The notes beneath the pieces are model-generated. The model made no database searches and was not told the DNA's origin. It saw only the letters and a list, made by a program, of their open reading frames with translations. Source: a virus. Taken from it: a DNA stretch of 30,673 bases. Shown here piece after piece: positions 1-30,673 of this stretch. The DNA lies in IMG/VR virus record IMGVR_UViG_3300033148_003039, positions 1 through 30,673 of that record. The stretch is one strand, 5' to 3'. The first letter of the stretch is position 1. Each line of letters begins with the position of its first letter. The position numbers and the translations under genes were made by a program.

Positions 1-41
1 AATAGTTCGAAGCCCGAATTCACACTATTACTTATTTTTTT
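1..41 (+). terminator. Possible intrinsic terminator or end hairpin at the left edge
   Basis: AATAGT (1-6) pairs with ACTATT (24-29), and inside it TTCG (6-9) pairs with CGAA (15-18), leaving a bulge. A run of seven T follows at 35-41. This could end a transcript arriving from left of the window. The hairpin may extend past base 1, so its true stem is unknown. It could equally be part of a packaging or attachment site next to the terminase genes. Confidence 0.3.
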
Positions 42-141
42 CAACTTAGGTCACAAAACCATATCAAAATGTGAATAGTTTTTAAAAAGTTTTACAATTC
101 TTTTTTTAAATCTCTTTAATGTATAGTAATTGTTTAAATTT

Positions 142-177
142 TTGTGACTAAAATTGTGACTAAAATTGTGACTAATT
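142..177 (+). repeat. Three 12-bp tandem iterons (TTGTGACTAAAA)
   Basis: Units at 142-153, 154-165 and 166-177; the first two are identical and the third ends in TT instead of AA. The 9-mer TTTTGTGAC (140-148) also occurs once inverted as GTCACAAAA at 50-58. The array sits 35 bp before the small terminase gene. By analogy with lambda cosB, where the small terminase subunit binds repeated sites beside its own gene, this is a candidate terminase-recognition site. An operator or replication iteron is equally possible from sequence alone. Confidence 0.75.
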
Positions 178-184
178 AAAAAGG

Positions 185-200
185 TCATAAAAACTATGAT
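185..200 (+). promoter_or_regulatory. Inverted repeat overlapping a -10-like TATGAT, upstream of terminase
   Basis: TCATA (185-189) and TATGA (195-199) form a perfect 5-bp inverted repeat around AAAAC. TATGAT (195-200) resembles a -10 box but has no -35 at proper spacing. Only 11 bases separate it from the ATG at 212, and no Shine-Dalgarno is seen there. If it is a promoter, the transcript would be nearly leaderless; alternatively it is a protein-binding dyad. Confidence 0.3.
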
Positions 201-211
201 AAACTTTCATT

Positions 212-892
212 ATGAGCAATAAAAAAGATGAGCTAATATCGGGTTCGGAATTAGCAAGAAGATTAAAAGTTGATCCATCATACATAAATAATAAAACACG
301 AAAAGCTAAACTCAAAGATGCAAAATGTATGTTTGGTAAAAAGTTCTATTATATAAAATCATGCGACTTTCTAGGTAAAGATCCAAATGATCCTCACAAA
401 TCAATGCAATCAAATTTACAAACAGATGTAAAAGCTACAAAAAAACCAATAAAAAAAAATAAACCTAAACCAACTCCACAAACAAAACCAGATACACCGC
501 CAGATGATGAAGATGAAAATAAAGATTCAGATAGTGAGGCTAAAACATTACTGGAGCTAATACTAGAAGCAGTTAAAAAAAACGATTCAAGTATAAATAG
601 AAAAGATTTAGATTTACTTAGATTAAAAGCTGGAGTTCTAAGAGAATATTTCACCGCCAAAAATGAAGAGATAAAAAATCGAAAACTTGAAGATAATCTA
701 TTCGAACGTGACGAGGTTATAAAAATTTTATCATTTGCAATAAATGTGATTAGAAACTCTTTAATAAATCTTCCAAATAATTACGCGGTATCGCTAGAGG
801 GATTATCGCAAAAAGAGATTAAGGATTTTGTGACGGATGATACAAATAAAATTTTAGAAGATTTGCAGAATATTGGAAATCAGTTTGAGTAA
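212..892 (+). CDS. Terminase small subunit (Nu1-like)
   Basis: Probable DNA-recognition subunit of the packaging terminase. Residues about 8-32 (ISGSELARRLKVDPSYIN) look like a winged-helix/HTH of the Nu1 kind. A Lys/Pro linker (about 75-95) and an acidic stretch (about 97-110) follow, then a helical C-terminal region that probably oligomerises and contacts the large subunit. At 226 aa it is somewhat longer than lambda Nu1 (181 aa) because of the linker. The call rests on the HTH and on position at the head of a packaging operon with the large subunit just downstream. The ATG at 212 has no visible Shine-Dalgarno but is the first in frame. GTGAC iterons upstream may be its binding sites (inference). 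Confidence 0.75.
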   Translation: MSNKKDELISGSELARRLKVDPSYINNKTRKAKLKDAKCMFGKKFYYIKSCDFLGKDPNDPHKSMQSNLQTDVKATKKPIKKNKPKPTPQTKPDTPPDDEDENKDSDSEAKTLLELILEAVKKNDSSINRKDLDLLRLKAGVLREYFTAKNEEIKNRKLEDNLFERDEVIKILSFAINVIRNSLINLPNNYAVSLEGLSQKEIKDFVTDDTNKILEDLQNIGNQFE

Positions 893-901
893 AGGATACG
901 T

Positions 902-1111
902 ATGAGTTCGCCAAGATTTCAGTTTAGTAATGTAGTTGTAGTAGATAATGAATTTGTAGGGTGCATAGTTAAAACGTGGGGAGCTTCAAAAAATAGAGGT
1001 ATACACTACGAGGTTTATGTTCGTGCATGGAATTGTATTAAAGAGTATGATGAAAAAGATATTAAGCATTTAACTTACGACAAAATTTTAGAGGATGGAT
1101 CAAATGAGTAA
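902..1111 (+). CDS. Small SH3-like hypothetical phage protein
   Basis: 69 aa, rich in beta-forming residues, with a VVVDNEFVGCIVKTWG hairpin-like N-terminus and a YEVYVRAWNCIKEYDEKDI core. This resembles small KOW/SH3-barrel proteins found near terminase genes in phages of this group, but no function can be assigned. AAAGGA at 894-899 gives good spacing to the ATG. The gene ends in ATGAGTAA, overlapping the next small gene by 8 bp, which suggests translational coupling. Confidence 0.65.
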   Translation: MSSPRFQFSNVVVVDNEFVGCIVKTWGASKNRGIHYEVYVRAWNCIKEYDEKDIKHLTYDKILEDGSNE

Positions 1112-1226
1112 AAAATATTTACTACTTATTATTTCATGGTTAATATTGTGGAGCTATGGCTTATATTCAGTATATAATAATGCAGATTTAGGAATTTTTA
1201 TTATACAAAATAGAATAGGATTTTAA
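1104..1226 (+). CDS. 40-residue single-span membrane peptide
   Basis: ATG at 1104 overlaps the stop of the previous gene, with GAGG at 1090-1093 as ribosome site. The product is 40 aa: a short basic start (MSKKY), one hydrophobic helix with tryptophans (LLLIISWLILWSYGLY) and a polar tail. It is a likely one-pass inner-membrane peptide of unknown role. Coupling to neighbours on both sides (overlap before, 1-base gap after) supports it being a real gene. Confidence 0.55.
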   Translation: MSKKYLLLIISWLILWSYGLYSVYNNADLGIFIIQNRIGF

Positions 1227-1227
1227 A

Positions 1228-1380
1228 ATGAGTAACGGAAAATTAAAAAGAAAGTTTAAAAGTGCGTGGTATAAAAGAGATTATAAATTAGTATCTGATA
1301 TGTGCATGAATCATGATTGGTTAAATTTTTATATTCCTAAATCGGATAACCCGTATTTTAAAAGTTTGTTTAGTAATTAA
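1228..1380 (+). CDS. Small basic hypothetical protein
   Basis: 50 aa, Lys/Arg-rich N-terminal half (GKLKRKFKSAWYKRDYK), aromatic C-terminal half, no recognised domain. It begins one base after the preceding stop and ends three bases before the TTG start of the large terminase gene, in the same frame as that gene and separated from it by a single TAA. Close packing suggests co-translation. A DNA-binding or terminase-accessory role is only a guess. Confidence 0.5.
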   Translation: MSNGKLKRKFKSAWYKRDYKLVSDMCMNHDWLNFYIPKSDNPYFKSLFSN

Positions 1381-1383
1381 GTT

Positions 1384-3294
1384 TTGAGCCATAATCTAAC
1401 ACAAAAACAACAATCAGTAATAAAAGAGATATTCCAACATCTAAAACCAAAGCCCAAATCAAACGCATTAGAGTTCGCTAAAAAATACGGATATCTAAGT
1501 CCAGAGAGTTCAGCAGTCCAAGGTCGATTTGTTCCATTTGCATATCAAGAAGATATGTTAAGAGATATGAGCGATGATGATATTGAACTTATTGTATTCA
1601 TGAAAAGCACAAGAATAGGGTTTACTAAGTTAGTTAATTTCAAGGTCGCATATAATATAGCAGAAGATCCAGCGACTATATTAGTGTTCCAACCAAATGA
1701 TGGTAAAGCTAACGAATGGGCGAAAGATGAACTAAAGCCACTAATAAGAGATATGCCGATTGTCAATGAAAAGATTATTAAAACAAGAGAAGACGATACA
1801 CTCAAGAAAAAAGCTTTTTTTGGTGGATATGTTTCTGCTCGTGGTGGTACAGCAGTAAGCAATTACGCAAGTGCTACAGCTAGAGATGTTGTGTTTGATG
1901 AATACGATAGATATCCAGACGATATAGAGGGCGAGGGTGATCCATACGCACTTGGTGTTAAAAGAGTTGAATCCTATTGGAATAGTAAAGTTATAATTGG
2001 AAGCACTCCTAAAATAAAATATCATTCAAAAACAGAAGATAAATTTCACGAAACAGATATGAGGTATAGATATCTTCCATGTCCTCATTGTAATCATATG
2101 CAGATATTAGTATTTAAAAATCTTGATATTCCACAAGAGTATCGTGAGGGTGTGAAACATTGGCACACAGATAAAGCAAAATTCATATGTATAAAATGCG
2201 AAGAATTTATAGACCATAAAGATAAAAGACGAATGGATAAAAAAGGAAAATGGCTACAAACTCAAATCTTTTTTTGTTGTGACGAATGGCAGAAGCCAAA
2301 AGAAAACAGACATTGGTATTATAATGAAGACGATAAAGAGGATAAAAAAAACGGAGAGGCTCTTTGTAAACATTGTGGACTAACTGCGGAATATAATAGA
2401 AAAGGAAGAAAAAAAAGAGGTTATCATATTTGGGCTGGATATTCTTTTCAACCAAATACCACCTGGACAAAAATTGCAGAAGCTTTTGTAGAGGCTATTG
2501 GAAATCTTGAAAAAATGAAGTCATTTAGAAATACTTGGCTTGGAGAAACTTTTGAAGAAAAAAATGTAAGTTTAAAACCAAATCTAATTATGGAACAAGC
2601 AGAAGACTATAAGAATATTCCAAACGATACAAAAGTAATATTAATGACAGTAGATAATCAAAACGATAGACTAGAGTATTTAATAACTGCTTGGTGCATG
2701 GGAGAAACATCATACAATATAAAAGCTGGGAAAATATGGGGTGACCCTATCAACAGAAGCGTATGGGATGAATTAAAGAGAATTGCAGAAGAACCACTAT
2801 GTAAAGAGGATGGAACAAAAGCATATATATATAAATCTTTCATAGACATGGGAGGGCAAAGAGATACTTATGTTAAGAAGTTTGTAAGAGCAAATAAAAA
2901 GAAATTTATGATGCTAAAAGGAGATAGTCACGAAAGAAAATCAGACCCAAACAGACCAGTATCAATGCTTAAAATATCGGAAAAAGAAAAAGATGTTATT
3001 ATGTGGGTTGCTACAAATAAAGCAAAAGATATAATGTTTGAAAGATTAACTAAACAATCACATGAGTACGGATTTATCCATCACAACAAAACATTTAAAG
3101 AAGAATGGTATAATCAGTTAGGTGCAGAAAAAAAAGTTTTTAAGAAAAATAAAAGTGGACGAGTAGAATCAACTTACATAAATACAGCAAGTGACAAAAG
3201 AAATGAGGCTACCGACCTAGTGGGATATCAGATTGCAGCGGTCAGATTAATTCAAAATGAAATTAAAGGATTTGATTTATCTATAAAAGAATGA
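1384..3294 (+). CDS. terL: Terminase large subunit, lambda GpA family
   Basis: The packaging motor: an N-terminal ATPase pumps DNA into the prohead and a C-terminal nuclease cuts the concatemer. Residues 37-44 (GYLSPESS) match the conserved entry of GpA proteins. The Walker A variant is KSTRIGFTK (about 74-82), comparable to KSARVGYSK in lambda gpA, and Walker B is DVVFDE (about 168-173). Cys pairs (CPHC, CIKC, CKHC) lie in a middle insert. Acidic nuclease-type motifs are MTVDNQNDR and FIDMGGQRD. At 636 aa it matches lambda gpA (641 aa). The start is a TTG directly after the upstream stop; no ATG would keep the conserved N-terminus, and no clear Shine-Dalgarno is seen, so coupling to the upstream gene is likely. 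Confidence 0.95.
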   Translation: MSHNLTQKQQSVIKEIFQHLKPKPKSNALEFAKKYGYLSPESSAVQGRFVPFAYQEDMLRDMSDDDIELIVFMKSTRIGFTKLVNFKVAYNIAEDPATILVFQPNDGKANEWAKDELKPLIRDMPIVNEKIIKTREDDTLKKKAFFGGYVSARGGTAVSNYASATARDVVFDEYDRYPDDIEGEGDPYALGVKRVESYWNSKVIIGSTPKIKYHSKTEDKFHETDMRYRYLPCPHCNHMQILVFKNLDIPQEYREGVKHWHTDKAKFICIKCEEFIDHKDKRRMDKKGKWLQTQIFFCCDEWQKPKENRHWYYNEDDKEDKKNGEALCKHCGLTAEYNRKGRKKRGYHIWAGYSFQPNTTWTKIAEAFVEAIGNLEKMKSFRNTWLGETFEEKNVSLKPNLIMEQAEDYKNIPNDTKVILMTVDNQNDRLEYLITAWCMGETSYNIKAGKIWGDPINRSVWDELKRIAEEPLCKEDGTKAYIYKSFIDMGGQRDTYVKKFVRANKKKFMMLKGDSHERKSDPNRPVSMLKISEKEKDVIMWVATNKAKDIMFERLTKQSHEYGFIHHNKTFKEEWYNQLGAEKKVFKKNKSGRVESTYINTASDKRNEATDLVGYQIAAVRLIQNEIKGFDLSIKE

Positions 3295-3534
3295 TATACT
3301 ATGTAAAACCATTGGAGGTGTTCCATGAAATTTTGGAAATATCTGTAATAAAGGAAAATTATGAAAAATGTTTTAGTGGTTTGCTTTGGTGGACTTTATG
3401 GAAAATTTATCGGATGTTCAGGATGCTAAACTTTTTATGAAGCAATAGTTATAATCTTGTGTTATCAGCGGATTCGCAGAGACATTATACTAGTTAAAGA
3501 GATTAATTATTGTTTCACAAAGAGTTTAAAAATT
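3295..3534. other. Intergenic stretch before the homing endonuclease
   Basis: About 240 bases separate the large terminase gene from the endonuclease promoter, unusual in a window where most genes touch. It holds two micro-ORFs with ribosome sites: a 7-codon one at 3325 after GGAGG, and the 22-residue one listed separately. No strong terminator or repeat is seen. It may be flanking DNA brought in with, or left by, the homing element. Confidence 0.5.
3361..3429 (+). CDS. Possible 22-residue hydrophobic peptide
   Basis: AAGGA at 3351-3355 sits 5 bases before ATG 3361. The 22-residue product is hydrophobic and Gly/Cys-rich (MKNVLVVCFGGLYG start, GCSGC end), resembling a short membrane peptide. 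A length of 22 codons could arise by chance; the good ribosome site is the only extra support. Confidence 0.25.
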   Translation: MKNVLVVCFGGLYGKFIGCSGC

Positions 3535-3563
3535 TTGACAAAAAAACAAAACTAGGTTATAAT
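3535..3563 (+). promoter_or_regulatory. Consensus sigma70-type promoter for the endonuclease gene
   Basis: TTGACA (3535-3540), 17-base spacer, TATAAT (3558-3563): a perfect match to both consensus boxes at ideal spacing. It lies 74 bp before the chosen endonuclease start. The transcript leader contains a GAGGG/CCCTC hairpin (3577-3595). Confidence 0.85.
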
Positions 3564-3576
3564 AATAATGTTTATC

Positions 3577-3595
3577 GAGGGATTAATTACCCCTC
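3577..3595 (+). promoter_or_regulatory. Leader hairpin GAGGG/CCCTC
   Basis: GAGGG (3577-3581) and CCCTC (3591-3595) enclose a 9-base AT-rich loop, about 13 bases after the -10 box. No T-tract follows, so it is not a terminator. A related GAGTA/TACTC hairpin stands at the same place after the 16851 promoter. It may stabilise the mRNA or regulate expression (inference). Confidence 0.5.
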
Positions 3596-3636
3596 AACCA
3601 TTTAAGATAAACAAAATGATAAACAAGGACTTCAAA

Positions 3637-4239
3637 ATGGAAACTTTCACAAAAAAATGTAGCAAATGCAAATCAATTAAAGAATCAATATTATTCAATA
3701 AAGATAAATATAAAAAAGATGGATACAGAAACAGATGTAAAGTATGCACGAGTGAAGATAATATATTATATTATAGAACTAAAATAGGTCTTATTGCCCA
3801 CATGTATAAAAATCAAAAATATAGATCAAAACAAAGAAATCACAATCCGCCAGAATATTCAAGAAAAGAGCTTGAGAGATATTTATTACTGAATAAAAAT
3901 TTTCACACTTTATATGAGAACTGGAAAAATTCTGGTTACTGTAAAGAAAAATCTCCATCATTGGATAGAAAAAATGATTATATAGGATACACATTTGACA
4001 ATATGGATTTAGTCACATGGATAGAAAACGAAAATAAAAGTCACGAAGATGTAAGAAACGGAATTAATAATAAGAAAAACAAAACAGTATTGCAATTTAA
4101 TATAAATGGCGAACTTATAAAAGAGTTTCATTCGGTACAAGAAGCCCAAAGACAGACAGGATTATGGCATGTTTCAGATTGCTGCAATGGCAACATGGAT
4201 AGTTACGGAGGTTTTACTTGGCGATATAAAAATATATAA
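3637..4239 (+). CDS. Free-standing HNH-type homing endonuclease with NUMOD1 domain
   Basis: About 200 aa. The N-terminus has two zinc-knuckle pairs (CSKC, CKVC) as in phage HNH proteins. The middle SPSLDRKNDYIGYTFDN..LVTW is the degenerate HNH-like core seen in free-standing phage endonucleases. The C-terminus (VLQFNINGELIKEFHSVQEA...GGFTWRYK) is a NUMOD1 DNA-recognition repeat. Such enzymes cut genomes lacking the gene and promote its spread. An upstream in-frame ATG at 3568 would add 23 residues, but AAGGA at 3625-3629 with 7-base spacing marks 3637. The gene has its own promoter and sits between packaging and head modules, a typical insertion place. There is no sign of an intron in the neighbours. 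Confidence 0.88.
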   Translation: METFTKKCSKCKSIKESILFNKDKYKKDGYRNRCKVCTSEDNILYYRTKIGLIAHMYKNQKYRSKQRNHNPPEYSRKELERYLLLNKNFHTLYENWKNSGYCKEKSPSLDRKNDYIGYTFDNMDLVTWIENENKSHEDVRNGINNKKNKTVLQFNINGELIKEFHSVQEAQRQTGLWHVSDCCNGNMDSYGGFTWRYKNI

Positions 4240-4242
4240 GTT

Positions 4243-4271
4243 TTGACTTTTAAATAAAACTTAGCTATAAT
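4243..4271 (+). promoter_or_regulatory. Sigma70-type promoter driving the head module
   Basis: TTGACT (4243-4248), 17-base spacer, TATAAT (4266-4271), starting 4 bases after the endonuclease stop and 48 bp before the connector gene. The leader ends with ACGGAATTACCAAT before the ATG at 4319, closely similar to ACGGAATTGCAAA before the ATG at 16931, where another such promoter is found. Confidence 0.85.
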
Positions 4272-4318
4272 GTTGCAAAGAGGATTAAAAAACTCAACTA
4301 AAAAACGGAATTACCAAT

Positions 4319-4612
4319 ATGGCGATACAAAGTGCTTTAGATTTATTAGCAGAACGTAAAGGTGGATCAGTAACATCTTTAGAACTTGCATTAGACCAAT
4401 TCGAGGCGTGGTATAATGCCAGTTTAGCACTCTCACAAAATAAAGATTACTCAATTAAAAACGGTCAAAATTCTGAAAGAAGATTGACTAGAGCCGATGC
4501 CAAAGAAGTAGAACAAAATCTACTATATTGGGAAAATGAAGTTGCTAGACTTCAAGGCGAATCAATAAATGCTCCTAAAATTAGAACATTATATACAGTA
4601 GGTACTCCATAA
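4319..4612 (+). CDS. Head-tail connector-like protein (gpW-like / DUF6148)
   Basis: 97 aa, helical. Residues about 20-80 carry the pattern seen in the small protein next to lambda-type portals: FEAWYNASLALSQNKDYSI, then RRLTRADAKEVEQNLLYWENEVARL. It probably joins head and tail at the portal vertex, as gpW does in lambda; the alternative is a DUF6148 protein of unknown role. It is the first gene after the 4243 promoter, and its stop overlaps the portal start (TAATGA). Confidence 0.65.
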   Translation: MAIQSALDLLAERKGGSVTSLELALDQFEAWYNASLALSQNKDYSIKNGQNSERRLTRADAKEVEQNLLYWENEVARLQGESINAPKIRTLYTVGTP

Positions 4613-6099
4613 TGAAATTAAATATGTTGGATAAAATAAAAAGCTATATAAGTCCAGCTGCTGCATTTGAAATTGCAAAGTTTAGAAGTGCATCCGCATT
4701 ATATGGTGGTGGATTATATGATGGCGCGAAACAATCACCTCATTACAATATACAAAATTTTGATACAACAGAAGATGAAGATATTGCAGATTTACAAACA
4801 TTAAGAGCTACTTCAAGAGATAAATATAAAAATAATGGATTCTATAAAGGTGTTATTCAAGCAGCAACAGACCATACTATAGGAAGTGGATTAAGAGCTA
4901 AGAGTACAATTAAACATAAACAAATATCAGATTTAACAGAAGAAAGAGCTAAACAAATCGAAGCTGAATTTGATGCTTATTTTAATTCGTGGGCTGAATC
5001 TACAATATGTGATATCACCGGTAAAGATAATTTTCAATCAATTCAAAGACTAGCATATAAAATTTATAAAAAAGATGGTGATAGTTTTGCTTCACTTCCA
5101 TTATCAAAAATTGGAAAAGATAGAAAAACAATTCAAATTAATTTAATAGGTGCTGAAAATATACAATCGAATAAGATTGATTTTATCGAGGGTATAAAAG
5201 TATCAGCAAATAAACTACCATTACAATATTCAATTTTACAAAGCGACAATACATTTAAAACTATAAGCGCATTTAGTAAAGGTAAAAGAAATGTTTTACA
5301 TGTATTTGAGCGTGAACGTGCAAAACAAGTAAGAGGTATTCCATTCTTAGCACCAGTTATGCGCGATATCGATGCGATAGACCAATATATGAAATATGAA
5401 TTAACAGCAGCTAAATTAGCAGCTATATTTTTTGGCTCAATTACTACAAAATCAAAAGAAGATTTATTTAATCAAGATGGATCAATAGATTTAACGACTG
5501 GCGAACAAACTCAAACTACTAAAAATACAGTTAAAGAAAATAGTATAACTCAACTAAGTCCAGATGATGAATTAAAGATACATCAGCAAGGTAGAGATAA
5601 TCCAAATTTTGATAAATACATAAAAACAAACTTACAAAAAGTATCAACTGACACAAGAATACCAATAGAAATAATAATGGCTATTTTCACGAGTTCTTAT
5701 AGTGCATCGAGAGCATCAATGCTACTTATGATGAAATTCGTTAATCCAGAGAGAATGTTATTTATAAATTCTTTTTGTAAACCAACTAGAGATCAGGTTT
5801 TAACATGGGGAATATTACAAGGTGATATCCCATTAACAAATGCAGAAATACAAAGTTTTTTCGATAATAAAAGTGCTTATTTAAAAGCTATGTGGATAGG
5901 TGATCCAATGGGTTCAGTTGATCCAGTTAAAGATATAAAAGCTCATATACTAGCAATAGATAATTTCTTAGGGAATAGAGAAAAAGCTACAAGCGATTTA
6001 GGCAATGGCGATTTTGAAACAAATGTAGATATACAAAAAAAAGAATTAGAGCTTATAGAGCCTTTAATTCCAAAAGAGGAGAATAATACAAATGGATAA
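4612..6099 (+). CDS. Portal protein, lambda gpB family
   Basis: Forms the dodecameric ring at one capsid vertex through which DNA enters and leaves and to which terminase and tail attach. At 495 aa it fits the gpB family (533 aa in lambda). Recognisable parts are the N-terminal RATSRDKYKNNGFYKGVIQAA with GSGLRAKS, the central RERAKQVRGIPFLAPVM, and the later IFTSSYSASRASMLLM segment, all typical of gpB portals. Its start overlaps the connector stop by 1 base and its end overlaps the protease gene by 8 bases. As in lambda, N-terminal trimming is possible but cannot be seen. Confidence 0.93.
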   Translation: MKLNMLDKIKSYISPAAAFEIAKFRSASALYGGGLYDGAKQSPHYNIQNFDTTEDEDIADLQTLRATSRDKYKNNGFYKGVIQAATDHTIGSGLRAKSTIKHKQISDLTEERAKQIEAEFDAYFNSWAESTICDITGKDNFQSIQRLAYKIYKKDGDSFASLPLSKIGKDRKTIQINLIGAENIQSNKIDFIEGIKVSANKLPLQYSILQSDNTFKTISAFSKGKRNVLHVFERERAKQVRGIPFLAPVMRDIDAIDQYMKYELTAAKLAAIFFGSITTKSKEDLFNQDGSIDLTTGEQTQTTKNTVKENSITQLSPDDELKIHQQGRDNPNFDKYIKTNLQKVSTDTRIPIEIIMAIFTSSYSASRASMLLMMKFVNPERMLFINSFCKPTRDQVLTWGILQGDIPLTNAEIQSFFDNKSAYLKAMWIGDPMGSVDPVKDIKAHILAIDNFLGNREKATSDLGNGDFETNVDIQKKELELIEPLIPKEENNTNG

Positions 6100-7045
6100 G
6101 TTTAATGCTAGTGATATGATTGGAACAATGAAATTTGCAGTAGATGGTGCAGATTTAGAAAATTTTAGAATACCAGTTATATTATCAGATGAAAGTGAAG
6201 TGGTTAGATATAGCTGGAGTGATGGAAAATATTTCTTAACTCTAAAGCATGGTAAAGATAATGTTGATTTATCTCGTAAAGATATCTTATCTCTATTCGT
6301 GAATCATAACACTTATGAATTACCAATCGGAAAATTTGAAGATGTTAGATTAGAAGATAACAAGCTCAAAGCATGGGCGGTTTTCGATGAAGATGATGAT
6401 ATGTCAATGAAGATATTCAAAAAACTTTCTAAAGGTTTTCTTCAATCTTTTAGTGTTGGTATAAGTGTAATAACTAAAGAGCTAGTTAAAGAAGATGATG
6501 GAGTAAAATATTACGATGTTACAAAATGGGGAATTGATGAAGCTAGTGTTGTTGGTATTCCAGCTATTCCGACTGCAAAAGTAGGAATGAAAAAAGATGA
6601 AGAAAACAGCGGAGAAAACCGAAACCAAGCTTTGGCGAAAAATCACAATTCAACAAAAGGAATTAGTATGGACTATACTAAGGAAAAGTTTGAAGCTTTA
6701 GAAGCAGATCATGCCAAAGCTTTAAAAAAAGGTATTGATGATACAAGTGTATCAGCTACTAAACTTGAAAAAGATAGATGTAGCGGTATTGTCGCACTTA
6801 ATGGTAACGCTGAATTTACAGCAAAAGCTATTGAAGATAATACAACAGTTGGAGATGCAGCAATTGCACTTCTTAAAAATCAAGGTGAAAATCTTGAAAA
6901 AGCAAAAACTGATTTTGAACAATCTAGTCAAGAACTAGAAGAACAAAATGAGGGCGAAAATGTTGATGAAAATTTATCAGCAGAACAAAAGTTAGAAAAA
7001 GAAGCTGATGCAGCTTTAGATGAACACTTTGAAGGGAGTAAATAA
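6092..7045 (+). CDS. Prohead protease with C-terminal scaffold region
   Basis: 317 aa, fused in the lambda C/Nu3 manner. The N-terminal about 165 residues look like an HK97/U35-type serine protease: His in LFVNHN (about 72), Ser in QSFSVG (about 121), and the family's closing segment WGIDEASVVGIPAIP (about 147-160). The C-terminal about 125 residues are Glu/Lys-rich and helical, as expected for a scaffold. Its probable job is to guide capsid assembly and then digest scaffold and itself. A strong internal ribosome site (see next entry) suggests that the scaffold is also made alone. The start overlaps the portal end by 8 bases. Confidence 0.88.
   Translation: MDKFNASDMIGTMKFAVDGADLENFRIPVILSDESEVVRYSWSDGKYFLTLKHGKDNVDLSRKDILSLFVNHNTYELPIGKFEDVRLEDNKLKAWAVFDEDDDMSMKIFKKLSKGFLQSFSVGISVITKELVKEDDGVKYYDVTKWGIDEASVVGIPAIPTAKVGMKKDEENSGENRNQALAKNHNSTKGISMDYTKEKFEALEADHAKALKKGIDDTSVSATKLEKDRCSGIVALNGNAEFTAKAIEDNTTVGDAAIALLKNQGENLEKAKTDFEQSSQELEEQNEGENVDENLSAEQKLEKEADAALDEHFEGSK
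6668..7045 (+). CDS. Nested in-frame scaffold protein (Nu3-like)
   Basis: Inside the protease gene and in the same frame, AAAAGGAA (6655-6662) lies 5-6 bases before ATG 6668 (codon 193). Translation from here gives about 125 aa of acidic helical protein without the protease domain. This repeats the lambda C/Nu3 arrangement, where the scaffold is expressed from an internal start. The location exactly at the protease/scaffold boundary and the quality of the ribosome site argue for real use; production of the short form is inferred. Confidence 0.7.
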   Translation: MDYTKEKFEALEADHAKALKKGIDDTSVSATKLEKDRCSGIVALNGNAEFTAKAIEDNTTVGDAAIALLKNQGENLEKAKTDFEQSSQELEEQNEGENVDENLSAEQKLEKEADAALDEHFEGSK

Positions 7046-7047
7046 TC

Positions 7048-7416
7048 ATGGGTAAAGTAACAATAGCACCAGATAATCTTGTAAAAGAGATTGGTGATAC
7101 AGAGGGCATTACGCTTTTAACTGGTACAGCATATACACAAGGTATGGTTGTAACACTTCAAAATGATGGAAAGTATGCAAATGCGATTATTATTAATCCA
7201 GAAGATACACCAACAGGTACAGAGTTACCATTTAGTGAACAAAAAGTTTATATTCTTGCAGCAGATGTTGATGCAACAGGTGGTGATGCAGAGGGTGTTG
7301 GTTATACTGGTGAGTTTAATCTTAACAAAATAACTTTTGGTGGTTCACAAGTAATAGCTAATGTAGAGGGAACTTTACAAGCTAAAAACATTATATTAAA
7401 TGATTGGAGTCAATAA
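7048..7416 (+). CDS. Head decoration protein, lambda gpD-like
   Basis: 122 aa, beta-rich. Residues GTAYTQGMVVTLQNDGKYANA (about 26-46) and KVYILAADVDATGGDAEGVGYTGEFNLN (about 67-94) match the pattern of gpD-type decoration proteins, which bind three-fold sites of the expanded shell and stabilise it against DNA pressure. Its position between the protease/scaffold and major capsid genes is that of lambda D. The stop overlaps the capsid gene start by 1 base (TAATG). Confidence 0.85.
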   Translation: MGKVTIAPDNLVKEIGDTEGITLLTGTAYTQGMVVTLQNDGKYANAIIINPEDTPTGTELPFSEQKVYILAADVDATGGDAEGVGYTGEFNLNKITFGGSQVIANVEGTLQAKNIILNDWSQ

Positions 7417-8471
7417 TGGGTATCGAATTTTTAGATTTAACTAGACGCATGGGGCAGTCTTTTGTAAAAACAGCTCCAAAACCAAGAATGTTTATGCAGT
7501 TTTTCGCAAATACTGAAACACAAGATACTGAAATTATCGAAATCGATAAGCAATTTAAAGGTATTCGTATTGCAGGTTTTGTTAATCCAGATGCAGTTGC
7601 AGATGGTACTGAAAAACTAAGTTTTGATGAGCATACTTTCAAGCTTCCAACACTTCAAGATTTAATGGCTTTAACTTCTAAAGAGTTAAAAAAACGTCTT
7701 AGAGGTCAAAATGTTTATACACAAGAAACATTCGCTGCTAAAGCTGCGATTATGGTTGCAGAGATTCAGCAAGAACAACGTGAGATGGTTGAAAATGCAA
7801 TGGAATTAATGTCTATTGATGCGTGTTTTAACGGTCAATTAACTATCATTGGTAAAGGTGAAAATCGTATTGTTGATTTTGATAGAAATGTAGCAAATAC
7901 AATCGATTTAACTGGTGGTAGTTATTGGGATGAAGCTGGTGGAACTCCAGAGAGTGATATCCCAGACTTTATTGAGCTTATTGGTTCAGATGGGTCAAAT
8001 GCTACTCATATGATAGGTCGTGTTACAACTATAAGTGCAGCGGTTAAAAAACTTACAGCAAATGATCCAGAGAGTTTTGATGGACGTCATGTTGATAGAG
8101 CTATGCTAACATTTCAATCTTTTGCAGATGTAAATGGTGCAATTTATTATGGTGTATATAAAGGTGTTGAGCTTTGGGGATATGATGGAAACTATTTAGA
8201 TGTAGATGGTGCAGCACAAAAAGCAGTACCAGACAAAAAAGTAGCAATTCTTTCAGCGGTTAATGGAAATGTTGATATTGCTGGTTATGCTGGTGATATG
8301 GATGTTGATTTTGCAGGACTAGAGGGTAATACTAAATCTACTATTGATGCAAGAAATGCAATATCTAAAATTTCAAAAGCTAAAAAAACTCTTGAAGTTG
8401 AGATTATTCAAACTCGTGCGCCAATGCTAATCGATGCTAACTCGACATTAGTTGCTTTAGTTCTAGTGTAA
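7416..8471 (+). CDS. Major capsid protein, lambda gpE family
   Basis: 351 aa, close to lambda gpE (341 aa). It shows the family's N-terminal RMGQSFVKTAPKPRMFMQFFAN, a long central helix (QEQREMVENAMELM), GSDGSNATHMIGRVTTISAAVKKL, and a C-terminal EIIQTRAPMLIDANSTLVALV that matches the usual gpE ending on surface loops. An upstream TTG at 7404 would add four residues, but GGAG at 7406-7409 with about 6-base spacing points to ATG 7416, coupled to the gpD stop. It forms the icosahedral shell. Confidence 0.93.
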   Translation: MGIEFLDLTRRMGQSFVKTAPKPRMFMQFFANTETQDTEIIEIDKQFKGIRIAGFVNPDAVADGTEKLSFDEHTFKLPTLQDLMALTSKELKKRLRGQNVYTQETFAAKAAIMVAEIQQEQREMVENAMELMSIDACFNGQLTIIGKGENRIVDFDRNVANTIDLTGGSYWDEAGGTPESDIPDFIELIGSDGSNATHMIGRVTTISAAVKKLTANDPESFDGRHVDRAMLTFQSFADVNGAIYYGVYKGVELWGYDGNYLDVDGAAQKAVPDKKVAILSAVNGNVDIAGYAGDMDVDFAGLEGNTKSTIDARNAISKISKAKKTLEVEIIQTRAPMLIDANSTLVALVLV

Positions 8472-8478
8472 GGGGTAA

Positions 8479-8727
8479 ATGATGCCAAAAGTTAAACTTA
8501 ATACAACTGTTAAAATCAAAGGCAAGGGATTTATCCTTGCTGGTACTGAATTTGATGCAACAGAAGAACAAAAAAAAGACTTTGACAAAAAAGGTCTTTT
8601 AGGTGAAATCAAGAAAAGCAATAAGCCATCAAATCAAAAAGAGATTGATGACCTAGTTTTAAAAGTTGCTGATCTTGAAGCTGAAAATAAAAAGCTAAAA
8701 ATTGATTTAGCAAAAGCGAAAAAGTAA
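8479..8727 (+). CDS. Small head-region protein with C-terminal coiled coil
   Basis: 82 aa. The first about 40 residues (TTVKIKGKGFILAGTEFDATEEQKKDF) resemble the small beta domain common in phage proteins encoded just after the capsid gene. Residues about 52-82 form a coiled coil rich in Leu, Lys and Glu. It may help head completion, like lambda FI, which occupies this map position; this is inferred from position only. AGGGG at 8471-8475 serves ATG 8479 or the adjacent ATG 8482, the latter with better spacing. Confidence 0.6.
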   Translation: MMPKVKLNTTVKIKGKGFILAGTEFDATEEQKKDFDKKGLLGEIKKSNKPSNQKEIDDLVLKVADLEAENKKLKIDLAKAKK

Positions 8728-8732
8728 AATAA

Positions 8733-9062
8733 ATGTCTAGTTTTTTTGATATATTAGAATCGGATCATTTGAATATGTTAAGCTCTAACGAGTTTGGCAT
8801 ACTCTGTTTAAATACAAGAACAACCGAAACTTTTAATATCATTAAAACAGATGCTTTTATTTTAGTTACAGAAGAGGGTTTACCTATTAGTGAAGATAAG
8901 CCCATGTTTAATACATCTATGAAAATGATAGATGGTGATGGAGATTTAATCTCTACTGATATTAAACAAGATGATGTTCTTACGATAGAATCTAAAAGTT
9001 TTAAAGTAAGAATTGCTAAAAAAGATGGAATAGGTGGATTTGATATCTATCTAAAGGATTAA
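8733..9062 (+). CDS. Probable head-tail joining protein (FII-like)
   Basis: 109 aa, beta-rich, with a central GDGDLISTD and a C-terminal RIAKKDGIGGFDIYLKD. This matches in size and order the head-tail joining protein lambda FII (117 aa), which tops the connector and receives the tail. Assignment is from position (after the capsid and FI-like genes, before the terminator gene), size and beta pattern. The upstream ribosome site is weak, so coupling to the preceding gene five bases away is likely. Confidence 0.55.
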   Translation: MSSFFDILESDHLNMLSSNEFGILCLNTRTTETFNIIKTDAFILVTEEGLPISEDKPMFNTSMKMIDGDGDLISTDIKQDDVLTIESKSFKVRIAKKDGIGGFDIYLKD

Positions 9063-9065
9063 ATT

Positions 9066-9608
9066 TTGTCATATAAAAAAACAGTAATTAGAAAATACTT
9101 TGTAGAACTTTTAAAAGCAGGTGTTACAAGTGTTGATAATCGTGTTTATGGTGGAAGATTAAATCCTAAAGATGACGATACATATCCATACCTAACTGTT
9201 TATACAAAAGATGATGATGTTGCTGAACAATTTACATCGCATACATCAAGAGAGCTTCAATTATTTATCGGTGTTATCGTAAAAGATAATGATATTGGAA
9301 GTGGTGATTTTGATGAAGTGATTGAAGATATCATGATTGATGTAGAAACGATAATGGGTAAAGTTATAACTGTTCAAGCAAAAGAAGTAGATGACCCATT
9401 TGCATTATTTAATAGTATTGTATTAGTTAGCACTAAGACAGGTACAAATAATGAAAGTAGTAGCGATATAGGTAGTGGTATGCTAGGTTATAAAATAGAC
9501 TATGATTATCAACTTCCTATAGTTCCAGTAACATTAGAAGATTTTGATGTAGATGCTAGTATAGCTCATATCCAAATTACAAATCCAGGAGTACCAGAAA
9601 ATGATTAA
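9066..9608 (+). CDS. Probable tail terminator/completion protein (gpU-like)
   Basis: 180 aa. An alpha/beta pattern with YGGRLNPKDDDTYPYLTVYTKDDD (about 28-51) and ELQLFIGVIVKDND resembles tail terminator proteins that cap the tube and connect it to the head. Its place between head-joining and tail sheath genes fits. The start is TTG at 9066 with AAAGGA at 9053-9058; no in-frame ATG would keep the conserved N-terminal region. The end overlaps the next gene by 8 bases. Confidence 0.65.
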   Translation: MSYKKTVIRKYFVELLKAGVTSVDNRVYGGRLNPKDDDTYPYLTVYTKDDDVAEQFTSHTSRELQLFIGVIVKDNDIGSGDFDEVIEDIMIDVETIMGKVITVQAKEVDDPFALFNSIVLVSTKTGTNNESSSDIGSGMLGYKIDYDYQLPIVPVTLEDFDVDASIAHIQITNPGVPEND

Positions 9609-9807
9609 AATCATTCCTAAAGAGGGCTTAAAGGTTATCAATCCTGACACAATGAAAAGAGTGCCGAAAGATGGTATCGTGATTCCAAAAATTACAACTT
9701 ATTGGAAAAATCGAAAAAACGATAAAGATATAACGATTGAAGATTTGAGTAAAAAAAAGTCATCAACTCAAATATCTAAAGAAAAAGTAAAAGAGGAGAA
9801 AAAATAA
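9601..9807 (+). CDS. DUF2635 family protein (Mu gp38-like)
   Basis: 68 aa. The pattern IIPKEGLKVINPDTMKRVPKDG...TTYWKNRKNDKDI is that of DUF2635, a small protein encoded just before the sheath gene in Mu-like phages. The C-terminal third is Lys-rich and possibly disordered. Its function is unknown even in Mu. It overlaps both neighbours (8 bases before, 1 base after), so it is translationally coupled into the tail operon. Confidence 0.75.
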   Translation: MIKIIPKEGLKVINPDTMKRVPKDGIVIPKITTYWKNRKNDKDITIEDLSKKKSSTQISKEKVKEEKK

Positions 9808-11267
9808 TGGCAATAGATTTTAATGAAATCTTTGATCTAAATATCCCATTCGTTCAAGCTGAATTAGTTAAAGCAATTAGTACAACTGGCACAATCAAGC
9901 AAGAGTACACAGCTTTAATTTTCGGACAAAAAACAACAGCTGGAACAGCGGTAATAAATCAAGTATTAGATATATTTAGTCATGCGGAAGCACAAGCTAA
10001 ATTTGGTAAAAATTCAATGTTAGCTCATGCAATTGGTAGATATTATGATATCAATAAAAGTGTTAAACTGAAAGTTATCGCATTAGATGATTTAGTTGGC
10101 GGAACTTTAGCAACAGCAACATTAACATTAACTAATGCTGCTACAAGTGCAGGAACATTAGCATTTTATATAAATGGTAAAGCTTATAAAGTTGCAGTAG
10201 CTATCGATGATACAGCAGCAGAAATAGCAACACTTTTAAAAGCTACTTTAGATGCAGATGATGAAGCTCAATTCACAACAGTTGATGATACAGCTGGAGA
10301 ATTAACATTTTCAGCAGTTCATAAAGGTACTTACGGTAACACGTTAAAAGCTAGAATGAACTACAATAATGATGATGAAACTCCACAAGGTATTACAGCG
10401 GTTGTTGTTGATTTTGTAACATTAGATACTGGTGTAGGTGATCCAGATTTAGATGCAGATGGTGTTATATCTATTCTTGAAAATAATCAATTTAATTTAA
10501 TTGCACAACCTTATACAGATAATGCAAACTTAGTTCTTATTGATACAGCTTTAACAGATAATTTTAAAGCAACTGAAATGCTAGATGGTTTTTGTTTATC
10601 TGGATTAGATGACTCAGTTTCGAATCTAACTACTAAAACAGATATTATCAATTCAGCGTTCATAACTATACTTGATAATAATTCAGTTTTTGCAACTGGA
10701 TTTGAACAAGCTGCTGGAATGATTGGATTAGTTGGTGATATCGCTCAAAGTTCTCCAGGTAATGGATATCTAAATAAAACATTAGCTGGATTTTTACCAC
10801 TTGATGAGAGAATTAGAACGGAAAGAAATGTGTTAGCTGGTGGCGGTGTTGCAACTGTTACGACAGTAGGATCAAAAGTAATTGTAGATAGAACTGCAAC
10901 TACATTACAAAAAGATGCACAATCTATCGCTATTGATATTGACGATACAGATTTAAGAGTTTTCTTAACTATATCGTATGTGAGATATACATTTGTTGTT
11001 CGCATGAGCCAATATCAAAATATGAAAGTCGGTAACGATGATGATTTATTTGGTGCTGGTGTTCAAGTTATGACTCCAAATCTATATAAACAAAATCTTA
11101 TTTTAAATTATGAGCAACTTGTATCAGATGCAGTTTGTGAAAATTTACAAGGTTTTGAAGATAGTATTGTTGTTGAAAAAGTTGGAAATCGTATCGACTC
11201 AACTATGCAAATAGATGTTATAAATGTATTGCTTCAACAAGCTATGCAAATTAAATGGGAGGTGTAA
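9807..11267 (+). CDS. Contractile tail sheath protein, Mu gpL family
   Basis: 486 aa (Mu gpL is 495). An N-terminal linker (FDLNIPFVQAELVKA), a middle beta domain rich in Thr/Ala/Asp with a LysM-like ATLLKATLDAD segment, and a C-terminal conserved region (DDDLFGAGVQVMTPNLYKQNLILNYEQLV and ENLQGFEDSIVVEK) fit sheath proteins. Sheath subunits stack around the tube and contract to drive DNA delivery. AGAGGAG upstream gives a strong ribosome site, fitting a protein needed in many copies. The gene shows that the tail is contractile (myovirus morphology) although the head is lambda-type. Confidence 0.92.
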   Translation: MAIDFNEIFDLNIPFVQAELVKAISTTGTIKQEYTALIFGQKTTAGTAVINQVLDIFSHAEAQAKFGKNSMLAHAIGRYYDINKSVKLKVIALDDLVGGTLATATLTLTNAATSAGTLAFYINGKAYKVAVAIDDTAAEIATLLKATLDADDEAQFTTVDDTAGELTFSAVHKGTYGNTLKARMNYNNDDETPQGITAVVVDFVTLDTGVGDPDLDADGVISILENNQFNLIAQPYTDNANLVLIDTALTDNFKATEMLDGFCLSGLDDSVSNLTTKTDIINSAFITILDNNSVFATGFEQAAGMIGLVGDIAQSSPGNGYLNKTLAGFLPLDERIRTERNVLAGGGVATVTTVGSKVIVDRTATTLQKDAQSIAIDIDDTDLRVFLTISYVRYTFVVRMSQYQNMKVGNDDDLFGAGVQVMTPNLYKQNLILNYEQLVSDAVCENLQGFEDSIVVEKVGNRIDSTMQIDVINVLLQQAMQIKWEV

Positions 11268-11270
11268 AAG

Positions 11271-11630
11271 ATGGCTTCAGTTGGAATTAAAAGACTTACA
11301 ATTAACAATGTAACGATTCAAGTAAAAACAGGTACAGCAGAATATAAGCCTAGTGGTGCTGAAAAAACTCCAGTTACTGATGATGGAACTGGTGATGTTA
11401 TGTTCACTACACAAGAGAAGAAACCGGGAATGATAAAAGCTCAAGTTTCTACTCTTAAAAGTGCTGATACTGCTAAATTGAGAACTTTAGAAGATGCTGA
11501 AATGGTGCTAGAGTTAATTGATGGGAAAACAGTAGTTGGATCAAGTATGACTCAAACAGCAGACAATAGTGTAACTACAGCTGATGGTACTGTTGAATAT
11601 GAATTTATGGGTAATGTAAAGGAGAGATAA
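11271..11630 (+). CDS. Tail tube protein, Mu gpM family
   Basis: 119 aa (118 in Mu). KRLTINNVTIQVKTGTAEYKPSGAEKTPV and the middle KPGMIKAQVSTLKSADTAKLRTLEDAEMVLELIDGKTVVG agree with Mu-like tube proteins, which stack as hexamers inside the sheath and conduct DNA. GGAGG at 11259-11263 is a strong ribosome site. It lies directly after the sheath gene as in Mu, and its stop overlaps the next start by 1 base. Confidence 0.9.
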   Translation: MASVGIKRLTINNVTIQVKTGTAEYKPSGAEKTPVTDDGTGDVMFTTQEKKPGMIKAQVSTLKSADTAKLRTLEDAEMVLELIDGKTVVGSSMTQTADNSVTTADGTVEYEFMGNVKER

Positions 11631-11917
11631 TGAGTCCAGAAGAATTAGCTATTGAAGCGGTAATAAAGAGATTTAAAGGTGGAAAATTAAAATTAACAAA
11701 GTCAATCAAAAGCTTAGTTGATGATAAGCCATTAAAAGAGATTTCAGTTAATAATTCCACGGATGCTTCATTTTATATGAATGCTCCATTAAGACAAGAA
11801 GTGATAGGAGATTTTTTTGACATAATATGTGATTTGACTGGATTAACATCAGACCAAGTTTCATCTATGCATAAAGATGATTATATGGCACTTGTAATTT
11901 ATGTGGGAAAGTCTTAA
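11630..11917 (+). CDS. Tail assembly chaperone, short form (Mu gp41-like)
   Basis: 95 aa in the zero frame. The pattern (KSLVDDKPLKEISVNNSTDASFYMNAPLRQEVIGDFFDIICDLTGLT) is that of Mu gp41/tail protein E chaperones, which coat the tape measure protein during tail assembly. GGAG just upstream drives a start coupled to the tube stop. Its last codons contain a slippery heptamer; ribosomes that do not shift stop at TAA 11915-11917 and make this form. The position between tube and tape measure genes is the conserved one. Confidence 0.88.
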   Translation: MSPEELAIEAVIKRFKGGKLKLTKSIKSLVDDKPLKEISVNNSTDASFYMNAPLRQEVIGDFFDIICDLTGLTSDQVSSMHKDDYMALVIYVGKS

Positions 11918-12060
11918 CAGAAGAAATTATAGAGTATCAAAATAAGATAGGTGTGATCATGAAAACATTTCATACACAACTATCCGAAATGAAAAGCAAA
12001 ACGATTATAGATAATCTTTATCGAAACGCAATTCTTTATATACCAAAAGAGCAAAGTTAA
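11630..12060 (+). CDS. Tail assembly chaperone, -1 frameshift form (gp41-gp42-like fusion)
   Basis: At GGGAAAG (11905-11911), read G GGA AAG in the zero frame, a -1 shift resumes at GTC 11911 and continues to TAA 12058-12060. This adds 49 residues (KVLTEEIIEYQNKIG... ending YIPKEQS), about 143 aa in total. The extension has no good start of its own apart from an internal ATG lacking a ribosome site, and fills the otherwise empty gap before the tape measure gene. The heptamer is the one lambda uses for its G/GT chaperone pair. A frameshifted long chaperone is conserved across long-tailed phages. Confidence 0.88.
11905..11911 (+). promoter_or_regulatory. Programmed -1 ribosomal frameshift site GGGAAAG
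   Basis: A canonical X XXY YYZ heptamer (G GGA AAG) in the correct zero-frame phase, three bases before the zero-frame stop codon TAA (11915-11917). No strong stem-loop is seen immediately downstream, as in lambda, where the heptamer works without an obvious pseudoknot. Confidence 0.88.
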
Positions 12061-12072
12061 TTTTTGCTCTTT
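12046..12072 (+). terminator. 10-bp perfect hairpin at the end of the chaperone extension
   Basis: AAAGAGCAAA (12046-12055) and TTTGCTCTTT (12063-12072) are perfectly complementary around a 7-base loop. The stem contains the last codons of the frameshift extension, and its stop lies in the loop. No T-tract follows beyond the arm's own TTT, and the stem is AT-rich, so it may act as a weak attenuator or mRNA end-protection structure rather than a full terminator. Confidence 0.5.
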
Positions 12073-12103
12073 GATTATGTAAACAACACAAGAAAGGTAA
12101 ATT

Positions 12104-13840
12104 ATGGCTTTTAAAGGTGCTAAAGGTTCAGTAACAATCATAGATAAAGCGACACGACCTCTACAGTCAATAGCTCAAGCATTTGCTAATCTTGGTAAAT
12201 CTTCAAAAAAAACAAATACACAATTATCAACAACTCAAAGAGCAATAAATGGAATTTCAAAAGCTCAAAATAGATTAAATAGAGTTAATCAAAACATCAA
12301 GCGTAACACTAGAGATATTGGAAGTCAAGCAGTTGGAATAGTAGCACTTGGATTATCATTTAAGGCTGCATTAACTCCAGCTATAAAATTTGAACAATCA
12401 ATGAAAGATTTAGAAGCAGTTGCATTTGGTAGTGCAGATGCGATAGTTCCAGTTGCTAAAAATATGGAATTATTATCTACACAAGCTAAAAAACTAGGAG
12501 CAACAACAGCTTTTAGTGCGACACAAGCAGCAGAGGGTCAAATCTTTTTAGCAAAAGCAGGTTTTAAAACAAATCAAATAATGAAAACTATGCCATCGCT
12601 TTTAGATTTAGCAGCAGCGAGTGGTACAGATTTGGGAAGAACATCGGATATCTTATCTGATTTATTAGGAGCATTTGGAAAACAAGCAAAAGATAGTGGA
12701 CAATTAGCTGATGTATTAGCAGCAGCTACATCTAGCGCAAATGTTGATATGGAAACTCTATTCGAAACTTTAAAAACAGCAGCACCTATTGGAATTGCAG
12801 CAGGTCAATCAATGGAGGGCATTACAACAGCAACAGCATTATTAGGTAATGTTGGTATTAAAGGCTCAATGGCTGGAACAGCTTTAAAAAATGCTTTTGT
12901 AAATCTTGCAGCACCAGCATCAGCAGGAAGTAAAGTTCTAAAAGAACTAGGAATTAAAGTATCTGATAGTGCAGGAAATATGCTATCAATGGAAAAAATA
13001 ATGCTTAGTTTTGGTAAAAAAGCTAAAAATTTATCTCAAGTAAAAACGATAAAAGCATTTGATGCAGTATTTGGTAAAAGAGCAATGGCAGGAGCTATTA
13101 ATCTAACTAAAGCGGTATCAAGTGGTGAATTTGATAAGATGCTTAAAAATCTTCAAAACTCCGAGGGTGTAGCTAAGAAAATGGCTAAAATTAGAATGGA
13201 TTCGACAGAGGGAAGTATCGTTCAGTTAATGAGTGCAGTTGAGGGATTAGCTATATCTTTTGGAAGTATTCTAACTCCATTAATAAGGGGTATGGCTACA
13301 GCTATGACAGCACTTACAGCACCAATGCAAAATTTTATCAAAAATAATGAAACATTAATAACAGGAATTGGAATATTTGCAGGTGCATTATTGGCTGCAA
13401 AAATAGTAGCATTAGGATATACAGCTACAATGTGGCTAATTACTCCAGCTATTACAGTAATGAGTACAGCATTAAAAATTGCAAAAGTGGGAATGATAGC
13501 ATTTAATTTTGCAATGGCTGCAAATCCAATAGGATTAATTGTTATAGGAGTAGTGGCACTAGCAGCAGCAGCAATAACTTTATTAGATGGATGGAAACCA
13601 GTCGGAGAATTTTTCTCTGGTTTATGGGATACAATATCTAGCATTGGATTTGGTGATGGTAGTGTAGATGTTAATCAAAATATAGCACCAGCAATAGCAC
13701 AACAAAATATACAACAAAATTCAAGCACTAATGTTCCAGTTGCAATATCTGTAAACATTGCAGATGGAAAAGTCCAAGGTGTTGAATCAAAAGGTGCAAC
13801 AGCAACAGACGTATTTCTTAATGGGGGTATTCAATTTTGA
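12104..13840 (+). CDS. Tail tape measure protein
   Basis: 578 aa. Basic helical N-terminus (about 1-85), then the TP901-type core domain (FEQSMKDLEAVAFGSAD, ATTAFSATQAAEGQIFLAKAGFKTNQI, SSANVDMETLFETLKTAAPIG; about 95-330). Hydrophobic segments follow at about 415-440 and 460-495 (AAKIVALGYTATMWLI; NPIGLIVIGVVALAAAAI), which could insert into the host membrane, with a short polar tail. It sets tail length; at about 0.15 nm per residue the tail would be near 87 nm, shorter than in many contractile phages. AAAGG upstream is the ribosome site. The stop overlaps the TTG start of the next gene. Confidence 0.92.
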   Translation: MAFKGAKGSVTIIDKATRPLQSIAQAFANLGKSSKKTNTQLSTTQRAINGISKAQNRLNRVNQNIKRNTRDIGSQAVGIVALGLSFKAALTPAIKFEQSMKDLEAVAFGSADAIVPVAKNMELLSTQAKKLGATTAFSATQAAEGQIFLAKAGFKTNQIMKTMPSLLDLAAASGTDLGRTSDILSDLLGAFGKQAKDSGQLADVLAAATSSANVDMETLFETLKTAAPIGIAAGQSMEGITTATALLGNVGIKGSMAGTALKNAFVNLAAPASAGSKVLKELGIKVSDSAGNMLSMEKIMLSFGKKAKNLSQVKTIKAFDAVFGKRAMAGAINLTKAVSSGEFDKMLKNLQNSEGVAKKMAKIRMDSTEGSIVQLMSAVEGLAISFGSILTPLIRGMATAMTALTAPMQNFIKNNETLITGIGIFAGALLAAKIVALGYTATMWLITPAITVMSTALKIAKVGMIAFNFAMAANPIGLIVIGVVALAAAAITLLDGWKPVGEFFSGLWDTISSIGFGDGSVDVNQNIAPAIAQQNIQQNSSTNVPVAISVNIADGKVQGVESKGATATDVFLNGGIQF

Positions 13841-15048
13841 GTTTTGATATCAATAAATTAAATAAATCATCTTTTAGAGGAATACCTTTTTATACAGATG
13901 ATGAGGATTATTCAGGAAGCCAAAGATTAACTGACCATAAGTTTATAAATGGTGGAACTGAAACTGAAAGTAACGGAGTTAATAATAATATTTTTAAAAT
14001 CAAAGCTTATATTGGTGGCGATAATTATTTAGATCAAAAAGAAGCATTAAGATTAGCATTTGAAAATATTACAAGTGGAACATTAATTGATAAGTTTAAT
14101 GGTACTCATGAAGTTTATGTTGATACATGGAGCATTAAAGAGAGTAGGAGAAAGCTAGGTAGAGCCGATATAGATGTAACTTTTAAAAAAGAAAAAAATC
14201 AAGTAATAGAAGATATCGAAATTGTATTTAATGCCGATGCAAGAGAGCAAATATTATCTAACTTTGCAGAAGATTTTGATAATGAATTAGGGGATGAAAT
14301 AAGAGATAGTATAGTAAAAGATATTGTTGATTTTTGGAATGGAATACAAGATGCTATAAAATTTATTGAAGATGTAAAAGGTGAACTTGAAGATGTAAAA
14401 GCATCAATAGGAAAAATAATATCATCAATAAAAACAACTATATTATCAATTGAAACATTGACAGAAGATATATTGAATTTTTTCATTACTTTTGATGAAG
14501 TGCTAAATACTGATTTATTTGGAGTAGATGAACAAAAAAGCCTTACAAATACATTTAGAAGCATAATTGAAGATAGCTCAAATAAGTCATCTCAAAATGA
14601 AGCCGAAGCAATTGCAATTAGACAATCTCAAACCTATACAAATACAGTAATCGCAGGATTGACACAAACTGCTATATCTAATTTAGAAAATATTAATTTC
14701 AATGTTGGCGATGATTTTGGAAGCATTAAAGATGATATATTAATTATTTATGAAATACTTGAAAAAGATATTATTATAGATAGTGATTCACCAATCGATG
14801 ATATTATCAACAAACAAAACTTATTGGATAAATATCATGAAATAGTAAAAGAATTTATACAATTTTACACACAAAAATACTCAGGACTTCAAGAACTAAA
14901 AGATAATTCAATAGTTGCAACAACTGATATATTTAATCTAACTATGGAAAGATATAATGATATCTCAAGAGTTGATGAAGTATTGATTAATAATGATATC
15001 GTTGATCCATTTTTCATAAATGGAAATGTAAAGCTTTTGGATAGATAA
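13837..15048 (+). CDS. Baseplate/tail protein with DNA-circularisation N-terminal domain (Mu gpN-like)
   Basis: 403 aa. Residues about 10-120 (SSFRGIPFYTDDEDYSGSQRLTDHKF, IFKIKAYIGGDNYLDQKEALRLAFE, VYVDTWSIKESRRKLGRADIDVTFKKE) form the DNA_circ_N-type domain of Mu gpN, which despite its name is a tail/baseplate hub component. The rest is helical and less conserved. The start is TTG 13837 inside the tape measure stop (TTGA overlap), with GGGGG at 13823-13827 as ribosome site. Order tape measure, gpN, gpP is that of Mu. Confidence 0.85.
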   Translation: MSFDINKLNKSSFRGIPFYTDDEDYSGSQRLTDHKFINGGTETESNGVNNNIFKIKAYIGGDNYLDQKEALRLAFENITSGTLIDKFNGTHEVYVDTWSIKESRRKLGRADIDVTFKKEKNQVIEDIEIVFNADAREQILSNFAEDFDNELGDEIRDSIVKDIVDFWNGIQDAIKFIEDVKGELEDVKASIGKIISSIKTTILSIETLTEDILNFFITFDEVLNTDLFGVDEQKSLTNTFRSIIEDSSNKSSQNEAEAIAIRQSQTYTNTVIAGLTQTAISNLENINFNVGDDFGSIKDDILIIYEILEKDIIIDSDSPIDDIINKQNLLDKYHEIVKEFIQFYTQKYSGLQELKDNSIVATTDIFNLTMERYNDISRVDEVLINNDIVDPFFINGNVKLLDR

Positions 15049-15968
15049 TGAAACTTGAATTAAAAGTAGATAATAGAAAATATAGCGGATGGGAAAACGT
15101 AACTATAAGCAAATCCATTCAATCTATAGCGCATAATTTTTCTATGAATATTTTTAATGCCGATGGAATATCAATTAAAGATGATGATTTAATCCAAATA
15201 CTAAAAGATGACAAAGTTTTTTTTACTGGATATTTAGATGATATGAATATTGGAATATCAGATATTAAAAAACCATTATCGATAAGTGGTAGAAGCAAAA
15301 CGGGAGATTTGATAGATTGCAATGTTTCGGAAAATAAACAATATAATAAACAAAATATTAAACAAATAATAAGTGACTTAGTTAAACCATTTAATATAAG
15401 CGTATCATCAAGTTTAAAATTAGAGCCATTAGAGATATTTAATACTAAAGTTGGAGAAACTTATTTTGATGCAATAAATAGACTTTGTAAACAAACTAAT
15501 ACACTTCCAATAAGTGACAATTTCGGAAATATAGAGATTATAAAAAATCAACAAAATAAATCTTCAATAGTTTTAAAAGATAGTGATTTTAAGGAGCTTA
15601 ATTTACCTAAAAAATTATCAAAAAGATTTAGTAAATATACTTATAAAAAAGAGGGTATTATCACAGACGTAACAGATGGAAGTGTAATTGATGATACGGT
15701 ATTAAGATTTAAGCCTTTTGTTGGAGTAAATACAGAAGATAAAGATAATCAAGATTTAGCAAAATGGCAGTTAAATCACAATAAAGCAAGTGAGATAAGT
15801 TTGACAGCAGTTGTTAAAGGATGGGATTTAGAAATAAATACTATTGTAAAATTAGAAACTGAAATAGTAAATAATAGCTTTTTAATTAAAGATATAACTT
15901 ATTCTAAAAGCGATAGTGGTACAATATCAAATGTGACTTTTGTATCAAAGGATCTTTACAATGTTTAA
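15048..15968 (+). CDS. Baseplate hub protein (Mu gpP-like)
   Basis: 306 aa. The pattern LKVDNRKYSGWENVTISKSIQSIAHNFSMNIF, then GYLDDMNIGISDIKKPLSISGRSKTGDLIDC, and TYFDAINRLCKQTNTLPISDNFGNIEI is that of Mu gpP/T4 gp27-type hub proteins, made of beta-barrel domains forming the ring to which the spike attaches. The start overlaps the gpN stop (TAATG) with little ribosome site, so it is coupled. The end overlaps the gp45-like gene by 8 bases. Confidence 0.87.
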   Translation: MKLELKVDNRKYSGWENVTISKSIQSIAHNFSMNIFNADGISIKDDDLIQILKDDKVFFTGYLDDMNIGISDIKKPLSISGRSKTGDLIDCNVSENKQYNKQNIKQIISDLVKPFNISVSSSLKLEPLEIFNTKVGETYFDAINRLCKQTNTLPISDNFGNIEIIKNQQNKSSIVLKDSDFKELNLPKKLSKRFSKYTYKKEGIITDVTDGSVIDDTVLRFKPFVGVNTEDKDNQDLAKWQLNHNKASEISLTAVVKGWDLEINTIVKLETEIVNNSFLIKDITYSKSDSGTISNVTFVSKDLYNV

Positions 15969-16452
15969 ACAACAAATACAATCCTTAAAAGATAAAATAG
16001 AAAATTTACTAAAAATAGGAAGTGTAACTAAAGTAAATGGAAATGATGGTGAACTTCAAGAATTCCAAATAAAAACTCTTAGAAATATTGAAGATGCTTT
16101 TAAAGTTAGTAATTTTGGATTTAATTCAAAAGCTCCAGTTGATTCAAGATGTATAGTTGCTAAATTAGGAAATGAAAATATTGTAATTGCAAATGAACAT
16201 ATTGCAAGTATAATTGATATTGATAGCGGTGACAGTATTATGTATAATGAATCAGGAACATTTATAAAATTAGTAGAGGATGAAGTATTCTCAAATAAAA
16301 AAGTAAATTTTGCTGATGATATTGAAGTGGATGGTAAAATCATCGGTAAAGCAATTAGTATGAATAGTTTGGATGGAGTATCTGGAGTTTTTATCTCTCA
16401 AGATGCAAAGACAGTTACAGTAAACAATGGAATAATTGTAAGTATAGTGTAA
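15961..16452 (+). CDS. Baseplate spike protein (Mu gp45 / gpV-like)
   Basis: 163 aa from ATG 15961, chosen because AAAGGA (15947-15952) has 8-base spacing to it; an in-frame ATG at 15940 would add seven residues with no ribosome site. The region LKIGSVTKVNG..GELQEFQIKTL, PVDSRCIVAKLGNENIVIAN and SGDSIMYNESGTFIKL matches the OB-fold of Mu gp45, the membrane-piercing spike. The C-terminal repeats (VDGKIIGKAISMNSLDGVSGVFIS) would form a short beta-helix. The H-x-H metal site at the tip of Mu-type spikes is not visible. Confidence 0.82.
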   Translation: MFKQQIQSLKDKIENLLKIGSVTKVNGNDGELQEFQIKTLRNIEDAFKVSNFGFNSKAPVDSRCIVAKLGNENIVIANEHIASIIDIDSGDSIMYNESGTFIKLVEDEVFSNKKVNFADDIEVDGKIIGKAISMNSLDGVSGVFISQDAKTVTVNNGIIVSIV

Positions 16453-16462
16453 AAGGGAAAAT

Positions 16463-16867
16463 ATGGATATATATTTAAAAAAACAAGATTTGGAATTAGA
16501 TTTATTATTTGATTTAGTGGTAGAAAATAATGATTTACAAAAAGATAATACATATGTGACAGCATCTATATTATCAATATTCACAGATGGAAGTCAAAAT
16601 CAAATAGGCACTCAAATCGATGGCAAAGTATTAGGCAATAAAAATTATAATATCGATAAACTAAGCACCGATAATATTAAAGATTATGAGAATGGATTAT
16701 TAGAATCTTTACAATGGTTATTAGATGATAGAATCGTAACTAACATTATAATATCTACTGAAAAAATAGGAAACAGACTAAATATAAAAATAACTTTTAC
16801 AACGGATTCAGAGAATGAAGATAATCTCATATATAGTTTGGATGAAAACCTTGAAATTCTTGATTAA
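16463..16867 (+). CDS. Baseplate wedge protein (Mu gp46-like)
   Basis: 134 aa. The pattern LVVENNDLQKDNTYVTASILSIFTDG followed by DYENGLLESLQWLLDDRIVTNIIISTEKIGNRLNIKITFT is that of phage GP46, a counterpart of T4 gp25 in the baseplate wedge. The ribosome site AAAGGG is well spaced. In this module it is followed not by the next gene directly but by a 63-base gap with its own promoter. Confidence 0.85.
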   Translation: MDIYLKKQDLELDLLFDLVVENNDLQKDNTYVTASILSIFTDGSQNQIGTQIDGKVLGNKNYNIDKLSTDNIKDYENGLLESLQWLLDDRIVTNIIISTEKIGNRLNIKITFTTDSENEDNLIYSLDENLEILD

Positions 16868-16880
16868 ATTTAGGTATAAT
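16851..16880 (+). promoter_or_regulatory. Sigma70-type promoter inside the baseplate operon
   Basis: TTGAAA (16851-16856), 18-base spacer, TATAAT (16875-16880), with the -35 inside the last codons of the gp46-like gene. The leader has a GAGTA/TACTC hairpin (16890-16894 with 16902-16906) and ACGGAATT (16918-16925) just before ATG 16931, the latter also found before ATG 4319 (4305-4312). A promoter in the middle of a baseplate gene set is unusual. Confidence 0.75.
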
Positions 16881-16930
16881 ACACAAAACGAGTATGAAAG
16901 CTACTCTACTTTAAATTACGGAATTGCAAA

Positions 16931-17959
16931 ATGACGATAAAAGAGCTAAAAGATAGAATTTACAACGACTTCATATCATCTTTCAAAAACGCAATAACTC
17001 CATTAAAAAAATCATTTTTTGAACAAATATCAAATACACTTGCAGCAACTTTTCAATTATTATATATTTATCTTGATAGAATTTTAAATGATAGTTTTTT
17101 AACTACTTGTACAAAAGATAGAGTATTAAATTATTTCGCACCATTAAAAAATATCACAAGAAAAGATCCAACAGTATCAGAGGGTATAATTAGATTTACC
17201 GGTATTGATACAACATTAGTTCCAATTGGTACAATATTAATATACAATGAATTAGAATATATAACTATTGAAGATGGCACGATAACGACTGGATTTGTTG
17301 ATATAAATAGTGAGAGTGTAGAATCTGGAAGCGTTAATAATACTTTAGCAAATATAGATTTATTTTTATCAAGTCCGATAATAGGTGTAGATAACAAAGC
17401 TATATCAACATTAGGACTTAGTGGAGCAATAGACCAAGAAACAATAGAGAGTGTAAGAACTAGAACTAAACAAAAAAACGGCGCACCAACAGAGATAGAC
17501 AATGATAATAGCTATAAAAGTGTAGCGAATGAAGTATCAAATGTTAAAGCATCTTTCATATCAAGTATTAAAAATGGTGCTGGAACTTTTGGAATCACAA
17601 TATTAACTTTTAGTAATAATGGTGTACCAGTTCAAGCCGATATTGATGAAGTAGAGCAACATTTCATAGATAATGAAACTGTACCATCTTATATCGAAGT
17701 CGAATATTTTTTACCAACAATAATAAGCCAAGATTATACAATACAACTAGCTATAGACAATGCAGAAAATCAAGCATTTATAGAGCAATCTATAAGAGAT
17801 TATATGTATCTAACTCAAAAACCAGATACGACTTTTTTATTTTTAGGATTATCAGATTTTATTCAAACATTAGGTGCTAGACTTGTTTTACCAATACCAT
17901 CAAGCGGTCAAGCTTTAGCTGATGATGAAGTTCTTGATGTTGGAACGATAACATGGTAA
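16931..17959 (+). CDS. Baseplate J-like protein (Mu gp47)
   Basis: 342 aa. N-terminal helical part, then LVPIGTILIYNELEYITIEDGTI and GSVNNTLANIDLFLSSPIIGVDNKAIS, and SVRTRTKQKNGAPTEIDNDNSYKSVANEVSNVKASFI (about 178-214), the signature of gpJ/gp47 wedge proteins, homologous to T4 gp6. Wedges ring the hub and trigger sheath contraction. It is the first gene behind the 16851 promoter, and its stop overlaps the gp48 gene by 7 bases. Confidence 0.92.
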   Translation: MTIKELKDRIYNDFISSFKNAITPLKKSFFEQISNTLAATFQLLYIYLDRILNDSFLTTCTKDRVLNYFAPLKNITRKDPTVSEGIIRFTGIDTTLVPIGTILIYNELEYITIEDGTITTGFVDINSESVESGSVNNTLANIDLFLSSPIIGVDNKAISTLGLSGAIDQETIESVRTRTKQKNGAPTEIDNDNSYKSVANEVSNVKASFISSIKNGAGTFGITILTFSNNGVPVQADIDEVEQHFIDNETVPSYIEVEYFLPTIISQDYTIQLAIDNAENQAFIEQSIRDYMYLTQKPDTTFLFLGLSDFIQTLGARLVLPIPSSGQALADDEVLDVGTITW

Positions 17960-18543
17960 AATTTGTAGATATCATTAAAAGATTTTTTCCAAAAGGTCAA
18001 ATATGGATATTTCAAACATACTTTAATTATTTAATAGATGGGATAAGCGTTGAATTTTCAAGATTATATGATAAAGCAAAACAAGCATATGATGATATAA
18101 ATATAATAAATAGTTCAGTATTAGCAGTTGAACATTCTAAAGATTATCTTTTAACACAAGGTTTATATACAAGAGCCGAAATTCAAAGAATAATAGTTGA
18201 ATATTTAAATAAAGATTTTGATATAAAAGAAGTTATCGAGGACTTCGCAAATTTCATAGGAACTAATATTGAGTTTGGTTCAGTTGTAAATCCTTTTATG
18301 GTTGGTAGAAGTACAACGGGAAATAGATTAGGTGACCCATTAATTAACAACACTAGAGCAATCCTATATGTTAAATTTTTAGATGTTGATGATGTAAGCA
18401 ATATCGCAAAAGTTAAAGATTTAGTAGCATATTTGAATCCACCATATTTGCAAGTGGTTTATAACGATACAAATACAAATATAAATACTCCATTCATTAT
18501 AGGTAGAAATTCAATAGGTAATCCACTTGGGATAATTACATAA
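17953..18543 (+). CDS. Baseplate/tail protein, Mu gp48-like (DUF2313)
   Basis: 196 aa. FFPKGQIWIFQT near the N-terminus, DGISVEFSRLYDKA and LTQGLYTRAEIQRIIVEYL are typical of the gp48/DUF2313 family, which links wedge and fibre. Two similar segments occur, FMVGRSTTGNRLGDPL (about 115-130) and FIIGRNSIGNPLG (about 181-193), the first as in the family and the second near the C-terminus, suggesting a duplicated turn motif. It is coupled to gp47 by overlap. Confidence 0.85.
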   Translation: MVKFVDIIKRFFPKGQIWIFQTYFNYLIDGISVEFSRLYDKAKQAYDDINIINSSVLAVEHSKDYLLTQGLYTRAEIQRIIVEYLNKDFDIKEVIEDFANFIGTNIEFGSVVNPFMVGRSTTGNRLGDPLINNTRAILYVKFLDVDDVSNIAKVKDLVAYLNPPYLQVVYNDTNTNINTPFIIGRNSIGNPLGIIT

Positions 18544-18555
18544 AAAGGAAAAGAA

Positions 18556-19599
18556 ATGCAAAAAGCAAAATTAGTCGATAATGCAACAGCAGGATTAAAG
18601 TTTCAAGATTCATCAACTGCATCTGCACTCGATGGAACAATATTAAGGGCAATTTTTCAAAATGATAACTTTGATAACTTGTTTACTCTAGTAGAAAATG
18701 CAGGATATGATTTAATAGATGATGACTTAGAGCAAATAGTAAAAGCTGTAAGAGGCGGATATAATGCAACTTTTACATATAATACAAGCGGAATAGCGAC
18801 TCAATCGGTTAATGATATCGTATTAGGTAGTGATGGTATTTATTATGAAGTTCAAGAGGATGGAGTTAGTGGAGATAATCCAGTTGGAAGTGTAACTGGA
18901 GATTGGTTGCCATATCTCCCATATAAATCAGGAACAAAAAATCTATTAATTAATGGTAGAAAATTAATCCAACAAAGAGGTGTTTCAGGTGGCAAGATAC
19001 AGGTTGTTTTAAATACTGCTAATCTTGGCGGTAATCACACTTTATCTTGGACTGGTTCAGCAACGGCAACAATTAAAGAAGCTACTACATTAGGTGCTAG
19101 TGATGGTGCAACTTCATGGGATACCGCTTTAGCAATAGCAGTTACAAGTGGAACAACTGTAACTTTAACAGCAAATAAATATGTTCATGTTGAATTTAGC
19201 ACAACTAGTTTTGATTTTGCAATGTTAGAGACTGGAAGTGTAGCTACTAATTACGAACAACCAAATAATGAAGCTATAGTATGTGGTTTTTACTATGAAA
19301 AAAGAGTAGATCACGCGGCTGCTAGATATGCTTCGGGAGCAGGAGCAAAAATTTTTGGTGCTGATATTTTTGCTAGTAAAAAAAGAGTAGCTCCGATAAT
19401 GACTCCATCAGGTATATCATATGGAAATGCAAGTACTTTAAATTTAGCTGTTATTGGTACTTTAGGTTTTAGAACAGTTGCAACTGCAAGTGGAACTGGA
19501 GAAGTTCAGGTAATATACACTTATGAAGCAAATGCAGAGATATTTAATGCAGATGATGGTGTGGGAATTAATTACAAGGAAGACAGATGGTATGTATAG
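18556..19599 (+). CDS. Tail fibre protein
   Basis: 347 aa, placed directly after gp48 where Mu-like phages carry the fibre. Helical attachment region (about 1-70). Small domain NDIVLGSDGIYYEVQEDGVSGDNPVGSVTGDWLPY (about 87-121), resembling the carbohydrate-binding-like module of many fibres. Then GTKNLLINGRKLIQQRGVSG and TATIKEATTLGASDGATSWD to a beta-rich tip ending NYEQPNNEAIVCGFYYEKR...GVGINYKEDRWYV. It probably makes the trimeric receptor-binding fibre. AAAAGGAAAAG is a strong ribosome site. Host-range tips are usually the most variable part; nothing here names the receptor. Confidence 0.82.
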   Translation: MQKAKLVDNATAGLKFQDSSTASALDGTILRAIFQNDNFDNLFTLVENAGYDLIDDDLEQIVKAVRGGYNATFTYNTSGIATQSVNDIVLGSDGIYYEVQEDGVSGDNPVGSVTGDWLPYLPYKSGTKNLLINGRKLIQQRGVSGGKIQVVLNTANLGGNHTLSWTGSATATIKEATTLGASDGATSWDTALAIAVTSGTTVTLTANKYVHVEFSTTSFDFAMLETGSVATNYEQPNNEAIVCGFYYEKRVDHAAARYASGAGAKIFGADIFASKKRVAPIMTPSGISYGNASTLNLAVIGTLGFRTVATASGTGEVQVIYTYEANAEIFNADDGVGINYKEDRWYV

Positions 19600-20012
19600 T
19601 AAATTATAACGACTCTTTAGAAGTCGTTGGGTGTACTCGCGAAGATGGTGCAAATGGTGGTTTAGAATTTTTACAAGCTTGTAAAGATTTAAAATTAGAA
19701 ATAGTTTATAAAACACAAGAAGAACTTGATGCAGATATTGCAGCGGATATAATATCTACTAAGTGGAGCGATTTAAATATTTTTCTTTCAGCTTTAACAG
19801 TTACTATATCAAACGATAGAATTATAGATGTAAGTCCAAGCAGTCTTTTAAATATCGATAATGAAATTAATGCCATGACTGACCAAGATATCTCAATGTG
19901 GCATGAAGATTGGGAAAGTTTCGAGGTTAATAAAGTCGATTTACAAGAGGCTAGAACTTTGCGAAAAGAAGCTAAAGATGTTAAAATAGTAGAGCTTGGA
20001 ATAGGGGCATAA
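19587..20012 (+). CDS. Probable tail fibre assembly or accessory protein
   Basis: 141 aa, starting inside the fibre gene (13-base overlap). An N-terminal part NYNDSLEVVGCTREDG...LEFLQACKDLKLEIVYKTQEELDAD and a helical WHEDWESFEVNKVDLQEARTLRKEAKD end suggest the chaperone-like small proteins (DUF4376-like) that follow fibre genes. Function is inferred from position; there is no clear match to the classical gpU/Tfa chaperone. Confidence 0.55.
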   Translation: MVCIVNYNDSLEVVGCTREDGANGGLEFLQACKDLKLEIVYKTQEELDADIAADIISTKWSDLNIFLSALTVTISNDRIIDVSPSSLLNIDNEINAMTDQDISMWHEDWESFEVNKVDLQEARTLRKEAKDVKIVELGIGA

Positions 20013-20013
20013 T

Positions 20014-20310
20014 ATGTTAAGAGTAATATCTTTATGTACCAATGATGATTTAGGATTAATTGAAGAAGAAGAAGTTCAAGGATCTGACCAACTAAAAGAA
20101 ATTTTAGTGCAACTTCAACTAGCTAAATTCTATGATGATACAAAACCACTTCCTCCAAAAGGTATGAATGATTATGAGCCAGGAATGGTTTACCCAAAAG
20201 ATAGATTTATACTTAAAAATGATAGTCTATATAAATCTAAAAAAGTTACATCAACAACATGGATAGAGAGTGAATGGGATTTAAAAATAACTGGTGCAAA
20301 TCAACAATAA
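20014..20310 (+). CDS. Small protein with carbohydrate-binding-like module
   Basis: 98 aa, beginning one base after the previous stop. Residues about 60-93 (YPKDRFILKNDSLYKSKKVTS..WIESEWDLK) fit the short chitin/carbohydrate-binding pattern (CBM5/12-like) common at the ends of fibres. The tail fibre has a comparable module. It may be a fibre-tip or secreted accessory protein. SD-like AAGAGG belongs to the next gene; this one is probably coupled. Confidence 0.5.
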   Translation: MLRVISLCTNDDLGLIEEEEVQGSDQLKEILVQLQLAKFYDDTKPLPPKGMNDYEPGMVYPKDRFILKNDSLYKSKKVTSTTWIESEWDLKITGANQQ

Positions 20311-20319
20311 GAGGATGAT

Positions 20320-20643
20320 ATGGATTTTAAAGAAGAAATTCACGCTATTAATTTAAAGCTCAAAGATATAATGTCATCTATTGAATTAATACAAGAGAGG
20401 CGAACAAATGATAAAGACACTACCGACGAAGTGAAAGAACAATTATCAAAATTAATTATATCAGTTAATCAACTTAATTTAACTATCGCTAATACTGAGG
20501 GGTTTAATAACGGAGTGTCTACAGCTGTGAAAACTTTTAGAGTTCTTTTTTGGGGGTTAATGCTTGTAACAATTATATCAACAGCAACATTCATGTGGAA
20601 TATAAATGACCGCGTAACAAAAATAGAATCAGAAAAAGGTTAA
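20320..20643 (+). CDS. Coiled-coil protein with one C-terminal membrane span
   Basis: 107 aa. Helical coiled coil (about 1-57), then a single span RVLFWGLMLVTIISTATFMW (about 74-93) and a short charged tail. This shape is seen in small phage lysis-region membrane proteins (DUF1515 or holin-like). It opens a run of five membrane/cell-wall genes. AGAGGATG is the ribosome site. Role in lysis is inferred. Confidence 0.55.
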   Translation: MDFKEEIHAINLKLKDIMSSIELIQERRTNDKDTTDEVKEQLSKLIISVNQLNLTIANTEGFNNGVSTAVKTFRVLFWGLMLVTIISTATFMWNINDRVTKIESEKG

Positions 20644-20646
20644 ACA

Positions 20647-20976
20647 ATGAATTTAGAATTTACAACATCTTTTATGTTTGCTTTTCATGTTACATTATTC
20701 TTTGTTAAAGCGTGGGCTTTGTATATTATCTTTAAATTGCTCATATTAGTAGAAGCACCAAATACAGAAAAATATATGTTAGTTTTCAAGCCTATAGAAA
20801 TAATATTATTTATATTTAGTATAGTTGTATTAATAAGTGAAATATATTTTATATATGGTTTTTTTATTAATGAAACTTTCTATAATTATGAATACTTAGC
20901 AATGACAGACCAAATGTTTTTTACTATATTGACGATAAACTATATTAAAACGGAGGTTAAAAACAATGGCAACTAA
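20647..20976 (+). CDS. Multi-span membrane protein, possible holin
   Basis: 109 aa, strongly hydrophobic, with spans at about 8-35 and 48-73 and a possible third near 88-101. There is no recognised family. Size, number of spans and the neighbouring lysis-like genes suggest a holin or an immunity/superinfection-exclusion protein. The end overlaps the next small gene by 11 bases. Confidence 0.5.
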   Translation: MNLEFTTSFMFAFHVTLFFVKAWALYIIFKLLILVEAPNTEKYMLVFKPIEIILFIFSIVVLISEIYFIYGFFINETFYNYEYLAMTDQMFFTILTINYIKTEVKNNGN

Positions 20977-21031
20977 AACAAGATCAAATGGAAAAACGAT
21001 TAAAAAGAAATCAACTAAGAAAAAGAAATAA
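20966..21031 (+). CDS. 21-residue lysine-rich peptide
   Basis: ATG 20966 follows GGAGG (20952-20956), a near-perfect ribosome site. The product is 21 aa with nine Lys and one Arg and no acidic residue; it ends in four Lys. It overlaps the membrane protein stop and lies 2 bases before the next ATG. Such a peptide could bind nucleic acid, phospholipid or a partner membrane protein, or be only a coupling leader for the next gene. Confidence 0.45.
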   Translation: MATKTRSNGKTIKKKSTKKKK

Positions 21032-21033
21032 AC

Positions 21034-21474
21034 ATGACAACTGCTTATTTGCTTAGAGGTGATAGTACCGATGAGGGTACATTTGGATATATGTTATCAC
21101 AAGATGGTATATGGAACTCTTTAGAACTTCCAGATAGAGATAATCAAAAAAATATTAGTTCTATTCCAAAAGGTGAATATATATGCAAGATTAGATACTC
21201 ACCACATTTTAGAAGAATTACATATCACTTGCAAAATGTAGAGGGCAGAACATATATACTTGTTCATAGTGCTAATTTTGCAGGGGATGAGCAAAAAGGA
21301 TATCAAAGCCATTTGAACGGTTGTATATCATTAGGAAAAAGAAAAGGTGCTTTTAGAAATAAATTTGGCAATATGCAAAAAGCTATTTTATCAAGTAGAA
21401 AAGCAGTAAGAGAATTCAATGAAAGTATGGACAATGAGCCATTTAAACTAATTATAAAGGATTTATATGTTTGA
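21034..21474 (+). CDS. DUF5675 protein, possible cell-wall-active enzyme
   Basis: 146 aa. The core SSIPKGEYICKIRYSPHF (about 42-59), YILVHSAN (about 74-81, His78) and HLNGCISLG (about 93-101, Cys97) gives the His...GC arrangement of DUF5675, reminiscent of YkuD L,D-transpeptidases (SHGC motif). No canonical lysozyme, amidase or transglycosylase is present in the window, and the gene lies among holin-like genes, so it is the best candidate for a cell-wall function. Catalysis is unproven for this family. Confidence 0.65.
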   Translation: MTTAYLLRGDSTDEGTFGYMLSQDGIWNSLELPDRDNQKNISSIPKGEYICKIRYSPHFRRITYHLQNVEGRTYILVHSANFAGDEQKGYQSHLNGCISLGKRKGAFRNKFGNMQKAILSSRKAVREFNESMDNEPFKLIIKDLYV

Positions 21475-22072
21475 TTTTTTAACAGGTGGAGCTTCCACAT
21501 TAATATCATCATTGTTTGGTAGTGTATCGGGTGTAGTAGGTCACTACTTTAAAGCTAAAGAGAAAAAAGAAAAGCAAAAACATGAGTTAGCATTAATAGA
21601 GCTAAACATGAAGCGAGATAAGCAAGAATCAGAACTAATGCTAAAAGAGATAGAAGCAAATCTTGAAGTATCAAAAGTTGAAACAGAGGGTAAATTATTA
21701 CTTGAAGAATCAAAAGGTTTTAATGATGCAATAGCAGGAATTACAAAAAGCAAAACATTACACAATAAAGCTTTTGAAAAATTACTAGATGGCAATTTTT
21801 TCCAAAGATTTTTAGGAACAATACTTGCCTTTTTAATGGGTATGGTTGATATCATTCGTGGATTAGTTCGGCCTCTTTTAACATTTGGTTCAGCTGCAGC
21901 AATCGCATACTTAATAAAAACTTTTACGGTTGGAGTTGCAGATTTTGATAATGAGAAACAATTACTACTATTAACACTTGTAATAGATGCAACAGTTTAT
22001 GTTCTTACAGCTTCGGTTCAGTTCTGGTTTATGGATAGAGCAGGTGCCAGAGATTTTAGAAAGAAACATTAA
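21467..22072 (+). CDS. Holin-like protein with coiled coil and three spans
   Basis: 201 aa. N-terminal amphipathic segment (MFDFLTGGASTLISSLFG), long charged coiled coil (about 29-84), and C-terminal hydrophobic helices at about 114-132, 136-154 and 166-188, ending in a basic tail. This is the layout of the 3TM-holin family found in tailed phages and gene transfer agents. It overlaps the DUF5675 gene by 8 bases, as holin/lysin pairs often do. Confidence 0.65.
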   Translation: MFDFLTGGASTLISSLFGSVSGVVGHYFKAKEKKEKQKHELALIELNMKRDKQESELMLKEIEANLEVSKVETEGKLLLEESKGFNDAIAGITKSKTLHNKAFEKLLDGNFFQRFLGTILAFLMGMVDIIRGLVRPLLTFGSAAAIAYLIKTFTVGVADFDNEKQLLLLTLVIDATVYVLTASVQFWFMDRAGARDFRKKH

Positions 22073-22077
22073 ATATT

Positions 22078-22707
22078 ATGGATGCTATTGAGTTTGACGT
22101 AACTAAACAATTAGATACATTCAATAAAGCATCCAATAGTACGGGTTTTATAATATCAAAATCACTTAATGATATAGCTTTCGTTAATGCAAGAAAAGAT
22201 TTATCTCGAGATATGCACAAAAACATGGAAATCAGAAATAAAATGTTTGGTAGCGAACGATCAATAAGAATAAATAAATCATCAAAAAATAACTTAACTA
22301 TTGAAATGTATCACTTCAAAGAACAAATGGGATTGCAGCAGTTCGGAGGGATTGAATTACCAAAAAGCAAAACATTAGCAGTTCCAATTAGAAAAAATTT
22401 AAAAACTTATGCAGGTGTACCAACTAATAAAAAAATTCCTAAATCATTATCAATACCAGTTATCATGGATAAAGCACCACGCAAAAAAGGCGAAACGATA
22501 TATAAGACTAAAGGGGTAAGACCATTTGTATTAAGTAGAGGTGTTTTTATAAGAACTGATAGCGGTTTAAAATTATTATATTCTTTTGTAGATAAAGCAA
22601 CTCACGATAAAAAACTATTCAAATTTCAACAAACGATAGAGCGAACATATAATATAAAACTAGAACGAAATATAGAAAAAAATTATCTCAAAATATTAAA
22701 AGGTTAA
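22078..22707 (+). CDS. Minor tail protein Z-like (gpZ / tail completion)
   Basis: 209 aa. Early helical part with SLNDIAFVNARKDLSRDMHKNM, then HFKEQMGLQQFGGIELPKSKTLAVPI and the C-terminal TKGVRPFVLSRGVFIRTDSGLKLLYSF agree with the gpZ-type and HK97 gp10-like tail completion proteins. Such genes normally sit before the terminator gene; here it lies after the lysis cluster. The start has a poor ribosome site. Confidence 0.55.
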   Translation: MDAIEFDVTKQLDTFNKASNSTGFIISKSLNDIAFVNARKDLSRDMHKNMEIRNKMFGSERSIRINKSSKNNLTIEMYHFKEQMGLQQFGGIELPKSKTLAVPIRKNLKTYAGVPTNKKIPKSLSIPVIMDKAPRKKGETIYKTKGVRPFVLSRGVFIRTDSGLKLLYSFVDKATHDKKLFKFQQTIERTYNIKLERNIEKNYLKILKG

Positions 22708-22710
22708 ATT

Positions 22711-24150
22711 ATGGCAATAGAAAAAATAACATCATCATCTGATACAAAAGAATGGATTTTAGCATGTAGTGAAAATGAATCATGTGAAATAGAAGTATTA
22801 AAAAATGACATATCATTTACAGAATCAAATATTATTCCAACAGACCAAAAAGAAACAGTAAGTATGCATTTTTTAGAAAAAATACCAAGAATATTTACTG
22901 GAGATGGATTTAATAAATTATGGATATTTATAGATAAAAAAGATATCGTAAAAAAAAGACCATTATCAATACCAAGAGTTATTCCAGGATTAGGTGATTT
23001 ATTTATTGGAGCATTAGGCGGTGCAAAAACAATTCAAGATGTATCATTATTCAGTTCATCTTTTATAGTAAACATATCTCGCAAAAAATGGGTGCCTTTT
23101 GAAGATGATATAGAAATATTTAAAGATGTAGATTTAACAAGAATTTCACATACTAATGGTAGTGCTATAATCACATCCGGAGCAACAATCGGAAACAACT
23201 CTTATTTAATGAGTAAACGACATCCTAGACATCAATCACAAAGAGGACATAATGCAAGTTCTTTAGTTATTTTACCTAATAAAGATGCGATAGGTATTCG
23301 AGAGTTTGGACTTAGGTCAAATTTTTATGGAGCTTTTTTTAGATTAAGAGATGGAAATCTTTATGCAGTAGTAAGAAATTCAATCGGTGGAGTATTGCAG
23401 CCAGATGTAGAACAATTAATAGAGGATATTCCGTTTCCTTATAATATGGAACTCGGAGCAGCATATAATATTCAATTACAATGTCCGACTGCTGGAAATG
23501 TGAGATTTATGATTCGCAATCCAGAAACAGAAGTAAGCGAAATTGTTCATAAAATGGCTTTTCCAGGCGGTATTCCATTTTTTATAAATAACTCATCAAT
23601 GCCATTTGGATATTATGCAGAAAACACAGACGGAACAAATGTCGAAATTCAAGCTAGATGTGCAGATGTTTCTTCGGAGGGAGGAAGCAAAGGAAATAGA
23701 GCTTTTGCATCTGTGTCGAGTGGAGCAGTAACTACTTCAACCGCAGAATTACCAATGATAGCATTTAGAATACCAAATATGGTAGGTGGCGAAATGAACA
23801 CACGAGATGTAATGATGAGTAAACTATACGCAACTACTGATTCATCGCCAATTGCTGCACTAAGAATTTATGCTTTTCGTGACCCATCCGCAATAACAGC
23901 TACATCATGGACACCAACAAGCGAGGGATTGCAAGAGATAGCCATCAATGGAACAATAACAGCATTTGACACTACAAAAATGGCGAAAATTTTCGATGTA
24001 GATATTGCCGCAAACTTTTTAAATTCTATAAAAAACACAGAAGAAGAAGTTGATTTAATTTTAACACATGGTGATTATTTACTGGTAACACTACAAGCAA
24101 AAAATAACTCAACTAGTAAGACTACAATAACTTATTCAGAAGAGATATAA
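22711..24150 (+). CDS. Large probable structural protein of unknown family
   Basis: 479 aa, beta-rich, last gene of the late arm. Visible parts: an N-terminal domain (about 1-75); a Pro/Gly-rich segment IPRVIPGLGDLFIGALGG (about 89-106); a middle jelly-roll-like part with SGATIGNNSYLMSKRHPRHQSQRGHN and GLRSNFYGAFFRLRDGNLYAVV (about 150-225); and a C-terminal Thr/Ala-rich part. No catalytic motif is evident. Co-orientation with the gpZ-like gene (4 bases apart) suggests a virion protein such as a minor tail, capsid-fibre or adhesin component. Its stop is directly against the minus-strand gene's stop. Confidence 0.5.
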   Translation: MAIEKITSSSDTKEWILACSENESCEIEVLKNDISFTESNIIPTDQKETVSMHFLEKIPRIFTGDGFNKLWIFIDKKDIVKKRPLSIPRVIPGLGDLFIGALGGAKTIQDVSLFSSSFIVNISRKKWVPFEDDIEIFKDVDLTRISHTNGSAIITSGATIGNNSYLMSKRHPRHQSQRGHNASSLVILPNKDAIGIREFGLRSNFYGAFFRLRDGNLYAVVRNSIGGVLQPDVEQLIEDIPFPYNMELGAAYNIQLQCPTAGNVRFMIRNPETEVSEIVHKMAFPGGIPFFINNSSMPFGYYAENTDGTNVEIQARCADVSSEGGSKGNRAFASVSSGAVTTSTAELPMIAFRIPNMVGGEMNTRDVMMSKLYATTDSSPIAALRIYAFRDPSAITATSWTPTSEGLQEIAINGTITAFDTTKMAKIFDVDIAANFLNSIKNTEEEVDLILTHGDYLLVTLQAKNNSTSKTTITYSEEI

Positions 24151-24966
24151 TTAATTGAGATTCCACAATTTACCATAGACCCACCATTCAAATAAGATAG
24201 AGTATTGAAATTCTTTATACCAACATTCAAAACATTCAATGCTTTTACTCTTGTTACTCTTTGACATAAAAATTGCATAAATTACATATAAGAACTCAAT
24301 AACTCTACTATTAACATTTCCATCAACATTAATAATACAATTATCCAGCATCAAATCAACCACATCTTTCTTTAAATCAAACTTACTATATAAGCTCTTA
24401 TATATAGCCTTTGTATACTTACCCTTACTATGACTCGAAAATCTTATCTTTTTCTCTAGTACCCCTCTAAAAATACGTTTGGCATCATCTAATTTCAATA
24501 ACTTTTCATCGGTCATGCTTTTATTATAATCTTTAATCACATATTCAAAAATCTTAGTATCGTTTTTTTGTTCAATCAATTTACAATATTCAGCAAATAA
24601 TCCAAACCTCGAGATAACTTTATCGTAAATTTTATCTATCTGATTTTGGTTATCATGCCATATTTGTAGGTGAACGTGGGGATTATCTTTATTTTTACCA
24701 AGCTCTATATTACTAAAGAATTTTATATTATCGTTTTTAGTATTTTTAACTAGCTTCACAAAATAATTACGAATATCATTTATCATATCAAGCTTTGAGA
24801 ATTTGTCACAATCCATATATGTAAATGTAATGAGGTTTTTTTGTAAGTGTTTATACTTATTTGACAGATGATAATATTCAAATCTAAGTGCATTGTTACG
24901 CTTTTTAATGCTTTTTAGTCTATCAAATGGCTCTGATTTGCATAAATATTGGTTATACGGTATAAT
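24151..24966 (-). CDS. HUH replication-initiator-like protein (ORF2/G2P Rep type)
   Basis: Read from 24966 the product is 271 aa. Motif I LITFTY (about 45-50), motif II NPHVHLQIW (HUH His97/His99) preceded by a conserved IELG, and motif III EYVIKDY (Tyr142/Tyr147) match Rep proteins of rolling-circle type, which nick one strand and attach to it through Tyr. The first ATG is at 24816 and would lose motif I. The frame stays open to a TAA at 24978-24976, and the best start is ATT at 24966 with AAGGA (24977-24973) 6 bases away. Either the gene uses this rare start or it is decayed. The C-terminal half is unlike known families. A role in phage replication or as a captured plasmid/IS remnant cannot be separated. 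Confidence 0.7.
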   Translation of the reverse strand: MIPYNQYLCKSEPFDRLKSIKKRNNALRFEYYHLSNKYKHLQKNLITFTYMDCDKFSKLDMINDIRNYFVKLVKNTKNDNIKFFSNIELGKNKDNPHVHLQIWHDNQNQIDKIYDKVISRFGLFAEYCKLIEQKNDTKIFEYVIKDYNKSMTDEKLLKLDDAKRIFRGVLEKKIRFSSHSKGKYTKAIYKSLYSKFDLKKDVVDLMLDNCIINVDGNVNSRVIEFLYVIYAIFMSKSNKSKSIECFECWYKEFQYSILFEWWVYGKLWNLN

Positions 24967-24973
24967 GTCACTT

Positions 24974-25007
24974 CCTTACTATGAGTTCCTGGCGGTGCGA
25001 ACTAAGG
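24974..25007 (-). promoter_or_regulatory. GC-rich hairpin covering the Rep ribosome site
   Basis: On the minus strand CCTTAGTTC (25007-24999) can pair with GAACT (24988-24984) and, past a 5-base bulge, TAAGG (24978-24974). The loop is GCACCGCCAG, strikingly GC-rich for this genome. TAAGG is the Shine-Dalgarno of the Rep-like gene, so the structure would hide it. It could be translational control or a nicking origin recognised by Rep; the sequence cannot tell which. Confidence 0.5.
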
Positions 25008-25030
25008 TTTTATTAACTACGATTTATTCA

Positions 25031-25056
25031 AGCAAGTTGATTTATTTTGACTTGCT
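25031..25056. promoter_or_regulatory. Inverted repeat AGCAAGT/ACTTGCT, possible terminator or origin element
   Basis: AGCAAGT (25031-25037) and ACTTGCT (25050-25056) are perfect 7-bp arms, extendable to about 10 pairs with two G-U pairs around a 6-base loop. On the plus strand CTCCC and six T follow (to 25067), resembling an intrinsic terminator for transcripts coming from the late arm. On the minus strand no T-tract follows. Lying just upstream of the Rep-like gene, it could also be part of a replication origin. Confidence 0.4.
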
Positions 25057-25065
25057 CTCCCTTTT

Positions 25066-25149
25066 TTAATTTAATTTTTCAAAGTATCCATAAACACAAG
25101 CTTTTCCATTTTTTGAACAATCATATGAATCAACGATACTTCCAAACAT
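25066..25149 (-). CDS. Possible 27-residue Cys-containing peptide
   Basis: In another frame over the end of the PAPS-reductase-family region, ATG 25149 opens a 27-aa frame (MFGSIVDSYDCSKNGKACVYGYFEKLN) ending at TAA 25066. It has two Cys and reads like coding sequence, but no strong ribosome site is seen. It could be a small gene or a frameshifted tail of the broken upstream gene. Confidence 0.25.
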   Translation of the reverse strand: MFGSIVDSYDCSKNGKACVYGYFEKLN

Positions 25150-25717
25150 TATAAAAATCATTAACACCTTGTTTAGGACAAAAATAACAACCAGTACGAT
25201 TAAAATGTTTATATAATGGATTATCGATTGAACGTTCTTTTAAAAACTCTCTAACATCATCCTCTGTCATATGATAATCAATCAATGGATAGACTTGATT
25301 GTCTGCTAGAACTTTTGCTCTTTGTAATTCAGTGAATGTATACCCAATATATAAAATATGCTCAACAATTCCTTTAGATTTTAACCATTTTTCAAAAGGA
25401 TATACTTTAGATTCTCTTTTCCAATAGCAAGGAACAGTAGTTTATGGCAATCCTCTTATTTCCCCATCCCTATCACCACTTGATACATCCGTAAAAGCCC
25501 AATCTTCAAAAGTTGAATTTGGTTTAACTATTGTTATTGTTTTATTAAATCTTCTTTTTATATATGCTTCAAATTTTTGTATATAGTCATACATTTCTTC
25601 AAATTCTGCAAGAGTATCACAAAAAACTATATAATCAAGTGGTAGTTTTTTCTCTAAGATCAAAACAACCATGCAAGAGCTATCATAACCACCACTCCAT
25701 TTTGCTATATATTTCAT
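25130..25717 (-). pseudogene. PAPS-reductase-family PP-loop protein interrupted by one TAA
   Basis: The first part (25717-25442, 91 aa) begins MKYIAKWSGGYDSSCMV, the SGGxDS PP-loop that binds the ATP phosphates, and ends at GEIRGLP-TAA (25444-25442). The same frame then stays open for 103 residues: CYWKRESKVYPFEKWL, GYTFTELQRAKVL and GCYFCPKQG (a C-x-x-C pair), to TGA 25130. Together they make one complete phage-type PAPS-reductase/PP-loop protein of about 195 residues, as this family is usually sized. No ribosome site or ATG serves the second part. A single-base nonsense mutation, sequencing error or readthrough are all possible. In phages such proteins occur beside DNA-modifying genes; the actual substrate is unknown. 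Confidence 0.75.
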
Positions 25718-25720
25718 AAC

Positions 25721-26143
25721 TCAACCCTTAAAATCTATTGCAATATACCCATTTTTCAAATCGGCAATTACATCACTAAGCTTTTTATCTTTAATCGGAT
25801 AACTATCATGCTTATTTTTAAAAATAGTTTCAATCTCATTAAATTTCATCAAAACAACTTCACTTGCTAATTCTTCAATAATCAATTTATCTCTTATATC
25901 TTCAACCATTTTTAGCATATTTTTATTATGATCAACCCAATCAGCACGAACAGTTTTAATCCATTCCGTTTGTTTTTCAATCCATTTATCGGCATCAAAA
26001 ATGCTAGTGTATGATAATCTACCTTTTTTATTAGGTAGCATTTTTTCAGTAACTATTCTAAAATTAGTGGCTTTTTTTATAATGCTAGATATAGTATGTT
26101 CATTTTCTATATGCTCTCTTAGTATGTATCTATTTAATATCAT
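25721..26143 (-). CDS. Hypothetical protein of the early arm
   Basis: 140 aa, charged and helical, unrecognised. N-terminal LNRYILREHIENEHTISSIIKKA suggests a winged-helix-like start, with a WIEKQTEWIKTVRADWVDHNK middle and DVIADLKNGYIAIDF end. AGGAGAA just upstream is a good ribosome site. It lies 2 bases after the preceding gene and 3 bases before the PP-loop gene, so it belongs to the same transcript. It may be a DNA-binding accessory protein, but nothing shows this directly. Confidence 0.6.
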   Translation of the reverse strand: MILNRYILREHIENEHTISSIIKKATNFRIVTEKMLPNKKGRLSYTSIFDADKWIEKQTEWIKTVRADWVDHNKNMLKMVEDIRDKLIIEELASEVVLMKFNEIETIFKNKHDSYPIKDKKLSDVIADLKNGYIAIDFKG

Positions 26144-26145
26144 AA

Positions 26146-26388
26146 TTATTCTCCTATACCTAATTCATCATGTTTTAAATCTGGGTCGTTAATTGTAGCA
26201 ATATTAGTAAGCTGATCTTTGTTCATTAGAGATTCGATACCCTCTAAAATAAGCTCTTTAACTTTTATATTCCCATCAGATGAAGAAATATTACACCTAA
26301 GTGTTTCTAAATCTTCATCATTCATTATTCTTGCGCTTTCAAGAACACTTTTAATTTTTGCTTTTTGGACTGTGTTTAGATTATTCAT
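26146..26388 (-). CDS. Small acidic hypothetical protein
   Basis: 80 aa from ATG 26388, chosen because it overlaps the stop of the methyltransferase gene (ATGAATAA), a coupling arrangement seen throughout this arm. An ATG at 26430 would add 14 residues of low-complexity Lys that only mirror the methyltransferase's own end. The protein is helical (TVQKAKIKSVLESARIMNDEDLETL) and acidic at the C-terminus. No family is recognised. Confidence 0.55.
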   Translation of the reverse strand: MNNLNTVQKAKIKSVLESARIMNDEDLETLRCNISSSDGNIKVKELILEGIESLMNKDQLTNIATINDPDLKHDELGIGE

Positions 26389-27400
26389 CGAATAAACTTT
26401 TTTGTTCAGCTTTTTTTTCAAATCTTTCATCGGTTTTTGTAAGATTGATAGTTGCTTGTTTGAAATAACTATCTTTTAATTCTATTCCTATCGCTTTTCT
26501 ACCCATTGAAACAGGACTAAAAACCTCACTACCAACACCCATAAAAGGAGTTAAAACAACTTCATCAGGATTGCTATATAACTCTACGATTCTATCGATA
26601 ACATCTAATTGTAATGGATGAACATGTTTTTCATCGTCCTCACATTTACTATCTCTAAACGGTAAAACATTATCTATTCTAATATCATCCCATACACTAG
26701 AAGCGTATCTTTGCCATATATAATGATTAAGTTTAGTTATCTTATCATCCTCATTTATATATTGTAAATGATCCCATAATTGAGCTTCATTAAAATCTGT
26801 ATTATTCGCATTGTTCCAAGCTCTTAAAATGTTTGGAAGTATTGGAATTTCACCAGCATAATGATTAATTCCAAATTCATGAGTTACAGGAACTTCATTA
26901 TCACCTTTTTTTGTAAAAATTAAAACATAATCAGGCATAGCTGTAAAACATTTAGTGCTATCTTCTACTATGAATTTGTGCATTAAAGATTGTACCATTG
27001 TACGCATACGAACTTTTAAAGGCTCTTTCCATATTGTGATACGATTGCGATATTCAAATCCATATTTAGTATGTATTCTGATTATCTCATTTGGAAAATC
27101 CCATAATCTACAAGTATTATCAAATACATCAGTACAATGAACAGCATTGATTCGACCTCTTTTTGTAACTCTAGCCATTTCTTTAACCATAAATTCATAT
27201 TGTTCTAAAAACTGCTCTTTACTATCACAATTTGACATATCTTTAGGATCTGAACTATAATTGTATAAACCTGCAAATGGTGGACTATATACCGCCAAAT
27301 CAATACTTTCATCATCTAAAGTTGGTAATACTTTCATATTATCATCATTATAAATTGCATATCTATCTGTTACTACTTGGTTTTTTACTTCTGTTTTCAT
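26381..27400 (-). CDS. DNA methyltransferase, beta class (N6-adenine or N4-cytosine)
   Basis: 339 aa. Motif IV SPPF (about 39-42) comes first and the AdoMet-binding motif I FMGVGSE (about 286-292) near the C-terminus, the order of beta-class amino-methyltransferases; SPPF leaves adenine N6 or cytosine N4 both open. The middle part (WKEPLKVRMRTMVQSLMHKF...) probably reads the target. No partner nuclease is seen, so it is an orphan enzyme, likely protecting phage DNA from host restriction or marking it for replication control. AAGGAAA is a strong ribosome site. It follows the helicase gene by 10 bases, an arrangement frequent in phages. Confidence 0.9.
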   Translation of the reverse strand: MKTEVKNQVVTDRYAIYNDDNMKVLPTLDDESIDLAVYSPPFAGLYNYSSDPKDMSNCDSKEQFLEQYEFMVKEMARVTKRGRINAVHCTDVFDNTCRLWDFPNEIIRIHTKYGFEYRNRITIWKEPLKVRMRTMVQSLMHKFIVEDSTKCFTAMPDYVLIFTKKGDNEVPVTHEFGINHYAGEIPILPNILRAWNNANNTDFNEAQLWDHLQYINEDDKITKLNHYIWQRYASSVWDDIRIDNVLPFRDSKCEDDEKHVHPLQLDVIDRIVELYSNPDEVVLTPFMGVGSEVFSPVSMGRKAIGIELKDSYFKQATINLTKTDERFEKKAEQKSLFDE

Positions 27401-27410
27401 TTTATTTTCC

Positions 27411-28766
27411 TTAAAATTTTGGTTTTATAATTTGTTGCTTATCTTTTGCAATATCTTCTTGATACACATCATTTACATTTTTAACTAAATTCTCATATAA
27501 ATCTTTTGCTTTTTGAGTCTTTTGTTTCAATGCTTCCATTACTCTAGTTTGACCCTCTGAAATAACTATATCAATAACAACCTCTTTAGTTTGTCCAAAT
27601 CTCCAAAAACGTCTTATAGCTTGATAATATTGCTCATAAGACCATGTAGGAAAAAATACAGAGTGATTACAATGCTGCCAGTTTAAGCCCATCCCAGTTA
27701 TTTTTGCTTTTGTTATAAGCCTTTTAATTTTACCATTAGCAAAGTCTTTCAATATAGCTTCTTTTTGTTCTATCGTTTGACTACCTATAATCTCAACAGC
27801 TTCACTATCAAGCCCTTTTAAAATCTTACTTTCATTGTTGGTATTGCACCAATAAACAGATATTTTATCTTTTGCTAGTTCAACAGCTTTTACACATCTT
27901 TCATGCTCTGTTACTTTTTGCTCATGCCTTATTTCGCTCATTGTTTTAGCTTCAATAGAAAATAAATTACCCATAGCTAAATGATTATCATGGTTAACAA
28001 TATGAGTATTTGTTGTTAATTCAGGAAGTTGATACCTTTCATCAGAAAACCCTATATCAGATGGTTTTTTAATCATTATCGACCAACTATTAACCCATTG
28101 AAAAAAAGCTTTTTCAGCATGAGGTTTTAAATAGAATTTCTCTCCAATATTTTTAGCACTACTATCAGCAGTATTTTGATTGTTTTTAAAAAACTTTGTA
28201 AGCATATCCATATAGCCCATATATCCAAGAGCCTCGCTACTTGTACCAAGTTCTATAAAATCATTTGGCGACGGAGTAGCAGTTGTTAAAAACCTATAAG
28301 GTACTTTTTTGATAAAGCTAGTTATTTGATTTTTTATTTGACCTTTGAAGTTTTTAAGTATTGAGCTTTCATCTAATATAACACATTCAAAATCTTCACT
28401 ATTAAAATAATGCAATCTCTCATAATTACATATTACTATCTTGCTTGAATAATTACCATCTTTAGAATATTCAATATCAGGTACATCTATTTTTTTAGCT
28501 TCATCTATAAACTGAAAAGCAACAGCAAGAGGTGTCAATATTAAAACTTTTTTACCAGTTTTTAATACTATGTTTTGAGCGATTGACAATGATATTAAAG
28601 TCTTACCTAATCCAGTATCAGCAAATGGAGCTATTCTACCTTTTCTTATTGCTCTAGATATTACCTCTTTTTGAAAATCAAATGCTATCTCTGGAAACCA
28701 AATAGGCTCAAAACCAAACTGACCGCTAGTATGTTTCTTGTTTTTTATAAAATTTTCATAATCCAT
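27411..28766 (-). CDS. SNF2/DEAD-like superfamily 2 helicase
   Basis: 451 aa. Walker A ADTGLGKT (about 50-56), motif II DESS (about 132-135; DEAH-like position), motif III TATPSPN (about 162-168), and the C-terminal lobe with KITGMGLNWQHCNHSVFF and QAIRRFWRFGQ (motif VI, arginine fingers). This is the phage helicase commonly encoded next to a beta-class methyltransferase. It probably remodels or unwinds DNA during replication or modification. AAAGG upstream serves ATG 28766. It lies between the clamp and methyltransferase genes with 11- and 10-base gaps. Confidence 0.9.
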   Translation of the reverse strand: MDYENFIKNKKHTSGQFGFEPIWFPEIAFDFQKEVISRAIRKGRIAPFADTGLGKTLISLSIAQNIVLKTGKKVLILTPLAVAFQFIDEAKKIDVPDIEYSKDGNYSSKIVICNYERLHYFNSEDFECVILDESSILKNFKGQIKNQITSFIKKVPYRFLTTATPSPNDFIELGTSSEALGYMGYMDMLTKFFKNNQNTADSSAKNIGEKFYLKPHAEKAFFQWVNSWSIMIKKPSDIGFSDERYQLPELTTNTHIVNHDNHLAMGNLFSIEAKTMSEIRHEQKVTEHERCVKAVELAKDKISVYWCNTNNESKILKGLDSEAVEIIGSQTIEQKEAILKDFANGKIKRLITKAKITGMGLNWQHCNHSVFFPTWSYEQYYQAIRRFWRFGQTKEVVIDIVISEGQTRVMEALKQKTQKAKDLYENLVKNVNDVYQEDIAKDKQQIIKPKF

Positions 28767-28777
28767 AATACCGACCT

Positions 28778-29842
28778 TTATATAACTATCGGCATGATAA
28801 TAGTCATAAGATCATCAGACTTAAGAACAAAAGGCATATTTGATTCAACAATATTAAATTCAAAAGTATCAGAATAGATAGTATTTAAAAAATCAAGAAT
28901 AAATTTACTATTCATACATATAATCATATCGATAGGAATATCATTTGGTAAATCAAACTCAGTTCTAGCCTCATTATTATCATTAGTATGAGATTCCAAA
29001 ACGATACCATCACTATTAAATGACATTTTAATCTCACTCGATATAGCAGCAATCTGTTTTATATTTTCAATCATAGCAAATTTATTTATAGTCAATGTAT
29101 GATTAAAACTTTTTGGAATAACTCTTTTATAGTCTGGAAATTTACCAGCTACTAACTTTGTAAAAAATGAAAATCTATCAGATTTAATAATCATATAAAC
29201 ATCACCACAATATATATCAACATCATTATCAAAAAGTTTTTGAATTTCGATAACAGCTTTTTTTGGAACAATCATCGATAATTCATTTTCGCTAACATTA
29301 GGAATTGATACATAAGATAATCTTTTTATATCAGTTGAAGCAAAATCAACACAATCTTTTTTTATATCAACTAATGCACCATTTAGCTCAAACTTAGGAT
29401 TATTTATATCAACAGTTGGAGTTATTTTTCTAAATGATTCAATCATCAAATTAGAATCTATACTTATCTTTATTTGCGATTCGTTATTTGGAAAAGCAGG
29501 AAAAACCTCACTAAGAATAGGAGTTTTAAATTTACTTTTACCTTGTGTTATATGCAATATATCTTTTTTAGATTCGATAGTAATAAAATCATTTTTAAGT
29601 ATCTTGATGATACCAAGTAATTTTTGACCATTTGCAATAGCACTACCATCTGTTAAAATATCAACTTCTTTAAGAGTAGTTAATAATCCCATATCATAAT
29701 CAGTAGCAGCAATAGTCACGATACCATCGATAGCCACGATTTGAACATTAGATACTACATTAGAGTTATCTTTTGTGTTTAAGAATGGGATAGACTTTGT
29801 CAAAGCATTTTCGATTAGCGTTTTTTGTATTTTGATTTTCAT
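28778..29842 (-). CDS. dnaN-like: DNA polymerase III beta subunit (sliding clamp)
   Basis: 354 aa, near the 366-375 of bacterial DnaN. Three DnaN repeats are traceable: N-terminal NALTKSIPFLNTKDNS...AATDYDMGL, middle FASTDIKRLSYVSIP...SMIVPKKAVIEI, then RFSFFTKLVAGKFPDYKRVIPKSF and a MTIIMPIVI end like the YVVMPMR terminus of DnaN. The ring holds polymerase on DNA. A phage-encoded clamp suggests that it replaces the host one. GGAG gives a ribosome site, and the start overlaps the stop of the preceding gene (ATGA). No phage polymerase is in the window, so it may recruit the host polymerase or act with one outside. Confidence 0.88.
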   Translation of the reverse strand: MKIKIQKTLIENALTKSIPFLNTKDNSNVVSNVQIVAIDGIVTIAATDYDMGLLTTLKEVDILTDGSAIANGQKLLGIIKILKNDFITIESKKDILHITQGKSKFKTPILSEVFPAFPNNESQIKISIDSNLMIESFRKITPTVDINNPKFELNGALVDIKKDCVDFASTDIKRLSYVSIPNVSENELSMIVPKKAVIEIQKLFDNDVDIYCGDVYMIIKSDRFSFFTKLVAGKFPDYKRVIPKSFNHTLTINKFAMIENIKQIAAISSEIKMSFNSDGIVLESHTNDNNEARTEFDLPNDIPIDMIICMNSKFILDFLNTIYSDTFEFNIVESNMPFVLKSDDLMTIIMPIVI

Positions 29843-30099
29843 TTGTTACTCCAGTATTGTAATTCATTTATAAGAAATTCTAAGTTTTCAGAATCAGAAT
29901 TTCCAACATAATATGCAAGTTCTTTAAAAAACTTAGCTTTATCTTGAATAGTATCCATTAAATCAGGAATACATACATCATCGGTTCTCAATAAGTTAAT
30001 CATTTCATTTTGCTCTGAAACTGACATTTTTTCATAGTATTCTTCTACGCTTATTTCAACTTCAACATCAACACTTTCATTTGAATTAAATTTTGCCAT
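29839..30099 (-). CDS. Small acidic hypothetical protein
   Basis: 86 aa, highly acidic, helical, with a Trp near the end (NELQYWSNK). No family recognised. Its stop overlaps the clamp start by 4 bases and AGGGG is its ribosome site, so it is probably co-translated with the clamp. It could be a clamp partner or a single-strand-binding accessory, but this rests on gene order only. Confidence 0.6.
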   Translation of the reverse strand: MAKFNSNESVDVEVEISVEEYYEKMSVSEQNEMINLLRTDDVCIPDLMDTIQDKAKFFKELAYYVGNSDSENLEFLINELQYWSNK

Positions 30100-30108
30100 A
30101 ATACACCC

Positions 30109-30673
30109 CTATTTTAAATAATCGCTAAAAAGCTCTTTAATTTTACCACCACCATAATGCCCATCAGTCATTTCAATAACTTCTGAAAGTGGAAACTCTG
30201 AACCCTTCAACCCTTTATCTTTCATAAACTGACTCACACCAAAAGAACAAGCACCAGTAATAAGTCTATACTCTTCAATATTTACAGTTTGCTTTTTTCT
30301 TATATCGTTTATAATATCCTCAACATCTGCACTTTCTTGTAAAAACTTAAAATTACAATCAGATATAGATTGTTCTAAAGTTTCGCCATGTGCAAAATAT
30401 CCATCTCTTTCAGCAATAAAACAAGATGGTAAATCATCTAAATTCCCACCTTTGAAATATTTAGCTTTGTGTATTGTAAAATCATCTTTTGATTTGTTAC
30501 TTGTTATAATCATTGTAGTGTCATCAATATGATTAATCAATAAATCTTTATCTTGATACTTGATAGTCTTGCCATGTAAACTTCTCAAATCAACATAACC
30601 TTGATTCTCAAACTTAACACCCTCTGGTAAAGTCGTTAAACTTCTCAAATAAACATTACCTTGATTCTCAAAC
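30109..30673 (-). CDS. Repeat protein of the early arm, 5' end cut by the window
   Basis: At least 187 aa. A TTG at 30648 could be read as a start, but the frame is open to the last base of the window and the upstream codons continue the repeat, so the true start lies outside. Two copies of a 20-residue unit FENQGxVxLRSLxxLPEGVK are visible (the second partial), followed by a beta-rich domain (KYQDKDLLINHIDDTTMIITSN) and a helical C-terminus with LITGACSFGVSQFMKDKGLKGSEFPLSEVIEM. The repeats resemble leucine-rich, LPxG-type repeats that build solenoids for binding; the partner is unknown. The last domain occurs in unnamed phage proteins. Confidence 0.7.
   Translation of the reverse strand, partial: FENQGNVYLRSLTTLPEGVKFENQGYVDLRSLHGKTIKYQDKDLLINHIDDTTMIITSNKSKDDFTIHKAKYFKGGNLDDLPSCFIAERDGYFAHGETLEQSISDCNFKFLQESADVEDIINDIRKKQTVNIEEYRLITGACSFGVSQFMKDKGLKGSEFPLSEVIEMTDGHYGGGKIKELFSDYLK
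30581..30673 (-). repeat. Imperfect 33-bp direct repeat with 60-bp period (coding)
   Basis: CTTCTCAAATCAACATAACC (from 30581) and CTTCTCAAATAAACATTACC (from 30641) are each followed by TTGATTCTCAAAC. The 60-bp period equals 20 codons and the two copies are the two protein repeats of the gene above, so the repeat comes from the protein, not from a mobile element. More copies probably lie beyond the window. Confidence 0.85.

Follow-up and report, generated by a model that had tools for sequence, protein, structure and literature searches.

An HUH Rep gene of tailed phages with a predicted ATT start, probably limited by an antisense RNA whose promoter overlaps that start

Results

The window (the whole stretch of DNA analysed here, a virus contig of 30,673 bases) encodes a tailed phage, with plus-strand late genes extending to 24150 and minus-strand early genes, among them a helicase, a DNA methylase and a sliding clamp, extending from the right end to 24151. 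The rep gene is the last or nearly last of this early region. Sequence comparison places the clamp nearest a single group of clamp structures (181 bits, against 102 bits for the next best), which we take to be clamps of Helicobacter pylori; because of this closeness a Campylobacterota host is likely for the window phage, and the phage family as a whole probably infects Campylobacterota.

Three further genes of the window deserve mention. The late structural gene at 22711-24150 (+) shares about 85% DNA identity with genes of two other phages, L006 and L007, from about codon 85 to its stop; the homology ends exactly at 24150, where those phages continue with a different gene, in what looks like a mosaic exchange. 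An early protein at 30109-30672 (-) carries a short repeated motif (KFENQGNVDLRSLT-like) that it has in common with the L012 phage (L039 7661-8278 (-)). Directly upstream of rep, a PAPS-reductase-like gene at 25130-25717 (-) is broken by a TAA in frame (25444-25442), and the frame closes a little past the cysteine-rich part, so that it is probably either a pseudogene or a variant within the assembled population. The features of the rep locus itself are as follows.

24151-24966, minus strand: HUH Rep gene, 271 codons, predicted start ATT 24966-24964 (Pfam, seven relatives, dN/dS, AlphaFold2)
24817-24966, minus strand: the 50 codons upstream of the first ATG, with an N-terminal helix (DRLKSIKKRN) and motif I/beta-1
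24817-24834, minus strand: motif I/beta-1, LITFTY, upstream of ATG 24816
24664-24684, minus strand: motif II, NPHVHLQ, with two metal-binding His; H97, H99 and Q101 invariant in 8/8 genes
24526-24543, minus strand: motif III, YVIKDY, with putative catalytic Tyr and Lys; Y142, K145, D146 and Y147 invariant in 8/8 genes
24973-24977, minus strand: Shine-Dalgarno AAGGA, 6 nt before ATT
24961-24966, plus strand: predicted antisense -10 box TATAAT, overlapping rep codons 1-2 (ATT ATA), in 8/8 genes
24937-24942, plus strand: -35-like TTTGCA, 18 nt spacer, with a perfect TTGACA at the homologous place in L012, L016 and L017
24973-25067, plus strand: antisense RNA of about 95 nt, predicted from promoter and terminator, its 5' end complementary to the rep Shine-Dalgarno
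25031-25056, plus strand: predicted terminator hairpin, tail CTCCCTTTTTT, -11.1 kcal/mol

An earlier note on this DNA had described an HUH Rep-like frame whose motif I lies upstream of ATG 24816, and its coordinates, reading frame and motif are all correct. Its assignment to the ORF2/G2P type also held in a profile search: the extended protein matches Pfam REP_ORF2-G2P (PF23343) at 34.2 bits (E 3.1e-8), over the curated cut-off of 27.8 bits that five of the seven relatives also pass, whereas the protein begun at ATG 24816 falls under it at 26.7 bits. With H97xH99 of motif II and Y142xxKDY of motif III, the latter's Tyr and Lys being presumably catalytic as in the HUH family, unchanged across all eight Rep genes, the window gene is by its sequence an intact HUH Rep of the ORF2/G2P type, with putative nicking activity. 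Up to E 10, Rep has no Pfam match to Phage_GPA (PF05840, the P2 gpA replication proteins). The protein fell into no PHROG or NCBIfam family, and comparing the Rep profile with PDB sequences yielded nothing credible. Its weak tblastn matches are all microvirus replication initiators (VP4), which have the same Pfam domain; the similarity to them, at about 25-32% identity, spans between a third and half of its length, and the gene described here belongs to a tailed dsDNA phage.

The AlphaFold2 model of Rep (mean pLDDT 72.7) has the HUH topology, in the order beta-alpha-beta-beta-alpha-beta. A helix (residues 13-37) and a strand (42-49) precede the ATG codon (residue 51), and past it come a helix, two strands with the HxH, and a helix with the tyrosines; in this model, the catalytic sheet of a Rep started at ATG 24816 would be missing its first strand. 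Foldseek ranks the origin-binding domains of AAV Rep as top matches, and the best match by VIA-align is SIRV1 ORF119 Rep (Z 9.4 over model residues 29-154; 110 residues aligned, whole chain), itself the HUH Rep of a dsDNA virus (PDB 2X3G; PMC4187194). The SIRV1 protein differs in its 14% identity, in coming from an archaeal rudivirus with linear genome ends, and in being without the C-terminal extension.

Our comparison set comprises eight Rep genes of one family, all metagenomic: that of the window and seven relatives on IMG/VR phage contigs (L009, L010, L011, L012, L016, L017 and L019). Full-length searches of viral and genome contig collections with the window's Rep returned nothing; only a short query restricted to the HUH domain yielded relatives (L009 to L012), and alignment-based scanning added L016, L017 and L019. 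Subsequent scans, both alignment-based and L012-based, added no Rep relatives to these, and a plasmid collection contained no match; neither did the terminase relatives (L002-L008) or the late-gene relatives (L006, L007), the viral ones of which are fragments. All seven relatives have the window's layout, and in L009, L010, L011, L012 and L017 rep lies at or near the early/late junction, adjoined by differing virion and lysis modules. The early genes examined in the 44-kb L011 relative encode exonuclease VIII, an SSB, NinG, a methyltransferase, an anti-repressor and a probable recombinase, the last called from sequence, since the PHROG that it matched has no function. Because neither helicase nor primase was seen in this incomplete survey of early genes, the HUH protein is a reasonable candidate for the replication initiator.

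Where translation of rep begins can be narrowed by comparison. At its 5' end an in-frame TAA (24978-24976) is followed by GGA AGT GAC ATT(24966) ATA, and from that stop no in-frame ATG, GTG or TTG occurs until ATG 24816, 50 codons past ATT, just as the earlier note had said; AAGGA at 24977-24973 likewise stands 6 bases before the ATT, as it had reported. An in-frame stop lies one to four codons upstream of ATT in the window, L009, L011 and L016 (four in the window, L009 and L016, two in L011), and between stop and conserved coding sequence no ATG, GTG or TTG is possible. The AGGA motif precedes the start by 6, 6, 4, 6, 6, 6, 7 and 7 nt across the eight genes, so that seven have ATT after 4-7 nt and L012 has GTG after 6; the modal AGGA-to-ATG gap of ordinary genes in these phages is 6. 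When ORFs are ranked by how far inside their first canonical start falls, the HUH genes head the list. Among the three closest genes, the 49 codons of the ATT-to-ATG stretch show dN of 0.15-0.20 and dS of 0.93-1.58 (dN/dS about 0.13-0.21), a sequence signature of purifying selection on the codons upstream of ATG; because dN is low relative to dS, this stretch is very likely translated.

The proposal that the N-terminus extends upstream of the first ATG is thus borne out by the layout of the relatives and by selection, and ATT, kept in seven genes and replaced by GTG in the eighth, is on comparative grounds the well-supported and only sensible start in those seven. The second codon, ATA, is a less likely start, with a gap of 7-10 nt from AGGA. 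We also considered a frameshift or an upstream start in another frame, and rejected both: frames with canonical starts span the ATT in some genes, but none is common to all and L009 has none. A literature search found no precedent for AUU/ATT starts in phages, which is weak evidence of absence. In Escherichia coli, AUU starts such as that of infC are poor and repressed by IF3 (PMC5472188); the predicted rep start resembles infC in its codon, whereas infC feeds back on IF3, and control by IF3 is in this comparison a feature of infC alone.

A promoter scan revealed a second reading of the same bases. ATTATA at the rep start is the complement of a TATAAT -10 box, exact in all eight genes, and a perfect -35 box stands at the appropriate distance in three of them (TTGACA-17-TATAAT in L016 and L017, TTGACA-18-TATAAT in L012). 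The other five match 3-4 of the six -35 bases, and two of these with weaker boxes, L009 and L011, have TG one base ahead of the -10. Among other Shine-Dalgarno-linked gene starts in these phages TATAAT occurs at 0 of 116; under a single rule blind to ATT starts, which gives 117 such starts, it occurs only at the L012 Rep. Perfect promoters (TTGACA-N16-18-TATAAT) number only eight in 217 kb, three of them at a rep start; the rest lie at 3535 (+) and 27232 (+) of the window, at 814 (+) and 464 (-) of L045, and at 5472 (-) of L012, that at 27232 being antisense within the methylase gene. L012 has a GTG start and carries ATTATA 5 nt further on, out of frame, which argues that TATAAT is conserved as DNA. 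Residues 1-12, whose codons bear the promoter, form the least conserved part of the protein and are disordered in the AlphaFold2 model (pLDDT < 50). ATA is codon 2 in 7/7 genes, a constancy that codon usage by itself would seldom produce (p about 0.0015).

Downstream of the promoter, each of the seven genes whose upstream sequence is long enough has an antisense-strand hairpin with a T-rich tail (-11.0 to -17.5 kcal/mol), whereas a sense-strand terminator occurs in only two of the seven. The window's hairpin is the only terminator-like site within 23900-25300 and the weakest of the seven, its stem lying 5 nt from the T-run and 2/30 shuffles being as good; for each of the six relatives' equivalents the count is 0/30. 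If transcription is taken to start 7 nt past the -10 box, the predicted RNAs measure about 58-95 nt, and their first bases fall within or beside the complement of the Shine-Dalgarno. In the window, L016 and L019 there is room for the RNA between rep and the gene upstream of it, and in L017 it extends as far as the upstream stop codon; an Rfam search of 24800-25200 gave no family match. The sequences thus contain a conserved antisense promoter and intrinsic terminator at the rep leader, giving a predicted short RNA. The earlier note had missed this pair at ATT-ATA, which offers a concrete mechanism for the tight control of Rep that it had suggested, a likely theme that our comparison supports.

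Discussion

Taken together, these features suggest, with a probability of roughly two in three, that an HUH Rep started at ATT is limited by an antisense RNA whose promoter -10 box overlaps that start. Translation of this rolling-circle-type, replication-initiator-like HUH endonuclease would begin at ATT 24966; ATTATA, read on the other strand, would serve as the -10 box of a promoter yielding a 58-95 nt RNA that would end at the intrinsic terminator in the rep leader. If made, the RNA would be fully complementary to the leader, with its 5' end covering the rep ribosome site, and by pairing there would block ribosome access; it should therefore restrain Rep synthesis in the manner of pMV158 RNAII, and a low Rep dose would presumably matter. 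A weak ATT start would keep the nicking enzyme scarcer still.

The same arrangement may account for the choice of codon. With ATG in this place the -10 box would read TATCAT, and both demands therefore favour ATT. That one hexamer serves two strands, as the AUU AUA codons of an HUH Rep and as the -10 box of a silencing antisense RNA, is a reading towards which we lean slightly; the strength of the Rep start and that of the antisense promoter could then not be changed independently. If it is correct, a second code, read from the opposite strand, would account for a conserved non-AUG start, and a plasmid-style antisense copy control of HUH Rep would have been brought into tailed dsDNA phages.

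The nearest known counterpart is the repB/RNAII pair of pMV158, also an HUH Rep with a short antisense RNA against its leader. RNAII has 48 nt, with a single-stranded 5' tail and one terminator hairpin, and hinders ribosome access through complementarity to the leader just upstream of repB's atypical start signals (PMC4485353). The differences are that pMV158 is a plasmid with a CopG repressor, and that RNAII excludes the start signals, whereas in these tailed phages the predicted -10 box falls on the start codon of rep and the 5' end of the predicted RNA would lie over the Shine-Dalgarno. The OOP RNA of phage lambda, another short antisense RNA beside a phage replication initiator gene, targets the upstream gene cII; the RNA predicted here instead spans the rep leader and stops short of the upstream gene or just reaches it.

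Other accounts of the locus explain part of the evidence. The hairpins might terminate a convergent late operon that reads antisense through rep, with ATTATA kept only as codons 1-2. The late-gene stop (24150) abuts that of rep (24151) and the two overlap in L009 (853-856), and since no room for a terminator remains between convergent stops, late transcripts probably do read antisense into rep, towards terminators that point in the right direction. The out-of-frame ATTATA of L012, 5 nt past its GTG and with a perfect -35, and the improbable constancy of ATA as codon 2 make this unlikely as the whole explanation; a terminating role can coexist with the antisense RNA, and both may be true.

We give still less credence to low expression arising from the ATT start and a hairpin that sequesters the Shine-Dalgarno, with no antisense RNA. 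Such masking had been part of the earlier note's proposal, and the hairpin is indeed present in the minimum-free-energy fold of the window, where the Shine-Dalgarno pairs with CCTT; this fold is no better than that of shuffled sequences (z = +0.58; 145/200 at least as stable), the relatives have no common structure at the Shine-Dalgarno, and the out-of-frame TATAAT in L012 and the TTGACA boxes would be left unexplained.

The origins of HUH enzymes are often found within or close to rep and involve hairpins, and ATTATA with the nearby hairpin could be the nick site and binding hairpin of Rep's own origin instead of a promoter. We consider this about as improbable as the sequestering hairpin: the hairpins vary in sequence, length and distance, and the element combines an exact -10 hexamer, -35 matches spaced 17-18 nt from it and, on one strand, a hairpin with a T tail. 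That rep is a decayed element that has lost its former start codon, as the note had allowed and as the broken PAPS-reductase-like frame beside it might hint, is scarcely credible and already contradicted by conservation: seven diverged relatives have the same layout, the motifs and catalytic residues are intact, and both parts of rep are under purifying selection.

Gene callers restricted to ATG, GTG and TTG lose motif I in the window, L009 and L010, and similar Reps have therefore probably been missed or mis-annotated elsewhere. As a separate observation, the terminase large-subunit gene of another phage (L007:1269-2717 (+)) opens with 55 codons that contain no ATG, GTG or TTG; an ATC at 1284, 7 nt past AGGAG, overlaps the end of the preceding gene.
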